This document shows, one piece after another, positions 1 to 64,000 of a DNA stretch of 64,000 nt. How positions within the stretch are numbered: the first letter of the stretch is position 1; the number at the start of each line of letters is the position of its first letter. The DNA is from Methanoculleus caldifontis. Lineage in GTDB: Archaea > Halobacteriota > Methanomicrobia > Methanomicrobiales > Methanoculleaceae. A model generated the notes under the pieces. That model was given only the letters and a program-made list of their open reading frames with translations. It was not told the origin of the DNA and ran no database searches. Location of the stretch: assembly GCF_032842345.1 (NCBI RefSeq), contig NZ_WBKO01000002.1, positions 454,208 to 518,207 on the forward strand, read 5' to 3'. Both the position numbers and the translations under genes were made by a program.

Positions 1-492
1 CGGTTCGAAAAAAGCGTCGGCGAACTCATCGGGGCATGCACCTACGATCTCGTCCCGCCGGAACTGGCCGCGAAACGGCAGGTCCTGGTCGAGCAGGCCT
101 TCGCGTCGGGAAGACCGCTCAGGCTCGTCGACGAGCAGGCGGGAATGATCCTCGAGAGCATCTTCTTCCCGATCCCCGGCAGCCGGGGCGATGTCGGACG
201 GCTGGCAATCATATCCCGCGACATCACCCGCCAGCAGGACCTCGAGCGGGCCAGGAAGGAGGCATTCTCCCAGATCGAGCAGAACATCGAGCAGTTTGCG
301 ATCCTCGCCGACCACATCCGCCAGCCGCTCCAAGTGATCCTCGGCATGGCGTGCCTGATCGAGGACGATAAGGTGGCCGCGATCCTCCGGGGCGAGGTCG
401 ATCGGATCAACGGGTACATCCGGCAGCTTGACCAGGGCTGGATCGAGTCGAGGAAGATCCGGGAGTTCCTCCGCCGGCACGAGATGGTGTAG
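1..492 (+). CDS. PAS-domain sensor protein, C-terminal part (5' end outside window)
   Basis: The reading frame is open from base 1 to the TAG at 490-492, giving about 163 residues with no start inside the window. The first ~75 residues look like the end of a PAS fold, finishing in the typical PAS/PAC exit segment IISRDITRQQDLERA. A helical region follows (IRQPLQVILGMACLIED), resembling a degenerate histidine-kinase dimerisation helix. No ATPase domain follows, so phosphotransfer activity is doubtful. Many methanogens carry such PAS proteins without a kinase catalytic domain. The stop lies 12 bases from the convergent stop of the HEAT-repeat gene. Confidence 0.75.
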   Translation, partial: RFEKSVGELIGACTYDLVPPELAAKRQVLVEQAFASGRPLRLVDEQAGMILESIFFPIPGSRGDVGRLAIISRDITRQQDLERARKEAFSQIEQNIEQFAILADHIRQPLQVILGMACLIEDDKVAAILRGEVDRINGYIRQLDQGWIESRKIREFLRRHEMV

Positions 493-504
493 AGATCGCG
501 CTGC

Positions 505-3500
505 CTACCGGCTCCCTTCGGTACGCTCGCGGATCTTTTTCACCGCATCCTCCGCAGCTTTCCGGACGTACCAGTCCTCATCGCTCCGGACGCGCTGCAG
601 AGGCTCGATCGCCTGTCGGTCCCCGATCTCGGCGAGTATATCCGCCGCACGTTTTCTGACGTCGCTGTCGGGATCGCCGAGCGCGGATATGACCGGCTCC
701 AGGGCCGGAACCCCTGCGGCGGCGAGCGCCATCGCGGCCTCTCTCCGGATGCTGTAGTAGTCGTCGTGGAGGAGCGTCATGAGAGGCGGGATCGTGCGGG
801 GATCGCGCACCCCGGCAAGGACCCGTGCGGCCCGCCGCCGGATGTTGTCGTCGCGATCGCCGAGGACCGCGACGAGCGGCCCGACCACAGGCGCGCCCAT
901 TCGGGCGAGTTCGCTCCACCGCTCCTTCGCGATCAGGTAACGGATCGTCTCCTCCCCCGGCCCGGGCGACCAGGCGAGGCGATCGAGGGCGTCTGCGGCC
1001 CCGGCGCGGACACGGAAGTCCTCGTCGGCAAGCGCACCGGGGAGCAGCGCCGCCGCCGGCTCGCCGATCAGCACGAGAGCCGCCACCACCCCTCGCCGGG
1101 CTTCATCGCTCCCCTCCCGCAGGGCTCGCAGGAGCGGATTGACCGCCGCCTCGCCCATCATGCCGAGCGCCCGCACCGCAACGCGCCCCACACGCTGGTC
1201 ATCCTGCAGAAGCGTATCTATGAGCGGTGCGATGGCGGCCGGACTCCCGATCTTGCCGAGCGTCGCGGCCGCACCCATCCGGACCGTCGGGGGACCGTTC
1301 CGGAGAGCCTGGATGAGGTGCTCGACGGCGGCATCCCCGATCCCGACAAGCGCCCGCGCCGCGCCGAGACGGGTGTGCCAGTCGCGGTCCTGGAGGGCAT
1401 CGATGAGCGGCACCACTGCCGGCTCCCCGACCATCTTGAGCGCCTCGACCGCCTTTCTCTGCCTGCCGTCCTGCTCGGTCCCGAGTTCACCGATCAGCCT
1501 CGCGACCGCGGGTCCCCCGATCACGCCGAGCGCCCGCGCCGCGCCCATCTGGATGGCGCTATCGGGATCGTTGAGTGTCCGGACCAGCGGTTCGACGGCA
1601 CCGGCCCCGATCTCCGCGACCGAGGCCCACTGCTCCTTGGCGATGAGGTACCGGATCTTCTCGCCTTCGGTTCCGGGCACCCATCCGGCCCTCCCGAGGA
1701 CCTCCGCAGCGCCCAGGCGCACGAGGTAGCGCTCGTCCTCCAGCGCCCCGGTGAGAACAGGGACGGCCGGTCTGCCGACCCGGGCGAGCGTCTCGACCGC
1801 CCCCAGCCGGGCAGCGGCGTCGGGATGGCCCAGTGCCTCGACGAGCGGGCCGACAGCCGTCTCCCCGAGCTCAAGGAGCACATCCCCGGCTCTCTGCCGG
1901 ATAGAAGCGTCATCGCTCCCGAACGCCTCGATGAGCGCATCGAGAGACGATGCCCCCATCGTCTGCAGGATCTCCGCCGCAGCCTGCCCGGTGCCGGGGC
2001 TGCCGAGGGCCTGCACGAGCGGGGCGGCGGCGGGCTTCCCGATCCTCGCCAGCACTCCGGCGGCTGCCCGGCTGAGATCTTCCTCGCCCAGAGCGCCGAT
2101 CAGGGGTTCCACGGCTGCCTCCCCGATCCGGACCAGGGTGTCCCCGGCAATCCCCCGGCGGGTCGCTTCGCCGAGCAGGAGGACCAGGGGCGGGGCCGCC
2201 GGGGCCCCGATGCAGGCAAGAGACTCCGCCGCCCCTGCCTGCACCCGGGGATCCAGGTCGGCGAGCCGGGCCGCCAGGAGGTCGACGGCAGGGGCCCCGA
2301 TCTCCGCGGCCTCCGGCCATTGCTGGAGCGCGATCAGACGCGCAGCCTGCTCCTCCACCCCGGCGGGAACCCTGTCGAGCCTCGTGAGGATCCGGGCGGC
2401 CCCCATGCGGGTCCGGGCGTTCTCATCGCCGAGCGCCCCGATGAGCGGCTGGACCGAAGCCTCACCGATCGCTGTGAGGACCGTTGTTGCTCCCGCGTAG
2501 CCGTCGCCATCCTCGCCGAGGAGGGGGATGAGGGCGCTTACGGCAGGTGCTCCGATCCCGACCAGGGCCTCGACGGCCTTCCGGTGAAGGCGGTCGCCCC
2601 CGCTCCTGACAAGGCCGACGATGACCGGGACCGCCTCGTGAGCCCCAAGCCTCCCCAGGACCTCGACGGCGTTCTCCCGGGCGGCGCCCGTCTCCCGCTC
2701 AAGCAGCGCAAGGACCGGTTGAACTGCAGGCTTCCCGATGACGACAAGCGCATCCGCCGCCGCCGGGGCCACCGAATCGACGGTGAGAGCGTCCACGAGC
2801 GGCCCGACGGCCGCAGGGAGACCGATCTCGCCGAGCGTCGCCGCAGCCTCGCTCCGGATGCGGTCGTCGTCGGTCTTCAGCACCCGGACCAGGGGATCGA
2901 CGGCGGGCTCGCCCATCAGGGCAAGCTCCAGCCATTCTTCCCGTGCGATCAGGTACCAGGCCCGCTCGACGTCGCCCCAGGGCTCCCAGCCCATCCCGTC
3001 GAGGATCCCGGCGGCATGGCTGCGGAGACCTGATCTGCCGGCAGTCAGCGCCTGGATCAGCGGCGGCACTGCGGCCTCCCCGAGCGCACCGAGGATCCCC
3101 CGGAGCGTCTCCTGCACCTCTCCGTCCGCGCCGCCCAGAGACTCGACGCATGCCGCCGCCGCCGGCTCGCCGATCTTCAGCAGGGCCGCTGCCGCCGTCT
3201 CCCGGAGATCGGGGTCGTTGAGCAGCTCGATCAGCCGGCCGACCGCAGGCAGACCGCTCTCCGCGAGCGCCATCCCCACGAGCGGCCGGATATTGTCTTC
3301 CGCCTCGTGCAGGAGCCCGACCAGGGGGCCGACGGCGGGTCCGCCGATCTCACCGAGGGTCCGGGCGGCATTCCACCAGGCCTCCCTGTCCGGGGACTTC
3401 AGGATGCGGATGAGCGGCTCGACTGCGGCCTCGCCGTACTCTGCAGCATCAAGCCATGCTTCGCCGGCGATGAAGTACCGGATGGCCTCCGCATCATCGG

Positions 3501-4731
3501 ACGGCTTCCAGCCGGTATCCCGAAGAATAGAGGCAGCAGACCGCCGTATCCTCCCGTCGGGGTCTTCGAGGGCCTCGACCAGGAAGGGGACCGCAGCGTC
3601 GCCGATCTCCCGGAGCGCGTAGAGTGCTCCGAACTGCACCTCGTCGTCACCCCCGGCGAGCGCCGCGATGAGGGGCGGCACGGCGGGCTCCCCCATACGA
3701 ACGAGCGTGGCGGCTGCGCCGGTCTGCATCTCGCGGCTCCCGAGCGCCGCGATCAGCGCCGGGATCGCACCGTCGCCGATACGGACGAGGGCTTCGGCGA
3801 TACACCACCGCTTCCCGTCGTCCGCACGGGCGAGCGCCCGGAGCAGGGGCAGGACGGCATCGGCCCCGCGCCCGGCGACGGCAGCCGCGGCACGCCTGCG
3901 GGTCTCGGTGTCGGCACTACCAAGATCTTCGATGAGCGGCTCCAGCGGGCGGTCGCTGTCCGGGACAACGGGCACATCCCTCGGCTCATCGATCCCGGGC
4001 TCATCGATCCCGGGCTCAGCAATCTCAAACTCGATATCACCCTCCGACGGGAAGGTGTCGAACCCATTACCCCAGGAAGACGGCCCGTCACCTGCATCGT
4101 CAAGCCCGAGCAGCCGCATGAGTTCCTCGTCGGTGAGAGGTTCGGGTTGCGGGTTCGGTGGGGCGTCCGGAGGCGGCTCTGGGATCCAGACAGGATCGCA
4201 GGATTCACCGCCGTCCGGTCCGTTCAGGAAAGAAGGTTCCGGGAGGACCTCCGCCCCGCACAAAGGAGCGGGATCGTCGGACGGCAGGACCGTGCAGGGC
4301 ATCTCCCTGGCGTCATCGACCCTGTCGGGGGAGGTGAGATCGTCGAACCGCCGGAGCGCTTCAGGGATCATCTCCATTTTCCTGAGAAGAACCGTCCCAT
4401 CACCATCCCGGGGCGGCTTCGGCGGTTCAACCGGATAAAGCGGTTCCTGGCCCGGAGCATCTTCCTCCGGGACATCTTCCTCGTTTCTTCCGATGTATTT
4501 CCGGATCCAGCGCCTGAAGAACGGGGTTCTCTCCGAGCCAAAGATGCCCGGGATACCCACGAGGGGACAGAGATCCTCAATCCCCGGAGCCACCCGGACA
4601 CCTGCTGTCTCCACGCCGAAGAGGAGAACGAGAATCGCAATTCCCACAGCCACACATGCCAGAGCGCATGGTATCCCCCTGCGGCACCTGCCGGGCCCGG
4701 TCACGTGCCCGCCCGCAGATACCGGCCGCAT
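505..4731 (-). CDS. Giant membrane-anchored HEAT-repeat protein
   Basis: This is a protein of about 1408 residues. After a basic N-terminus (GRCRRG) it has one hydrophobic segment at about residues 19-41, then an acidic, proline-rich linker to about residue 260. The remainder is tandem PBS/HEAT-type repeats of about 31 residues, with the recurring pattern GxPAVxPLIxAL and RxxAAxxLGxIG. Five hydrophilic inserts of the form W-P-x(n)-IRYLIAxExW break the array about every 180-240 residues. HEAT arrays are binding scaffolds, and the partner is unknown. The start at 4731 has GGAG at good distance upstream; ATG at 4803 or 4809 is an alternative that would be nearly leaderless behind the TATA-like AT tract at 4827-4840. 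The topology suggests one membrane anchor, with the side of the superhelix undetermined. Confidence 0.85.
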   Translation of the reverse strand: MRPVSAGGHVTGPGRCRRGIPCALACVAVGIAILVLLFGVETAGVRVAPGIEDLCPLVGIPGIFGSERTPFFRRWIRKYIGRNEEDVPEEDAPGQEPLYPVEPPKPPRDGDGTVLLRKMEMIPEALRRFDDLTSPDRVDDAREMPCTVLPSDDPAPLCGAEVLPEPSFLNGPDGGESCDPVWIPEPPPDAPPNPQPEPLTDEELMRLLGLDDAGDGPSSWGNGFDTFPSEGDIEFEIAEPGIDEPGIDEPRDVPVVPDSDRPLEPLIEDLGSADTETRRRAAAAVAGRGADAVLPLLRALARADDGKRWCIAEALVRIGDGAIPALIAALGSREMQTGAAATLVRMGEPAVPPLIAALAGGDDEVQFGALYALREIGDAAVPFLVEALEDPDGRIRRSAASILRDTGWKPSDDAEAIRYFIAGEAWLDAAEYGEAAVEPLIRILKSPDREAWWNAARTLGEIGGPAVGPLVGLLHEAEDNIRPLVGMALAESGLPAVGRLIELLNDPDLRETAAAALLKIGEPAAAACVESLGGADGEVQETLRGILGALGEAAVPPLIQALTAGRSGLRSHAAGILDGMGWEPWGDVERAWYLIAREEWLELALMGEPAVDPLVRVLKTDDDRIRSEAAATLGEIGLPAAVGPLVDALTVDSVAPAAADALVVIGKPAVQPVLALLERETGAARENAVEVLGRLGAHEAVPVIVGLVRSGGDRLHRKAVEALVGIGAPAVSALIPLLGEDGDGYAGATTVLTAIGEASVQPLIGALGDENARTRMGAARILTRLDRVPAGVEEQAARLIALQQWPEAAEIGAPAVDLLAARLADLDPRVQAGAAESLACIGAPAAPPLVLLLGEATRRGIAGDTLVRIGEAAVEPLIGALGEEDLSRAAAGVLARIGKPAAAPLVQALGSPGTGQAAAEILQTMGASSLDALIEAFGSDDASIRQRAGDVLLELGETAVGPLVEALGHPDAAARLGAVETLARVGRPAVPVLTGALEDERYLVRLGAAEVLGRAGWVPGTEGEKIRYLIAKEQWASVAEIGAGAVEPLVRTLNDPDSAIQMGAARALGVIGGPAVARLIGELGTEQDGRQRKAVEALKMVGEPAVVPLIDALQDRDWHTRLGAARALVGIGDAAVEHLIQALRNGPPTVRMGAAATLGKIGSPAAIAPLIDTLLQDDQRVGRVAVRALGMMGEAAVNPLLRALREGSDEARRGVVAALVLIGEPAAALLPGALADEDFRVRAGAADALDRLAWSPGPGEETIRYLIAKERWSELARMGAPVVGPLVAVLGDRDDNIRRRAARVLAGVRDPRTIPPLMTLLHDDYYSIRREAAMALAAAGVPALEPVISALGDPDSDVRKRAADILAEIGDRQAIEPLQRVRSDEDWYVRKAAEDAVKKIRERTEGSR

Positions 4732-4826
4732 CGTCACCACTCCGCGGATTCCAACCGCAGGAAGAGCGAAGGCGCCGTCAGGGAATGCTCGTGGGACCTC
4801 CATGCACATAATGAGAACTCTACGTC

Positions 4827-4840
4827 TAAAAATTAAATAT
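4827..4840 (-). promoter_or_regulatory. TATA-like box for the HEAT-repeat gene
   Basis: The minus strand reads ATATTTAATTTTTA. It is the only AT-rich block in this GC-rich gap and sits where an archaeal TATA box would place transcription start at about 4805-4810. That would give a leader of about 75 bases to the ATG at 4731, or a leaderless mRNA for the ATG at 4803/4809. Confidence 0.5.
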
Positions 4841-4874
4841 GTTTGTTTCCCGTGCCCGCGCAATAAGGAAATTT

Positions 4875-5687
4875 TTATATAACACCTGTTTCAGGAGGCA
4901 GGGGTCCGCTCGCGGCCTTCTCCGGCTCTCCGGCGCTCAGATAGCGCTTGTACCAGACGAACCAGGGGGTATCGAGGACCCCGACGATGCCCTTGCTGAC
5001 GATCTGCCCGATGATCAGGGGGAGCAGGGGGATTCCGGCAGCGAAAAAGGCGATACTCACGAAGATGATACTGTCGAGCGTCAGGTCGGCGACGTCGGAG
5101 AAGGCGCTTCGCAGTACGATGCGATCCGGGTAGGCGCGCTTCAGGCGGTCGAAGACGTAGCAGTCGATGTTCTGGGTGACCAGGAACGCAACCCACGATG
5201 CGAAGATGATCCACAATCCCTGGGTGAAGATGCTCTGCCACGCCGCCTCGAACGCGAACCCCGGTGCCGGGGTCAGCGAGTTCGTCATGGCGATCAGGAC
5301 GGCGAGCAGGATCTGGGAGAGGAGAGCGATGGCGATGGCGACCCGGGTCATGGCCCGCCCGTAGACCTCGTTGATCATATCGACAGCCTGCGCGACGAAC
5401 GGGTAGACGAAAACAGAAGCGGGGGCGATGAACGTGGCGATACCGATATCGAACTCGATCAGCCGGGCCGCGATGATCCGGGAGGCGCCAGGGCAGATGA
5501 TGTACAGGCCGGTCAGGGCGGCAAACCCGTACTCGGGATACCGCCTGACGACCACGGCGCCCGCATACGTCGCGATGGTGAGGCTGACCGCCCGGTAAAT
5601 CCAGACAGACGGTATCGGCACTAGCAGGACTCCGTCGACAGAAACGTATAGAGGAGGTTGCTCCTCCGTCCTGATAATCTTCCCCAC
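4875..5687 (-). CDS. Queuosine-precursor transporter (VUT/YhhQ family)
   Basis: A polytopic membrane protein of up to 270 residues with about six hydrophobic helices. Family-typical stretches include FVAQAVDMINEVYGR, TQNIDCYVFDRLK, and the SDVADLTLDSIIFVSIAF block near the C-terminus. The VUT family imports deazaguanine precursors. In an archaeon the likely use is salvage for archaeosine in tRNA, which is inference. The GTG at 5687 gives the longest form. A GTG at 5621 (preceded by GGAG, and about 25 bases from a TATA-like CTCTATACG at 5644-5653) is an equally good start and would remove 22 mostly polar residues. Confidence 0.82.
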   Translation of the reverse strand: MGKIIRTEEQPPLYVSVDGVLLVPIPSVWIYRAVSLTIATYAGAVVVRRYPEYGFAALTGLYIICPGASRIIAARLIEFDIGIATFIAPASVFVYPFVAQAVDMINEVYGRAMTRVAIAIALLSQILLAVLIAMTNSLTPAPGFAFEAAWQSIFTQGLWIIFASWVAFLVTQNIDCYVFDRLKRAYPDRIVLRSAFSDVADLTLDSIIFVSIAFFAAGIPLLPLIIGQIVSKGIVGVLDTPWFVWYKRYLSAGEPEKAASGPLPPETGVI

Positions 5688-5732
5688 CGGCAGCAGGGCT
5701 ACCCGGGCCTGTAGCCGAACGGGAAGAGCCGA

Positions 5733-6335
5733 TCAGAAGCCTTCGTTCATGATCCGCTCAAGTTCGGATCGCTTGATCCGCCAGGACCCTCCGCACTTGA
5801 CCGCCGGGATCCGTTCCTCCCGGATGAACTCCCGGATCCGGCCGGGAGTGAAGTTCAGTGTCGAGGCGACATCGTCGACAGTGAGCATCTTGTCGCCAGG
5901 GTTGTGGTGGCCGCACCCGATCGTCTCCCAGTCCTCATCCGGCAGCATGATGGTGATGACCGGCTCGCCGTCGTCTCCCGGCGAGACCGCGGCCTTGAAG
6001 GTGAGGGTCGGGACGAGGCCGTTCTGGTACAGGCTGGCCTGGAACTCGAACACCTCGTCGCTCATCGTGCAGGCCTTATCCCTGAACGCATGGAGGGTGT
6101 CCCACAGGTTCTCCGTGACGATATCCTGCGGGATATTCGGGAACGGCACCATACTCTGCGCGGCGCGTGCCGATACCGCAAGGGGGAAGGTGATGCCTAT
6201 GTCTCTCCCCATTCGGGTGATCTCGATCAGATCCCCGTCGTCGATAGCGTCCTGCCGCGTCTTCCTCTGTTGCTCCGGGTCCGCCAGCCCCCAGGTGCTG
6301 GCTGGTGTGCGCAACCTCACTGTTTTCGTCTCCAT
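5733..6335 (-). CDS. DUF6573-like domain fused to excisionase-type HTH
   Basis: A 200-residue soluble protein. Residues about 150-198 are a MerR/excisionase (HTH_17) winged helix: the LTVDDVASTLNF start, recognition helix around GRIREFI, and the wing IPAVKCGGSWRIKRSEL. Residues about 28-135 contain QDAIDDGDLIEITRMG followed by IGITFPLAVSARA, which resembles the start of DUF6573 proteins found on plasmids and phages. SD GGAGA lies upstream of the ATG. The HTH implies DNA binding, and the role of the N-terminal domain is unknown. The likely mobile origin of both parts, and a perfect palindrome upstream (6396-6416), suggest a self-regulated protein. Confidence 0.7.
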   Translation of the reverse strand: METKTVRLRTPASTWGLADPEQQRKTRQDAIDDGDLIEITRMGRDIGITFPLAVSARAAQSMVPFPNIPQDIVTENLWDTLHAFRDKACTMSDEVFEFQASLYQNGLVPTLTFKAAVSPGDDGEPVITIMLPDEDWETIGCGHHNPGDKMLTVDDVASTLNFTPGRIREFIREERIPAVKCGGSWRIKRSELERIMNEGF

Positions 6336-6395
6336 GAGTCGTAGGTCTCCGGGATATTCTCGCGCTTCTCATACCACTATGGGGGGGATCATCAT

Positions 6396-6416
6396 AAAAG
6401 ATTTGCCAAATCTTTT
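6396..6416. promoter_or_regulatory. Perfect 10-bp-arm palindrome upstream of the HTH gene
   Basis: The arms are AAAAGATTTG and CAAATCTTTT around a single C. On the minus strand it overlaps the AT-rich tract that would serve as the promoter of the HTH gene at 5733-6335, 61 bases before its ATG. It is a likely operator, possibly for that protein itself. A transcription terminator for either direction is the alternative reading, because the right arm runs into five T residues. Confidence 0.5.
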
Positions 6417-6612
6417 TCGAGATTTTGCGATTTCTTTCGCTCTAAAGCCTTATTTTAAACCCTCCCCGAGGAAAATCACGCAGGATTCGCGGAGGATGCC
6501 GCCACGGATCTCAAAATGAGCGATTATAGGCCATACCAATCAAAATAGGCGAATAATTGGAGAGAAATTGCCACCCACGAGGATCAGTTCGGGGAGGACG
6601 GCTCCAACAAAG
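6417..6612. other. Gene-free AT-richer spacer
   Basis: Between the HTH gene and the CARF/PIN unit the sequence is markedly lower in GC than its surroundings. It has several TATA-like tracts (TTATTTTAAAC near 6451 and AATAATTGG near 6551). No open reading frame with an SD and no known RNA fold was recognised. Confidence 0.4.
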
Positions 6613-6621
6613 CCTATATAG
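6613..6621 (+). promoter_or_regulatory. TATA box of the CARF/PIN/HAD unit
   Basis: CCTATATAGC is centred about 25 bases before the GTG at 6643. The predicted transcript would therefore begin at or next to the start codon, making this a leaderless mRNA. Confidence 0.6.
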
Positions 6622-6642
6622 CATCAGGGTGAGTCTTGACCG

Positions 6643-7155
6643 GTGATTTCTCCCGTGACACCCGTTCCCGGCGATGCTTACATAACACTCCTCGGACGCT
6701 CGACATGGGCGCTCGTCAATGCTTATCACGCAGTGCTGCGAGAGAAGGGGTTGCGCCCCGAGCGGGTCTCTATCGTCACCGAAGAACCCTATGCAGGGGA
6801 GGCATCGACCGCAGCCACGGCGGTCCGGATAGTCTCCGGGGGTTACGGCTTCTCCCCGGAGATCCGGGTGGAGGTTCTCCCGGAAGCAGACTTCGTCAGG
6901 GCCGGGCAGACGATCCGCTCGCTTGTAGAGGATTTCATCCGGCGGGGGTTTGATGTGGCGATCGATATCACCTCCGGGCGGAAGGTCACGGTCGCCGGAG
7001 CGCTCATCGCGGTATCGCTCGCGGGGCTCGATATCCGGCACATCTACTACCTCTCCATGAAGAGCACCGACGACGTCGCAAAGCCATACATGATGATCCC
7101 GCACCAGGTCCAGAAGATCCGGGATATCATGGAGGACGCGGGGGCGGGACAGTGA
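6643..7155 (+). CDS. Small CARF-like Rossmann-fold protein
   Basis: 170 residues that are essentially one Rossmann-like domain. Two features match CARF ligand-sensing domains of type III CRISPR ancillary proteins. After the first strand is the loop LLGRSTW (16-22). After strand four is DITSGRKVTVAGAL (108-121), equivalent to the family's D-x-T-G-G-T/R-K segment that contacts cyclic oligoadenylate. A partner strand RVSIVTEE lies at 41-48. It has no effector domain of its own; the next gene, overlapping by 4 bases, supplies a PIN-like nuclease. The GTG start is probably leaderless (TATA at 6613-6621). Ligand and activity are inference. Confidence 0.65.
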   Translation: MISPVTPVPGDAYITLLGRSTWALVNAYHAVLREKGLRPERVSIVTEEPYAGEASTAATAVRIVSGGYGFSPEIRVEVLPEADFVRAGQTIRSLVEDFIRRGFDVAIDITSGRKVTVAGALIAVSLAGLDIRHIYYLSMKSTDDVAKPYMMIPHQVQKIRDIMEDAGAGQ

Positions 7156-8159
7156 CCGATGCGATCGTCAGGGAGGACGAGGTGCAGGTCCTCCTCAACA
7201 GCCTCGACGAGGTCCGCGTCGCCTACCCGCTCTACGAGGGAGACCTCCTGATCGCCCGCCCCGAAGGGACCGGCTTCTCGCTCGAACTCCCCGCGTCCCG
7301 CGAGACCTTCCAGGGCTGGCTCTCCGGATACGGACCGATCGCCGCGGAGCTCCCCGCCTACAACGATCTCCAGGAGTGCATGTTCGCAAGCGGGATCGCC
7401 CGCTACGTGAACCAGGCCGCCTTCGACTCGATGCTCAAGTCATACGGCCAGCTCAAGAAGACCGTCTTCTTCGGCCTGGACACCAACCTCTTCTACCACG
7501 GGTTCGCGTCGAACAACCCCGCGATCAATCCCTCTTCCTACCTGGTCGTCGATACTGTCCGCGATGAGATCACCTACGCCATCAACCGCAAGTACTCGCC
7601 AAAGTCGATCGAGGAGCTTACGGCGCATGCACCCGGATACCGGAAGTTCATCGGGGAACTCGAGAACAAACGGATGAAACGGTCCCGGAAAGCGGCATAC
7701 CTCGCGCTGAAAGAGTACCGCACCATCCGCGACCGGGCGACGGAGATTGCCTCGCCGGGCACGCACACGCACCTCTCCGAGGAGAACGACCGCAACATCG
7801 TCCGGGCGCTCCGGAAGTTCGAGGAGGAGCGGTATGCTCTCCCCGTCCTCCTGACCGCCGACATCTATATGGCGGACCTCTGCATGGCCGAGGGAGTAGA
7901 GTACTTCTACTTTGATCGCCCATACAGACAGGAGGCGACAACCTGCACGGCGCCGGCATTCCGGCGGCTGCTCTTCAATCTCGCGGCCGTCTTCGGGTTC
8001 ATACAGTGCAACGGTGCCGTGATCTTCGGTGAGTACGGCGGAAAGGGGAACGATCTCGACGAACTCAAAGTGCGGTTCGAGGACGAGACGGCCCACCATG
8101 AATTCATAAGGGAACTGGAGATATGCAGGCAACTCCAAAGACTCGGCATACCACGGTAA
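7152..8159 (+). CDS. PIN-like ribonuclease partner of the CARF-like protein
   Basis: 335 residues. The middle part (about 103-256) has the order and spacing of a PIN nuclease: FFGLDTNLFYHGF with D110 and N112, then E139 in VVDTVRDEITYAI, D213 in ENDRNIVRAL, and D237 with D242 in LLTADIYMADLC. PIN domains use such a D-E-D-D cluster to cut RNA with a divalent metal. Residues 1-100 and 257-335 match nothing I recognise; the C-terminal part has a hydrophobic segment LLFNLAAVFGFI and may be a dimer or sensor interface. The 4-base overlap with the CARF-like gene indicates coupled translation. Confidence 0.65.
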   Translation: MTDAIVREDEVQVLLNSLDEVRVAYPLYEGDLLIARPEGTGFSLELPASRETFQGWLSGYGPIAAELPAYNDLQECMFASGIARYVNQAAFDSMLKSYGQLKKTVFFGLDTNLFYHGFASNNPAINPSSYLVVDTVRDEITYAINRKYSPKSIEELTAHAPGYRKFIGELENKRMKRSRKAAYLALKEYRTIRDRATEIASPGTHTHLSEENDRNIVRALRKFEEERYALPVLLTADIYMADLCMAEGVEYFYFDRPYRQEATTCTAPAFRRLLFNLAAVFGFIQCNGAVIFGEYGGKGNDLDELKVRFEDETAHHEFIRELEICRQLQRLGIPR

Positions 8160-8818
8160 CGGCAGTCCTCTGCGATATGGATAATACTCTCTTTGACCTT
8201 GTCGGGGCAAAACGGGAGGCGTGCCGGTGCGTGGTCGACTACCTCGGCGCCGGGGACCCTGAGGCGCTCTTTTTGCAGTTTCTTCGCGGCGTCCACGGGT
8301 TTGAGAATCATGCGAACATACGCGACTACCTCGAGGCGCTCGGCGTGTACGAGCAGGCGGCGTTCGAGGTCTGCTGCCGCACCTACGAGGATGTGAAACT
8401 CAAGATGGTCGAGGCGTATCCGGGTGTCGATGAGACGCTCCGGCGCCTCGCGGACGCCGGGGTCGGGCTTGCGGTCGTCACCGACGCGGAGTCGTTCCAG
8501 GCACGCCGGCGGCTCGATAGGAGCGGGCTTGCCGGGTACTTCGAGGTCGTGGTGACCCCGGAGGTCTCGGGGAAACGGAAACCGGAACCGGACTCCCTGA
8601 TCTACGCCCTCCGGCGGCTTGATACGGCTCCAGGAGAGGCGATGATGGTCGGCGACAGCCTGGTCCGCGATATCGCCCCGGGAAGGCAGATCGGGACGAC
8701 GACCGCGTTCGCCGCCTACGGGGACTGGCGCCCGAACCGGCCCGTGGAGATCGAGGCCGACATCATCCTCCGGAACTTTGCCGAACTCATCGGCCACGTG
8801 GGCATCCCGGGCCGGTGA
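8123..8818 (+). CDS. HAD-superfamily hydrolase (phosphoglycolate-phosphatase-like)
   Basis: 231 residues with all four HAD motifs: CDMDNTLF (nucleophile D18, acid D20), VVTDAES (T120), the lysine in SGKRKPEPDS, and VGDSLVRD (D178, D183). A helical cap lies between motifs I and II. The substrate cannot be told from sequence; phosphoglycolate- or nucleotide-type phosphatases are the nearest kin. The ATG at 8123 lies 37 bases inside the PIN-like gene and is preceded by GGAG, so it is probably the third gene of that operon. A link to nucleotide-signal or RNA-end metabolism is a speculation from context. Confidence 0.8.
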   Translation: MQATPKTRHTTVTAVLCDMDNTLFDLVGAKREACRCVVDYLGAGDPEALFLQFLRGVHGFENHANIRDYLEALGVYEQAAFEVCCRTYEDVKLKMVEAYPGVDETLRRLADAGVGLAVVTDAESFQARRRLDRSGLAGYFEVVVTPEVSGKRKPEPDSLIYALRRLDTAPGEAMMVGDSLVRDIAPGRQIGTTTAFAAYGDWRPNRPVEIEADIILRNFAELIGHVGIPGR

Positions 8819-9154
8819 TCCACCGATACCGGCCTCCCGCGAAGCGCTCCACTCAACCCGGGAGTCCCAACCAGACGAAGCGGGAGTACCGCGGGTGCGG
8901 GTCCGGACATGGGAGTGCCAGAGGTCTTCGAGCCGCGATGGTCTGTCAGGACCGGAGCGTGAGAAGCCATCAGGCTTCGAGCCACGAAGAGATCGGCTAA
9001 CAACCCAGTTCCTCTTCGCGGCTTCGCGGCTTCGCGGCTTCGCGTGAGACTATATCGTTACCCCTATTCCCGACGCACGCGAAGCCGCGAAAAACGCGAA
9101 GACAGGTATCCAGTTCCTCGCGTGACTTGATGGATCAAAGACGGCCGTCCGGGA
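8819..9154. repeat. Intergenic CGAAG-rich repeat, copy A
   Basis: No gene is supported here. At 9013-9048 the unit CTTCGCGG is iterated and ends in TTCGCGTGAG. About 30 bases later its complement CACGCGAAGCCGCGAAAAACGCGAAGA appears (9076-9102), so the two halves form a long imperfect palindrome. The flank at 8900-8990 contains a second family module (GGAGCGTGAGAAGCCATCAGGCTTCGA) that recurs at 52120-52155. The short open frames here are by-products of the repeat. Confidence 0.75.
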
Positions 9155-10009
9155 TCAGCAGAGCGGCGAGGGGGACTGCGAACCCGGCACCGGGAGCCGC
9201 GCCCCGTGGATGATGACCTGCTGGTCGGTCTCCGCGATCTTGCCGAGAATGATTGCTTTCCCCGCCGGGGTCATGGCAAAGACCGGGATCGAGGTCCCCG
9301 CCTGCAGGAGCGCGGCCTTCGCCGCCTCCCGGATATGCTTCGAGGCGCAGGCGGTGAGGAGATCGGCCGCGCCGGCCATCTGGACGGCTTCTTCCTGCGA
9401 GAGCCCGGTCGTGTGGACGGCGACGATCACGGCATCCGGGAACCGCTCGCGGATCGCCGCAGCCTCGGCGGCAGCGGCGGTGGTGACGGCGATACGGCGG
9501 TGGCCGAGCTCTGCCGCCCGGGCGACGCCGGCGGCCTGGTCGATGACGGCGGTCGCAGGATCGAGGACCACGCCTCCGTTCTCTTCGATCCGCGCGATAA
9601 CCTCAGGGATGGGGCTCGTCTTCACGAGGCCCGACATCCGGCCACCGATCCCCTGGATGAGGGCGGGGTTCGTCGCGACCAGCGTCCCGGCCCCGTCGGA
9701 GGCGATCACTGCGGCGTCGAGGTCCCCCCGCCGGACGGCGCTGCTCAGGAGTTCGGAGGCTCCGAAGATGACGAAGTCCGGCCCGGCAAGGACCTCGCGC
9801 TCCGGCGTGCACATCCCGAAGGACCTGATACGCCCCTCGATGTTTCTCTTGATTGCTTCAGGCGTCATCTCCTCGACCGGGCAGGCGAATCGCCGTGCCA
9901 GCGGGCAGTCCTCTATCTGCGGTAAGCCTACCTCGACCACCCGGCCGTTCCGGATCACGACCCGGCATTTGCCGGCGGCCTCTATGATATGTTCGTCACG
10001 GTCGCTCAT
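9155..10009 (-). CDS. Methanogenesis marker protein 8 (DUF2099)
   Basis: 284 residues from the ATG at 10009, where the conserved start MSDRDEHIIEAAGKCRVVI begins. The longer open frame upstream adds a low-complexity extension with no SD. The family occurs almost only in methanogens and close relatives. It has four cysteines near the N-terminus and middle (C43, C51 and C78 region, plus C in the C-terminal third), and an Asp/Gly-rich core (FVIFGASELL, AVIASDGAGTLVATNPALIQG). Its biochemical function is not established. It diverges from the small zinc-ribbon gene at 10151. Confidence 0.85.
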   Translation of the reverse strand: MSDRDEHIIEAAGKCRVVIRNGRVVEVGLPQIEDCPLARRFACPVEEMTPEAIKRNIEGRIRSFGMCTPEREVLAGPDFVIFGASELLSSAVRRGDLDAAVIASDGAGTLVATNPALIQGIGGRMSGLVKTSPIPEVIARIEENGGVVLDPATAVIDQAAGVARAAELGHRRIAVTTAAAAEAAAIRERFPDAVIVAVHTTGLSQEEAVQMAGAADLLTACASKHIREAAKAALLQAGTSIPVFAMTPAGKAIILGKIAETDQQVIIHGARLPVPGSQSPSPLC

Positions 10010-10150
10010 ACGCAGATGGTTGGGCGGGGATGGGAATAATGGTGCCCTCCCCTCCCGGACGCACCCGGGTAAACGCTTATCAGATTGTCCTCCCATGAGA
10101 GTGTGGACAGTTCATGGTACGCATGCAGCAGGAAGATGGGGTGAAGAGTC

Positions 10151-10309
10151 GTGGGCCGGATCTGTAGCCCGTTTGTCGTGCTCGAGTGCAGCAGGGAGTG
10201 CGGGTTCTCCCGGCTCTACAACGAGCCCACCGAGGAGCAGGAGAGGGAGATCGCCGATACGAAGGCCTGCCCCGCCTGCGGCGCTCCCGTCCGGAGAAGG
10301 TTATTCTGA
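10151..10309 (+). CDS. Tiny zinc-ribbon protein (52 residues)
   Basis: GTG at 10151 with GGGGTGA eight bases upstream opens a 52-codon frame ending TGA at 10307-10309. It encodes two cysteine pairs in a rubredoxin/zinc-ribbon layout: C13-x3-C17 (CSREC) and C40-x2-C43 (CPAC), with an additional C5, and a basic end APVRRRLF. It lies 11 bases before the DUF1624 gene in the same direction, so the two are probably co-transcribed. Function unknown. The short length means automated annotation could miss it. Confidence 0.6.
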   Translation: MGRICSPFVVLECSRECGFSRLYNEPTEEQEREIADTKACPACGAPVRRRLF

Positions 10310-10320
10310 CGGCGGGAGCC

Positions 10321-11067
10321 ATGCCGGGGGAGCGCTACTGGGAGATCGACGCCGCCCGGGGCGTCGCCGTCGTGACGATGATCACCTTTCATGCCGCCTT
10401 CGACCTCGACTTCTTCGGCGTCCTGCCCCTGAACGTCTCCGGCGGATTTCTCCGGATGCTCGCCTACCTGACCGCATCGACGTTCATCTTCCTTGTAGGG
10501 GTCTCCTTCACCATCAGTTACGCCAGATCTTCACGCCGGCTCGCGGACCGCGACCTCGCGCTCAAGTACGTCCGGCGCGGCCTGACGATCTTCGGCTACG
10601 GCCTCATCATCACCGCCGTCACCTGGTACTTCCTGCCGTCGGTCTACATCGTCTTCGGCATCCTGCACTTCATCGGGGCGGCGATCGTCCTCGCGCCTCT
10701 CTTCGTCCGGCTCGACGCGGAAAAACTCATCGTGGCGAGCATCGCCTTCCTCATTGCCGGGTACGTCACAAACGCCATCACGGGTCCCTGGCCCCTTCTC
10801 TGGCTCGGCATCCACCCGGCGTCCTTCACGAGCCTCGATTACGTGCCGCTCCTCCCCTGGTTCGGCCTCGTCCTCGTCGGGATGGCCGTCGGCCGCCTCT
10901 ACTATCCTGACGGGCGGCGAGGGTTTACGTTCACGATGGCAGAGCCGGCGCTCTCGCAGCCGCTCTCGTTCCTCGGTCGGCACTCGCTCTTCATCTACTT
11001 CCTGCACCAGCCCGTCATCCTCCTTGCGATCGCAGTCCTCGCGCCGGAGGCGATGGGGCTGGGGTGA
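10321..11067 (+). CDS. DUF1624 / heparan-alpha-glucosaminide acetyltransferase-like membrane protein
   Basis: 248 residues with about seven hydrophobic helices. The N-terminus RYWEIDAARGVAVVTMITFH has the conserved D-x-x-R-G motif and the helix-borne histidine of the family. The end is GRHSLFIYFLHQPVI, as in membrane acyltransferases. The family is thought to move acetyl groups across the membrane, and the substrate here is unknown. The ATG at 10321 is preceded by GGCGGGAG. An upstream in-frame extension from 10186 overlaps the zinc-ribbon gene and was not used. Confidence 0.8.
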   Translation: MPGERYWEIDAARGVAVVTMITFHAAFDLDFFGVLPLNVSGGFLRMLAYLTASTFIFLVGVSFTISYARSSRRLADRDLALKYVRRGLTIFGYGLIITAVTWYFLPSVYIVFGILHFIGAAIVLAPLFVRLDAEKLIVASIAFLIAGYVTNAITGPWPLLWLGIHPASFTSLDYVPLLPWFGLVLVGMAVGRLYYPDGRRGFTFTMAEPALSQPLSFLGRHSLFIYFLHQPVILLAIAVLAPEAMGLG

Positions 11068-11374
11068 GGCTTGCGGTCTCCGTGGCCCGGAGGATCGCCT
11101 GTCTCAACGCGGGAAAGAGAGCGCCAGGAGAAGGAATTAATCGCTGGAGCGGAGATAAGTTGGGGAGAAGTCAGGGCCGGGGCGTGGAATCCAACCTGAA
11201 CGAGACCTCCTCTCAACCCCACCTGGAGATGAAGGATATTCCGAGAAGAGGGGGGCCGGGAGATACACCGATTGCCGCAGGTGCCGTCCGGGCAACGGTG
11301 ACGCCGCCCGGAATGCCCCGGAACAACGTGAGCCAGGAAGATCCAGAACGGGAGATCCTGAACCGGGTGAACCT
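11068..11374 (+). other. Long leader upstream of terC
   Basis: 307 bases without a convincing gene. A frame at 11064-11378 lacks an SD and has no recognisable features. The segment 11150-11370 is purine-rich and could fold. Because terC/alx-type genes in bacteria are often under yybP-ykoY manganese riboswitches, a structured leader was considered, but the known core sequence was not found with confidence. Confidence 0.3.
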
Positions 11375-12439
11375 ATGACAGCAGTAACAGACACAGCGTG
11401 GATCATATTCATCTTCAGTATAGTGGCGCTCCTGGCACTGGACCTCGGCGTCTTCAACCGCAAAGCCCATGTCATAAAACCGAGGGAAGCGCTCCTGCAG
11501 GTCGCCGTCTTCGTCGCCGCCGCGGTGATCTTCAATATCGGGGTATATGTCTGGATGGGTCCCCAGGCAGGGCTGGAGTTCACCACCGGCTACATCATGG
11601 AGCTGATGCTGAGCGTCGACAATCTCTTTGTCTTCGTCATCGTCTTCGCCTCCTTCTGTGTACCCCGAAAAGATCAGCACAAAGTGCTGTTCTACGGCAT
11701 CATCGGGGCTCTGGTATTCCGCCTGGCGTTCATCATGGCGGGCGTGGCGCTGGTGGAAACGTTCTCCTGGGTGCTCTATATCTTCGGCGCCTTCCTGATC
11801 TTCACCGGCATCAGGATGGTAGTCAAGAAGGAAGAGAGACCGGTCGAGCCGGACAGGAACGTCCTGGTCCGCGGGTTCCGGAGGATCATGCCGGTCACCA
11901 GAGACTACGAGGGTGACAGTTTCTTTGTCAGGAAGCCTGATTCGGCCGGCAGGATGGTGGTCTGGGCGACCCCCATGTTCGTGGCCCTGCTGGTGGTGGA
12001 GACCACCGATATCGTATTCGCGGTGGACTCGATCCCTGCAATCCTCGGCATCACCACCAACCCGTTCATCGTCTTCAGTTCCAATGCGTTTGCCATCCTC
12101 GGCCTGCGGTCGATGTACTTCGCGCTGGCCCATTTCATGGCTGCTTTCTGCTACCTGAAGTACGGGCTCGCTGGCATCCTCACCTTCATCGGGACCAAGA
12201 TGCTGGTCGCCGACCTCTACCACGTCCCGGTAGAGATCTCGCTCGCCGTCATCATACTGATCCTGGGGGTGGCCATCGTCACATCCGTTATCAGGAACTG
12301 GCGCACCGGAACCTGTCCGGCGGTGGTAGAAGCCCGGGCAGAGGCCTGTCCCGCCCTCGAGAGCCTCCACGCAGATGACGAGGTGGCTCCCGGGGCAGAG
12401 ACTGCCCGTCCTGCGCCTGATGCCGGAAAGGAGAGGTGA
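11375..12439 (+). CDS. TerC/Alx-family membrane protein
   Basis: 354 residues with about nine membrane helices. Family landmarks are GYIMELMLSVDNLFVFVIVFASF (acidic E/D in helix), TPMFVALLVVETTDIVFAVDSIPAIL and the matching FGAFLIFTGIRM segment. TerC/Alx proteins are implicated in manganese export and in metal loading of exported proteins; the tellurite link is historical. The C-terminal 40 residues are a hydrophilic tail rich in Ala, Glu and Cys, unlike the compact core. The start has GGTGAA six bases upstream. Convergent with adenine deaminase. Confidence 0.88.
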   Translation: MTAVTDTAWIIFIFSIVALLALDLGVFNRKAHVIKPREALLQVAVFVAAAVIFNIGVYVWMGPQAGLEFTTGYIMELMLSVDNLFVFVIVFASFCVPRKDQHKVLFYGIIGALVFRLAFIMAGVALVETFSWVLYIFGAFLIFTGIRMVVKKEERPVEPDRNVLVRGFRRIMPVTRDYEGDSFFVRKPDSAGRMVVWATPMFVALLVVETTDIVFAVDSIPAILGITTNPFIVFSSNAFAILGLRSMYFALAHFMAAFCYLKYGLAGILTFIGTKMLVADLYHVPVEISLAVIILILGVAIVTSVIRNWRTGTCPAVVEARAEACPALESLHADDEVAPGAETARPAPDAGKER

Positions 12440-12576
12440 GCGGGGCCGGACCCGTGCCGGACCACCCGGATCTTCCTCTTCTCTTTTCGCCTCCTGGCCT
12501 GAAGACCGGGGACTTCCCGCTCCGCACACTGAGCTTCAGAAGGCGATTGGAGAGAGAAAGAGCATCCCCGGATGCT

Positions 12577-14184
12577 CTACTCTCTTCTCTCACAAAACAG
12601 CGGCATGTCGCAAAACGCCGTGACATCAAAGACGCCCCGTTCAGTGACCCGAAGCTCGGGGATGACGGTCAGGGCGAGGAACGAGAGGTACATGAAGGGA
12701 TTCTGGATCGCGCCGAGCCGCCGGGCGTGCTCCTCGAGGGGAAGGGAGGTCACCTCGCGCCCGCAAACGACCGCGAGCCCTCCGCCGAGCCGGACCACCT
12801 CGCCGATTGCCCGGACGATATCGGCGTCACCGACCCCGACGGCGACGATGTTGTGGGAGTCGTGGGAGACCGAGCCCGCGATCGCCCCGGCCTTGAGGCC
12901 GAAGCCGTGGACGAGCCCGACGCCGGAGCCGACCGCCCGGTAACGGTCGGTGACGACGGCTTTGAGGATGTCCCGGCCGGTGTCGGGGATGTTGGCGGCA
13001 TCCACCGGGCAGCGCAGGGCGCGGGTCGTGATCTGGCCGGGCACGATCCCGATCACCCGCGCCTCCCCACTGCCGGCGATCCGGATATCGAGCGGCTCCG
13101 GCACGCGGGCGTGCAGGGGGGCCGCAGGGCAGGCAGGCTCGCGGTAGCCGGCATCGACAACCTCGACGCCGCGCTTGAACGTCCGGAGAACGTGGAAAGA
13201 GTCGAGGTCGTCGACGGCGCAGAAGTCGGCAAGTCTTCCCGGGACAAGGGCGCCCCGGTCACGGAGCCCGAACCGCTCGGCGGCCGAGAGCGTGGCCATC
13301 CGGAGCGCCAGTTCGACCCTGAGGCCGGAAGCGACCGCTTTTTTGATACAGTCGTCGATATGCCCCTCGCCGGCGAGCATATCGGCATGCCGGTCGTCGG
13401 TGGCAAAGCAGCACCGCGGCGCCGTGCAGGCATCCACAAGCGGCAGGAGGTCCTTGAGGTTCTTCTCCGTCGAGCCCTCGCGGATCATGATATACATCCC
13501 GCGGAGGAGCTTCTCCCGCGCTTCCTCAAGCGTCGTGCATTCGTGGTCGCTCTGCGCCCCCGCATAGACGTAGGCGTTCAGGTCCTTCCCGGAGAGGAAC
13601 GGCGAATGGCCATCGACGACCTCGAAGAGGTCCATCTTCGCCCGGAGATCCGGATCGCCGGAGAGGACGCCGGGGACGTTCATCACCTCCCCAAGCCCGA
13701 TGACCCCCTCGTGCCCCCGGAACCGGGCGAGGTCTTCTGCCGTGAGCACCGCGCCGCCCGCATCAAGGGGCGTTGCCGGGACGCAGGAGGGGAGCATGAC
13801 GAGAATATCGAGCGGCGTCCGCGCTCCCTCGGCAAGCATATACTCGATCCCCGGCGCCCCGCAGACGTTCGCTATCTCGTGGGGGTCGGCGACCACGGTC
13901 GTCGTGCCGCGGGCGAGGACGAGCCGGGCATACTCCGCCGGTGCGAGGAGAGAACTCTCGATATGGACATGGGCGTCGATCAGGCCGGGCACCACATAGG
14001 TCCCTGCAAGGTCGTACTCCCGCCTCCCCTCGTACTCGCCGAGGCCGACGACGTAGCCGTCCTTCACCGCGAAGTCCGTGCGCTCCCAGGTGCACGTGAA
14101 CGGGTTAAAGACCTTACCGCCGAGAAAGACCGTATCCGCCGGTTCAAGCCCCCTCGCCGCCGCGAGCCCGGCAGGCGTTATCAG
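12577..14184 (-). CDS. ade: Adenine deaminase, probable CTG start
   Basis: Deaminates adenine to hypoxanthine in purine salvage. Metal and catalytic motifs of the AdeC family are present: PGLIDAHVHIESS, VVADPHEIANVCG, IGLGEVMN, DGHSPFLSGKDL, AQSDHECT and CFATDDRHAD. The first ATG/GTG in frame (GTG 14067) would remove about 39 residues (LITPAGLAAARG through VFLGGKVFNPF) that belong to the conserved N-terminal sandwich. The frame stays open to a CTG at 14184 with GGAGG seven bases upstream, and this CTG overlaps the upstream gene's TGA as CTGA. CTG initiation is therefore inferred. Full length would be 535 residues, normal for the family. Confidence 0.85.
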   Translation of the reverse strand: MITPAGLAAARGLEPADTVFLGGKVFNPFTCTWERTDFAVKDGYVVGLGEYEGRREYDLAGTYVVPGLIDAHVHIESSLLAPAEYARLVLARGTTTVVADPHEIANVCGAPGIEYMLAEGARTPLDILVMLPSCVPATPLDAGGAVLTAEDLARFRGHEGVIGLGEVMNVPGVLSGDPDLRAKMDLFEVVDGHSPFLSGKDLNAYVYAGAQSDHECTTLEEAREKLLRGMYIMIREGSTEKNLKDLLPLVDACTAPRCCFATDDRHADMLAGEGHIDDCIKKAVASGLRVELALRMATLSAAERFGLRDRGALVPGRLADFCAVDDLDSFHVLRTFKRGVEVVDAGYREPACPAAPLHARVPEPLDIRIAGSGEARVIGIVPGQITTRALRCPVDAANIPDTGRDILKAVVTDRYRAVGSGVGLVHGFGLKAGAIAGSVSHDSHNIVAVGVGDADIVRAIGEVVRLGGGLAVVCGREVTSLPLEEHARRLGAIQNPFMYLSFLALTVIPELRVTERGVFDVTAFCDMPLFCERRE

Positions 14185-14603
14185 GGTGCCACCTCCAGGT
14201 CGCGGATGACGGATGTCCTCCGCTCCTGACCGACGAATATGGTCAGAAAAGCCCTGTATGACCCGGGCTCGAGGTCGACCGCGACCGTATACTCGTTCTG
14301 CCCCCGGTCGAGGTTGATGTAGCGGGCCTCCGAGAAGACCTCGTGCTGTTCGAACGCGCCCACCTCCATGATCGTCACCTGGAGCACAGCCTTCTCAACG
14401 GGCTCTCCGGTATTCTCCACGTGGATACGGAGGGCGCCGTCGCTGTAGGTCACCTCCTCAAACGCAGTGGAGACACACCCGGCAGCCCCGGCGAGGACGG
14501 CAAGGGCAAGTATAAGAAAACCCATGTACCTGGACATCCGCTCATAGCACCGGAGGCAGGGCGCCGCACCGGCACAGCGGGGGCCGCGGGAACCTTCCGG
14601 CAC
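14181..14603 (-). CDS. Putative lipoprotein / secreted beta-sandwich protein
   Basis: About 140 residues. A hydrophobic segment GFLILALAVLAGAAGC ends in a lipobox-like cysteine. The rest alternates strands (TYSDGALRIHVENTGEPVEKAVLQVTI) like small exported proteins with an immunoglobulin-like fold. The GTG at 14603 has a strong SD (GAGGTGA, five-base spacer). ATG 14537 gives a shorter, more conventional signal peptide. It ends in CTGA shared with the inferred adenine deaminase start, so the two genes are translationally coupled. No specific family recognised. Confidence 0.6.
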   Translation of the reverse strand: MPEGSRGPRCAGAAPCLRCYERMSRYMGFLILALAVLAGAAGCVSTAFEEVTYSDGALRIHVENTGEPVEKAVLQVTIMEVGAFEQHEVFSEARYINLDRGQNEYTVAVDLEPGSYRAFLTIFVGQERRTSVIRDLEVAP

Positions 14604-14625
14604 TATATTCACCTCTAATTATTCA

Positions 14626-14885
14626 CAATTTCGGCTGAAATTATTAAAATATTTTGAAAAAAACGGACGCTGCAAATGTTTCCGATCCCCGAGCGCCCCC
14701 GGGAACGGATCGGGTCCGGCCCGTGCCGGAAGGTGCAGCACCCGGCGCACCCCGCGCTGCTGAGACCGGAACCGGCGGTCCACAACTGCGGGAACGGGGC
14801 AGATGTCACGCCGCAAAAACCCCTAAAAGCCATACCCTTGACGTAAAATCTGAAAACCGGCCAATCCCCCGTATCCCTATCCCTG
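14626..14885. other. Gene-free divergent spacer
   Basis: The first part (14626-14665) is AT-rich and likely holds the promoter of the minus-strand lipoprotein gene. The middle is GC-rich with no gene. Nothing else was recognised. Confidence 0.4.
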
Positions 14886-14925
14886 GTAACATTTAAAATA
14901 TGGCAAGTAATATAATTATATTCAG

Positions 14926-15639
14926 ATGCATAAGGGCGACCGGGACTCCCGTTTCTACAGGATATTCCAGGAACTCCAGGAGCAAGGGCTGATCAGCCGC
15001 AAAAGAAGACTGGTGCAGTGCCGCTTCACCCTCTCCATACGGGCGTACCCGGCACTCAACTCCATCCGCTACCGGCGGACATTCTACGACAGGCACCTTG
15101 CAGGAGCAAACGACGACACGCTCCGGTTCGTCCTGCTCCACGAAGAGGGGCATATCAGGAAAGGCTCCTCGCTCACCTCCGCCCTCCCTGGCCTCCCGGT
15201 TCTCCCGTGCCTCGCCCTCCTCCACCCCCCTATCGAGTCGCTGCCTGCAATTGGCCTCTCGCTCCTGCAGACCACGGGCGGCCTGCTCGCTGCAAAGCTC
15301 GGCCTCATCGTCCTCCTCGTCCTGACGGCCTTCGTTGCCTACCGGGCGTACTACCGTCGCATGTGCGACGAGGAGTTCATAGCCGACCGGTATGCAGCAG
15401 AGGCGATGAGGCGATGCTACCGGATCAGGGATCCTGCGGCCCTCCTCCAGAACCTCTTCGCGGGCCTGCCGGGCAGGGCGCCATCCTCGTGCCGCAGGAA
15501 GACCGGAGGCCTCCTGCAGGCCATCCGCGGGCTCTCTGGCTCCGAACCCGACTACCACCCCCCCATCGCCGAGCGCGTACGGAAAGTCCGCGACGGGAAC
15601 TCCGTCGAGGGCCGCACGGCAACCTGTTTTTCTCGCTGA
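14926..15639 (+). CDS. Membrane-associated M48/M56-like metallopeptidase
   Basis: 237 residues. The zinc-binding motif is LLHEEGHIRKG (H72, E73, H76), and the third ligand is likely E150 in the segment CDEEFIADRYA, matching the E-F-x-A-D signature of M48 peptidases. Two hydrophobic helices (about 84-103 and 108-140) sit between them. The N-terminal 70 residues resemble the propiece of Ste24-type enzymes only loosely. A TATA-like tract TTTAAAATATGG at 14892-14903 sits about 25 bases before the ATG, so the message is nearly leaderless. The substrate is unknown. Confidence 0.7.
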   Translation: MHKGDRDSRFYRIFQELQEQGLISRKRRLVQCRFTLSIRAYPALNSIRYRRTFYDRHLAGANDDTLRFVLLHEEGHIRKGSSLTSALPGLPVLPCLALLHPPIESLPAIGLSLLQTTGGLLAAKLGLIVLLVLTAFVAYRAYYRRMCDEEFIADRYAAEAMRRCYRIRDPAALLQNLFAGLPGRAPSSCRRKTGGLLQAIRGLSGSEPDYHPPIAERVRKVRDGNSVEGRTATCFSR

Positions 15640-15852
15640 AGACCCACAACACCACCCGATCCGGGGCCCGGACCAATGATGGGCCAGAACCCGCCCCGGA
15701 CCACCCCCTGCGCTCACGAAAGCAACACCGCGGATACATGCCCGATCCTCTATTCAGGAAACATATTTTCCTGGAATAAAAAATACCGGCCACAGATCGA
15801 CGGCATAATAAAATAGGTTTAATAATCCCTATTGCAAAGAAGGTATTGAGGG

Positions 15853-16731
15853 GTGCTGGATATCACTATTGTAGCGTTTGCCCACCATAAGGGTGGCACC
15901 GGAAAGACGACATCGTGCCTCAACATAGCAGGCTATCTCCAGAAAGACGGGAAGCGCGTACTGGTCGTAGACTGCGACCCGCAGGCCAATGCCACCACGG
16001 GACTTGGAGTCAACCCCGCGACTATCGAGCTGAGCATGTATGATGTCTTTATGAGCGTCTTCGAAGGTTTTCCCGACATCGTGATCAACGATGTGATTGT
16101 GCCCACGGCCTCAGGGATCGATCTCGCTCCGGCGACCCTGGACCTCGTGGGGGTCGAGCCCTACCTTTACAGCATCGAGGACAGGGCGGGACTGCTCAGA
16201 GAGGCGCTCGCCCGGGTGAGGGACAACTACGACTTCATCCTGATCGATACGCCCCCCAGCATGGGCCAGTTCGTCATCAACGGTCTTGTCGCAGCGGACC
16301 ATACCATCGTCACCCTCGATCCCGGCACCTTCGCCCTGAGAGGCATGGAGGCCCTCTCGACAGTCTTCTGCGATATCAGGGAACTGCTCGGCGAGGACGT
16401 CACTGCGGACTTTGCCATCCTGACCCGCTGGAAGGGCCCCAGCGACCAGGGGGCCGGCACCGGCGGTCTTGCGCTCTTCCTGAAACGGATCTTTTCCGGC
16501 CCGACGCCTCAAGAGGAGAAGGAGAAAGAGCGGTTGAAGGCGTTCGAATCCGAGGTCAGAAAGGCCTTCAGGCAGGTCTACGCAGTCCCATATTCACCTG
16601 CCATCTACGAGACACAACAACAGGGGCTTCCCATCTCCCATTATGCGCCGGAGAGCGATGCAGGCAGGGAGTACCGTGCGATAACGACTGCGCTTCGGGA
16701 ACTCGACGAGAGACATGACGAGGATGTGTAA
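15853..16731 (+). CDS. ParA/Soj-family ATPase heading the chemotaxis operon
   Basis: 292 residues. Deviant Walker A HHKGGTGKTTSCLNIAGYL with the signature lysine, VLVVDCDPQANATTGLG, and Walker B-like FILIDTPPSMGQF. ParA proteins are dynamic DNA- or surface-binding ATPases that position cargo. No ParB gene is near; four bases downstream the chemoreceptor starts, followed by cheW and cheR. Bacterial ParC/PpfA-type ParAs place chemosensory arrays, so a role in receptor positioning is a reasonable inference. The GTG at 15853 follows TTGAGGG; the TATA-like GGTTTAATAAT is at about 15813-15823. Confidence 0.85.
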   Translation: MLDITIVAFAHHKGGTGKTTSCLNIAGYLQKDGKRVLVVDCDPQANATTGLGVNPATIELSMYDVFMSVFEGFPDIVINDVIVPTASGIDLAPATLDLVGVEPYLYSIEDRAGLLREALARVRDNYDFILIDTPPSMGQFVINGLVAADHTIVTLDPGTFALRGMEALSTVFCDIRELLGEDVTADFAILTRWKGPSDQGAGTGGLALFLKRIFSGPTPQEEKEKERLKAFESEVRKAFRQVYAVPYSPAIYETQQQGLPISHYAPESDAGREYRAITTALRELDERHDEDV

Positions 16732-16734
16732 TCG

Positions 16735-19578
16735 ATGATAGACAAACCAGGAAGAAAAGCACTATTTACCGGTCCGGTGGTGCCGGGCACGGCAGGACAG
16801 GGACAGACATCAGTGGTACTGCCCGAGACGATCGAGGCCGCACTCCATGCAGGGCTTGGCGGCGACGACTCGGCAAGGATCGACCTTGCCGGCGTTCCCG
16901 AGGAGTTCCGGCCCCTGGCCGTCTCGATCAACGCGCTGCTTGAGAAGAATCTGGAAGAGAAACAGGAGTTCAAAAAGCAGCTGGAGGCGGCAGGAACCAC
17001 CCACCATCGGTCCGAGACCATCATACGGGAGAATCCGATGCCTATCCTGGTTGTAGACCCGTATCTCACGATTACGGTCGCGAACAATGCGTATGCAGAG
17101 ATGAGTGGGATCCCCCGGGACCAGGCGGCGGGCAGAAGACTCTCGGAGTTCAGGGTACTATCGCAGAAGGGCACCGGCCTCCGTAAGGTGCTCGATGAGA
17201 AGAAGCGGGTGGAGGGCGAGATTGTCGTCGAACTCCCCTCGGGGGTCCACACACTCGAGCAGTACGGCATTCCGCTCATCAATGAGAAGGGTGTGATGGA
17301 GAACATCCTCATCGTCTACAACGATGTGACCGAGAAACGGCGAGAAGAGGAAGAGAACCAGCGGATGCAACACCGGATCGACACGATGATCAAGCAGAAC
17401 CCGCTTGCGATCGCGACTCTCCGTGCCGACAAGAGCCGGCTCGACATCAACGACGAGTATGCCCGCATGTGGCGGGGCACCCGCGAGGAGACCCTCGCGA
17501 AGAAACTCTACGACTACGACATCACGGTCATCGGTGGCGAGCATTTCTACGCCTGTTACGAGACGAAGAAGCGGGCCAGAACCGACGTCATGGTCAAATG
17601 GCCCGACGGCGTGAAGAAGTATCTCACCCTCAACGCCATCCCGATCATCAATTCAAAGGGCGAGATCGAGATGGCCTTCTACGTCTGGAACGACTGGACC
17701 GACCTCCAGGAAAAGAAGGAAGAGGCCGAGAAGGTCGAGCACCGTGTGGAGACGATGATCAAGCAGAACCCGCTTGCTATCGCGACTCTCCGTGCCGACA
17801 AGAGCCGGCTCGACATCAACGACGAGTATGCCCGCATGTGGCGGGGCACCCGCGAAGAGACCCTCGCGAAGAAACTCTACGACTACGACATCACCGTCCT
17901 TGACGGCGAGCACTTCTACGCCTGTTACGAGACGAAGAAGCCCGCCCGGACCAACGTCATGGTCAAATGGCCCGACGGCGTGAAGAAATACCTTACCCTG
18001 AATGCCATCCCGATCCTGGACGCAAAGGGCAACATCGAGATGGCCTTTTACGTCTGGAACGACTGGACCAACCTCCAGGAAGAGAGAGAGGAGGTCAAGA
18101 AGACCGAGCACCGTGTGGAGGCGATGATCAAGCAGAACCCGCTCGCGATCGCGACCCTCCGGGCCGACAAGAGCCGGATCGACATCAACGACGAGTATGC
18201 CCGCATGTGGCGGGGCACCCGCGAGGAGACCCTCGCGAAGAAACTCTACGACTACGACATCACCATCCTCAACGGCGATCACTTCTATGCCTGCTACGAG
18301 ACGAAGCGGCTCGCTCGGACCGACGTCATGGTCAAGTGGCCCGACGGCGTGAAGAAGTATCTCACCCTCAATGCCATCCCGATCCTGGACGCAAAGGGCG
18401 ATATCGAGATGGCCTTCTATGTCTGGAACGACTGGACCGAGCAGCGGGAGAGAGAGGACCAGATCCGGGACCTGATGGAGACCGCCAAGCGGGAGAGCGA
18501 GAGACTCGGGGAAAGCGCTGAAAAACTCGGAAAATCGCTTGCTGCCATGGCAAAGGGTGATCTGACGGCGTTTACGGACGCAGACCACGACGACCCGCTC
18601 CTCTCGGTCAAGAACGACTACAACGCCTCGCTGACCGCTATCCGCTCGCTCATCGGCGAAGTGGCTAAAGCTGTCCACCAGGTGGAGATGACCACAAAGG
18701 AGGTCAGCAAGAGTTCCGACGAGATCATCCGGGCCACGGAACAGGTCGCCGTCTCGACGCAGCAGTCCTCGGAGGACGCACGGCGGCAGCTTGAGAAGAT
18801 CGAGGAGATCGGAAAGGCCATCAACGACCTCTCGGCATCCATCGAGGAGATCGCAAGCACGTCGCAGGAGGTCACGGAGCATGCATCGAAGGCCTCGAAG
18901 GAGGGCTACGATGCGGCCGGTCTCGGCGAAGTCGCGACGAAGAAGATGCGCCTCGTCGAAGATATCTCCAAGCAGACCGTCAACGAGATCAGCACCCTCA
19001 ACAACCAGATGCGCGAGATCGACAACATCGTCAAACTCATCAAGGATATCGCGAATCAGACCAACCTCCTCGCGCTGAACGCAGCAATCGAGGCAGCCCG
19101 GGCCGGGGAGCACGGCCGCGGGTTCGCCGTGGTCGCCGGCGAGATCCGGAACCTTGCGGGCGAGTCCAAGCGGGCGAGCCAGGATATCGAGGACCTGATC
19201 CGGACGATCCAGACGAGCACGGAGAAGACCGCAGGTTCCATGCAGGCATCCCATCAGGAGATCCAGGCAGGCATCGAGAGCGTCGACAAGGTCATCGGGA
19301 GTCTGAACCGGATCGTCCAGGGGGTGGAGGTCGTCGCCCACGGCATCACCGAGATCACGAAGGCCACCGAGGATCAGGCGGGCTCCACCAACAACGTCAT
19401 GCAGAAGATGGACGAGTCCACGCACATGACCAAGGAGAACCTGGACCGCACGGAAGATATGGCCGCACTCGCCGAAGAGGTCAGCGCGTCGACCGAGGAG
19501 GTCGGGAGCGCGTCTCATGAACTGGCGGGGATGGCCGAACAACTCGAGAGAGTAATGAGACAGTTCAAGATGAACTGA
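16735..19578 (+). CDS. Cytosolic methyl-accepting chemotaxis protein with four PAS domains
   Basis: 947 residues and no membrane helix, so a soluble receptor. PAS 1 is at about residues 95-205. Three PAS domains at about 218-575 are near-identical, 369 bases apart (17386, 17755, 18124), each carrying [20 protein letters not shown] and the YVWNDWT exit. A HAMP-like linker (about 580-650) leads to the signalling domain, whose hairpin tip is at about 765-805 ([20 protein letters not shown] through [13 protein letters not shown]). It senses an internal cue, possibly redox or a small ligand, and controls CheA through CheW. CheR (20091) would methylate it. No cofactor-specific residue can be assigned. 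Confidence 0.93.
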
Positions 19579-19589
19579 ACGGAGAGACA

Positions 19590-20069
19590 ATGGCAGCATC
19601 CGTAGACGTGGTGGAGTTCCAGCTCGGAGAAGAGCATTACGCACTGGACATCCAGATTGCACGGGAGATCGTGGAGATGATGCCGATCACCCCCCTTCCC
19701 CGTGCTCCCCGGTACCTTACAGGCATCATCAACCTGCGGGGCGAGATCACGAACATCATCGACCTCAGGGATCTTCTCGGCCTCCCCGGATCGGGAAGCG
19801 CCGAGAACCAGAAGATCGTCGTGCTGATGCCGGACGTCTCGGGCGGGTCGAACGTGGGGATCATCGTCGACGACGTCCACAGCGTCATCTCGGTCCGCGA
19901 CGAGCAGATCGAACGCATCAACGACGGTATCACGTCGTCGATCAGCAATTACGTCAGGGCAATCATCAAGATAGGAGATGAGGACGACGGCAAGGAAAAG
20001 ACCCTCATCATCTGGCTCGACGTCCAGAAAGTGATCGGCGATCTCGGACATTACCAGAACACCCAGTAA
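19590..20069 (+). CDS. cheW: CheW chemotaxis coupling protein
   Basis: 159 residues spanning one CheW domain: VVEFQLGEEHYALDIQIAREI, the LPRAPRYLTGIINLRGEITNIIDLR core motif with the conserved arginine, and NVGIIVDDVHSVISV. It bridges the chemoreceptor to CheA at the inner face of the array. Its start is 12 bases after the receptor stop, with GGAGAG as SD. CheA, CheY and CheB are not in the window. Confidence 0.95.
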   Translation: MAASVDVVEFQLGEEHYALDIQIAREIVEMMPITPLPRAPRYLTGIINLRGEITNIIDLRDLLGLPGSGSAENQKIVVLMPDVSGGSNVGIIVDDVHSVISVRDEQIERINDGITSSISNYVRAIIKIGDEDDGKEKTLIIWLDVQKVIGDLGHYQNTQ

Positions 20070-20090
20070 CCAGCACCCGCGAGAGAAGAG

Positions 20091-20885
20091 ATGGATGCAT
20101 TCATTTCGCTTCAGAAGAGTATCGAGAGACTGGTCAGGATCAGGTGCTCGAACTACAAAGAGGACTACATCAAACGACGCATCTTATCGAGGATGCGCCT
20201 GACAAACACCGCGGATTTCGAGGCATACCATAAGTACCTCCTCGCAAACCCCCAAGAGGTCGACCTGCTCAGGAACGCCCTCACCATCAACGTCACCAAG
20301 TTTTTCCGCGACCCGGAGGTCTTTGAGGTGTTGCGGCGCGAGGTGTTTCCGGACCTTGCCGCTCGCCGCGGATCGATCAGGATCTGGTGTGCGGGCTGCT
20401 CAACGGGTGAGGAACCGTATTCGATCGCCATTCTTGCGCATGATCTCCTGGCGCTTCACCCGGGCGCCAGCGTGACGATCCATGCAACCGATATCGACAC
20501 CGTGGTGCTGGAGAAGGCAAGGACCGGCATCTACGATCGAAAGGCCCTTGAGAATGTGGACGAACGCCAGATCCGTCGGCATTTCATCAGCCACGACGAC
20601 GGCACGTTCGAGGTCCGCCCTCACATCAAGGATCTGGTCAAGTTCCGGCAGCACGACCTGATGTCGGGCATTCCCATCGCGCGATACCTCGACGCGGTCA
20701 CCTGCCGGAACGTCACCATCTACTTCACCGAGCAGCAGAAGAACGAACTTGCACGTCTCATTCACTCGGCGCTCTCGGTCGACGGTTACTACATCATGGG
20801 TAAGACAGAATACCTGGGGCGAGAGGTGGAGCACCTCTTTGCGCCGTACAACGTCATGCAGAAGATACTCCGGAAAGCCGCATAG
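20091..20885 (+). CDS. cheR: CheR chemoreceptor glutamate methyltransferase
   Basis: 264 residues. The N-terminal helical domain (CSNYKEDYIKRRILSRM) is followed by an SAM-binding Rossmann domain with IWCAGCSTGEEPYSIAI, HATDIDTVVLEKAR and DAVTCRNVTIYFTEQQK. It methylates receptor glutamates for adaptation. There is no TPR extension, so it is the short form. It is the last gene of the parA-mcp-cheW-cheR unit; a T-run follows 10 bases after the stop. Confidence 0.95.
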   Translation: MDAFISLQKSIERLVRIRCSNYKEDYIKRRILSRMRLTNTADFEAYHKYLLANPQEVDLLRNALTINVTKFFRDPEVFEVLRREVFPDLAARRGSIRIWCAGCSTGEEPYSIAILAHDLLALHPGASVTIHATDIDTVVLEKARTGIYDRKALENVDERQIRRHFISHDDGTFEVRPHIKDLVKFRQHDLMSGIPIARYLDAVTCRNVTIYFTEQQKNELARLIHSALSVDGYYIMGKTEYLGREVEHLFAPYNVMQKILRKAA

Positions 20886-20895
20886 TGCGGCCGCA

Positions 20896-20901
20896 TTTTT
20901 T
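20896..20901 (+). terminator. T-run terminator after cheR
   Basis: CATTTTTTC directly after the cheR stop. Archaeal RNA polymerase terminates at such T-tracts without a needed hairpin. The next gene is on the opposite strand. Confidence 0.5.
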
Positions 20902-20907
20902 CTCGGG

Positions 20908-21168
20908 CTACCAGCGGCGGCCGGAAGAGTCGGTCTCCGCTTCGGTCTCGTCGAACTTCGACATCCGGTGCATGAAGGCCTTCCGGGCCTGGTAGCGCTT
21001 CAGCTCGGAGAAGAGCAGGAAGAAGTTCACGCCGACGACGATGATGATGAGCATGAGGCTGATCCAGAGTTGACCGTCGTTCTGCGTCGTGATGAAGGTC
21101 GCGACAAGGAGCACCACGAACGAGAGCAGATAAAAGATCACCCACGTGCGCACCTCAGTAACTTCCAT
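20908..21168 (-). CDS. Small two-helix membrane protein
   Basis: 86 residues from the ATG at 21168 (GATGAG upstream), beginning MEVTEVRTWVIF. Two hydrophobic helices (YLLSFVVLLVATFI and LWISLMLIIIVVGVNFFLLF) are followed by a basic stretch (ELKRYQARKAFMHRM) and an acidic tail. No family recognised. The alternative start at 21237 lacks an SD and would add a polar extension before the first helix. Confidence 0.6.
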   Translation of the reverse strand: MEVTEVRTWVIFYLLSFVVLLVATFITTQNDGQLWISLMLIIIVVGVNFFLLFSELKRYQARKAFMHRMSKFDETEAETDSSGRRW

Positions 21169-21351
21169 GCTCTCATCAGGACGGTGGCATTCTCTCCGTA
21201 TTAACGGTTCCGTTTTGGAGTGACGGCAGACAATCAAGACCGGAGAGAATCGGCAAATATAATACGCCAGTCAAGCCGTTGCGTTCAGTTGGGCGAGCAG
21301 ATTTCGGATAAAAATCCGAAGGTCTTTTACCTCGTACGTCCCTCTACACCT

Positions 21352-21963
21352 GTGGATAAAGGCGACGTCTTGAGCATCCTTGCCGCCGTGATCATCGTCT
21401 CCGCGGTGGCGATAGCCTTCCGCCTGCCTGTAGCGGACGCCGGGCAGGCAGTTCCGGAACCCGTCACGCCGGGGGGCATCCCGACACCCGCCGTCACCGC
21501 CACCCCTGCCCCGGCGTCGCCCGTACTGCCGGCCCTGACAAAAATATCCTATACGACCAGGATCTGGGATTATCCCCGCTGCCATCTCCCGGCCAACCTC
21601 GTTTCCTACGGAGGTTCAGACCCATCCTGGCAGGGGGCTCACAACGTCATCCCGTTCGCTTATGTCGAAGAGGCAAAAGGGGGCATCACCGAGACGTTCC
21701 ATGTCCCGTACGATGTCTGGAGGCTCAACTGCAGCGTAACCGCAACGGTGAGGCCCGAGGCCGCACGCTTCCGGATGGCGCTGGTCGAGCGGGAGAGCGG
21801 GACGATCGTAGAAGGGGCATCCCTCCAGTATCCGGGCAGCGTTATCAAAAATGTCGAGAGGGGAGGTAAGGATTTCTACCTCATCGTCAGCGTGGACCAG
21901 GTGGATGCATACCGCATCACCCTGGAGACGCTCCCGCAATATCTCTCTAAATCTTCTCGATAG
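21352..21963 (+). CDS. Exported or membrane-anchored hypothetical protein
   Basis: About 203 residues from the GTG at 21352. One N-terminal hydrophobic helix (VLSILAAVIIVSAVAIAFRL) is followed by a Pro/Thr/Ala linker (PTPAVTATPAPASPVLP), then a globular domain rich in strands with two cysteines (C in RCHLPAN and C in LNCSV) and a conserved-looking MALVERESGTIVEGASL stretch. It resembles surface proteins of Methanomicrobiales in layout only. A TATA-like GGATAAAAATCC (21305-21317) precedes it. Its stop overlaps the convergent gene by 17 bases. Confidence 0.55.
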   Translation: MDKGDVLSILAAVIIVSAVAIAFRLPVADAGQAVPEPVTPGGIPTPAVTATPAPASPVLPALTKISYTTRIWDYPRCHLPANLVSYGGSDPSWQGAHNVIPFAYVEEAKGGITETFHVPYDVWRLNCSVTATVRPEAARFRMALVERESGTIVEGASLQYPGSVIKNVERGGKDFYLIVSVDQVDAYRITLETLPQYLSKSSR

Positions 21964-22132
21964 TGATCCTGACCCGATCCCCTGCCCGCACACCGTGCCC
22001 CTTCGGGACGTCGATGTTGAACCAGAGCACCTCCGGATTCTCATGGCTCTTGTCCTGGGACATGAGGCAATCCTTGTGATCGTTGATGGTGGCCACAAAC
22101 TCGACGGGTGCTTCAAACTCCAGAATCTTCAT
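21947..22132 (-). CDS. Small hypothetical protein (61 residues)
   Basis: Starts at MKILEFEAPVEFVATIND and ends RVRITIEKI. The pattern of short strands and the C-terminal phrase VPKGHGVRAGDRVRITIE is like a small beta-barrel (OB/SH3-like) protein. A TATA-like ATAATTTTATT at about 22153-22163 places the mRNA start at the ATG, so it is probably leaderless. The longer frame to 22189 begins within the promoter. Three-prime ends overlap with 21352-21963. No known family recognised. Confidence 0.5.
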   Translation of the reverse strand: MKILEFEAPVEFVATINDHKDCLMSQDKSHENPEVLWFNIDVPKGHGVRAGDRVRITIEKI

Positions 22133-22161
22133 GCCGTAGACTACGGCGTTCCAGAATAAAA

Positions 22162-22413
22162 TTATGATGCACGGGGGGTTACACGCCATGTCGTGCTGTT
22201 CGAGTAACTCCAGCGCCTGATGTCCAGCTCGTCACAGATCTCTGAGAGGATGGCAAGGTTGATGCCGACCTCTTTGGGGGAGAGACCGAGATCGGTTGCG
22301 ATGTACTTCGATTTGAAGTAGGATTTGCCTGTTTTCAACCCCGACTTGAGGTGATACAGGATCTTTCGCTGGGTATCGCTATATCTCTCTTTAATACGAT
22401 CTTTCGTCGACAT
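22162..22413 (-). CDS. DUF7123-like winged-helix protein
   Basis: 83 residues from the ATG at 22413 (GAGGGAACGAG upstream): MSTKDRIKERYSDTQRKILY. A helix-turn-helix region lies at GKSYFKSKYIATDLGLSPKEVGINLAIL, followed by a wing WSYSNSTTWRV. Short proteins of this type are common in methanogens and haloarchaea and are assumed to bind DNA. It lies just upstream of the 61-residue gene in the same direction, but each appears to have its own TATA tract (here GGTATAAATATTG at about 22449-22461). Confidence 0.65.
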   Translation of the reverse strand: MSTKDRIKERYSDTQRKILYHLKSGLKTGKSYFKSKYIATDLGLSPKEVGINLAILSEICDELDIRRWSYSNSTTWRVTPRAS

Positions 22414-22674
22414 CCACTCGTTCCCTCGTGAGCAAGTGCTTTTTGTGCCGATCAATATTTATACCTACCCATTTGATCCCGGGGTATCTAAAATCAAGTA
22501 TACAAATCGCTGTATATAATCCAGCATCGTCGTGCCGATCGATGCGGGGAGGAACACGATCTGTACCCGGCAGCGGGGCGGGCGGCCCCGACAGCGCAGT
22601 GCCGCCCGCGACGCCGGACCGGCCGGGGAGAGGATAGTCTCGCAGCCGTCGATACCTCTCCCGGCTCTCCGGGG

Positions 22675-23265
22675 TTATCTCCGGTTTCTGCGCATCACGA
22701 CGAGAAGCCCGGCGGCCGCAACAGCGGCAAGGGCGCCGATGAGCGAGAGAGGAGCCGCCGGTGTCGGGCTCGGGACCACCTCCGCCTCCGCGAACGGGGT
22801 GAACGTCGGCATCTCGGCCGTGGACGTCTCCGCTGCGGTCACTCCAGCCGTCACCTCGTCCGTCCCGGTTACGACGATGGATCCGGTCACGTTCCCGGTC
22901 TCATTGTCAGTCGCGTTGAGGGTCTCCTCGCCTGTCACGCCGGAGGCGCCCTCGGCGGTCGCATTGAGGCGGGCCTCGTCAGCCGCACCGAAGGTCCCGG
23001 TGGAGGAAAAACCGACCGCGGTCTCTTCAGGGGTCGCCTCCACGAGGGTTTCTGCAGTCTCTACAGGCGTCTCCTCTACCGGGGTCTCCTCCGTCTCGAC
23101 CGGAGTCTCCTCCTCTACCGGGGTCTCGGCGGGTGTCGGGGGGAGGGTCCAGGTCATTGGTTCCGCAGATGCCGCACTCTGGGCGGCAACGGGGAACGCA
23201 GCGGCGGCTACTGCCACAAGCAACACGACCAGGAGCCCCTTCATTATCCATCGGTTTCCTGCCAT
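22675..23265 (-). CDS. Secreted Thr/Glu-rich surface protein with C-terminal membrane anchor
   Basis: 196 residues. Signal peptide WIMKGLLVVLLVAVAAAAFPVAAQSA, then a low-complexity stretch built of ETPVEE-like units (about 47-80) with the beginning of an N-glycosylation-rich segment (NATAE, NATDN, NVTGS). The end is PLSLIGALAAVAAAGLLVV followed by MRRNRR. That hydrophobic-plus-basic tail is like archaeosortase-type sorting signals or a simple tail anchor. TATA-like AAATATAAAAATACG at about 23288-23302. Likely a glycosylated S-layer-associated protein; function unknown. Confidence 0.65.
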   Translation of the reverse strand: MAGNRWIMKGLLVVLLVAVAAAAFPVAAQSAASAEPMTWTLPPTPAETPVEEETPVETEETPVEETPVETAETLVEATPEETAVGFSSTGTFGAADEARLNATAEGASGVTGEETLNATDNETGNVTGSIVVTGTDEVTAGVTAAETSTAEMPTFTPFAEAEVVPSPTPAAPLSLIGALAAVAAAGLLVVMRRNRR

Positions 23266-23507
23266 GGAGGCCCCTGTTCGACATAAACGTATTTTTATAT
23301 TTCGGTCGATGTGAAAATCGCAGCACCGCTTAACCCACCCGCACTCACCCCGCAGGGGGGCGATGGCAGAGATCGCTCTGGAGCGGCAGATCGCATCTAC
23401 GCGAAGAAGAGGAGTATCGCAGTGCGGAGACGCACGGAGACCATCCGGGGGCCGGGATCATCCCCGGTGCCGAGCCGTCCGCAACGAGAGCGGGAAAGAA
23501 ATGGCGA

Positions 23508-25343
23508 TCAGATTGGCGCTTCACCAATCTTCCTGATCAGGTTTTCGAGCACCACATTGCGCATTCCTTCCACGAACTTGATGCTCCCGACGACAAGATG
23601 GCCGCCGCCGTTCACTCCGCCGCCGGAGATCTCGGCGTGGAGTTCGCGCACCATCCGGGGGATGTTCATCATGACGCCGCGGGAACGCAGGACGGCAAAG
23701 TCCGGCCCAAAGCCGATCGTCACGACCGGTTCTCCCGGGTGCGCCCTGACCAGCCGGTCGTGCACCTCGCCCGAGGTCTTGCCGGGCGGCGGGAACGTGA
23801 ACCGGTGAGCGAAGAGCTCGACGTCGAGCATGAAGAGGTGGGCGCCGCTCGGCAGCATCCGGCTCTCGACGTGGGGCATGATGGCCTCGAGCTGCTCCTC
23901 GATCGCGTGGTTCGCCTCTTCGACCAGCAGGTTGACGAACTGTTTGTGGCGTTCGGCGTTGCCGGAGAGGTTCAGGATATCCTTGATGATCTCTCTTCCG
24001 TCGCTGAACCGGAGCCAGAACTGCTCGTAATCCAGCGCCAGCGCGATCTTCTTGCAGTCGTCCTCCGAGTAATCGGGCGCGGCCACCGCAAGGTAGCGGG
24101 CGCGTTCCGGGGCTTCACTCCGGTCGCCGACCCCCGCGACCGCCGGGAGGTGCCGGATCTGGTTCTCGACCGCCGGGTTGACCAGGCGGGCGACCTCTGT
24201 GCCCAGCATCCCGGCCGTGATCCCGTAATCGCCGCCCACGTGGTAGGGGTTGACGTGCCCGATCAGGTAGTCGTCCACGATCTCGTCGGGGTGGTGGTGG
24301 TCCACGACCATCACCGGGAGACCGAAGATCCGGGTCACCTTCAGCGACGGCATATCCTCTTCGGTGGACCCGTTGTCCATCAGGAGGATCATCGGCATCT
24401 TCTGCCCGTAGCGGATGTTGTCCTTGAGGGCGAAGTCAAGGTCTCGCGTGATATCCTCGACCTCGTAGAACGGGGCCTTGGACGGGGACCGCTTGAAGAG
24501 GAAGTACTCCGCGTCGAAGTCCCCGCCGCTCTCGCGGATCAGCGCGGTCACCGCCTGTTCGATGGCGACGGCGGCGCAGATGCCGTCCGCATCCGCGTGG
24601 TGCCGGAGGATGATCGGCCGCGCCGTCAGGACGGCTTTGCGGATCTCCTTTGCCACCTTGCGCATCTGCGGCCGGAGGGCCTCGAGGACCTCGCTCTCCA
24701 CGAGGAACGGGATCTCCGGCGGCTCGGCACGTGCATCGAGCGCCGCGTCGATACGTCCCCTGACCCGTGCCACGTCTTCCGGCTCCAGGACCGACATCGA
24801 TCCGGCCTCGATCTGGAGCTGGTTGTTGCGTTGCATCACCTCGCCCGTGAGGGCGACGATGTCCCCGAGTTTGACCTCGGGATAGGCGCGGACGCCTGCC
24901 TCGACGAACGCGGCCGCGTTCGCGGTGCCGGACTCGTCCACGACGGTGAAGATCGTCGGTCCCGACGTCTGCTTGATCTGGGCGACCTCGCCCTCGACCA
25001 GGACCGTCCGGCCGATCTTCTTCCCGAGATCGGCAAGAAGCACGCTCGTGGTCTTCTTGGTCACGTTCCGGGTCTGGTAGACGGTCGGCGTGACCTCCTC
25101 GAGGTCGATGTTGCCGTTGCTCCGGACCTGGATGACGTGAACGATGATCGGGTCGCGCTCGCTGTGCTGCGCCTTGACGTTGCTCTTATGGACGAGCCCC
25201 TTGACCCGGTCGTTTAACTGGACAAAGACGCCGAACGGGGCAAAACCCTGCACCCGTCCCAGGTACATCTTTCCTTCCTCAACCTCGTCGAGATCGCAGT
25301 TCGCTCCGAGGCGATAGACAATGGTATCTTCAGTATCTTCCAT
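23508..25343 (-). CDS. RecJ-like DHH phosphoesterase with S1 and OB domains
   Basis: 611 residues: S1 domain (about 22-83, GRVQGFAPFGVFVQLNDRVKGLVH), OB domain (about 100-190, VLVEGEVAQIKQTSG), then the DHH domain with RHHADADGICAA (about 247) and MVVDHHHPDE (about 345), and a DHHA1 end with GGGVNGGGHLVVGS. The family includes archaeal RecJ/GAN-type exonucleases acting on single-stranded DNA or RNA, partners of GINS or in RNA decay. The S1 domain points to RNA binding. It is the last gene of a minus-strand run that begins at 30071; 14 bases separate it from the PhoU/TrkA-C gene. Confidence 0.85.
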   Translation of the reverse strand: MEDTEDTIVYRLGANCDLDEVEEGKMYLGRVQGFAPFGVFVQLNDRVKGLVHKSNVKAQHSERDPIIVHVIQVRSNGNIDLEEVTPTVYQTRNVTKKTTSVLLADLGKKIGRTVLVEGEVAQIKQTSGPTIFTVVDESGTANAAAFVEAGVRAYPEVKLGDIVALTGEVMQRNNQLQIEAGSMSVLEPEDVARVRGRIDAALDARAEPPEIPFLVESEVLEALRPQMRKVAKEIRKAVLTARPIILRHHADADGICAAVAIEQAVTALIRESGGDFDAEYFLFKRSPSKAPFYEVEDITRDLDFALKDNIRYGQKMPMILLMDNGSTEEDMPSLKVTRIFGLPVMVVDHHHPDEIVDDYLIGHVNPYHVGGDYGITAGMLGTEVARLVNPAVENQIRHLPAVAGVGDRSEAPERARYLAVAAPDYSEDDCKKIALALDYEQFWLRFSDGREIIKDILNLSGNAERHKQFVNLLVEEANHAIEEQLEAIMPHVESRMLPSGAHLFMLDVELFAHRFTFPPPGKTSGEVHDRLVRAHPGEPVVTIGFGPDFAVLRSRGVMMNIPRMVRELHAEISGGGVNGGGHLVVGSIKFVEGMRNVVLENLIRKIGEAPI

Positions 25344-25357
25344 AGTAACTCTCCTGA

Positions 25358-26584
25358 TTATTCTTCAGGCATCTCGGTGGTATATCCGGCAAGTTCGTAC
25401 AGCCGGCACTCACCGTCGCGCCTGCCCTTTGCTATAATAATGTCACCGCTCTCCAGCCGGACATCTTTCCCCGGCCGGTAGACCCACCGGTCGCCGTGTT
25501 TGACGGCGAGCACGATCATCCCCGTCACCGTCGCAAGCGACATCTCCTTAAGGGTTCTCCCCACAAGCGGAGATCGGTCCGCCACAGGAATCCGGGTGAT
25601 GATCTCGTCAGACTCCCGGACAATCTTCTTGAAGACCGGCGGGATCTCGATATCCCGCAGGAGAACGTCGACGATGGCGTGAGCCGAGTCGCTGATCGCC
25701 TGCGTGAACGAGGAGAGGTAGAGCAGGCCCCTGAGATAGCGCACGTCCTCGATCTTTCGTGCTGCTTCGAGGATCCAGAGGTCCAGGTCGTAGCGCATGT
25801 CATCAAGGGTCCTGTCGAGATCGACCACCTCGTTCGCCACCTCCTTGTTGTTGAAGAGCAGGGAGGTGTATGCGAGCCCGACGGAGAGCTCTGAGATGTT
25901 CTTCATCTCGATGATGAGCTGGACCGCCCTATCGAGGTCATCGACCTCACCCGCATGCAGGGGTTCGCCCGCAGGCCGCTCCGTCATCCCCGCCATCCTC
26001 GAGAGGATATCCGCTCCGGCCTCCGGGCCCCGCGCTATCAGGATATCACCACTCCTGACGCAGGTGGCCCTGTCGGGGTCGTAGATCCAGCCTTTGCCGC
26101 GCCGGATGGCGATCACCTGCATCCCCGTCGTGCTCTGAACTTTGAGGTCGCCGAGCGTCCGACCGGCAACCTCGCCCCCCTGGTCGACGATGATCCGGGT
26201 GACGATCTCCTCTGCCTCAGGAAAGACGCGTTTGAGTTTTGCCGGGAACCTGATATCCTTCAGGATCAGTTTCGCCATATCCGAGGCCGAGTTCGCGATC
26301 CTCTCCGCGGCCTCGGCCACCTGGAGCATGCCGCTCATCGCCTCCGCCTCTTCGATCCTTCTCGCGGCAAGAACGCTCTGGATCCTGGCCTGGTAGACCA
26401 GTCTGTTCATTCTCTCTTCGAGATTGGTCACTTCGAGCGCTATCTCTTTGCCGTCGAAGAGGATTGCGGAGTAAGAGAGATCAACCATCAGCTCAGAGAC
26501 GTCCTTCATCTCGATCAGGACGTCTTTGAAACTGACCGGCTGGTATTCATGTTCCATCATGGGTCTGCTAACCGTTGTTCTCAT
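25358..26584 (-). CDS. Tandem PhoU/TrkA-C regulatory protein
   Basis: 408 residues built as a duplicated module: PhoU-like helical domain (about 15-120 and 222-320), each followed by a TrkA-C domain (about 130-205, GRTLGDLKVQSTTGMQVIAI with YDPDRATCVRSGDILIARG; and about 330-400, GRTLKEMSLATVTGMIVLAV with LESGDIIIAKG). TrkA-C domains bind nucleotides or ions and gate cation transport. The gene lies six bases downstream of an SLC41/MgtE-type transporter, so it is likely its cytosolic regulator. No transmembrane segment. The start at 26584 has no clear SD; ATG 26560 is possible. Confidence 0.8.
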   Translation of the reverse strand: MRTTVSRPMMEHEYQPVSFKDVLIEMKDVSELMVDLSYSAILFDGKEIALEVTNLEERMNRLVYQARIQSVLAARRIEEAEAMSGMLQVAEAAERIANSASDMAKLILKDIRFPAKLKRVFPEAEEIVTRIIVDQGGEVAGRTLGDLKVQSTTGMQVIAIRRGKGWIYDPDRATCVRSGDILIARGPEAGADILSRMAGMTERPAGEPLHAGEVDDLDRAVQLIIEMKNISELSVGLAYTSLLFNNKEVANEVVDLDRTLDDMRYDLDLWILEAARKIEDVRYLRGLLYLSSFTQAISDSAHAIVDVLLRDIEIPPVFKKIVRESDEIITRIPVADRSPLVGRTLKEMSLATVTGMIVLAVKHGDRWVYRPGKDVRLESGDIIIAKGRRDGECRLYELAGYTTEMPEE

Positions 26585-26590
26585 GTTTTG

Positions 26591-27790
26591 TTACTGCAAC
26601 AGCAGGCCTATCATCGTCACGAGCGCAGCAGCCCCGATCAGGTCGATCAGGCTTGTGATGACAGGGATTCCGAAGTTGTCCGGATCGAGACCGTACCTGA
26701 ATGAAAGGCTCGCGGTGGCGTATGCCACGCCGTTCACCAGTGTCATGACGACCAGACCCGCCGCAAGGCTGATAGCGACCAGCATCCCGAGGCCGGGGCT
26801 GTTCAACCCCATGAGCACCGCCGCACCATGCGCGATGAGCGCCAGCAGTGGAAGCAGTATCAACGTATAGAGATAGGAAATAATAAAATGATGCACCACG
26901 CCGCGCTCAGGGAGGAAGGAGGGGCTGAGCTCGCCGGTGTGCATCCCCGTCGAGAGGCGCGACCCGAGAATACCGCCTATCGACCCGAGCCCGCCCGTGA
27001 ACGGCGGGATCAGGATGAGAAAGGCCGCGATCGTCACCAGGGCTTCTAGATTGAGGGAATAGGTGAGACCGGCCAGCGTGCCGATGACACTGAGCGGGAT
27101 GAGGAGAAAGACGTTCTCGCGGACGATCGCTCCGATCCGCACCGACCGGTTCCAGGTGTAGAGGATGGCAGCGAGACCGAAGACGATCGCGACTCCCCCG
27201 AGCACCAGACGTATCCAGGGCGGGAGGAACATGATGGATGTCGCGGAGAGGACGAGGATCGGGAGCGTGACGAGGTCGCCTGATGTGGTGACGGTCGGTG
27301 CTCCGATCATGTCGAGGTCGAGGCCGTAGCGGTAGCTCGCAAGGGCGATGAGCAGGGTTATCCCCATCACTACGGCCCCCGCGACGATGCCGGTGACGAC
27401 CGATATCAGGACGAGGTCGGTGACTGCTATCACGGGGGACTCGAAGATGCGGCTCCCCACGTAGGAGAAGATACCGATGACGAACGCTATGAGGATGGTT
27501 ATCACGAACGAGGCGCGGATGTTGTCGCCGAGAACGCTCCCCTCCTCAAAGTCGATAGAGAACTCCCCAAGGTGCATCGACGACGAGAGGCGGGAGGCAA
27601 AGACGCCGGCGATGCTCCCCCGGATATGGATGATCGAGGGCAGGAGCACCATCAGGCCGGGGATCAGCTCGAGGACTTCACTGACGGAACCGAGATAGAT
27701 GCCTGCAGCGCTCAGGACAACTGCGCTGACGAGCAGGGCGCCGAGACCCGTGAGTATCAGGCGGCTCTGGCTGGATAAGCCCTGCTCCAT
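26591..27790 (-). CDS. SLC41/MgtE-family divalent cation transporter
   Basis: About 399 residues with about ten helices in two homologous halves. Each half carries the MgtE-type signature: YRYGLDLDMIGAPTVTTSGDLV and FRYGLDPDNFGIPVITSLIDLIG, and an early I-P-x(3)-S/G-x-I-G motif. Such proteins move Mg2+ or related ions. Bacterial MgtE carries an N-domain and CBS domains for gating; this one lacks them, and regulation probably comes from the adjacent PhoU/TrkA-C protein. The ATG at 27790 has GGTGAT just upstream; the open frame extends to GTG 27811 and overlaps nothing. Confidence 0.85.
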   Translation of the reverse strand: MEQGLSSQSRLILTGLGALLVSAVVLSAAGIYLGSVSEVLELIPGLMVLLPSIIHIRGSIAGVFASRLSSSMHLGEFSIDFEEGSVLGDNIRASFVITILIAFVIGIFSYVGSRIFESPVIAVTDLVLISVVTGIVAGAVVMGITLLIALASYRYGLDLDMIGAPTVTTSGDLVTLPILVLSATSIMFLPPWIRLVLGGVAIVFGLAAILYTWNRSVRIGAIVRENVFLLIPLSVIGTLAGLTYSLNLEALVTIAAFLILIPPFTGGLGSIGGILGSRLSTGMHTGELSPSFLPERGVVHHFIISYLYTLILLPLLALIAHGAAVLMGLNSPGLGMLVAISLAAGLVVMTLVNGVAYATASLSFRYGLDPDNFGIPVITSLIDLIGAAALVTMIGLLLQ

Positions 27791-27811
27791 CACCATCACC
27801 ATCCATTGCAC

Positions 27812-28765
27812 TCAACCCCGGTACGGGATCTCCACGACGGCCAGATCGGCCGGGAGGATCACGTCTCCCTCATACTGTCGCTTTGCATCGTGTATATGGT
27901 TTGCTGTAGCGGTATAACGGGAGCTTATGTGGATCAGGGCGAGCATACGGGCTTTTAAGGTCCTCGCCGCCTCGCCGGCCTCGCCTGCAGTGGAGTGCAG
28001 GACCTCGCGGGCCCGATCGCTCTCCTGGTCGTCGAACGTGGCGTCGTGGATCAGGAGGTCGGCGTCACGGAGCATCGGCGCGGCATCGGGCAGGTGCTGG
28101 ATGGGGCGCGTGTCCCCGGTGTAGACGATCTTTCTGCCCGGGCGCGGTTCCCCCAGCACATCCTCGGGCCGGATATCGGTCTCCGTGCCGTCGCGGACGA
28201 TGCGGACCGCTTCCCCGCGCTGGAGCCGCCCGAAGAGCGGTCCCGGCGGGACACCGAGGGCGATCGCCCGCTCGCGGTTGAAACGGCCGGGCCGCTCGTC
28301 CTCCTCCATCACGTAGCCGAGCCCGGGGATGCCGTGGAACGTCGAGAACGCCCGGACAGTGTAGCCGTTGAAAGGAACGACCGAGCCGTGCTCGAGGGTG
28401 TGGGCGGTGACCGTGAACCCGCGGGCATGGCGGTTGATCTTCTGGACCAGACTGACGAACTCCTCGACCCAGGGCGGGCCGTAGATCGGGAGCGGCTCGG
28501 TCCTTCCCGTGAACGCGAGCGTCTCGACGAGCCCGAAGATGCCGAGGAAGTGGTCGGCGTGCCAGTGGGTGACGAAGACGGCGTCGATGGTGAACCCGGT
28601 CCTGGCACGCATCATCTGCTGTTGCGTCCCTTCCCCGCAGTCGAAGAGCAGGGTATCGGAGCCCCGCCGTATGAGGATCGAGGAGGGATTACGCTGCGGC
28701 GACGGGAGCGCTCCTGCGGTCCCGAGGAAGTGGACGTGGAGGGTCTCGCCGGCTATACGAACCAC
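27812..28765 (-). CDS. rnz: Ribonuclease Z
   Basis: 317 residues, metallo-beta-lactamase fold; trims the 3' trailer of tRNA precursors. Seen: FLGTAGALPSPQRNPSS, CGEGTQQQM, the zinc motif VTHWHADHFLG (H67, H69, D71, H72), the arm region, STFHGIPGLGYV, YTGDTRP, LIHDATF and the closing HISSRYT. The GTG start at 28765 overlaps the 3' end of the TIM-barrel gene by 13 bases. Stop is followed within 21 bases by the SLC41 gene start. Confidence 0.93.
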   Translation of the reverse strand: MVRIAGETLHVHFLGTAGALPSPQRNPSSILIRRGSDTLLFDCGEGTQQQMMRARTGFTIDAVFVTHWHADHFLGIFGLVETLAFTGRTEPLPIYGPPWVEEFVSLVQKINRHARGFTVTAHTLEHGSVVPFNGYTVRAFSTFHGIPGLGYVMEEDERPGRFNRERAIALGVPPGPLFGRLQRGEAVRIVRDGTETDIRPEDVLGEPRPGRKIVYTGDTRPIQHLPDAAPMLRDADLLIHDATFDDQESDRAREVLHSTAGEAGEAARTLKARMLALIHISSRYTATANHIHDAKRQYEGDVILPADLAVVEIPYRG

Positions 28766-29526
28766 TTCCTGAATGCCGCAAGGCTCCGTTTTGCCTCTTC
28801 AAGCGTCCGGCCCTCGATCACGGTCCGGCCGGAATAGTCGCGGGCGATGATCCGCCCGACCTTCTCCCAGTTGATCGTCCCGTCGCCGAGCGGCAGGTGC
28901 TCGTCCGACCGCCCGTGGTTGTCGTGGATATGCAGGTGGCTGATCGCAGGGACGTGTGCCAGGAACGCGTCGACGAGACCGTTGGTGTTCGCGTGCCCGA
29001 CGTCGAGGGTGATCCCGATCCCGGCAATTCCCTCCGTGAGGCCGAGGGTCTCCTCGGGGTAGCGGCAGAGGAAGTCCTTGATGCTGATCATGTTCTCGAC
29101 GCACGCGAGGACGCCGTGGTCCTCGGCGTACTTCCCGATCTCGACGAGTGCGGTCTTCTGCATCTCCCAGACCTTCTCCGGGACGAGTTTTCCCACCGGG
29201 GAGACAAAGCCGGGATGGACCGTCACCCGGTCGGTCAGCTCGGCCGCGTAGCGGATGCAGCAGCAGGTCTGCCGGATCGACTCGCGCCAGATCGGGTAGT
29301 TGAGCGACGCGAGGTTCAAGTCGCTGTAGGGAGCGTGGACGGTGGCAAGAAGGCCGGTGCTTGCGAGGTTCTCCCGGATCGCAGCGAGGTTGTCGGGATT
29401 GTCCAGACGGTACTTCCCGTCGGCGACGATCTCCCATCCGGCGTATCCGAGTTCCTCAAGACCGAAGATCCAGTCCCGCGACTCCCAGACCTTCGACGAG
29501 GAGGAGAAGTACGGGGCAAGGCTCAT
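28753..29526 (-). CDS. Sugar-phosphate isomerase/epimerase-like TIM-barrel protein
   Basis: 257 residues of the AP-endonuclease 2 / xylose-isomerase-like family. Metal-binding segments are visible: VHAPYSDLNL (H), VTVHPGF (H), CVENM (E), TLDVGHANT (D, H), HLHIHDNHG (H, D, H), and VIEGRTLEEA (E). Most members are isomerases or endonucleases, and the substrate is unknown. The ATG shares ATGA with the stop of the UPF0200 gene, and the 3' end overlaps rnz by 13 bases, showing tight coupling. Confidence 0.8.
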   Translation of the reverse strand: MSLAPYFSSSSKVWESRDWIFGLEELGYAGWEIVADGKYRLDNPDNLAAIRENLASTGLLATVHAPYSDLNLASLNYPIWRESIRQTCCCIRYAAELTDRVTVHPGFVSPVGKLVPEKVWEMQKTALVEIGKYAEDHGVLACVENMISIKDFLCRYPEETLGLTEGIAGIGITLDVGHANTNGLVDAFLAHVPAISHLHIHDNHGRSDEHLPLGDGTINWEKVGRIIARDYSGRTVIEGRTLEEAKRSLAAFRKWFV

Positions 29527-30071
29527 GCGATCCCTCCTATCCGGCAGAGGAGGCTTCTCGCCTCCGCGGCGAACGCATCGAGGCTCCCTTCGTTCACGAC
29601 CCGGCAATCCGCCTGTTCGAGTGCCCGGCCGAGCCCCCAGCCGAGTTCGCGGTCGTCGCGGGCCAGGAGTTCTTCCGCGGTGAGGGTGTCGTCCGACCGG
29701 CCCCGGTTCGCGAGCCTTGCATAACGCGTCTCAAACGACGAGACGATCCCGATCAGCGTGAAGTCGGGGAAGTGCTCCCGGAACGTCGTCACCTCGTAGT
29801 CCCCCCGGATACCGTCCACCAGGACCACGGGGGCGCCCGTCGCCTCGACGGCCGGGACGGTGATCCGGGCGATTGCATCCATGCCGAGTTCCGCACGCAG
29901 CTTCCCTGCGATCGCGCCGCAGTTCGCGTCCGTCGGTTCGAGCCCGGCCAGTCTCACCTGCTCCCGTATCGCGTCCCCCATGACCACGACCGGGATCCCG
30001 AGGTCCCGGGCGATCTTCGATACCTCCCCTTTCCCGCTTGCCGGCATACCGACGATTCCAATGACCTTCAT
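29523..30071 (-). CDS. UPF0200 P-loop kinase (dephospho-CoA-kinase-like)
   Basis: 182 residues. P-loop GIVGMPASGKGEVS (residues about 5-18), VMGDAIREQV, a lid region with RYARLANRGRSDD and a C-terminal ADCRVVNEGSL typical of nucleoside-monophosphate-kinase folds. UPF0200 proteins are found in archaea and are related to adenylate and dephospho-CoA kinases; the true substrate is not established. First gene of the six-gene minus-strand run. Confidence 0.85.
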   Translation of the reverse strand: MKVIGIVGMPASGKGEVSKIARDLGIPVVVMGDAIREQVRLAGLEPTDANCGAIAGKLRAELGMDAIARITVPAVEATGAPVVLVDGIRGDYEVTTFREHFPDFTLIGIVSSFETRYARLANRGRSDDTLTAEELLARDDRELGWGLGRALEQADCRVVNEGSLDAFAAEARSLLCRIGGIA

Positions 30072-30219
30072 CAGGGTTTCTCCGTTGCAATTATTCTATC
30101 GTATTTGAGAACAGCGGGCCGTGCCGGTAGACCCGGACTCCTGTCACCGGTGGTGCAGGTTGTGGCGGCCGCCACAAGATCTGCATGAACGTGGGTTCCC
30201 GACGATATTATGCTTAACG

Positions 30220-30939
30220 TCACGGGGACGGGTCCGGGCCGGGGCCGTACCCGACCTCGCCGTCCTCTCTCGTCCGGATCCGGACGTTTCGGCCGAGGGG
30301 TGCCGCTGCCGCCTCGAGTTCCCGCCGGGAGAGGGGCACGAACCCCGCAGCAACCCCCTGCTGGAGGACGAGGTCGAGCCCGCGGGTGGCCTTTGCGATG
30401 GCGGGGAGATCGCCTTCGCGCCCCCTGAAGAGCGTGACCACGATCTCGCACGTCTCCAGGCTGCCTTCGGCCTTCGCCCGCCTGCAAGCAGCAAGCGACT
30501 GTTGCACCGCACCGACGGCGGCCACCTCCAGGAGGTCGTCGTAGCGCTCCCACGTGGTCTTGATGTCGAGCGCGATCATGTCGACGAGGTGCCTCTCAAG
30601 AAGCTCCTCGATCACCCGCGGGAAGATCCCGTTCGTGTGCAGACCGACAGAGAGCCTCATTGCGCGGGCGGCGGCGGCAAGTTCGACGAGCGCCGCCCCC
30701 TGCAGGGTAGGTTCTCCGCCGGAGAAGACCACGGCGCCTGCAAGCATGCGGGAGCCCCGGATCATCGCCACGACCTCGTCTAAGGGACGAAGGTCCTCGC
30801 CGCCCTGGAGGGGGAGGTTATGGCAGTAGAAACAGCGCGCAGGGCACCCCCGGAGAAAGACGGTGCAGGCCGCCCGCCCCCGCCAGTCGACGGTGCTGAT
30901 CGGGACGAAACCACCGAAATTGACGTTCTGGCTCTTCAT
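30220..30939 (-). CDS. Radical-SAM activating enzyme (NrdG-like)
   Basis: 239 residues. 4Fe-4S cluster motif GCPARCFYCHN with C32-x3-C36-x2-C39, then GGE-type SAM-binding GAVVFSGGEPTLQG, and ALDIKTTWERYD. The N-terminus NFGGFVPISTVDWRGRAACTVFL matches activases of anaerobic ribonucleoside-triphosphate reductase, sometimes annotated so in archaea. The reductase itself is not in the window, so another glycyl-radical partner cannot be excluded. Starts ATG at 30939; GGTGT-type SD is weak. Confidence 0.82.
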   Translation of the reverse strand: MKSQNVNFGGFVPISTVDWRGRAACTVFLRGCPARCFYCHNLPLQGGEDLRPLDEVVAMIRGSRMLAGAVVFSGGEPTLQGAALVELAAAARAMRLSVGLHTNGIFPRVIEELLERHLVDMIALDIKTTWERYDDLLEVAAVGAVQQSLAACRRAKAEGSLETCEIVVTLFRGREGDLPAIAKATRGLDLVLQQGVAAGFVPLSRRELEAAAAPLGRNVRIRTREDGEVGYGPGPDPSP

Positions 30940-31058
30940 CGGTCGGTGTACCGGTGCTCCCCCATCGCTTGTAAACCCTGGCTTTCCGGTAAGAAACCGG
31001 ACCTGAATAAGAGTAACTCAAGTTGACTTGTTGAGAGAACAAGCAAATTTTAGCCCGG

Positions 31059-31068
31059 ATATTAAAAA
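31059..31068 (+). promoter_or_regulatory. TATA box of thiC
   Basis: ATATTAAAAA lies about 40 bases before the ATG, within the AT-rich tract that separates it from the divergent radical-SAM gene. There is no TPP-riboswitch core (CTGAGA or the matching right half) between here and thiC. Confidence 0.5.
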
Positions 31069-31105
31069 CGAGCCTTTATCAATCCTTTCTTCCAAATATA
31101 ACGTC

Positions 31106-32380
31106 ATGGGTCTCATAGAAGACGCCCGGCGCGGCGTCGTCACCGAGGAGATGCGGATCGTCGCAGCAGCGGAAGGTGTAACCGAAGATTTCGTCAGGCG
31201 CGGCGTGGCCGAGGGCCACATCGTCATTCCGGTCTCCCCCTACCGGAAGGTGAAGATCTGCGGTATCGGCGAGGGGCTCCGCACCAAGGTCAACGCGAGC
31301 ATCGGGACGTCCTCAGATATCGTCGACGTCGATATGGAGGTCGAGAAGGCGCGGCAGGCCGAGCGTGCCGGCGCCGACACGCTGATGGAGCTCTCCACCG
31401 GCGGCGATTTCGCGGAGATCCGACGCCGGGTAGTCGAGGCGACCACCCTCTCGGTCGGGTCGGTCCCGCTCTACCAGGCCTTCATCGAGGCTGCCCGGAA
31501 ACACGGGGCGGTCGTCAACATGGAGGAGGACGACCTCTTCCGGATCACGGCGGAACAGGCGAAGCTCGGCACCAACTTCATGGCGATCCACACCGGGATC
31601 AACTATGAGACGATGAAGCGTCTGCAGAACCAGGGACGGCACGGCGGGCTCGTCTCCCGTGGCGGGGCCTTCATGACCGCCTGGATGCTCCACAACGAGA
31701 AGGAGAACCCGCTTTACTCCGAGTTCGACTACCTGGTCGAGATCTTGAAAGAGCACGAGGTCACCCTCTCGTTCGGCAACGGGATGCGGGCGGGAGCAGT
31801 CCACGACGCGACCGACCGCGCCCAGATCCAGGAACTGCTCATCAACGCGGAACTCGCCGACAAGGCGCACGCCGCGGGCGTCCAGACGATCGTCGAGGGG
31901 CCGGGGCACATCCCGGTCGACGAGATCGAGACGAACGTCGTCCTCCAGAAGCGGGTCACGAACCGGAAGCCGTTCTACATGCTCGGCCCCCTGGTCACCG
32001 ATATCGCGCCCGGCTACGACGACAGGGTCGCCGCGATCGGGGCGGCGCTCTCCTCCTCCTACGGCGCCGACTTCATCTGCTACGTGACGCCGGCCGAGCA
32101 CCTGGCGCTCCCCACCCCCGAGGAGGTCTACGAGGGCGTCATCAGTTCGAGGATCGCCGCTCACGTCGGAGATATGATCAAGCTCAAGAAGCGCGACGCC
32201 GATCTCGAGATGGGCCACGCCCGGAGAGACCTCGACTGGGAGCGCCAGTTCGCGGTCGCGATCAACCCCGAGCGCGCCCGGGCGATCCGGGCCGAGCGGA
32301 TGCCGGCCGACGCCGACGCCTGCACGATGTGCGGGGACTACTGCGCGCTGAAGATCGTCGGGCGGCACTTTAACTTCTGA
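31106..32380 (+). CDS. thiC: Phosphomethylpyrimidine synthase ThiC (archaeal form)
   Basis: Makes the thiamine pyrimidine (HMP-P) from AIR by radical SAM chemistry. 424 residues from the ATG at 31106 (MGLIEDARRG). Family blocks: NASIGTSSDI, ELSTGGDFAEIR, NPLYSEFDYLVEIL, VEGPGHIPVDEIETNV and YVTPAEHLALPTPEEV. The C-terminal cluster motif is CTMCGDYCALKI, i.e. C-x2-C-x3-C, one residue shorter than the C-x2-C-x4-C of bacterial ThiC, and the protein lacks the bacterial N-terminal extension. Archaeal ThiC homologues may be a separate clade; activity by analogy. T-run after the stop. Confidence 0.9.
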   Translation: MGLIEDARRGVVTEEMRIVAAAEGVTEDFVRRGVAEGHIVIPVSPYRKVKICGIGEGLRTKVNASIGTSSDIVDVDMEVEKARQAERAGADTLMELSTGGDFAEIRRRVVEATTLSVGSVPLYQAFIEAARKHGAVVNMEEDDLFRITAEQAKLGTNFMAIHTGINYETMKRLQNQGRHGGLVSRGGAFMTAWMLHNEKENPLYSEFDYLVEILKEHEVTLSFGNGMRAGAVHDATDRAQIQELLINAELADKAHAAGVQTIVEGPGHIPVDEIETNVVLQKRVTNRKPFYMLGPLVTDIAPGYDDRVAAIGAALSSSYGADFICYVTPAEHLALPTPEEVYEGVISSRIAAHVGDMIKLKKRDADLEMGHARRDLDWERQFAVAINPERARAIRAERMPADADACTMCGDYCALKIVGRHFNF

Positions 32381-32426
32381 TACAAAGACGGGAGGGGCCG
32401 GCGAGGCGCTCCGGCCAGGCCTCATC

Positions 32427-32432
32427 TTTTTT
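32427..32432 (+). terminator. T-run terminator after thiC
   Basis: ATCTTTTTTC, 47 bases after the stop and before a long gene-free region. Confidence 0.4.
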
Positions 32433-32499
32433 CTTGCCGGGAATGCCGAGTGTAAAATTGGTTTCCGGCTTTAATCCAAGAGGGTCATACAAGAGATGG

Positions 32500-32935
32500 T
32501 GATGCGGCCTCACGCGAAGTGCAAGCGAAGCGAGCTCGAGCACCGTAGGAACGACGGGCCGCAGGGCCGGAGCGTGAACACCGAAGGTGTGAGCCGCGAA
32601 AGCCGCGACTTGAGACGGTTCGCAGAACCAGAGCTCGAGCACAGTCAGGTGCGAAGGGGAGTTGCAGACGCCTGTCCAGTCTTCGCGTTCTTCGCGGCTT
32701 CGCGTGAGATGTTGCGTTACCCCACTACCGGCTCACGCGAAGGCGCGAAGGGCCCGAGATTGAGGAGGCCGGAGATCTTTGAAGGGCGAGTGAAGCGAGC
32801 GTGAGCACTGTCAGGTGCGAAAGGGAGTTGCAGATACCTGTGCCAGTCTTCGCGTTCTTCGCGGCTTCGCGTGAGATTTTCAGTACAGGGGGGAAGTACA
32901 GTCTCACGCGAAGGCGCGAAGCCGCGAAGGAAAAC
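32500..32935. repeat. CGAAG-rich repeat, copy B, with internal duplication
   Basis: The 605-base gap between thiC and the next gene contains no credible gene. Two direct copies (about 32637-32710 and 32803-32877) share GAGCACxGTCAGGTGCGAA, GGGAGTTGCAGA and CAGTCTTCGCGTTCTTCGCGG, with a 166-base period, each ending in GGCTTCGCGTGAGAT. Inverted counterparts CTCACGCGAAGGCGCGAAG follow at about 32733 and 32904. The short open frames in both strands are read-throughs of these repeats. Confidence 0.75.
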
Positions 32936-32985
32936 CCGCACCATTATCCCCCTCTCCATCCACACCCCCATATGAGGACAGCCCA

Positions 32986-33417
32986 ATGAAACCCGATAAC
33001 GAAAAACTCATCAACGACTTCCTCGCCCACGCAGACGACCTCGGCGACGACATCACGGCCGACGTAAAGGAGATGCTCGGTATCGTCCCCTTCATCTTCC
33101 CCATCCTCCGGGACCGGCCCGAGGTATTCGCGCTCTCCGCGATCGCCGACTACCGGACGTCCCGGCCCGCGTCCCTCGACCCGAAGACCGCAGAACTGAT
33201 CGCCGTTGCGGCCGCCGCGGGAGCGGGGGCAGAGAGCTGCCTGAAGGTGCACATGGGGGCCGCACTGAAAGAGGGCGCCTCCCGCGACGAGATCCTCGAC
33301 GTTCTCCTGATCGCCGCGATGATAGGAAAGACCCGGGTCCTTGCATCCTCCCTCCGCCGGTTCAGGGAAGTCTGCGACGAGGGGCAGGCACCGGAGAGGC
33401 AGGCACCGGAGAGGTGA
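32986..33417 (+). CDS. Carboxymuconolactone-decarboxylase-like (AhpD-type) protein
   Basis: 143 residues. All-helical AhpD-fold with LDPKTAELIAVAAAAGAGAESCLKVHMGAALKEGAS. Classical redox-active members carry C-x-x-C followed by a histidine. Here the first cysteine position is Ala (AESC) and only C-x3-H remains, so thiol-peroxidase-type cycling is doubtful. The C-terminus ends in a duplicated QAPER unit from a tandem 15-base repeat, suggesting recent slippage. Likely an enzyme of unknown reaction. Confidence 0.75.
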   Translation: MKPDNEKLINDFLAHADDLGDDITADVKEMLGIVPFIFPILRDRPEVFALSAIADYRTSRPASLDPKTAELIAVAAAAGAGAESCLKVHMGAALKEGASRDEILDVLLIAAMIGKTRVLASSLRRFREVCDEGQAPERQAPER

Positions 33418-33478
33418 GTGGTGCGGCCTCACCCGGGACATGCATGCTTTATGGTGTGATTCACCAAAATTTCCTGTA

Positions 33479-34069
33479 ATGAGCCAGACAAAGGCCGCCC
33501 TCCGCCAGCAGGCAAAAGAAGCCCGGTCCCTTCTCTCCCCTTCAGAGATTGCCGCCCATAGTGCAGCCATAACCCGGCACCTCCTCGACCTCCTCAACGG
33601 CTTCAAAACCGTCATGGCCTACGTATCCAAATCCCCGGAGGCCGAGACGAAAGACCTGATCGTCGCCTTGAACCGCCGGGGCATCCAGGTCGTCGTGCCC
33701 ATCATCGAGCGGGAGACCCACGGCCTCCGCCTCTCCTACCTCCCTGACCCCTCGGTCCTGGTCCCGAGCACCTTCAACGTCCCCGAGCCGATCGGCCACG
33801 AACTGCCGGCCAGGCCGGCGGACGTCGAGGTCGTCGTCATCCCGATGCTCGCCTTCGATGCCGAAGGGAACCGGCTCGGCTATGGGGCCGGGTACTACGA
33901 CCGCTTCCTCTGCCGGTATCCGCACCCGATGAAGGTAGGCGTCGCGTTCTCCAGTCAGCAGGCGCGGAGTATCCCTGCCGACGAGAACGACGTGAAGATG
34001 GATTACATCGTTACGGAAAAGGGGATTATCGAGTGCAACGGGAGAGGGGCAGTAGAAAAATATAAATAA
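33479..34069 (+). CDS. 5-formyltetrahydrofolate cyclo-ligase
   Basis: 196 residues from the ATG at 33479. Converts 5-formyl-THF to methenyl-THF; in methanogens the physiological pterin may differ. Motifs: TKAALRQQAKEARSLLS at the N-terminus, then AFDAEGNRLGYGAGYYDRFL with the nucleotide-binding GxGxGYYDR loop, and VGVAFSSQQ. The longer frame to 33341 is in-frame read-through of the upstream gene's end. TATA-like GCTTTATGG lies about 30 bases upstream. Confidence 0.88.
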   Translation: MSQTKAALRQQAKEARSLLSPSEIAAHSAAITRHLLDLLNGFKTVMAYVSKSPEAETKDLIVALNRRGIQVVVPIIERETHGLRLSYLPDPSVLVPSTFNVPEPIGHELPARPADVEVVVIPMLAFDAEGNRLGYGAGYYDRFLCRYPHPMKVGVAFSSQQARSIPADENDVKMDYIVTEKGIIECNGRGAVEKYK

Positions 34070-34075
34070 TATATC
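34055..34075 (+). promoter_or_regulatory. TATA region of cdc48
   Basis: GAAAAATATAAATAATATATC, the strongest TATA tract in the window, 40-60 bases before the ATG. A partial inverted repeat TTAC-ttatg-GTAA follows at about 34081-34093 and could be a regulator site. Confidence 0.6.
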
Positions 34076-34116
34076 ACACTTACTTATGGTAAACCTAACA
34101 GAAGGAGGTTCATCAC

Positions 34117-36543
34117 ATGACCGATACCGAATCCGTTGAGGTGACCATCAAAGAGGCGGCCCACGAAGACGCCGGACGCGGGATCGCCCGACTGAGCATC
34201 GATACCATGAAGGCGCTCGGCCTCGTCAGCGGCGACGTCGTCGAGATCGAGGGGCGCCAGAAGGCGGCAACGCTGATATGGCCCGGGTTCCCCCAGGATA
34301 CCGGCAGGGCGGTGCTGCGCATCGACGGCAGCACCCGGGGCAACGTCGGGGCGGGGATCGACGACAAGGTCAGGATCCACAAGACCGAGGCCGGATACGC
34401 GAAGAAGGTGACCATTCAGCCGACCCAGCCGATCCGCCTGGTAGGCGGCGAGCAGTACCTGGCGAGGATCCTCCGGGGCCGGCCGGTCACCGAGGGGCAG
34501 CAGATCCGGGTCAGCATCCTCGGCAACCCGCTCACGTTCGTGATCGCGAAGGTGGCCCCGAAGGGTATCGCCATCGTCACCGACAGCACCGAGATCGAGC
34601 TGAAGGAGACCCCGTACGAGCCCAAAGAAGGGAAGCGCGAGACGGGGGCGGCCGACGTCCACTACGAGGACATCGGGGGCCTCGACCGCGAACTGCAACT
34701 CGTCCGCGAGATGATCGAGCTCCCGCTCCGGCACCCCGAACTCTTCGAGCGCCTCGGCATCGAGCCCCCGAAGGGCGTCCTGCTTTACGGGCCGCCGGGA
34801 ACAGGGAAGACGCTGATCGCAAAAGCGGTCGCAAACGAGGTGGACGCTCACTTCATCACGCTATCGGGCCCCGAGATCATGAGCAAGTACTACGGCGAGT
34901 CCGAAGAACGCCTCCGCGAAGTCTTTGAGGAGGCCCAGGAGAACGCGCCTTCGATCGTCTTCATCGACGAGATCGACTCGATCGCGCCCAAGCGGGAGGA
35001 GGTGAAAGGCGAGGTCGAGCGCCGTATCGTCGCCCAGCTCCTCGCGCTGATGGACGGATTAAAGACCCGGGGCCAGGTGGTCGTGATCGCCGCAACGAAC
35101 CTCCCCGACATCATCGACCCCGCCCTCCGGCGCGGCGGCCGGTTCGACCGCGAGATCGAGATCGGCATCCCCGACACCAAAGGGAGGCAGCAGATCTTCC
35201 AGGTCCACACGCGGGGCATGCCGCTTGGTGAGGACGTCAACCTTGACGACTACGCCCGCTCGACGCACGGGTTCGTCGGCGCCGACATCGCCCTGCTCGC
35301 AAAAGAGGCGGCAATGCACGCAATCCGCGGGATCATCCCGCAGATCAAGATCGAGGAGGAGATCCCCGCCGAGATCATCGACCAGCTCCGCGTCACGAAC
35401 GAAGACTTCATCGAAGCGCACAAGCACGTCGAGCCGAGCGCGATGAGAGAGGTGCTCGTAGAGATCCCCGATGTCAAATGGGAGGACGTCGGAGGACTCG
35501 ATGAGGTCAAGGCCGAGCTCGCGGAGGCCGTTGAGTGGCCGCTCAAATATCCGGAGATATTTGCGAGCCTTGAGGCCGAACCCCCCCGCGGCATCCTGCT
35601 CTTCGGACCCCCCGGGACCGGCAAGACACTCCTCGCAAAGGCGGTCGCAAACGAGAGCGAGAGCAATTTCATCTCCATAAAGGGCCCTGAACTCCTCTCG
35701 AAGTGGGTCGGCGAATCAGAACGCGGAGTTCGTCAGGTATTTAGAAAAGCGAGGCAAGCAGCGCCGTCGATTATCTTTTTCGACGAAATAGATGCGCTTA
35801 TGCCGAAGCGCGGAGCTTATATAGGATCGTCGCACGTAACTGAAAGTGTGGTAAGTCAGATCCTGACAGAGCTCGACGGCCTCGAAGAGCTCAACAATGT
35901 CGTGGTTCTCGGCGCTACCAACCGCCCGGACATGTTGGACGAGGCGCTGCTTCGCCCCGGCAGATTGGACCGGATCATCTACGTTCCGCCACCCGACCGG
36001 GAAGGCAGGAAGAAGATCTTCGAGGTGTACCTCAGGAACAGAGAGATCCTCGCAAACGATGTCAACATCGAGGACCTGGTCGACAGGACCGAGGGTTACG
36101 TCGGTGCCGATATCGAGGCGCTGGTTCGTGAAGCCAAGATCTCCGCCATGCGCGAGTTCATCGCCGCAATGGGCAGGAAGAGCGAGGAAGAACGGCGCCA
36201 GGCGATCGGCAACGTGAGGATCACGAGGAAGCACTTCGAAGACGCCCTCTCCCGCGTGAGAGGCACGCTGGACATCGACCGGCTTGAGGAGAACGAGCGC
36301 CACTCCTGGCAGATCCTCTACAACCAGGAGCAGCGGTCGACGCTCGAGGAGGCCGTCTCGACGATCAACCGTGCCAGGATGCGGGAGACAGGGAAGATCG
36401 AGCAGGAAGTCAGGGATCTTACGCAGGCCCTCAAGGAGGGGGTCTATGCAAGAAAGAAAGACTTCGGCGAGATCAGGCGCCTCACGAAGGAGTTGAAGGC
36501 CAGAATCGAACGCCCGCTACCCCAGACGGCTATGGCGTTCTGA
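34117..36543 (+). CDS. Cdc48/VCP-type AAA ATPase
   Basis: 808 residues. The N-domain (double-psi barrel, about 1-190) is followed by two AAA modules: D1 with GPPGTGKT (about 225) and [12 protein letters not shown], and D2 with GPPGTGKT (about 497) and [13 protein letters not shown]; arginine fingers are in the [11 protein letters not shown] and [10 protein letters not shown] blocks. It is an unfoldase that feeds the proteasome and remodels complexes. The last 85 residues form a long charged helix/coiled coil ending LPQTAMAF, without the HbYX end that docks to the 20S core. SD GGAGG is well placed. Bases about 35730-35850 use much more AT-rich codons than the rest. Confidence 0.95.
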
Positions 36544-36611
36544 CGGGAGTGCCCGGCACCCATGAGGCGCTCCCTTTCAGGGGCACCCCCCCCATCAAGA
36601 GAGAGAACGTG

Positions 36612-37070
36612 ATGCACATGAGTGACAGTCCAGCAGATATCTTCGAGCAGCTCAACGATTTGATGAAGCGCCTCATGGAGCAGGGGCTCAAAGAGCAGGG
36701 AGATCAGAACAGACCGTTTGCCTACGGATTCAAGATCGTCCTTCACGAAGCCGGCAAGATCGAGACCCCGGCGGAGGAGAAGAAGGCCGTAGCAGCACCG
36801 GCAGAACCCTCGTCCGAGGGGACCATCGAGCCGATAGCAGAGATGTACACGACCGATGACGACGTGACGGTGGCAATCGACCTCCCCGGTGTCGAGAAAG
36901 AGACCATTCACCTGTCACTCATCAACGGTACGCTGACCATCATCGCGGGCACGAGCCAGCTGACCTCCATCGAGGTGCCGGCCGTGGATCCCGACTCCAT
37001 GCGGTCGAACTACAAGCACGGCGTCCTGGAGGTCAAGTTCTCCCGGGGCAAATCGATCAGGATCGACTGA
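36612..37070 (+). CDS. Small heat-shock protein (Hsp20/alpha-crystallin)
   Basis: 152 residues. N-terminal helix FEQLNDLMKRLMEQGL, then a low-complexity region with PAEEKKAVAAPAEP, and an alpha-crystallin/CS-type sandwich with VTVAIDLPGVEKETIHLSLINGTLTII and a short end VLEVKFSRGKSIRID. It follows cdc48 by 68 bases, which fits a protein-quality-control unit. The I-x-I tail motif is absent. ATG at 36612 (GAGAG upstream) or 36618 is the start. Confidence 0.85.
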   Translation: MHMSDSPADIFEQLNDLMKRLMEQGLKEQGDQNRPFAYGFKIVLHEAGKIETPAEEKKAVAAPAEPSSEGTIEPIAEMYTTDDDVTVAIDLPGVEKETIHLSLINGTLTIIAGTSQLTSIEVPAVDPDSMRSNYKHGVLEVKFSRGKSIRID

Positions 37071-37516
37071 GCGTGGGAGGCCCCGCCAGCCCAATACTTT
37101 TTGTCCGGCGGACCTGCGAGGCTGGAGGCCCGGAGCAGACCGGGGCCCGGCCAGGCATACCTGCCGGCACCATCCGTCGCCGGCCCGCACCGCCGGCCCC
37201 GCCCCGGCAGCCCCCCGGAGAGAACGCGCGACGGACTTCGGAGCCCCGGTACGAAGGAGCCCCGAATCGGTGCTTATCCCGGCTGAAATAATAGACGGAC
37301 CCACATAAAAATTTAGAAACGTCAAACCAGAACGAAGTATTCCCGAAATCCCCTTCGGGAGCAGATACTGCGCGGACACGCTTCGATCCGGGAGAAAAGT
37401 TGCTCCGCAGACAGACTGCCGCAGCCAACTATTTTTCAAGGCGGCAACACCTACATATACAGTAATACCTATCTACTAGTCGTAAGGGCATTTGCCCGTC
37501 AGGTAGTGGTGATTAA
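37071..37516. other. GC-rich spacer and long fbp leader
   Basis: 446 bases without a supported gene. The first ~200 bases are very GC-rich with short inverted repeats (GGCCCGG and CCGGGCC types). An AT-rich part follows from 37285, including a hairpin-capable CCCGAAATCCCCTTCGGGA (37352-37370). The TATA-like CTACATATAC (37451-37460) lies 60 bases before the fbp ATG. A structured RNA could be here but none was recognised. Confidence 0.4.
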
Positions 37517-38614
37517 ATGGTCAAAACCACCGTATCCGTGATCAAAGCAGATGTAGGCAGTCTTCCGGGGCACTCCCGCACCCACCCGAAGCTCCTTGAA
37601 ACGGCCGCCCGGATGCTCAAGGAAGCAGAAGGCAGTATCATCATCGACTCGCACGTCACCCACTGCGGTGACGACCTCGAGTTGATCATGACGCACGCCA
37701 AGGGCGAGGACAACGAAGAGATCCACAAACTCGCGTGGAACGTCTTCATCGAATGTGCCCGGATCGCCAAGGAGATGAAACTCTACGGCGCCGGTCAGGA
37801 CCTGCTCGCAGATGCGTTCAGCGGCAATGTTAAGGGAATGGGACCCGGTGTTGCCGAGATGGAGTTTGAAGAGCGCGGTTCGGATCCCATTCTGGTCTTC
37901 ATGGCCGACAAGACCGAACCCGGAGCGTGGAACTACTTCCTCTACCGGATCTTTGCCGACCCCTTCAGCACGTCCGGCCTCGTCATCGACCCCTCGATGC
38001 ACGACGGGTTCACCTTCGAGGTCCACGACGTCATCGCGAAGCGTAAGATCCTCTTTAACACGCCCGAAGAGTCCTACAGCCTCCTCGCCTATATCGGAGC
38101 ACCGAGCCGTTACGTGATCAAGTGCGTACGGAAGAGGAACGGCATGATTGCAGCCTCCACGAGCACCCAGCGCCTGAACCTGATGGCCGGCCGCTATGTC
38201 GGGAAGGACGACCCGGTCATGGTCATCAGGGCACAGAGCGGGTTCCCCTCGGTCGGCGAGGTCATCGATCCCTTCAGGACCCCCATCCTCGTGGCCGGCT
38301 GGATGCGCGGCTCGCACCACGGGCCGTTCATGCCGGTGGGCGTCTGCGATGCAAACTGCACCGCATTCGACGGGCCGCCGCGGGTCATCTGTCTCGGGTT
38401 CCAGGTCAGCGACGGGAAACTGATCGGGCCTGCCGACATGTTCGACGACCCGGCGTTCGACCGCGTCCGCGACAGGTGCTGCGAACTATCCGACGTGCTC
38501 AGGGCCCACGGGCCGTTTGAACCGCACCGCCTCTCGCTTGAGGAGATGGAGTACACCACCCTCCCCGGCGTCGAGAAGCAGTTCGAGAACCGCTGGGAAG
38601 ACCTCCCCGAGTAA
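37517..38614 (+). CDS. Bifunctional fructose-1,6-bisphosphate aldolase/phosphatase
   Basis: 365 residues, the archaeal class V FBP aldolase/phosphatase, the committed step of gluconeogenesis. The N-terminal metal-binding block KADVGSLPGHSRTHP is clear; further conserved segments are SHVTHCGDDLELIMTHAKGE, DKTEPGAWNYFLYRIFADPF and FDGPPRVICLGFQV. Y199-x2-K202 (SRYVIK) shows the spacing of the catalytic Tyr/Schiff-base Lys pair known for the family. SD GGTGATTAA. In a methanogen it works in the anabolic direction. Confidence 0.95.
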   Translation: MVKTTVSVIKADVGSLPGHSRTHPKLLETAARMLKEAEGSIIIDSHVTHCGDDLELIMTHAKGEDNEEIHKLAWNVFIECARIAKEMKLYGAGQDLLADAFSGNVKGMGPGVAEMEFEERGSDPILVFMADKTEPGAWNYFLYRIFADPFSTSGLVIDPSMHDGFTFEVHDVIAKRKILFNTPEESYSLLAYIGAPSRYVIKCVRKRNGMIAASTSTQRLNLMAGRYVGKDDPVMVIRAQSGFPSVGEVIDPFRTPILVAGWMRGSHHGPFMPVGVCDANCTAFDGPPRVICLGFQVSDGKLIGPADMFDDPAFDRVRDRCCELSDVLRAHGPFEPHRLSLEEMEYTTLPGVEKQFENRWEDLPE

Positions 38615-38617
38615 CCC

Positions 38618-38623
38618 TTTTTT
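38618..38623 (+). terminator. T-run terminator after fbp
   Basis: CCCTTTTTTCC directly after the stop. Confidence 0.5.
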
Positions 38624-38833
38624 CCTGGTTGATCCGGAGGCGGCAGGGCATCTGCCGGCCGTTCCCGGTGCCGGATGTGCTAAAGGTGCTAGCGGCTGCC
38701 ATAGCCCAGCGGCCGTTTGTGGCAGCCACCGGTCACCAGCAGCACCTGGCGGTGCTGCGGCTCCTGCTGGCCGTTCGCGGCCACCAGTCGCCCATGCAAA
38801 CCTTAATGAGTGAATATAACCACATAAGAACAG

Positions 38834-39070
38834 ATGGTTAACGGCATTGTACTCCCCGTAAAGAAGGTTTTTTCACTCGTTGACTCTAAGATCGTCGTTG
38901 AGATCAAGGATGACGGCAGGAAGCTCCAGGGCCGGCTTGTGGCGGTGGACGAGCACTTAAACCTGCACATGGACGAGACCACCGAGTACACCGGCGATCA
39001 GCGGGGCCGCGCTCTGGGAACCGTCGTTATCCGAGGCAATAACATCCTGACCATTGCACCCCTACTCTGA
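38834..39070 (+). CDS. LSm/Sm-like archaeal protein
   Basis: 78 residues, single Sm fold: Sm1 with KIVVEIKDDGRKLQGRLVAVDEHLNLHM, Sm2 with GTVVIRGNNILTI. Forms hexa- or heptameric rings that bind U-rich RNA. An upstream spacer (38615-38833) is rich in short inverted GGC/GCC repeats but holds no gene. The wHTH gene begins five bases after the stop. Confidence 0.95.
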   Translation: MVNGIVLPVKKVFSLVDSKIVVEIKDDGRKLQGRLVAVDEHLNLHMDETTEYTGDQRGRALGTVVIRGNNILTIAPLL

Positions 39071-39075
39071 TACCC

Positions 39076-39417
39076 ATGCCTGACCAGGAGGAAGAAGCAC
39101 TCAAGGTCATCCAGTCCCATCGCCAGGGAGTCCTCCAGAGCGAGCTCTGGAAACTTCTTGATATCGACAGCAGGAAGTGCTCCAGGATCGTGAAGCGGCT
39201 GCTGGATGCCGGGTTGATCGAGCGGCTCGAGTTCCGCAGCGACGGCATCAAGACCTACGTTCTCCGAGCAAAGAAGCAGGCGGTCGACCCCTGCGTCATC
39301 CTTGCCGGCGGGGAGATCCTCCCGTGTATCGGGTGCGATCAGGAGTGCACACCGGAAGAGTGCGCGCTCCTCCTTGACTGGATGTACCAACTTGCTCTTG
39401 AAGAGTATCAGGAGTAA
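39076..39417 (+). CDS. MarR/Lrp-like wHTH protein with cysteine-rich tail
   Basis: 113 residues. Winged helix at about 5-65 (VLQSELWKLLDIDSRKCSRIVKRLLDAGLIERLEF), followed by a short domain with four cysteines CIGCDQECTPEEC, likely a metal or Fe-S site. Probably a transcription regulator that senses redox or metal. Co-directional with the LSm gene and five bases apart. No target is evident. Confidence 0.75.
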   Translation: MPDQEEEALKVIQSHRQGVLQSELWKLLDIDSRKCSRIVKRLLDAGLIERLEFRSDGIKTYVLRAKKQAVDPCVILAGGEILPCIGCDQECTPEECALLLDWMYQLALEEYQE

Positions 39418-39532
39418 GGCATCCCATTTTTAAGAACCTGTGACCTTCGAGGATCACCTATCGGCAACTCCTGCCGGCTCGCCTCTCCCCGCACGGCGCA
39501 CCCCCGCGGTGACGCGGCCTTACAGATAGTAC

Positions 39533-39739
39533 GGCTCTGTTGAAACCCTCTCCCTGAGATCGAGCCCATTGCAGGATTATCCATACATCTTGACTCACGC
39601 GAAGCCGCGAAGAACGCGAAAGAGGCTGTCAACACCCATTTCAGGCTTCGCGCCTTCGCGGCTTCGCGTGAGGTCACACCAGTACCCTCTCCACGTAACT
39701 GAGTGTTCTCTAGAGGGTGTAGACCATTTCAACAGAGCC
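39533..39739. mobile_element. 207-bp MITE with 13-bp TIRs and 8-bp target duplication
   Basis: Left end GGCTCTGTTGAAA and right end TTTCAACAGAGCC are perfect inverted repeats of 13 bases. GATAGTAC occurs directly outside both ends (39525-39532 and 39740-39747), an exact 8-base target duplication. The interior has no transposase. The terminal sequence and 8-base duplication resemble IS6-type elements (GGxxCTGTTGxAAA), so it is most likely a non-autonomous derivative. A palindromic CGAAG repeat is nested inside (39595-39682). Confidence 0.85.
39595..39682. repeat. CGAAG-rich palindromic repeat, copy C (inside the MITE)
   Basis: TGACTCACGCGAAGCCGCGA at the left and CGGCTTCGCGTGAGGTCA at the right face each other, so the whole stretch can fold into a long hairpin with a loop of about 30 bases. 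It makes up nearly half of the 207-bp element. Confidence 0.75.
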
Positions 39740-39868
39740 GATAGTACAGATGCCGGAAGTCCTCGGAAGATCTTGCAAGAGCGACACCCGGCCGGTCGGG
39801 ACGGCTCTCCCCGAAGAGAGGAGCCTTCCATTCGCCGAACTCGTAAAAGAGGAGGGATATGACAGCCC

Positions 39869-40288
39869 TCAGGACGGGACCATCTCATCGAGGGCATTCT
39901 TCTTCCGGCAGACGGCGTCGATAACGCCGTGCTGCACGTTGTAGAAACTGTGCGGGACATCGATCTCGCACTCGAGGTCGATGACCGTCTCTTCGTCGCC
40001 CCCGGTGCAGAGGGTTACGGAGTCCCTCTGGAACGTGACGTACGGGGCACCCTGTGCGCGGGCATCCACCACCGCGGTGACATAAATGCAGTCGTCCCCT
40101 TCGACCACCTCGACGTCGGAGACCTCGTCCTCGTTATCCCCGGACGGGTCGGGGTATGCACCCTCAGGGGAGCCGCTGATGATGGTGAACCCGATGATCT
40201 TCGGGTCCTGGAGTGGCATCTCGCTCAAGATCCGCTCCATCAGCCGCGCGATATTCTTGAACATCTCGTCGTATGGATTATTCGCCAT
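39869..40288 (-). CDS. Hsp20-like protein paired with ArsR regulator
   Basis: 139 residues from the ATG at 40288, which overlaps the ArsR gene's end by 11 bases. It starts with MANNPYDEMFKNIARLMERIL, the same kind of amphipathic helix as the Hsp20 at 36612, followed by a GFTII segment parallel to GFKIV there. The second half (IYVTAVVDARAQGAPYVTFQRDSV) fits a divergent alpha-crystallin/CS sandwich. Probably a small chaperone variant. A longer frame to 40330 lacks an SD. Confidence 0.6.
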   Translation of the reverse strand: MANNPYDEMFKNIARLMERILSEMPLQDPKIIGFTIISGSPEGAYPDPSGDNEDEVSDVEVVEGDDCIYVTAVVDARAQGAPYVTFQRDSVTLCTGGDEETVIDLECEIDVPHSFYNVQHGVIDAVCRKKNALDEMVPS

Positions 40289-40904
40289 GTGTACCACGTA
40301 TCCGGTATCTGTCGTTGACTCGTTCGACAAACCCCATCTGCATGAGGCTGCCCAGTCTCTGTTTCAGCTCATCCGTGGACAGGCTGCTCACTTCCTCGAG
40401 TTCCACGATGGTCAGGTCGACGTGGGAGAGGGGGAGAAGGATGGCGTCCAGGTCCCTGTCGTCGACGGCGACGATCTCCCTCGTGCGCACGATCTCGTTG
40501 AATCTCGATTCGATCTCCCGCTCCAGTTGTTCGAGGTTCTCCAGAAGTTCTTCACGAGCCCGGACCATTCTTCCAAGCGCCGCGAGGTTCCTCGTGAATC
40601 GTGCTCTCTGGTCCCCCACAACGGAGGGGAGCGTAACCCCGTCCTGCTTCTGCAGGTTTACGATGACATTGATGTCATGGGAGAGGTAGTAATACTTTCG
40701 CCTGCGCTCGTCCTGGCAGGAGATGAGGAGTTCTTCGCGCTCCATCATCTGCAGATGTTCGATCACCGCCTTCGGACTGAGCACCAGGCGCTCGGAGATC
40801 TCGGTCACGAAACACGGCTTCTGCCTCAGCAGCTCTATTATTCGTCGCCTGTTCCGGTTTCCCAGGATATCAAGGAGACGGGAAACCTCATTGCCCTCAA
40901 GCAT
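40278..40904 (-). CDS. ArsR-family wHTH regulator
   Basis: 208 residues. Winged helix at about 10-75: RRRIIELLRQKPCFVTEISERLVLSPKAVIEHLQMMEREELL with a wing RRKYYYL. The rest is a long helix (FTRNLAALGRMVRAREELLENLEQLEREI) and a second winged-helix-like region (TDELKQRLGSLMQMGFVERVNDRYRIRG). It heads an operon with an Hsp20-like gene, as archaeal heat-shock regulators often do. A near-perfect inverted repeat overlaps its expected transcription start (40907-40923), indicating self-control. Confidence 0.75.
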   Translation of the reverse strand: MLEGNEVSRLLDILGNRNRRRIIELLRQKPCFVTEISERLVLSPKAVIEHLQMMEREELLISCQDERRRKYYYLSHDINVIVNLQKQDGVTLPSVVGDQRARFTRNLAALGRMVRAREELLENLEQLEREIESRFNEIVRTREIVAVDDRDLDAILLPLSHVDLTIVELEEVSSLSTDELKQRLGSLMQMGFVERVNDRYRIRGTHGE

Positions 40905-40906
40905 GT

Positions 40907-40923
40907 TTACTAAATGTTAGTGA
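40907..40923. promoter_or_regulatory. Operator-like inverted repeat at the ArsR promoter
   Basis: TTACTAA-ATG-TTAGTGA has five paired bases in each arm next to the spacer (ACTAA/TTAGT) plus a further matching pair outside. On the minus strand it lies just before the ATG and downstream of the TATA-like TTTTTTATACTC (40926-40938), at the predicted start of transcription. The TATA tract also serves as a T-run beyond the guaB stop. Confidence 0.6.
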
Positions 40924-40941
40924 GTTGAGTATAAAAAAGTG

Positions 40942-42408
40942 TCACTCGAAGAGGCGGTAATTCGGTGCCTCGTCGGTGATCATGATATTGTGCGGGTGGC
41001 TCTCGCCGTACCCTGCAGCCGTGATCCGGAGGAATTTACCGTTCTTCTTCAGGTCAGGTATCGTCTTTGACCCGGTGTAGCCCATCGCGGACTTCAGGCC
41101 GCCGACGAGCTGGTAGATGACGTCCGAGACGTGGCCGACGTAGGGGGTGACTCCCTCGACGCCCTCCGGGACGAACTTGGTCCTCCCGATCTCCTTCTTC
41201 TGGAAGTAGCGGTCGCTCGACTCCCCACTGCTCATGACGCCGAGCGATCCCATCCCCCGGTACTGCTTGTAGCGCCGGCCTTTGATCGTCGTGACCCTTC
41301 CCGGCGCCTCGTCGGTCCCGGCAAAGAGGCTGCCTGCCATGATGCTGTCCGCACCTGCGGCGATCGCCTTCGCGATATCTCCCGAGTAGCGGATGCCGCC
41401 GTCCGCGATCACCGGCACGCCGACACCGTGCGCCACCTCGGCGACGTTTATTATCGCAGAGACCTGCGGCACACCCACACCCGCGACGATCCTCGTCGTG
41501 CAGATGGAGCCCGGCCCGATACCGACCTTCAGCCCGTCGACGGAGTCGATCAGAGTGGAAGCCGCCTGTTTCGTGGCGATGTTCCCGGCTACCACGTCGA
41601 CGGCGACGCTCGCCTTGATCTCCCTGACAGACTTGACGACGTTCATGTTATGACCGTGCGCGCAGTCCACCACCAGGGCATCGACACCCGCCTCGACGAG
41701 CATCATGGCCCGCTTGAAGTCGAAAGGCCCCACTGCGGCGGCGACCCGGAGTTTCCCGTTCGCATCCCGATTCGCGCGGGGATACTGCCGTTTCTCGAGG
41801 ATATCCCGCATCGTGATGATACCGACGAGGCGTCCCTGTGCATCCACAACCGGGAGGCGCTCGACCTTGTTCGCGTACATGGTCTCGAGCGCATCCTCGA
41901 CGGTGATCTCTTCGGAGGCCGTGATCAGTTTCCGGGTCATGTATTCAGTGATTCCTGCTCCACCCTTTTTAGGCAGAATCGCCCGGATATCCCTGCGACT
42001 GACGATCCCGATCACCCTGCCCTCCTCGACGATGGGCACGCCGCCGATACCGTACTGCCGCATGACCCGCTCCACGTCGGTGACCGTGGAATCGGGACCG
42101 ACCGCCACGACCTCGCGCTCGATCAGGTCCTCGGCCTGCTTGACGATCCTGACCTCGGCAACCTCGTGTTCGGGGGTCATGTTCCGGTGGATGACGCCGA
42201 TGCCGCCTTCACGGGCCATCGTTATCGCCATCACCGACTCGGTCACCGTATCCATGGCAGCGCTCACGAGAGGAATATTCAGGGGGATGTTCCGCGAGAA
42301 CCGCGACCTGACGTCGGCCTCGGCGGGCTCGACCCAGGATTCGGCGGGTTCAAGCAGCACATCGTCAAACGTAAATGTTGTCTCCATCTGCATCTTCTCG
42401 GTATACAT
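40942..42408 (-). CDS. guaB: IMP dehydrogenase
   Basis: 488 residues; oxidises IMP to XMP for GTP synthesis. TIM-barrel blocks: FTFDDVLLEPAES, SAAMDTVTESVMAI, DCAHGHNMNVV, KVGIGPGSICTTRIVAGVG (catalytic Cys) and ADGGIRYSGDIAKAIAAGADSIMAGSLFAGTDEAPG, then MSSGESSDRYFQ. Two CBS domains are inserted at about 90-205 (TVTDVERVMRQYGIGGVPIV, TVEDALETMYANKVERLPVV). GGTGA precedes the ATG. It starts three bases after the mfnB stop, so the two are one operon. Confidence 0.96.
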   Translation of the reverse strand: MYTEKMQMETTFTFDDVLLEPAESWVEPAEADVRSRFSRNIPLNIPLVSAAMDTVTESVMAITMAREGGIGVIHRNMTPEHEVAEVRIVKQAEDLIEREVVAVGPDSTVTDVERVMRQYGIGGVPIVEEGRVIGIVSRRDIRAILPKKGGAGITEYMTRKLITASEEITVEDALETMYANKVERLPVVDAQGRLVGIITMRDILEKRQYPRANRDANGKLRVAAAVGPFDFKRAMMLVEAGVDALVVDCAHGHNMNVVKSVREIKASVAVDVVAGNIATKQAASTLIDSVDGLKVGIGPGSICTTRIVAGVGVPQVSAIINVAEVAHGVGVPVIADGGIRYSGDIAKAIAAGADSIMAGSLFAGTDEAPGRVTTIKGRRYKQYRGMGSLGVMSSGESSDRYFQKKEIGRTKFVPEGVEGVTPYVGHVSDVIYQLVGGLKSAMGYTGSKTIPDLKKNGKFLRITAAGYGESHPHNIMITDEAPNYRLFE

Positions 42409-42411
42409 ACG

Positions 42412-43101
42412 TCACCTGAGCATCATCATTGCTTTCTCCACCAGTTCAGCCCGGACCCGGGTTGACCGGTCGCCTCCGCAGACCATCCCCCGGACGCCGA
42501 TGATCTCGGGATCGATGCGCTTTAAGGCATCGAGATCCTCGAACTTCAGCGAGCCCGCAAGGGCCGTCTGCAGCCCGAGTCGCCGGTTCTGTTCGGTGAA
42601 CCGGGTCAGGCTCTCCTCGTTCATGAAATCAAAGAGACTCTTCCCGTCTTTGATCCCGGTGTCGATCATGGCGAGATCGGCACCGGCTTCTGCGACCAGC
42701 GGACTGATAGCAAAGGGCGAGATCGTCCCCATCCTCTCGAAATCGGCATAGGCAGCGATGACGACGTGCTTTTCTGGAAAATCCTGTTTCACCGCCGTCG
42801 TCACGGCCTCGATGACGTCGCGGGCACGGTCTGCCCCGTCGAACATCAGCCCGACCTTGATGAAATCGGCACCCGCATGAGCGGCGCCATAGGCAGAAAG
42901 AGCTGCAGTTCCTGGCTTATACTCATTGTCCCCAATGGCAGCGCTGACAGGCTTGTTCCCGGCGATCTTCTTGATCTCCCGGATGACCCAGGGAAAATTC
43001 GCACCCAGCGACCCTTCTGAGGGTTTCTTTACGTCGATGATGTCAGCGGAAAGCGAGCTTCTTGCCTCCTCAATGCTGCTCGGACTGACGAGTAATTGCA
43101 T
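42412..43101 (-). CDS. mfnB: MfnB, (5-formylfuran-3-yl)methyl phosphate synthase
   Basis: 229 residues. Makes the furan precursor of methanofuran from two glyceraldehyde-3-phosphates. Conserved MQLLVSPSSIEEA start, ADIIDVKKPSEGSLGANFPWVI with the catalytic lysines, AAYADFERMGTISP, and LAMIDTGIKDGKSLFDF. Methanofuran carries the first C1 unit of methanogenesis. Divergent from the HisA-related gene with a 44-base spacer. Confidence 0.93.
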   Translation of the reverse strand: MQLLVSPSSIEEARSSLSADIIDVKKPSEGSLGANFPWVIREIKKIAGNKPVSAAIGDNEYKPGTAALSAYGAAHAGADFIKVGLMFDGADRARDVIEAVTTAVKQDFPEKHVVIAAYADFERMGTISPFAISPLVAEAGADLAMIDTGIKDGKSLFDFMNEESLTRFTEQNRRLGLQTALAGSLKFEDLDALKRIDPEIIGVRGMVCGGDRSTRVRAELVEKAMMMLR

Positions 43102-43145
43102 AGAAATTAATGATCCTTCACCCTAATAGTGATTGCGTTGAGGAC

Positions 43146-43829
43146 ATGGAACTGATTCTTGCAGTCGATCTGGCAGGAGGCCTCGTGGTGCATGGGAAGT
43201 CCGGGATGCGCGCCGGCTACCGGCCGCTCACCTGGGGGCTCTCCCCCTCGGCCGAACCGGAGGCGTATCTCGCCGCCTTAAGACCCCGGTTTCTCTACAT
43301 CGCGGACCTCGAGAGCATCCAGGGCAGAACGCCGCAGGACGACCTCGTCAGGCGTTGCGCCGCCATGGTCGAGCGGTGCTACCTCGACCGGGGCGTCCGG
43401 TCGCCCGCAGGGTGTGCCGCGGTCGCCGACGTGACGCCGGTCATCGGCACCGAGACGGGCGCAGCGGCGATCGAAGACCTCGCTGCCTACCGGGAGGGGT
43501 ATCTCAGCATCGATATCAAAGGGGGCCGGGTGCTCCCCTGGGGCATCCGGCCGGCGGAGATGCTGGCCCGGGCGTCAGAGTTCTCGTTTGAGGGGTGCAT
43601 CATCCTCAATATCGCTGCCGTAGGAACGGAGCAGGGCCTCGCCCGGGAGGACCTCGAGGAGATGCGGGCCTCCTACCCCGGGCGCCTCATCTACGGCGGC
43701 GGCGTCGCCGGAGTGGACGACATCCGCCTCCTCGAGGCCACCGGGTTCGACGGGGCGATCATCGCGACGGCCGTCCACCGGGGTACGGTCCCGCTCGAGT
43801 GGGTCAGGAGGGGACGCCCGTGCTGGTAA
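43146..43829 (+). CDS. HisA/HisF-related TIM-barrel protein (archaeal, non-histidine)
   Basis: 227 residues. Half-barrel repeats like HisA/HisF (LAVDLAGGLVVHGKSGMRAGY and SIDIKGGRVLPWG), a characteristic ending LIYGGGVAGVDDIRLLEATGFDGAIIATAVH. The archaeal hisAF-related subfamily has no known reaction; the catalytic aspartates of HisA are partly kept (D in AVDLAG, D in SIDIKGG). Start ATG 43146 with TTGAGGA. It is divergent from mfnB and overlaps tmk by 10 bases. Confidence 0.8.
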   Translation: MELILAVDLAGGLVVHGKSGMRAGYRPLTWGLSPSAEPEAYLAALRPRFLYIADLESIQGRTPQDDLVRRCAAMVERCYLDRGVRSPAGCAAVADVTPVIGTETGAAAIEDLAAYREGYLSIDIKGGRVLPWGIRPAEMLARASEFSFEGCIILNIAAVGTEQGLAREDLEEMRASYPGRLIYGGGVAGVDDIRLLEATGFDGAIIATAVHRGTVPLEWVRRGRPCW

Positions 43830-44437
43830 CGATAGAAGGGATCGACGGGAGCGGCAAGAGCACCCTCCTTGCCCGCCTCCGGGAACTGCTCGCCGATCTT
43901 GACCCGGTCTTCACCCGCGAGCCCGGCGCCACCTGGGTGGGCGAGTCGGTGCGGCGGGCGGTTGCGGAGCGGATGGACCCGATCACCGAGGCGCTCCTCT
44001 TCTGCGCCGACCATGCCGCCCATATCGATACGCTGATCCGGCCCGCGCTGGACGAAGGGAGGCTCGTCATCTCTGACCGCTACTCCGACTCGCGGTTCGC
44101 CTACCAGCCGGTCGTCCTCGACGGCATCCTCCCCGACCCGCTCCCCTGGCTCCGCGCGATCCACGACGGATGGTCGGTCAGGCCCGACCGGACGTTCCTC
44201 CTGGTCCTGCCGGTAGAAGATGCCGTATCAAGGCTCGACCCTAAAAAACAGAGAGAATACTTCGAGAATGCCGGCATCCTCGCGCGGGTGCAGGAAAATT
44301 ACCTGACTCTCGCGGCGGCCGACCCGACACGGTTCGTCGTCGTCGATGCCCTGCTCGAAAAAGAGGAAGTTGCAGGGTTTATCGCCGACGAGATCAGGAC
44401 TGGTGTCCGATCGTCACGATCACGTCCCCGAGCGTGA
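43820..44437 (+). CDS. tmk: Thymidylate kinase
   Basis: 205 residues from the GTG at 43820 (GGAGGGG upstream). P-loop [18 protein letters not shown]-type motif [11 protein letters not shown]; lid/dTMP region with [13 protein letters not shown]. dTMP to dTDP for DNA synthesis. The in-frame extension to 43595 is read-through of the upstream gene. The 3' end overlaps the convergent valS gene by 44 bases, ending in a basic tail RSSRSRPRA. Confidence 0.92.
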
Positions 44438-46988
44438 GGACGTCCACTTCTTCTCCGGCAACCCGGTAGGCGACCTTCGGCGCGAAGGAGCCTGCCGGGA
44501 CCGGGATCTCTGCACCGTCGACCGTGACGGTAGCCGGCGGGTTCTTGAGCAGTTCCGGCGGGAGGGCCTGAACGGCCTCCATGAATCCACGGGCCTGTTT
44601 CCGTAACGAGGGGCCGATGATTGCCATGTTGAAGTCCACGCCGTCCACGACTTCCTCGAGCCGGGGCGTGCCGGCGGACCAGTGGGCATCGGCATTGAGC
44701 GCCCGCCCCGCATCGCCGGCATCGTCGACCGGCTCGGGCGCATAGATCGTCACGTGGCCGAGCGGCGCGTTCAGCGCCATGCCCTTATCGTGCTTGTAGC
44801 GCCGGAGTTCGGCGACGGTCTTCACCAGGAGGTCGCCGTGGCGCTTTGCCTCGTCGTCGGCATACGCGAACTCCGGCCAGGCCTCCGTGTGCACGCTCTT
44901 TCCGGTGAGGTTATGGTAGCACTCCTCGGCGAAGTGGGGGATGATCGGGGCGAGGAGGCGGCAGAGGACGTCCATGGTCGTTGCGAGGGCGCTGCATGCG
45001 CTTGCCCTGCTTGCGTCCTCGGCATAGAGGCGGCCCTTCGCTATCTCGATGTAGTCGTCGGCGAGGGTGTTCCAGGCAAACTCCCGGATCGCCCTGAGCG
45101 CCCGGTCGAACTGGTAACTCTCCATCGCGGCAGTGACCTCGGCGACGGTCTCGGAGAGCCGGACGAGCAGCCACCGGTCGGTGAGCTCCGTCACCGGCGC
45201 TGCTGCCCCCGCTCCGGACTCCAGGTGCCCCGTGACGAACCTGAAGATGTTCCAGAGCTTGGTCTGGAACCGGGACGCGGCGACGACGTCGTTCCAGTTG
45301 AACATGATGTCCGAGCCGGTCGCGGCACCCCCGGCACCCCACTGCCTGAGCGCGTCCGCACCGTGCTGCACGACGATCTCTTCAGGGGAGATGATGTTGT
45401 TCCGGCTCTTGCTCATCTTGAACCCGTCTATCCCGAGCACCATGCCGTTGACGAGTATCTCGTCCCATGGGTGGCCGCCGGCCAGGGCGTTCGCCCGCAG
45501 GATGGTGTAGAACGCCCAGGTCCGTATGATGTCGTGGCCCTGGGGGCGGATCTGCGCCGGGAAGAGCGGGGGCTTCGCATCGGACCCGTCCCACCCGGTG
45601 ACGTGGAGCACCGATATCGAGGAGTCCATCCAGGTGTCAAGAACGTCTTTCTCGCCGACGAACTCCGATGCGCCGCACTTCGGGCAGGGGGTTTTCGGCT
45701 TATCGACGGTCGGATCGATCGGGAGGTCTTCTGCGGCAGGGAGGACCATCTCGCCGCAGGCGGAACAGAACCAGACCGGGATCGGGGTCGCGAAGATCCG
45801 CTGCCGGGAGATGCACCAGTCCCACTCCATCGAGTTCGCCCAGTTCTCCATCCGGATGAACATATGCTCCGGCGTCCAGGAGATCTTCCTTGCCTGCTCG
45901 AGGATCTGGTCCTGGTGGACCTTCACGAACCACTGGCGCTCCGAGAGGATCTCGATCGGGGTCTTGCACCGCCAGCAGGTTCCCACCCGCTGTTCGAGTT
46001 CCTCCTGCCGCTTCAGGACCCCCGCCTTCTCCATATCGGCAAGGATCGCCTTCCTGCAGGCCTCCGAGGTCATCCCGGTATAGGGAGCAGCCGTCGCGGT
46101 CATGATGCCCTTCCGGTCGACGGCCTTCCGGAGTTCGAGACCGTGCTGCTTCCACCAGTAGACGTCCGTCTTGTCCCCGAACGTACAGATCATCACCGCG
46201 CCGCTGCCGAAGGCCGGGTCGACCACGGCGTCCTCGATGACCGGCACCTGGTGGCCGAAGATCGGGACCGTGAGCCTCTTACCTTTCTGCCCGCGGTAGC
46301 GCTCGTCTCCGGGATGGACCGCCACCGCAACGCAGGCAGCGAGGAGCTCGGGCCGGGTGGTGGCGATCTCGATGCCGTCGAAGTCGAAGTAGTTGAGTTT
46401 GGTCGTCCGGGGAGCGTAGTTGACCTCGGCGAACGCGATGGCCGTCTCGCACCGGGTGCAGAAGTTCACGGGATGCTCGCTCTGGTAGATGTCGCCGGCC
46501 TTGAGCATCTTCAGGAACGAAGCCTGGGTCTTCCGGTAGTACTCCGGGAGCATGGTGATGTATTCGTGGCTCCAGTCGGTCGAGAAGCCGAGCCGCCGCA
46601 TGGTCGTCCGCATCTTCTCGATGTTCCCGATCGTGAGGTCGCGGCACATCTCCCTGAACTTCTCCCGCGGCACATCGTTCTTGGTGATCCCGTAGGTCTC
46701 CTCGACCTTCACCTCGGTGGGGAGGCCGTGGCAGTCCCATCCCTGCGGGAACATGACGTTGTAACCGCGCATGCGCTTATACCGCGCGATGAAGTCGATA
46801 TAGCACCAGTTTAAGGCGTTGCCGATATGGAAGTTGCCGGTGGGGTAGGGCGGCGGCGTGTCGATGATGAACCGGGGTTTCTCCGAGTCGGGATTGAAAT
46901 AATTATCCTCATCCCGCCAGGTACTCTGCCAGCGCCTCTCCACTTCTTCGATATCGTAGTTTTTGGGTAGTTGATGTGACGGCGACAT
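44394..46988 (-). CDS. valS: Valyl-tRNA synthetase
   Basis: 864 residues, class I, archaeal type. HIGH motif [12 protein letters not shown] near the N-terminus, the editing (CP1) domain, two zinc-knuckle-like pairs (CTRCE, CWRCK, CSACG, CPKCG), DTWMDSSIS, and the KMSKS signature GFKMSKSRN; anticodon-binding helices follow from about residue 600. Distinguished from IleRS by [19 protein letters not shown] and the CP1 context. No upstream regulation apparent. Confidence 0.95.
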
Positions 46989-47184
46989 TTTCAGCGTACG
47001 ATCTCTCTCTTTCCACTGAAATATATTGTTCGACGGGGATTTCCGGCTGCCCGTTATACCGTGGCCTGCGTGGCGATCGCGGCTACGGCAGAGCGCCTGT
47101 GGGATGGTTTTCCGACAGACGCGGCGGAGAGGGGCGGCAATCCGATCCTAAAGGCTTTCTTCCTGCAGCGCCAATGGTCTATGA

Positions 47185-48381
47185 ATGGATAAGCCGCAGG
47201 GGTTGGTTCTGGCATCGGCGCTCACCCTCGCCTTGATAGCGCTCGCCCCCCTGCTCCAGCCGCCATGGCTGCTCACACTCCTCCTCATCCCGTTCTCGCT
47301 CGTCCTCTTCCTCATCCGGGACACGCGGTATGTATCGCTCTCGATCATCGCCCTCGCCGCGCTCTACGGGCTTGGATGGCTCTCGACCTTCGTCTTCACC
47401 TGCTCCCTCGGCATCGTGGTGATCGGCGAGGTCGCGTTCCGTCTGACGGGGGCAAGGCCGGTCTCGTACCTGTATCACCTGATCGCCGCCATCGGCGTCT
47501 CGCTCGCGGTGATGCTCTATCTCCAGTACACCGCGCCGCTCGTCGTCGTGATGGGCGTAGTCGTCGCGGTGCTGCTCCGGGCGGCCCTCAGGGGACGGGA
47601 CGATGCCCTGATGATCGAGGCGCTCGGGGTGGCGATGACCATGTTCCTCTTTGAGGAACTCAACTTCGAGGTCGACCTGACCATCCTCGCCGCTGCGGCC
47701 GCGATAGCCTTCGGGTTCGGCTACTCCTCCTACCGGCTCCGGGTGGCCGACGTCAGCGGCCTCTTCTCGGGCGCGATGATCGGCATCATCCTGATCGTCT
47801 TTGCGGACGTCCGGTGGTTCCTGATCATGCTCACCTTCTTCATCATCGGCGCCGGGGCCACCCGGTACCGTTACGGGGAGAAAGAGCAGCTCGGCGTCGC
47901 CCAGGAGCACGGCGGCGTGCGCGGCTACTTCAACGTCTTTGCAAACGGTCTGGTGGCGACCGCCGCTGCCGTCCTCTTCGGCGTCACCGGGCACCCGGCC
48001 TTCGTCGCGCTCTTCATGGGGAGCGTCGCCTCCGCCGCGGCCGATACCGCGGCAAGCGAGATCGGGGTCACGGGGAAGACCCCCTACCTGATCACGACGC
48101 TCCGGCCGGTGCCGCGGGGGACGAACGGCGGGGTGACTCTCCGGGGCGAGGCGGCCGCCATCGTCGCGTCCGTCCTCGTCGCCGCCGCCGCATGGGCGAT
48201 GGGCGTCGCCGACCCCTGGATGGTCGTCGTCACGATCATCGCCGGCTTCATCGGCACCAACGTCGACAGCCTGGTCGGCGCGACGCTCGAGAACAGCGGC
48301 AGGATAGGGAACTCCGGCACGAACCTCGCGGCCACGTTCTTCGGCGGGGTCGCGGGGATGGGGATCTATCTGCTGGCGTAA
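47185..48381 (+). CDS. DUF92-family polytopic membrane protein
   Basis: 398 residues with about ten helices. The C-terminal half carries the TMEM19/VTE5-like signature GSVASAAADTAASEIGVTGKTPYLITT and GTNVDSLVGATLEN. Related proteins act as lipid-alcohol kinases in plants (phytol), and in archaea a role with isoprenoid alcohols is only a guess. Start ATG 47185; the segment 46989-47184 is the divergent spacer to valS with an AAATATATTG tract. Confidence 0.8.
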   Translation: MDKPQGLVLASALTLALIALAPLLQPPWLLTLLLIPFSLVLFLIRDTRYVSLSIIALAALYGLGWLSTFVFTCSLGIVVIGEVAFRLTGARPVSYLYHLIAAIGVSLAVMLYLQYTAPLVVVMGVVVAVLLRAALRGRDDALMIEALGVAMTMFLFEELNFEVDLTILAAAAAIAFGFGYSSYRLRVADVSGLFSGAMIGIILIVFADVRWFLIMLTFFIIGAGATRYRYGEKEQLGVAQEHGGVRGYFNVFANGLVATAAAVLFGVTGHPAFVALFMGSVASAAADTAASEIGVTGKTPYLITTLRPVPRGTNGGVTLRGEAAAIVASVLVAAAAWAMGVADPWMVVVTIIAGFIGTNVDSLVGATLENSGRIGNSGTNLAATFFGGVAGMGIYLLA

Positions 48382-48544
48382 GGGGACGCTCTCATGGCTG
48401 GCGCCGCACTCGAAGGCAGCCCCATACTTTTATTAGCAGGGGTCCCGGCGGATGGTTCGCCGCACCCCGCGGTGATCGGGCTCGTTTTCTATCGGAGAAT
48501 CGTTTGAGGCTGGTTTACCTCTCAGACGATGTTCCGGGATTTTA

Positions 48545-48642
48545 TGCCCTCATTCGCGCATTTCGCGGCTTCGCGGCTTCGCGTGAGGCCTCTCTACTGC
48601 CGATACCGATAACTCACGCGAAGCCGCGAAGCCCGCGAAGGG
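48545..48642. repeat. CGAAG-rich palindromic repeat, copy D
   Basis: TTTCGCGGCTTCGCGGCTTCGCGTGAGG and, after about 30 bases, CTCACGCGAAGCCGCGAAGCCCGCGAAGG face each other. The whole 391-base gap (48382-48772) contains no gene; a TATA-like CATACTTTTATTAG is at about 48422-48435. Confidence 0.75.
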
Positions 48643-48733
48643 GACCAGATGGGTCTGAGCATCAGCAGGTTCAGGCGCGACCCCTCGAAGAAGGATTGAC
48701 TGTAGAAAGAGGAGAACACCCGAAACCGGGCGT

Positions 48734-48741
48734 AAAAAAAA
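48734..48741 (-). terminator. T-run terminator for the minus-strand gene at 48773
   Basis: Eight A residues on the plus strand (CGTAAAAAAAAGG) are a TTTTTTTT run beyond the stop of the DUF4013-like gene. Confidence 0.5.
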
Positions 48742-48772
48742 GGATGTAGTGCCTGGCCCGGAGCACCACATC

Positions 48773-49615
48773 TCAGTACTTATACCAGCGGCCCTTCTCG
48801 TCGTACTCGCCCTGCATCACGGGCGCGCCGCCGCCGCCGGAGGCATGGTTCTTGAAGAAACTCGCCTTGTAGGTGTAGAGGAAGGCCGAGTAGACGACGA
48901 TCACGACGGCATAGACGGCCGCGGTGATCCAGATCCCTTCCATCCCGATGAGGGCGAGGATATCCTCCGGCATAACCGTCTGGAGCTCTTCCTGACTCAT
49001 CAGGGTGAGCGGTTCGAGCCTTTCCACGAGCAGCGCGGTCCAGGCGAAGATGCCTACAAGCCCGATGACCGCGAGGACGGCGATGTTTGTGAGGTAGAAG
49101 ACGAGGACACCGCCGATGTTGTTCATGACGAACTCGATGCTCCGGCGGATCGACTCAAAGACGTTCGTCTCCTCAAAGACCGCCACGGTGTCGTAGAAGA
49201 ACGTGAAGAAGACGATCGAGAGGACCACCCCGAAGAGGAGCGGCACCATGCTTGCCGCGGCACCGGCTCCGAGGAACGCGAGCGGGACGGCGAGCAGGAT
49301 GGTCGTCAGGAGGACCGCGAAGGCTATGAGCAGCGCGGGCAGGAGGATCCGGAAGTAGTGGGTGCGGCCCGACCGGGCGAACTCCGCGAACGAGAAGTCC
49401 TCCGACCGGATCGTGCCGTAGACCCCCCCGGCCAGGAACGGCACCAAGAGGACCTGCAGGAACGCCAGCGGCTGCGTGTAGAATGCCCCACCGTAGGCGG
49501 GGACGACGATATCGAGGACGGCAAGGGCGCCCATGACGAGGCCGACCGACCAGAGGATGGGGTGCCGCCGGAGGAGCGCGGCGGCACCGGTGAGCGATTG
49601 GAGCGTCATGATCAC
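48773..49615 (-). CDS. DUF4013-like polytopic membrane protein
   Basis: 280 residues with about six hydrophobic helices. Contains LAVPLAFLGAGAAASMVP and a central block EETNVFESIRRSIEFVMNNIG typical of DUF4013/DUF7847 proteins of methanogens. A Gly-rich and Tyr-rich C-terminus (GGGGAPVMQGEYDEKGRWYKY). Its start overlaps the stop of the pyruvate-kinase-C gene by four bases. Function unknown. Confidence 0.7.
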   Translation of the reverse strand: MIMTLQSLTGAAALLRRHPILWSVGLVMGALAVLDIVVPAYGGAFYTQPLAFLQVLLVPFLAGGVYGTIRSEDFSFAEFARSGRTHYFRILLPALLIAFAVLLTTILLAVPLAFLGAGAAASMVPLLFGVVLSIVFFTFFYDTVAVFEETNVFESIRRSIEFVMNNIGGVLVFYLTNIAVLAVIGLVGIFAWTALLVERLEPLTLMSQEELQTVMPEDILALIGMEGIWITAAVYAVVIVVYSAFLYTYKASFFKNHASGGGGAPVMQGEYDEKGRWYKY

Positions 49616-50202
49616 CGGACTCTCGGCATTGCCACGATCTCGCGGACCTGGAGGTCAAAGAACGACGCGGTATGCGCCGGCCGGATGACGCAGACGGTGT
49701 CGGCGCCGGTTGCAGTGCCTCCCACCGCGATCACCTCTTCGTCGACGCCGACCGCACCCTGGTCCGCCGCGATGAGGACGCACTCCACCGCGACCTTCAG
49801 GCCTATCGCGACGATCCGCCGCAGCGCCTCAGCGATCGCCTCGGTCCGGGAACTCCCGCCGAGTCTCTGCGACCGGGAGATCGCCCGCTCAAGCCCGGAG
49901 AGCGCGTGCGTGCCGGTGACGATCGTCGCCCCCGCCTCGCGGAGGGTTGCGGCCGCCTCCGGCGAGAACTCCCACTCGCCGGGCCGCGTGAACCCGACGA
50001 CGTGGGTGACGACGACCAGTTTGAGGTCCGTCCCCTTCATGGCATCGAGGAACGCAAGCGCCGTCCGGCCGCCGGAACTCGCGACCACGATCTTCTCGAG
50101 GCCGAGCTCCTGCGCCCGCTCGACGGCGAACCGGGCGGCGTCGGAAGTGTTCTCGGCGCCCGGGGCATCGAAATAATAGGTCTTTCTGGCTACGAAGCCC
50201 AT
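49612..50202 (-). CDS. Stand-alone pyruvate-kinase alpha/beta (C) domain protein
   Basis: 196 residues forming only the C-terminal allosteric domain fold of pyruvate kinase: NTSDAARFAVERAQELGLEKIVVASSGGRTALAFLDAM and VDEEVIAVGGTATGADTVCVI. The catalytic barrel is absent. Single-domain proteins like this are common in archaea; the role is unknown. It shares an operon with a membrane protein. Confidence 0.8.
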   Translation of the reverse strand: MGFVARKTYYFDAPGAENTSDAARFAVERAQELGLEKIVVASSGGRTALAFLDAMKGTDLKLVVVTHVVGFTRPGEWEFSPEAAATLREAGATIVTGTHALSGLERAISRSQRLGGSSRTEAIAEALRRIVAIGLKVAVECVLIAADQGAVGVDEEVIAVGGTATGADTVCVIRPAHTASFFDLQVREIVAMPRVR

Positions 50203-50356
50203 GCAGTCATGTTGTTGTTGCTTCTAATTGAATCCCCCGTTCCGGCGGCGCCCGGCGATTTTAAAGAGGGGTGTGGCGGGCACCGGGGAAAGAAGGAGAT
50301 AAATGGTGAATGGCCCAAACACTACTCTCAACCGAACGATAACACGAGGAGTTCTC

Positions 50357-51526
50357 ATGATCACACTGGCCATTGCAGGAAAACCCAACTGCGGGAAGTC
50401 GACATTCTTCAGGGCAGCGACCCTGGCCCAGGCGGAGATTGCCAACTACCCGTTCACGACGATCGACGCCAACCACGGCGTCGCATATGTCAGGACCGCC
50501 TGTCCCTGCCGGGAGATGAACGTCCCGTGCGAGAACTGCCGCGAAGGGGTCAGATTCATCCCGGTCGGGCTGATCGACGTCGCCGGGCTTGTCCCGGAGG
50601 CGCACCTGGGGAGAGGGCTTGGGAACCAGTTCCTCGATAACCTCCGGCAGGCGGACGCGATCCTCCAGGTCGTCGATGCGAGCGGCTCGACGGATGCCGA
50701 GGGGAACCCGATCGATATCGGTTCGCGCGACCCCGTGAAGGACATCGAGTTTCTCCAGTACGAGATGTCGATGTGGATGTACGGCATCCTCTCGCGGAAC
50801 TGGGCGAAGCTCCTGCGGCAGGCCCAGGCAAGGGACTTCTCCCTCGCTGCCGCGATAGCGGAGGTCTTCGCCGGGCTCGGCGTAACCTACGAGCACATCC
50901 GCGACGCCACGGATGCGGTCGGGATAGAACTCCGGACCGCCGGGGAGGAGGATCTGATCCGGTTCTGCCGGGAGCTGATGCTCATCAGCAAACCGATGCT
51001 GATCGTCGGGAACAAGGCCGACCAGGCCCCGAAGGAGTGCCTTGATAGGCTCGCAGCGCACGACGTCATCTTTGCGAGCGCGGCGGGAGAACTCGCCATC
51101 CGCATGGCCGCTGAAGGGAAGTTCATCAATTACCTTCCCGGAGATACGAGTTTCACCGTGAGCCCTGAGGCGAAGCTCAGCGCCGCGCAGCGCGCCGGGC
51201 TGCAGAAGATTGCGGACTTCATGCAGGTGTTCGGCGGCACCGGTGTCCAGAAGGCGCTCGATGCCGCGATATTCGAACTTCTCGACCGGATCGTCGTCTT
51301 CCCGGTCGAGGACGAGAACAAACTCACCGACGGGAAGGGCAGGGTGCTTCCCGACGCGTTCCTGATGAAACGCGGCTCGACCCCCCGCGACCTTGCCTTC
51401 CAGGTCCACACCGATATCGGCGAAGGGTTCCTGTATGCCATCGATGCGAAGACCGGGATGCGGGTCAAGGATACTCACGAGCTGAAGAACGGCGACATCA
51501 TCAAGATCGTCAGCGTCCGCAAATGA
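50357..51526 (+). CDS. YchF/Obg-type GTPase-like ATPase
   Basis: 389 residues from the ATG at 50357 (GAGGAG upstream). P-loop IAGKPNCGKSTFFRAATL; G3-like IDVAGLVPEAHLGRGLGNQFL; G4 position NKAD (IVGNKADQAP). TGS-like domain at the C-terminus (AFQVHTDIGEGFLYAIDAKTGMRV). A helical insertion carries extra cysteines (TACPCREMNVPCENCREG). Belongs to the archaeal branch of translation-linked GTPases. Confidence 0.88.
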   Translation: MITLAIAGKPNCGKSTFFRAATLAQAEIANYPFTTIDANHGVAYVRTACPCREMNVPCENCREGVRFIPVGLIDVAGLVPEAHLGRGLGNQFLDNLRQADAILQVVDASGSTDAEGNPIDIGSRDPVKDIEFLQYEMSMWMYGILSRNWAKLLRQAQARDFSLAAAIAEVFAGLGVTYEHIRDATDAVGIELRTAGEEDLIRFCRELMLISKPMLIVGNKADQAPKECLDRLAAHDVIFASAAGELAIRMAAEGKFINYLPGDTSFTVSPEAKLSAAQRAGLQKIADFMQVFGGTGVQKALDAAIFELLDRIVVFPVEDENKLTDGKGRVLPDAFLMKRGSTPRDLAFQVHTDIGEGFLYAIDAKTGMRVKDTHELKNGDIIKIVSVRK

Positions 51527-51638
51527 GCCCCATGGGCGACCGCTTCCCCGCCGGGCGGAGTACGGCGGGCGGGCGCCCCCACACGGACGGAGAGATATCG
51601 GCAGACATTAATACTGGATCGGAAGATACTCGATCACC

Positions 51639-51959
51639 ATGAGCGGCGAGGTCTACCAGGCGCAGGTCCTCCGGAACTTCTTCGAGACGATCACCGGACC
51701 GGACCGGAACCTGACCCGGATCTACATGTGCGTGATGAGCCTCGCCAAACTCCGGATGGAGTCCCCCGAACGGATGGCGTTCCTCGTGGACCAGCTCCGC
51801 AAATCAAAGCAGAAGCGGGAACTCTCCGTCGATCTCCTCGACTATATGTGCGACGTGGCGCGCGACCTCGAACTCGCCACGGTCCAGACCGCGTTCGGTG
51901 TGAAGGATATCAACGCGGCCGCGGACGAGTTCAGCGGGATCAGCCTGGACTCGCTCTGA
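51639..51959 (+). CDS. Small helical hypothetical protein
   Basis: 106 residues, starts MSGEVYQAQVLRNFFETIT. All-helical by composition, with two cysteines (MCVMS, MCDVA) and a run LRKSKQKRELSVDLLDYM. Nothing like it is known to me by name, and it could be a methanogen-specific protein. A TATA-like ACATTAATAC lies about 30 bases upstream. A T-run follows the stop. Confidence 0.6.
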   Translation: MSGEVYQAQVLRNFFETITGPDRNLTRIYMCVMSLAKLRMESPERMAFLVDQLRKSKQKRELSVDLLDYMCDVARDLELATVQTAFGVKDINAAADEFSGISLDSL

Positions 51960-51966
51960 TTTTTTT
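51960..51966 (+). terminator. T-run terminator after the small helical gene
   Basis: TTTTTTT directly abuts the stop codon. Confidence 0.55.
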
Positions 51967-52054
51967 GACGCCGGGAGAGGCATCAGATTTACCGGTCTAT
52001 CTGATAGCCGAACTGGTGCTTAGGATTTTCAGAACATCAAAGCTTAAACACGCA

Positions 52055-52345
52055 GTCTCATGCGAAGTGCGAGCATAGCGAGCGTGAGCACGGAAGGTGC
52101 GAGCCACGAGGCTCCATCAGAAGCGGAGTGAGAGAAGCCGTCAGGCTTCGAAAAGGAGTTACACACTCATCTACCATTCTTCGCGGCTTCGCACCTTCGC
52201 GTGAGGCTGTAGCACTGCTCATAAATGACCATCTCACGCGAAGAAATGACCATCTCACGCGAAGCCGCGAAGAATGCGAATTTTACAGAGTTGTTAATGC
52301 TCCTCTTCGCGGCCTTCGCGCCTTCGCGTGATGCAACGCCGTATG
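52055..52345. repeat. CGAAG-rich repeat, copy E, with 21-base tandem duplication
   Basis: The largest copy. Modules GAGCGTGAGCACGGAAGGTG and AGAAGCCGTCAGGCTTCG (52077-52155), then CTTCGCGGCTTCGCACCTTCG, then a tandem copy of AAATGACCATCTCACGCGAAG (52223-52243 and 52244-52264), then CCGCGAAGAATGCGAA, and finally CTTCGCGGCCTTCGCGCCTTCGCGTGA. No gene in 51967-52407 is supported. Confidence 0.75.
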
Positions 52346-52407
52346 GAGTCTGAGCACCGTAGGTGCGAGATACCGGGTGCGAAAGGGGGGACGGAAGGAT
52401 TCCCCCG

Positions 52408-53745
52408 TCAGATCGCCGTGGCCTTCCAGGCCCCGCCGCGGTACATTGAGAAGAGGATGCCTGCCTGGAGGGTGACCCCGCAGACCACCGCGAGCCAGAC
52501 CCCGACGATCCCGATACCGAGGAGACCGGGGAGGATGCACGCGAGCGGCACCTGGATGAGGGCCATCGAGACGAGGGTGGCATACATCGGCCTCTTCGTG
52601 TCCCCCGCTCCGTTGAGCGCGAAGCCGAGGATGATCGCGACGGCGAGAAGGACGTAGAACGGCGCGACCGTCTGCATATACGACATGCCGATCGCCGTAC
52701 TCTCGCCGCTCGGGTCGAAGACCTCGATGATCGCAGGCCCGGCGAAGTAGAAGACCGCGCCGACAAGCGCCATGAACCCGCCGTTTATGAGCGCGGAGAG
52801 CCGCACCCCTGCTTCCGCCCGTTCGGGCTTTCTGGCGCCGAGGTTCTGGCCGACGATCACGGCCGTCGCCGTCGCGATACCGAACCCCGGCATGAGCGCG
52901 ACCAGTTCGAGCCTGCCGACGATGCCGTAGGCGGAGAGGGCCGTGGTCCCGAAGACAGCGACGACTGCCATCATCGCAAGGAACGTGACGCTCCGGAGCC
53001 CGGACTGGATGGAGTTCGGGACGGCGACCCGGATAAGCCTCCAGGCGAGCGGGAACTCAAACTTCGTCCGGAGCGAGAAGGGGACCGGCGACCTCCCCGA
53101 GAGGAGCAGGCCGAACGCCACGACGAACGCCGCGCTCCGCGAGAGGATGGTGGCATATGCCGCCCCCGCGACGCCTAAGGCGGGGACCGCTCCGTAGCCG
53201 AAGATGAGGAGCGGGTCGAGGACGATATTGAGGATGTTTGCAAAGACCACGAGGAGCATGGGGGTGATGGCGTCGCCGCAACTCTGAAATGTTGAGTTGA
53301 TCACCCAGAGCTCGACCAGCGTCACGCTGCCGGTAAAGAGGACCTTCAGGTAGGAAGCGCCGAGCAGGGCGACGGCCGGTTCGGCGCCGAGGAGGAGGAG
53401 CAGGTCTTCGGCAAAGAGGATGCCCACGATGCTGAGGGCGATCGAGAAGACGAGGCCGAGGATGAGGGTGTGCGAGATCCCCTTCGCCGCGATATCGTAC
53501 TCCTTCGCCCCGTAATGGCGCGAGACGAAGGCAGTGTTTGCAGTGACGATCCCGATGATGATCGTCATCAGCACCATGACGACCGAGGTGCTCATGGCGA
53601 CGCCGGCGATGGCCTCCTTTCCCAGCCGGCCGACGAAGAAGAGATCGACCAGCTCAAGGCCGCTCTGCAGGAAGTTCCCGGCCACGATCGGCGCCGCTAC
53701 GATGAGGAGACCCCGAAAGAGGTCCCCTTCCGTCAGTTCGCTCAT
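52408..53745 (-). CDS. MATE-family multidrug efflux transporter
   Basis: 445 residues, twelve helices in two halves. Opening block LLIVAAPIVAGNFLQSGLELVDLFFVGRLGKEAIAGVAMS, inter-half repeat AVPNSIQSGLRSVTFLAMMAVVAVFG and GFGIATATAVIVGQNLGARKPERAE are typical. Exports cations or drugs using Na+ or H+. Its start overlaps the stop of the upstream gene by four bases (53742-53745). Confidence 0.93.
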   Translation of the reverse strand: MSELTEGDLFRGLLIVAAPIVAGNFLQSGLELVDLFFVGRLGKEAIAGVAMSTSVVMVLMTIIIGIVTANTAFVSRHYGAKEYDIAAKGISHTLILGLVFSIALSIVGILFAEDLLLLLGAEPAVALLGASYLKVLFTGSVTLVELWVINSTFQSCGDAITPMLLVVFANILNIVLDPLLIFGYGAVPALGVAGAAYATILSRSAAFVVAFGLLLSGRSPVPFSLRTKFEFPLAWRLIRVAVPNSIQSGLRSVTFLAMMAVVAVFGTTALSAYGIVGRLELVALMPGFGIATATAVIVGQNLGARKPERAEAGVRLSALINGGFMALVGAVFYFAGPAIIEVFDPSGESTAIGMSYMQTVAPFYVLLAVAIILGFALNGAGDTKRPMYATLVSMALIQVPLACILPGLLGIGIVGVWLAVVCGVTLQAGILFSMYRGGAWKATAI

Positions 53746-54575
53746 TCAGCCAGTTTTTCCTTGTAAGCGTCCAGGATCTGGAAGACGAACCGCTGGTGCT
53801 CCTCCAGTGCCTGCTCATCGTCCGGAGAGGTCTCTATCCCGACTGCGTAGAGCAGGACCAGCGCGTTGTCGAGATCGAGCGCTGCCGGGTCCTCGATCTG
53901 GTCCGGGCTGAGGCGGATGGCGAGGTCGTCGTAGTCTCCCGGAAGGAAGGTATGCACGGGGTTTGCCGTCACGCGGGAGTCGGCGAAGTCGCCGGCACGC
54001 TCCCGGAGGATCAGGAGAGCCCGTTCCAGCACGACGGGGCGCGGGGTAACCGTCTCGAGCCTGGCAAGTGCAGCCGTGCTCTTCTCCGCTGCGCTCCCAT
54101 AAAGCCCGAACTTATAGGTCAGCAGGGCCTGCGCGATCTGGTGGCCGGTCTCCTCATCGATCACGGCGAGGACCGGTCCGATCCGGCCGATATATTCATT
54201 CAGTATCTGTTTCATGGTTTTCTTCTCTGCTTTGGGCGCATTAAACAACCTTTCGACTCGCACTGCAAGGAACGTGATCGTCACCGCGTAAAATGTCTGA
54301 ACGATCGGCCCGGAACTGAAGTCGTTCGGGACGATGAAGATGAGAAATGCATAGAGCGGCGTAAAGAGCGAGACGATATCCCTGCGGGGTTTGAGGTATG
54401 CCTGGTAGAAGAGAATGCACGAGCCAATCACGCACCCTGCGATGCCTGCCCAGTCGGTGGTTAGAAGGCCGGCGAGGGACAGCAGCACCCCAATCCCGAT
54501 ACCCCCGAACGAGACTGCAGGAACTGCTATCCAGAGGCGTTGCGCGGGCCCGGATCTGTCGGCGTCTGTCGTCAT
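53742..54575 (-). CDS. Membrane protein of unknown function, upstream of MATE
   Basis: 277 residues: four N-terminal hydrophobic segments (SFGGIGIGVLLSLAGLL, WAGIAGCVIGSCILFYQAYL, FTPLYAFLIFIV, FYAVTITFLAVRV) then a soluble helical C-terminal half (about 120-277) rich in Leu and Glu. No family recognised. The 4-base overlap with the MATE gene suggests coupled expression. Confidence 0.6.
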   Translation of the reverse strand: MTTDADRSGPAQRLWIAVPAVSFGGIGIGVLLSLAGLLTTDWAGIAGCVIGSCILFYQAYLKPRRDIVSLFTPLYAFLIFIVPNDFSSGPIVQTFYAVTITFLAVRVERLFNAPKAEKKTMKQILNEYIGRIGPVLAVIDEETGHQIAQALLTYKFGLYGSAAEKSTAALARLETVTPRPVVLERALLILRERAGDFADSRVTANPVHTFLPGDYDDLAIRLSPDQIEDPAALDLDNALVLLYAVGIETSPDDEQALEEHQRFVFQILDAYKEKLAE

Positions 54576-54657
54576 CGGTTATTCGTGTAAGTGTTTGTGC
54601 GCAGGGGATAAACAGGATTTCCCTTTGCCTTGCTGCATCTGCTCCCGACCATCAGGG

Positions 54658-55959
54658 TCAGGAAGACCGGGGAAGGAGGTCGGGGACCTCAACCTCCACG
54701 CTCCGGCCCGCAATAGCGGCCGCAGCGGAGCGGAGCCGCTCGCACTCCGCGGCATACGAGGCCTGCAGCGCCTGCTGCTGGCTCTCCGCCCGGCTCTTCG
54801 CGGCGGCCGCCGCCTCGCGCTCCCGCCGCACCTCCGAGAGCCGTGCCGCCAGACGCTCCTCCTCGACCACGGCCGGGAGCGCGGCGCGGCTCTCCTGCAA
54901 CGCCGCGCGCCGGCCGGCGATCTCCTGCTCCCGGTCCAGGGCCCGTCGCATCGCGGCGGGGAGGGTGCCGGGGTCAGAGAAGAAGCGGACCTCATCCTGG
55001 TTCTTGAGGACAAGGTCCCCCCGCCCGATCATGGAGAGGATTGCCGGCATGGCCGCCCCGGTCAGCCCGGCCGGGTCCTCCCGGCCGTCCGTGAGGCTGC
55101 CGGTGCAGGCGTTGAGAGCCCTGCCGATCGCTGCCGCCGCCCCGGCATCCTTCGTCCTTGCGGCCACCTTCTCGGCCTTCCTGAAGACGTGGACGGCGGA
55201 GGCCCGCAGGGCCGCGAGTTCCCGCCCGGCCTCTTCGCTCGCGGCGTCGAGGTCCCGGATCCGCTCATCGGTCTCCTGCAACCGGGCGTAATCGGGGCGC
55301 GCCCTGAGAGCGGCAAGGTTCTCTTCAGTCTCCTCGATCCCCCTCTCAGCGTCCTCAAGCGCCGTCCCGTGCGCCTGCACCCTGGCGGAGGCGGCCGGGT
55401 ACTCCCCGCGGATCCGGACAAGGGATGCATACGCCTCCCGGGCGGTTCCCACCTTCTGCCGGTCCGCCCGGGCGCGGGCGATCGCCTCCGTCATCGTGTT
55501 GACCTCTCTGCCGAGATCCCTGACGGCGGCGCGCACCTCCTTCATCTCGTTGGGGTAGAGGGCGGAGAGGTACTTCCCCTGCCCTTTCACCGCCCGGATC
55601 ACGTTCTTCAGGATCTCGGCGGCAGTAGTGTAGAAGGCCTCGGGGTCGCCGGAAGGTTCGCGGGCGAGGAGCTGCGCCATGGACTTCGTAAAGCCCGGAA
55701 GTGCTTTCTTCGATACATCGCGGAGGCGGGGAGGGAGCTCCTCCGCTCCCTCCGCCGTCTCCATGCGGGCGACGAGATCGCGGAGGCTCTCAAGCGCGAC
55801 GCGGACAGCCTCCCGCGACGGTTCCGTCGCGACCAGGAGACCGTTCTCGGTCTCCGCCTCGCGACCGTCCAGCCATGCGGGGAGGCTGTCGAAGGAGAGC
55901 TCCAGGCTCTCCTCCACCGGCTCGGTCCGCCGGAAGAGATCTCGCAGTTGCCTGAACAT
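54658..55959 (-). CDS. Long coiled-coil hypothetical protein
   Basis: 433 residues. N-terminus MFRQLRDLFRRTEPVEESLEL, then helical and coiled-coil segments (about 120-260 and 330-400, with Ala/Arg/Glu heptads such as ALQESRAALPAVVEEERLAARL). No signal peptide or membrane helix. The N-terminal WLDGREAETENGLLVA recalls other methanogen-only proteins, but no function is known. The spacer to nadM holds no gene. Confidence 0.55.
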   Translation of the reverse strand: MFRQLRDLFRRTEPVEESLELSFDSLPAWLDGREAETENGLLVATEPSREAVRVALESLRDLVARMETAEGAEELPPRLRDVSKKALPGFTKSMAQLLAREPSGDPEAFYTTAAEILKNVIRAVKGQGKYLSALYPNEMKEVRAAVRDLGREVNTMTEAIARARADRQKVGTAREAYASLVRIRGEYPAASARVQAHGTALEDAERGIEETEENLAALRARPDYARLQETDERIRDLDAASEEAGRELAALRASAVHVFRKAEKVAARTKDAGAAAAIGRALNACTGSLTDGREDPAGLTGAAMPAILSMIGRGDLVLKNQDEVRFFSDPGTLPAAMRRALDREQEIAGRRAALQESRAALPAVVEEERLAARLSEVRREREAAAAAKSRAESQQQALQASYAAECERLRSAAAAIAGRSVEVEVPDLLPRSS

Positions 55960-56003
55960 GGTTCACCCAGATACGGCGGCCGTCCCCATCAGGGTTCCGC
56001 CCA

Positions 56004-57280
<1,277 letters not shown>

Positions 57281-57326
57281 GTCTCGCAACAAAAATAGGA
57301 GTGGAAGTATAATATTACTTCATCTC

Positions 57327-57659
57327 ATGTCCTACCTTGTCTACGTCGCAGGGTTCGGCGTTGCCGTCACCGTTTTCCTGTGGCTCCGCGACCTGCGGAT
57401 CTTCTACCGTACCGGCCTGGCCGGCTACCGGAAGGCAGCCTACTGGGGGGTACCCTGCACGGCAATCACCCTGCTCGGCTACTTCGTCACCGCGTCTGCC
57501 GAAGGCTGGGAGCTTCTCGGCCTCGGCCTGGTCCTGCTCGGTCTCTACCTCCAGGGCCGGGTGGACCGGGAGAACGTCTGGCACGGCGAAGGCACCGCGG
57601 AGCGCTTCTTCGGCAGGGCGGAGCGCACAAAAGATAAGGGTTCGCGCAAGAGACTTTAA
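57327..57659 (+). CDS. Small three-helix membrane protein
   Basis: 110 residues, starts MSYLVYVAGFGVAVTVFLWL. About three hydrophobic helices separated by basic loops, with FYRTGLAGYRKAAYWGVP and a basic end RTKDKGSRKRL. A longer in-frame extension back to 57033 runs through the larB promoter and was not used. A TATA-like AATATTACTT precedes the ATG by about 16 bases, giving a short leader. Lies 16 bases upstream of hisS. No family name. Confidence 0.6.
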   Translation: MSYLVYVAGFGVAVTVFLWLRDLRIFYRTGLAGYRKAAYWGVPCTAITLLGYFVTASAEGWELLGLGLVLLGLYLQGRVDRENVWHGEGTAERFFGRAERTKDKGSRKRL

Positions 57660-57675
57660 TTCAGGAGAATACCGA

Positions 57676-58908
57676 ATGCTTCAAAAACCACGGGGAACGC
57701 GGGACTTTTTACCCGACGAGATGGAACGGCGGCGATTGATCGAACGGCGGATGCGGGAGGCGGCCCGCCGGTGGGGGTACCGTGAGGTCTGCACCCCCGA
57801 CTTCGAGCACCTCGAACTCTTCACGATGAAGTCCGGCGAGGGGATCATCCAGGAGATGTACGTCTTCGAGGACAAGGGCGGGAGACAGATGACGCTCCGG
57901 CCTGAGGTGACCGCGGCAGTCCTCCGGATGTACGTCAACGAGGGCAAGGTGCTCCCCAAGCCGATCCGCTGGTGCTACTTCGCCGACTGCTTCCGCTACG
58001 AACGGCCCCAGAAAGGCCGGTACCGGCAGTTCTGGCAGTTCGGCGCCGAACTGATCGGCGCGGACACGGCGAGCGCCGACGCCGAAGCGATCATGCTCGC
58101 CGACGAGGCGCTCCGATCGAGCGGCGTCACCTTCGACCTCCACGTCGGCCACCTCGCGCCGATGAAGCACCTCCTCGCCGACCTCGCCCCCGGCGACCAG
58201 CGGGCGATCATGGCCCTCCTCGACAAGCACGACCAGGAGGGGCTCAAGGCGGCGCTCGTCGCGAGGGACCTCACCCGCCTTGCGGAGCCCCTTGCGGCGC
58301 TCGGGGAATGCCGCGACGTCGCGGAAGTCTTTGAGGTCGCGGGCGACGTTCCCGAACGCGCCCGGATCGAGGAGACGTTTTCGCTCCTCGACTCCCAGAA
58401 TATCAACTACCGGCCCGACTTCGGGATCGCCCGGGGGCTCGACTACTACACGGGGATGGTCTTTGAGGGGTTCGCCCAGAACCTCGGCGCGGAGAACCAG
58501 ATCCTCGGCGGCGGCACCTACCGGCTCGCCCACCTCTTCGGCGGCGACGACGTCGCGTCCTGCGGGTTTGCCATAGGATTCGACCGGGTGATGGTCTCTA
58601 TCGGGGAGTTCGACCTCTCGAGCGGGCCTGTCGTCGGCGTCGTCTGCACGCCCGAGGCACGGTCGCGGGCGCTCGAGGTCGCCAGGGCCTTCCGGGGCGC
58701 AGGGATCCGGACCGAGGTCGATCTTATGCAGCGGGGGATGGGCGCCCAGCTCTCCCACGCCGCAAAGACGGCCGACTTCGCCGTGGTGCTCGGCAAGCGC
58801 GAGGTCGAGGCGGGCACCGTGACCCTCAAGGACCTGCACTCCGGCGAGCAGCAGGAGCGGAGCCTTGAGGACGCCATCGCTGAGGTAGCGCGGCATGGTG
58901 CTTGCTGA
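57676..58908 (+). CDS. hisS: Histidyl-tRNA synthetase
   Basis: 410 residues, class II. Start MLQKPRGTRDFLPDE (SD CAGGAGA). Motif 1 and 2: EMYVFEDKGGRQMTLRPEVTAAVLRM, RYRQFWQFGAELIGA; histidine-binding IARGLDYYTGMVFEGF; motif 3 CGFAIGFDRVMVSI. Its 3' end overlaps top6B by 14 bases. Charges tRNA-His. Confidence 0.95.
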   Translation: MLQKPRGTRDFLPDEMERRRLIERRMREAARRWGYREVCTPDFEHLELFTMKSGEGIIQEMYVFEDKGGRQMTLRPEVTAAVLRMYVNEGKVLPKPIRWCYFADCFRYERPQKGRYRQFWQFGAELIGADTASADAEAIMLADEALRSSGVTFDLHVGHLAPMKHLLADLAPGDQRAIMALLDKHDQEGLKAALVARDLTRLAEPLAALGECRDVAEVFEVAGDVPERARIEETFSLLDSQNINYRPDFGIARGLDYYTGMVFEGFAQNLGAENQILGGGTYRLAHLFGGDDVASCGFAIGFDRVMVSIGEFDLSSGPVVGVVCTPEARSRALEVARAFRGAGIRTEVDLMQRGMGAQLSHAAKTADFAVVLGKREVEAGTVTLKDLHSGEQQERSLEDAIAEVARHGAC

Positions 58909-60697
58909 GGACCTCGCCAGGCAGCAGCGGAGCATCAGCGTCGCAGAGTTCTTCGAGAAGAACAAGCACCTGCTCGGGTTCGACTCCCCGATGCGCGGGA
59001 TCATAACCACCGTCAAAGAGGCGGTGGACAACGCGCTCGACGCCTGCGAGGAGGCGGAGGTCCTCCCCGATATCTTTGTCGGGATCAAGAAGGTCGACGC
59101 CGAGGTCTACCGGATCACGGTCGAGGACAACGGTCCCGGGATCGTCCCGGAGAACGTCCCTCTGGTCTTCGGGAAACTCCTCTACGGCTCCCGGTTCCAC
59201 CAGATCCGGCAGAGCCGCGGGCAGCAAGGTATCGGGATCTCGGCGGCGGTGCTGTACGCCCAGCTCACCACCGGCACCCCGGCGCTCGTCATCTCACGGA
59301 CGGGGGCAAAGGCGCGGGCGCACCGGTTCGAGCTGATGATCCGGACCGAGACGAACGACCCGGAGATCGTCAGCCACGAGGAGGTCGACTGGGACCGGAC
59401 GCACGGGACCCGGATCGAGATCCAGTTCAAGAGCACCCTTGCGGCAAAGAAGCGGCTGCTCGACTACCTCCGCCTGACGGCGATCGTCAACCCGCACTCC
59501 CGGCTCACGGCCGATATCGACGGCGAGGTGACGACGTTCGAGCGTGTGACGAGCGAGGTCCCGCCGTGCCCGAAGTCCGTCCTCCCCCACCCGCACGGGA
59601 TCGAGTTCGGGGCGCTGAAGCGTATCGCCGCGGCAAACGCCGGGACCATCGAGGAGTTCCTCGTCAACAGCTTCTCCCGCGTGGGAAAAAAGACCGCCGA
59701 CGAGATGATCGATCTCGCGAGGCTCGACCCTGCCCGGAAGACCACGACGCTTGACGCCGAGGAACTCAAACGCCTCCTCGATGCCATGCAGAGCGTGAGG
59801 GTCCCTGCGCCGCTGGCGCAGCAGTGCCTCTCCCCGATTGGAGAGGAATTGATCTGCAAAGGGCTTGAGAAGGAGATCCAGCTCGACTTCGTCAGCGCCC
59901 GCACCCGGCCGAGTTCGGTCTTCGGCGGGCACTCGTTCGTCATCGAGGCGGCGATCGGCTACGGCGGGAAGCTCCAGGCGGAAGGGAACGCGCAGCTCCT
60001 CCGGTTCGCAAACCGCGTCCCGCTCCTCTACCAGCAGGGCGCCTGCGCGATAACGAACTGTGTCACGCAGGTGAACTGGAAGAACTACGGCCTCTCGCAG
60101 CAGGGCCTCCCCACAGGCCCGGCGCTCGTCATGGTCCACGTGGCCTCGACAAACGTCCCCTTCACGAGCGAGAGCAAGGACGCGGTCGCGTCCATTCCGG
60201 AGATCGAGCGGGAGATCGTCCTCGTCCTCCAGGAGCTCGGCCGGGAACTCAAGAGTTACCTCTCCCGCCGGGACAGAAAGAAGCAGCAGGACGACCGCGC
60301 CCGGGCGATCTGCTCGGTCATCCCGGAGATCGCCGCAAAAGTGAGCGAGATCGTCGAGCTCCCCCTGGTGGACACCTCCCCGATCGAGGGGAGGATCATG
60401 CACAGAGTCGTCGCGAAGAAGCGAACGATCGACGGGAAGGTCCGTATCGACGTGAACAACTACACGGCAAAGGAGGTCCCCCTCGTCCTCTACAACCTCT
60501 CCCGCGATAAGGCCGACGACGCGGAGCCCCGGCCGGACTTCACGGACGAGTTTGATGGAGAATACAATAAGGTCTGGCGGTGCGTGCTCGCCCCCGGCGC
60601 CGCCTGGCAGGTCGTCTACACGGGAGCGGGCGATGGGTCGATCGATCTGCGCGGTGTGGAGGACAACGTGAAAGTGGTGGTGGATCTCGATGTCTAG
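58895..60697 (+). CDS. top6B: DNA topoisomerase VI subunit B
   Basis: 600 residues. GHKL ATPase: [10 protein letters not shown]-type motif at [70 protein letters not shown]2TH region around [18 protein letters not shown], transducer with the switch lysine region [20 protein letters not shown]. Together with subunit A it passes duplexes to relax supercoils. ATG overlaps hisS, and its end overlaps top6A by eight bases. Confidence 0.96.
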
Positions 60698-61778
60698 AGA
60701 AGAGATGGATGCGCTGGCAAAGGAGAGGCTTGTTCATATCGCCCGCGGGTGGTACGACCAGATGCGTGACGGGGTTGTGCCGTTCATCCGGCTCCCGACG
60801 CGGACGAAACAGAACATCGCCTACGACGACGCGACCGAGGTCTGGAAGTACGGCGAGAAGGAGAGCACCCGGTCGGCGACGACCGAGAAAGGCGCGGTCC
60901 ACCTCTTGAAGATGGCCTATCTCGTCTGGTTCTTGAAGAAGCAGCTCGTGGAGAACCGGTCGTCGACCTTGAGAGAGCTCTATTACATCTCCGAGGGCTG
61001 GAAGAAGGCGAAGTTCGCCGCGCAGGACGAGAGCAACCTCTTAATCGAGGACCTCGAGATCATCACCGAGGTGCAGCGGGAGGCCTTCCACCTCCGGCCG
61101 GAGGAGGACGGGGCCTCGATCTTCGGGCCCGTGCGGCTCAGGGAGACGACACGGCGCGGCGTCAAAGAGATCCACTGCCAGGACGACGTCGGGGAGGCGG
61201 GCTACCCCATCCCGAACAACGTCGACAACCTCGAGTTCATCGACCACGACGCGAAGTTCGTGGTCGCCATCGAGACCGGCGGTATGTACGCCCGTCTAAT
61301 GGAGAACGGGTTCGACGAGGAGTACGGGGCGGTCCTGGTCCACCTCAAGGGGCAGCCGGCCCGCTCGACGCGCCGGGTCTTACGGAGGCTCAACGAGTCG
61401 CTCAACCTCCCGGTGGTCGTCTTCACCGACGGCGACCCCTGGTCCTACCGGATCTACGCGAGCGTCGCCTACGGTTCGATCAAGAGCGCCCACATGTCGG
61501 AACTCCTTGCGACCCCCCAGGCGCAGTTCGTCGGTGTGCAGCCCTCCGACATCGCCGACTACAACCTCCCCGCCGACCACCTCACGGAGCAGGACATCAA
61601 CGCCCTGAAGGCGGAGCTGACCGATCCGCGATTTGCGACCGACTACTGGCGGACCCAGATCAACCTGCAGCTCGATATGAAGCTGAAGTCGGAACAACAG
61701 GCGTTCGCGAGCCGGGGGCTCGACTTCGTGACGAAGGAGTACCTGCCGAAGCGGTTGTCGGAGATGGGAGTTATCTGA
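60690..61778 (+). CDS. top6A: DNA topoisomerase VI subunit A
   Basis: 362 residues, Spo11-related. The catalytic tyrosine is in [18 protein letters not shown]; the Toprim domain shows [14 protein letters not shown] and [16 protein letters not shown] (Glu/DxD metal sites). The CAP-like wing lies before it. Eight-base overlap with top6B keeps equal amounts of the two subunits. Confidence 0.96.
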
Positions 61779-61851
61779 GGGGACTTGCGGGCTCCGGCTG
61801 GAGAGAACCCCTCATATTTTGTTCGTACGGCGCCAGCCAGCTCCACGCCTC

Positions 61852-62211
61852 TTACAGTACACAACGCCGGCAGTCCTGCGCCCCACAGGCGAGGTTCTCG
61901 ACCTTCCACCGGAGCGCCCACTGCTTGATATCCTTGATCACCCCGACGATCTCCAGCCCGCTCTCGGTGAGAGTGTACTCACTCCTCACGGGGACGGTCC
62001 CGGCCTCCACCCTCCGCTTGATAAGGCCTTCTTCCTCGAGTTCCTTCAGTCGGGCCGAGAGGACCTTTGCCGTGATCCCCGGGAGGCGGTCCTTCACCTC
62101 GGTGAACCGCCGGGTGTAGCCCTCCCCCTTATAGAGCTCGAGGATGATCAGGAGCGTCCACTTCTTTCCCAGGTACCTGACGGTCTGATTGACCGTACAC
62201 TCGTCCTGCAT
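61852..62211 (-). CDS. HxlR-family wHTH regulator, cysteine-rich
   Basis: 119 residues. MQDECTVNQTVRYLGKKWTLLIILELYKG then FTEVKDRLPGITAKVLSARLKELEEEGLIKR (HTH) and wing VRSEYTLTESG. Cysteines at C5 near the N-terminus and CGAQDCRRC at the end. HxlR regulators of this layout include thiol sensors of aldehydes or oxidants. It is divergent from hcp, with two palindromic operators between them (62249-62281), so it most likely represses hcp and itself. Confidence 0.85.
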   Translation of the reverse strand: MQDECTVNQTVRYLGKKWTLLIILELYKGEGYTRRFTEVKDRLPGITAKVLSARLKELEEEGLIKRRVEAGTVPVRSEYTLTESGLEIVGVIKDIKQWALRWKVENLACGAQDCRRCVL

Positions 62212-62248
62212 GGTATAGTTAGAGAAACCTTCTCCTACTTATACTCAA

Positions 62249-62263
62249 GTATCAAATCGATAC
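62249..62263. promoter_or_regulatory. HxlR operator, left copy
   Basis: GTATC-AAATC-GATAC, perfect five-base arms with a five-base spacer. Centre is 18 bases from the right copy. It lies between the shared TATA region (CTTATACTCAAG at about 62238) and the hcp ATG. Confidence 0.75.
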
Positions 62264-62266
62264 CTT

Positions 62267-62281
62267 GTATCCTAAAGATAC
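62267..62281. promoter_or_regulatory. HxlR operator, right copy
   Basis: GTATC-CTAAA-GATAC, same arms as the left copy with a different spacer. Together they form a typical paired-dimer site at the expected start of hcp transcription. Confidence 0.75.
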
Positions 62282-62296
62282 CATGGAGTGAGTACA

Positions 62297-63913
62297 ATGT
62301 TCTGCAACCAGTGTGAAGAGACGGCAAAGGGCCTCGGCTGCACCGTACGCGGCGTCTGCGGCAAGGACAAAGAGACCGCCGGGCTCCAGGACGTCCTGAT
62401 CTACGTCCTCAAAGGGCTCTCGGCGAGGAACCTCGCGGCGATGAAGAACGGCGGCGGAAACCCGGATGCCGGGAGGTTCGTCGGGGGATGCCTCTTTGCG
62501 ACCCTGACCAACGTGAACTTCGACCCCGCCCGCCTCCGCGATATGATCCGTGAAGCAGCCCGCATCCGCGACGCCCTCCCGGCGTCCGGGAGCGCGGAGC
62601 CCGACGCCTGCACCTGGGTGCCGGCAGGCCCCGCGGCGATCGCGGCAAAGGCGCAGGAGATCGTCGCCGCACGGGACGCCGTGGATCCGGACCTGCGGTC
62701 GCTCCACGACCTCCTCATCTACGGGCTCAAAGGGATAGGCGCCTACTCCCACCACGCCGCGGCCCTCGGCTACGAGGATCAGGAGATCGCGGCCTTCATG
62801 CAGGAGGGGCTTGCCGCCACGCTGCAGGACCTCACCGCCGGGGATATGGTCGGCTACGTGCTCGCGTGCGGCAAAGTCGGCGTCAAAACCTTCGCCCTCC
62901 TCGACGCCGCAAACACGACCGCCTACGGGACGCCGGCGATCACGACCGTCAGCACCGCGGCGGGCACGCGGCCGGGGATCCTGGTCACCGGCCACGACCT
63001 CAAGGACCTCGCCGACCTCCTCGAGCAGACCCGCGGAGCGGGCGTCGACGTCTACACCCACGGCGAGATGCTCCCGGCGCACGCCTACCCGGCCCTTGCG
63101 AAGTACGACCACCTCGTCGGGAACTACGGCGGCTCCTGGCCCTTCCAGCGGGAGGAGTTCGACCGGTTCAACGGCCCCGTCCTCGTCACCACAAACTGCC
63201 TCGTCCCCCCGAAGGACTCCTACCGCGACCGGGTCTACACCACCGGGCTCGTCGGGTATGCGGGGTTAAAGCACGTCGACGCCCCGGCAGACGGGAAGAA
63301 GGACTTCTCGGCCCTGATCGAGCACGCGAAGCGTTGCGAGCCCCCGCAGGATATCTCCCGCGGCGATCTCATCACCGGGTGCGCCCACGCCCCGGTCCTC
63401 GCCATCGCGGATACGGTCATCAGTGCGGTGAAGTCCGGCGCCGTCAAGCGGTTCGTCGTGATGGCCGGCTGCGACGGCCGGCACAGCGGACGGGACTACT
63501 ACACCCGGTTTGCAGAGGCTCTCCCCGCGGATACGGTCATCCTCACCGCCGGGTGCGCGAAGTACCGCTACAACAGCCTCGACCTTGGCGATATCGGCGG
63601 CATCCCCCGCGTCCTCGACGCCGGCCAGTGCAACGACTGCTACTCGCTCGTGGTCATCGCCCAGGCCCTCGCAGAAGCGTTCGGCGTCGGGATCAACGAC
63701 CTCCCGGTCTCCTACAACATCGCCTGGTACGAGCAGAAGGCGGTGCTCGTCCTCCTCAGCCTCCTCTCGCTCGGCATCAAAGATATCACCCTCGGCCCCC
63801 GCCTCCCGGCCTTCGTCTCGCCCGGTATCCTGAAGGTTCTCGTCGAGAACTTCGGGATCAAGGGGATCGCGACGGTCGAGGAGGACCTCGAGCGGATGGT
63901 GCCGGGGAACTGA
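62297..63913 (+). CDS. hcp: Hydroxylamine reductase / hybrid-cluster protein (Hcp)
   Basis: 538 residues. N-terminal 4Fe-4S cysteines [23 protein letters not shown], hybrid-cluster ligands in TGHDL, HGEML, TNC (NCLVPP), KYRYN and the [10 protein letters not shown] segment. In anaerobes it reduces NO or hydroxylamine and is nitrosative-stress related. Start ATG 62297 with GGAGTGA SD; the GTG at 62288 is weaker. Under the divergent HxlR-type regulator. Confidence 0.95.
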
Positions 63914-63916
63914 ACA

Positions 63917-63923
63917 TTTTTTT
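63917..63923 (+). terminator. T-run terminator after hcp
   Basis: ACATTTTTTTG directly after the stop. The remaining ~75 bases of the window hold no recognisable gene. Confidence 0.5.
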
Positions 63924-64000
63924 GAAAACCTCATTCCGCTGACCAGATCGGGCGTCATGGTCGATCCAGCACCTACATGCAATTTTCGGTGTGGATCTGA

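Follow-up and report, generated by a model that had tools for sequence, protein, structure and literature searches.

A probable IS5-family MITE with a nested palindromic core in Methanoculleus caldifontis

The locus described here raises the question of what kind of element lies between two convergent reading frames of Methanoculleus caldifontis, and which enzyme could have moved it. The window, as the whole analysed stretch of 64,000 nucleotides is called here, contains exactly two occurrences of GGCTCTGTTGAAA, which are mutually inverted and correspond to the two ends of the element (13/13 match). The length of 207 bp and the perfect 13-base inverted ends that had been proposed from the sequence alone (hereafter, the original prediction) were confirmed at the positions given in Table 1. 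The 8-base direct flanks are equally exact, with GATAGTAC found on both sides (8/8 match). When random pairs of 8-mers were drawn from the flanks of seven copies (200,000 draws), the chance of an 8/8 identity was 3e-5. Both convergent ORFs around the element are conserved in relatives.

Table 1. Features of the element, of its nested core and of its surroundings in the window, and positions of the two-armed copies in the own genome
Feature	Position	Strand	Basis or remark
MITE, subfamily A, 207 bp	39533..39739	+	sequence, copy matches
Left target-site duplication GATAGTAC	39525..39532	.	
Right target-site duplication GATAGTAC	39740..39747	.	
Left terminal inverted repeat GGCTCTGTTGAAA	39533..39545	+	
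Right terminal inverted repeat	39727..39739	-	
Left arm	39533..39593	+	conserved across 27 aligned MITE copies (own genome and relatives)
Right arm	39676..39739	+	conserved across the same 27 aligned MITE copies
Palindromic core	39594..39672	+	member of a genus repeat family also found without MITE arms
Core stem, left iterons CTCACGCGAAGCCGCGAAG	39594..39612	+	
Core stem, right iterons	39654..39672	-	19-bp complement of the left iterons
Upstream neighbour, winged-helix protein	39076..39417	+	converges on the MITE
Downstream neighbour, conserved ORF, no Pfam match	39869..40330	-	converges on the MITE
Two-armed copies, own genome (1)	C2:493740 (window), C3:53962, C1:255683, C2:112576, C2:412688		
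Two-armed copies, own genome (2)	C1:341728, C1:932810, C2:192896, C1:1571739		

The own genome comprises 2,617,102 bases in 4 contigs, a small part of which was unreadable. A genome-wide search for further copies of the ends, suggested in the original prediction, was successful: GGCTCTGTTGAAA gave 13 exact matches, all of them at ends of copies of the element, and the reversed-pattern control gave none. Nine dispersed copies carry both arms; one more copy is degraded, and two fragments of the right arm were found besides. The window copy is 99% identical to the 207-bp copies located on C3 and C1. The duplication was 8/8 in seven of the nine copies, 7/8 in one and 6/8 in another. The seven exact duplications consist of 68% A+T, compared with 40% in the flanks, and a proportion of 5e-5 of 20,000 resamplings was as high.

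The family extends beyond this species. With the 207-bp query, matches were obtained in 27/35 genomes of the genus at E<=0.001, many of them covering the core alone. Eighteen loci of relatives, picked among the matches listed for this query and including orthologous pairs, were read. In the search for their duplications, shifts of up to 3-4 bases were allowed, and only duplications at the called ends were counted: these were 8/8 in eight loci and 7/8 in three, the other seven showing no duplication of at least 7/8. At two loci (L076 and L077) an 8/8 duplication appeared only after a shift into the element. The end pattern was found in 17 stretches, in Methanoculleus strains or in archaeal MAGs titled Methanoculleus or Euryarchaeota. 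A viral source was rejected, as viral contigs gave no confirmed transposase match and no match to the MITE end pattern.

The joined flanks of six of the ten insertions were searched in 35 genomes, the own genome included, and single matches across the junction were recorded. The joined sites omitted were three with other cores in the flanks and C1:932810, which was set aside for the sake of a short, clean query. The C12 site of G011, which is occupied in G011, G012 and G007, was matched in this way in 23/35 genomes, the own genome among them. The C1 site of G011 was empty in 2/35 (G008, 95%, and weakly G004, 72%), and the G002 site in 4/35 (G018, G012, G007 and G032). As for the own copies, C1:341728 was empty in 2/35 (G017, 82%, and weakly G027, 69%) and C2:112576 in 1/35 (G011, 73%, the alignment having gaps close to the junction). 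For the C8 site of G011, none of the matches in the 35 genomes extended far into both flanks. Nine alignments covering the other three sites from relatives, and a single one for either own copy, were examined base by base; the duplication region itself displayed some base differences in the G011 C1 and G002 comparisons. An uninterrupted empty site is present in relatives for four sister insertions, while the fifth has gaps.

At the locus of the window copy, 10/13 ortholog spacers were without the element, yet they were too diverged for a base-exact comparison. For this reason no base-exact site with a single GATAGTAC was recovered. The empty site that the original prediction had expected in relatives was found for sister copies, as single junction matches, but not for the window copy. 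Its broader claim, an insertion accompanied by target duplication, is supported by the multicopy state, the duplications and the empty sites seen in relatives for sister copies. Of the remaining spacers, those of G025 and G026 carry sequence like the MITE or an IS end, and in L202 the gene is bordered by different sequence. The orthologous spacer of G025 (L211) contains MITE-like sequence and that of G026 (L219) IS-end-like sequence, which suggests that the spacer may be a repeated landing place.

With regard to the source transposon, the IS5-type domain PF13737 was matched in 13/35 genomes, and these loci were rejected, since none of the 20 fetched had MITE ends on both sides. Among 30 fetched loci with PF01609, two (L120 and L122) did have MITE ends on both sides. 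L122 holds a complete autonomous IS of a sister species (L122:1444-2453, 1,010 bp), flanked on both sides by CAAGCATC, an 8-bp duplication. Its ends are GGCTCTGTTGAAA and GGCTCTGTTGAAT, the MITE end agreeing with one in 13/13 positions and with the other in 12/13. The first 19 nt of the left end of the MITE are identical to the transposase-upstream end of the sister-species IS5-family element; past the 13-bp end and the six further bases on one side, no clear likeness was observed between the arms of the MITE and the IS. The transposase of L122 has 288 aa and scored 231 bits with NF033579 (IS5; cut-off 140) and 78 bits with PF01609 (cut-off 23). A second IS with MITE ends on both sides was found in G034, where it is split over two contigs with CAATGTAC at both flanks: it stops at a contig end, and the far end with the same CAATGTAC lies on another G034 contig. 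No ORF of at least 150 aa with closed ends was listed for this IS, although a separate transposase search gave an open frame of 309 aa.

Relatives of the transposase were detected at E<=0.001 in 10/35 genomes, several of them weak; they were strong in G001, G034 and G026, and short end fragments were present in G007. Clear IS fragments and MITE copies occurred together in G007 only, among the genomes with copies read. In the readable part of the own genome, which is all but a small portion, no relative was found at this threshold, so that the pairing rests on the ends, the duplication length and the presence of the IS in a sister species. In G007, G026 and G034 many contigs break off within the IS5-family element, which points to several copies per genome. 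On plasmids, 204 records with transposase relatives were obtained, all below 60% identity, the best (54.8%) being from Methanomethylovorans hollandica.

The sister-species IS, a member of the IS5 family (NF033579, transpos_IS5_2), matches the MITE in its ends and in its 8-bp duplication. The MITE ends look IS903-like (GGCTTTGTTGAA), and the ISH1 group has an 8-bp duplication. In contrast to the IS5 family and the MITEs derived from it, no transposase was detected here, the arms past the ends are not clearly common to MITE and IS, and the core is an unrelated palindrome. Taking together the ends, the 8-bp duplication, the dispersed copies, the empty sites of sister insertions and the autonomous IS of the sister species, the element is very probably a non-autonomous IS5-family derivative, that is, a MITE. 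It leaves no room for a transposase, which agrees with the earlier proposal that it has none of its own and was moved in trans. The MITE would be "orphaned", moved by an IS5-family enzyme that is now absent or undetected in the own genome; IS5-derived MITEs usually share a genome with their cognate transposase, but an orphaned one need not do so. Such a transposase would have bound the 13-bp ends and inserted the MITE at AT-rich spots, and the three 207-bp copies, 99% alike, may be the mark of a recent burst.

The element also encloses a palindromic core with a stem of 19 bp, a feature absent from the original prediction. Just after position 39612, other copies of the own genome have modules of 38, 40 and 46 bp. 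The own genome has 153 exact matches to an 18-base core motif and G001 has 199, counts in which one palindrome may yield several matches; the reversed motif gave none. In a sample of the phylum the motif was found in 13/294 genomes: 10/12 of the same genus, 2/6 of one other genus within the order, and a single genome elsewhere. The window itself contains further palindromes of CGCGAAG iterons in four places (9014-9092, 32690-32929, 48561-48631 and 52179-52328), and no MITE arms were detected at the five window core sites tested. When 25 core loci were tested with arm profiles, a subset that includes three from one array and two adjacent ones at 32690-32929, 18 showed no MITE arm (E<=10). The other seven were three known MITE copies, a core standing alone next to a MITE, a MITE in degraded form and two loci with the right arm only. 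In L219, L211 and L092, units of 38-46 bp made of two small hairpins (such as GCGAGC...GCGAGC and GCACC...GGTGC) were also noticed; these stretches look like a second mosaic repeat joining cores.

Among the nine own-genome copies, the core is shortest in the window copy and in two others. Within subfamily A, in which left arms differ at 0-2 of 60 positions, the core contains either no extra module, a single one of 38 bp or a pair of 38+40 bp. Between subfamilies B and A the arms differ at 11-13 of 60 and 15-16 of 64 positions, and the modules by 0 or 1 (38-bp) and by 0 (40-bp); the ninth copy, C1:1571739, was entered for the modules and left out of the arm comparison. The two MITE subfamilies resemble each other more closely in the core modules than in the arms. 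An inverted core middle was found in one B copy and in the three G011 copies read. Orthologous insertions differ as well. In one of them, G011 differs from G012/G007 by 83 bp (in the C12-site comparison, the left half was compared for G012); in another, the difference between G011 and G007 is a single 8-bp iteron. These two genomes also show an 83-bp difference in a core array that lies outside MITEs, and a pair of orthologous copies, one in G002 and one in G003, lacks nearly the whole core.

Gene conversion and slippage would account for these core patterns with no new mechanism. The core would be a resident palindromic mosaic repeat that was in the MITE before the species split, with recombination between its short repeats, or slippage among them during replication, changing its size and orientation in place. 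Alternatively, the core might be a mobile element itself, which inserts into MITEs as well as other sites and is carried along by IS5 transposition. This idea draws on the high motif counts against a control of zero, the 18/25 core loci lacking detected arms, the near-identity of modules across subfamilies with diverged arms, and the 83-bp differences both in an orthologous MITE insertion and in the array outside MITEs. However, when five lone-core sites were aligned, none gave a clean empty site with a duplication. Likewise, no Y1 tyrosine transposase was found in the seven genomes with at least 20 motif matches (G000, G001, G003, G006, G007, G011 and G025). Within the genus this transposase occurs in 7/35 genomes, none of them among those seven, and G032, with many core matches, had one weak Y1 match below the cut-off. 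Conversion and slippage would explain the patterns too, and an independently mobile core is considered a doubtful proposition, at perhaps one chance in several. Its fuller form is slightly less likely still: a mobile or self-copying Methanoculleus mosaic, spread by no known transposase, which uses IS5-type MITEs as vehicles and is overwritten faster than the MITE evolves.

The nested core can be compared with three described systems. According to the part of PMC4596501 that deals with it, the BrickBuilt MITE of Porphyromonas gingivalis has a core formed by a 23-nt tandem minisatellite. An internal repetitive core is common to both; the present one differs from what is described there in that its 8-bp iterons form a palindrome, its modules measure 38-46 bp and the repeat is also common outside the MITE. 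REP and BIME sequences with RAYT, in the passages of PMC3733652 concerning them, are high-copy palindromes in mosaic arrays, like the core, whereas the window core, as read in the sequence, has no GTAG tag at its ends, and the seven motif-richest genomes are without a Y1 transposase. QMITE2 of Coxiella burnetii is presented in the relevant portion of PMC10969869 as giving rise to truncated REP-like copies by end loss; here, in contrast to that account, 18/25 tested core loci bear no trace of MITE arms. In a literature search covering titles and abstract openings, no description of this MITE or core was found.

The original prediction had attributed the element to IS6-type transposition and had proposed a check for a matching IS6-family transposase. 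The 8-bp duplication and the GG...CTGTT ends are compatible with an IS6-family MITE, as far as the section of PMC7986276 on such features goes. Nevertheless, the IS6-type transposase domain PF13610 gave no match in the own genome and was present in just 1/35 genomes of the genus, while 5/14 control genomes were positive, and the same ends with the same duplication length are carried by an IS5-family element. The attribution to IS6 was abandoned as very improbable.

That the element is simply a regulatory or terminator hairpin, and not a transposon, would suit its position between convergent ORFs and its folding as single-stranded DNA, far stronger than that of 200 shuffles (z -8.75) and helped by the internal palindrome, but as a sole explanation it is the least credible of all in view of the duplications, the dispersed near-identical copies, the empty sites and the zero Rfam matches up to E 1. 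The MITE may act secondarily as a terminator.

Apart from its nested core, which is unusual, the probable IS5-family derivative described here is a new MITE family of an ordinary kind. It provides an archaeal MITE family tied to a specific IS5-type source, in which fresh copies are kept in the genome though the enzyme now goes undetected there. Since whole modules distinguish orthologous insertions, gain, loss and flipping of the modules can be dated against the arms. The nested core is in this sense a natural experiment on the origin and change of archaeal palindromic mosaic repeats.

Follow-up and report, generated by a model that had tools for sequence, protein, structure and literature searches.

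The redox repressors YodB and QsrR of Bacillus and Staphylococcus share a winged-helix fold and the position of an N-terminal sensing cysteine with the methanogen HxlR protein described here, although they act on quinone or azo reductase genes whereas the candidate target of the methanogen protein is hcp, the gene for the hybrid cluster protein. YodB uses a 15-bp operator with 4-bp arms 7 bp apart and prefers TACT-N7-AGTA, and diamide joins its Cys6 to Cys101' across the dimer (PMC8063818). HxlR of B. subtilis belongs to the same Pfam family but is a formaldehyde-sensing activator with other targets. In the hcp-control section of a 2005 reconstruction, regulators are named for bacterial hcp genes only: HcpR, a CRP/FNR-family protein recognizing wTGTGAn6TCACAw, and NsrR, which control hcp together with nitrogen-oxide genes (PMC1274295). 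They likewise control hcp, but their protein families are unrelated to HxlR. Another methanogen produces abundant HCP although it has no notable source of NO (PMC10210160). A literature search of open-licence papers found none that treats HxlR together with the hybrid cluster protein.

In the window, which is the whole 64,000-nucleotide stretch of Methanoculleus caldifontis DNA analysed here, divergent hxlR and hcp genes are separated by a short spacer, an arrangement found in Methanoculleus and many related methanogens (Table 1). From the hxlR start towards hcp, the spacer holds the element O0, a TATA region, the candidate operators O1 and O2, and the hcp ribosome-binding region. The hcp product matches over its whole length and scores above the curated cut-offs of NF003658 (788 bits, cut-off 367) and TIGR01703 (701 bits, cut-off 361), and the HxlR-like winged-helix domain PF01638 reaches 88.7 bits against a curated cut-off of 20.8. 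The locus falls outside the HcpR regulon, as wTGTGAn6TCACAw is absent from the spacer and the regulator is assigned by Pfam to HxlR and not to CRP/FNR. It apparently represents an ordinary kind of regulator in an undescribed role, namely an HxlR-type repressor of hcp.

Table 1. Features of the hxlR-hcp locus, in coordinates of the window.
Feature	Position	Strand	Sequence	Remarks
hxlR	61852..62211	minus		119-aa HxlR/DUF24 winged-helix regulator; Pfam PF01638, E=2.3e-25
O0	62213..62228		GTATAGTTAGAGAAAC	GTAT-N7-GAAAC; abuts the hxlR start codon
TATA-box region	62237..62244		ACTTATAC	TATTTATA in most relatives; conserved columns -10 to -6 relative to O1
Supposed third partial palindrome	62241..62252		ATACTCAAGTAT	ATACT-N2-AGTAT; overlaps the TATA box and an O1 arm
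O1, candidate operator	62249..62263		GTATCAAATCGATAC	centre 62256
O2, candidate operator	62267..62281		GTATCCTAAAGATAC	centre 62274
hcp	62297..63913	plus		hybrid cluster protein / hydroxylamine reductase, 538 aa; PF03063, E=1.4e-164

A preliminary description of this DNA had reported two perfect 15-bp GTATC-N5-GATAC palindromes with identical arms and centres 18 bp apart, and both proved exact. Only three exact copies of the motif occur in the 2.6-Mb genome, two of them being O1 and O2; the third was rejected as a further target, since it sits within a long open reading frame. On a two-site score with a maximum of 20, the window spacer reached 20, and none of 20,000 dinucleotide shuffles attained 18 or more. 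About 130 distinct hxlR upstream regions were examined, and the 104 distinct spacers with an adjacent hcp scored 12–20, while shuffles averaged 10.2 and did not exceed 15. The arms are thus conserved upstream of hcp in relatives, the point on which the preliminary description had made its proposal depend, and this conservation supports the proposal that a methanogen has operator-like sites in the spacer separating hcp from the gene of a cysteine-bearing HxlR protein. The core GTAT-N7-ATAY is kept throughout the order and in two further families. Its GTAT/ATA columns mostly carry 1.1–2.0 bits, as against columns between O0 and the TATA box that fall to 0.04–0.5 bits. The outer arm letters are weaker than the core, one arm base deviates in many genomes (GTATA/GTATG, GAAAC), and the O2 consensus among relatives is often GTATC-AAAAA-GATAC. 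A spacer whose repeated sites have been kept by evolution is very probably a dedicated on/off switch for hcp, as judged from the comparison of these sequences.

A third partial palindrome overlapping the TATA region had also been put forward. This element, ATACTCAAGTAT, is present in the window but shared by just 14 of 102 spacers; we rejected it as an operator and read it as a junction of the TATA box with the left arm of O1. The third element that is conserved is a different one, O0. Of 98 Methanomicrobiales spacers next to hcp, 94 match it at 8–9 of 9 positions (a score of 8 is reached by 0.1% of shuffles); its position is fixed in 97 of the 98, and it is complete (9/9) in all seven loci of the Methanothrix family f22. 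O0 is a probable autoregulatory or start-site element, and it may be a promoter element instead because its arms are stepped by 11 bp rather than 10 and one of them is GAAAC. The TATA region may serve both directions, its presumed promoter role and orientation being read from the conserved columns. Archaeal promoters have an established usual distance from the TATA box to the transcription start, by which the hcp start is predicted near O1 and O2 and the hxlR start near O0; from this spacing we infer, in line with the preliminary description, that the palindromes lie at the hcp start.

Among 131 HxlR orthologues, C5, C109 and C114 are invariant, and C117 is present in 130, the remaining one having a gap at this position. 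C5 corresponds to the N-terminal cysteine typical of the YodB/QsrR/HypR type of HxlR/DUF24 redox sensors, and the GTAT-N7-ATAY sites display the 15-bp inverted-repeat geometry of the same subgroup, with 4-bp arms 7 bp apart. An AlphaFold2 model of HxlR adopted a winged-helix fold with a mean pLDDT of 81.7, declining to 57 in the last residue block that contains C114 and C117. Structure comparison returned reduced YodB as the best PDB match of this model, and the QsrR-DNA complex and HypR were also matched. The methanogen protein differs from YodB and QsrR in its GTAT/ATAC arms, in the C-terminal C-x4-C-x2-C motif that completes the four invariant cysteines, and in the tandem operators at a divergent archaeal promoter. 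None of three diverged HxlR homologues examined carries the C-x4-C-x2-C tail, and two of the three retain the N-terminal cysteine; the region aligned with B. subtilis HxlR does not include the C-terminal cysteine motif of the methanogen protein. A YodB-like mechanism is likely by analogy, because the operator geometry is the same and the cysteine arrangement comparable. The four-cysteine set is unusual, suggesting metal, Fe-S or disulfide sensing, and a bound cluster or zinc is speculation at this stage.

Among 232 genomes of the class, protein searches detected 117 with an hxlR orthologue and 119 with hcp. Both genes occur in 113 genomes, neither in 109 and only one in the 10 discordant ones, a count that ignores relatedness and to which physical linkage contributes. 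Where the pair has been rearranged, the sites accompany both genes. In G023, a transposase-like open reading frame of 407 aa separates hxlR from hcp (L021 / L062), and the array remains on the hcp side. Several hcp genes of Methanocorpusculum-like genomes are situated apart from hxlR, and three of them, in three genomes (L241-L243), retain operator-like arrays, whole or in part, with tandem scores of 13–16. Conversely, hxlR promoters located away from hcp have retained sites such as GTATC-TTTTT-GATAC (GTATCTTTTTGATAC) in Methanocorpusculum-like genomes. A second hcp type in these genomes (L231-L240) is without the array.

Several further rearrangements were observed. In four Methanocorpusculum-like loci (L156, L158, L163 and L167), hcp is found some 4.3 kb past hxlR; the intervening DNA has ABC-transporter-like frames, joined in L163 and L167 by a MarR-like frame. 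These four loci and L027, in which 1.5 kb was examined, have a lone GTATC-N5-GATAC-like site at the hxlR promoter. In two Methanocalculus-like loci (L026 and L101, in G046 and G067), the spacer with its array and the first hcp codons are duplicated around an insert that, on reading, seems to resemble remnants of a toxin-antitoxin pair. Fragments of hcp and hxlR lie side by side at G039:C1:485548-485939 as a decayed copy of the pair. The methanogen-type hxlR-hcp spacer also occurs on a contig titled Bacteroidetes bacterium (L321), which is likely mis-binned. An in-frame TGA in the hcp genes of G037 and G114 was considered and dismissed as an ordinary stop codon.

Further genomic targets of the motif, for which the preliminary description had advised a search, did not emerge: when a profile of the O1+O2 tandem was run against 119 genomes, all strong matches (E<1e-3) fell at hxlR/hcp promoters. 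The profile was built partly from the searched genomes, so the informative part of this result is the absence of other strong matches. The listed genomes of the same genus without an hxlR-hcp pair yielded no strong match to the tandem profile. The search used faster and stricter filters, by which weak or single sites could be missed. The M. caldifontis genome contains 58 sites matching GTATC-N5-GATAC with at most one mismatch, and single-site targets beyond hxlR and hcp are possible.

The regulator also has other neighbours. In the families f22 (Methanothrix) and f8 (probably Methanosarcinaceae), the gene opposite the hxlR orthologue is hcp in some genomes; in others it is an NIR_SIR nitrite/sulfite reductase, CGGC, ferredoxin or DUF166 gene, and O0-like and O1-like sites are present at the loci with other neighbours as well. 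In six f8 loci (L128, L130-L132, L135 and L136), it is divergent from an NIR_SIR-like gene, which in several cases is followed by CGGC and 4Fe-4S genes. Unlinked f8 hcp genes are mixed, some with operator-like elements and many without.

These results point to an HxlR/DUF24 repressor that is dedicated to hcp, regulates its own gene, has its operators in the spacer and governs essentially one promoter, a reading in which we have good though not complete confidence and from which we infer binding, repression, the role of O0 and the signal as follows. HxlR dimers would bind the 15-bp O1 and O2 sites (core GTAT-N7-ATAC), which flank the expected hcp start, and probably also O0 near the hxlR start. 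Bound HxlR would block TBP/TFB or RNA polymerase at a perhaps shared TATA region, keeping expression of both genes low. Release of the protein would follow when C5 near the N-terminus and C109, C114 and C117 at the C-terminus receive a reactive nitrogen, thiol or metal signal, and the Hcp then made would reduce NO or hydroxylamine. A nitrosative or thiol signal is plausible because of the four invariant cysteines and the nitrite/sulfite reductase neighbour in other families.

That HxlR responds to oxidants, electrophiles, metals or sulfite instead of nitrogen oxides, with Hcp serving another role, is a serious possibility falling somewhat short of an even chance, and it is compatible with the DNA part of the repressor reading. 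HxlR/DUF24 sensors with an N-terminal cysteine respond to quinones, diamide or aldehydes (PMC8063818, PMC6798810), the NIR_SIR genes beside the regulator in some relatives could reduce sulfite, and HCP is abundant in the methanogen that has no notable source of NO (PMC10210160). In some families hxlR adjoins genes other than hcp, so NO is not necessarily the signal. Against this, most loci have hcp as the partner gene, and bacterial Hcp has been linked to NO and hydroxylamine (PMC10210160, and PMC1274295 in its hcp-control section). The nitrite/sulfite reductase gene opposite this regulator in some relatives favours nitrogen-oxide control. In a bolder version, the four invariant HxlR cysteines would bind an Fe-S cluster or zinc between subunits, and the protein would define a new archaeal class of nitrogen-oxide sensor, with hcp as its target in Methanomicrobiales and nitrite/sulfite reductase genes as its targets elsewhere among methanogens; we consider this possible but less likely than not.

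The sign of regulation is uncertain because B. subtilis HxlR, named an activator in the PDB, acts in the opposite sense, and tandem sites are able to recruit as well as to block. Activation of hcp through O1 and O2 is nevertheless unlikely, considering that the relatives YodB and QsrR are repressors (PMC6798810) and that a start at the expected position, downstream of the TATA box and inside or between the two operators, would suit blocking. Likewise unlikely is the proposal that another transcription factor binds the palindromes and regulates hcp, with hxlR merely linked. Some unlinked f8 hcp genes with only partial operator-like elements would agree with it, but upon separation of the pair the sites accompany both hxlR and hcp, they persist beside hxlR when its neighbour is an NIR_SIR or DUF166 gene, they fit the HxlR family in geometry, and the second Methanocorpusculum-like hcp type lacks the array. 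A role of the palindromes as RNA hairpins, conceivable in that O2 would fall in or near the hcp 5' leader, was rejected as highly improbable, since in 34 aligned arrays 87.9% of cells were paired against 87.9% in shuffles, the covariation score was matched by 115 of 500 shuffles, and both divergent genes retain the sites.

The function of methanogen Hcp is still unsettled (PMC10210160). With a conserved, dedicated regulator whose candidate sites have been mapped, the question becomes testable, as the signal that releases HxlR would be the inducing stress. The four-cysteine signature would moreover extend the HxlR/DUF24 redox sensors, mainly bacterial so far, to anaerobic archaea.
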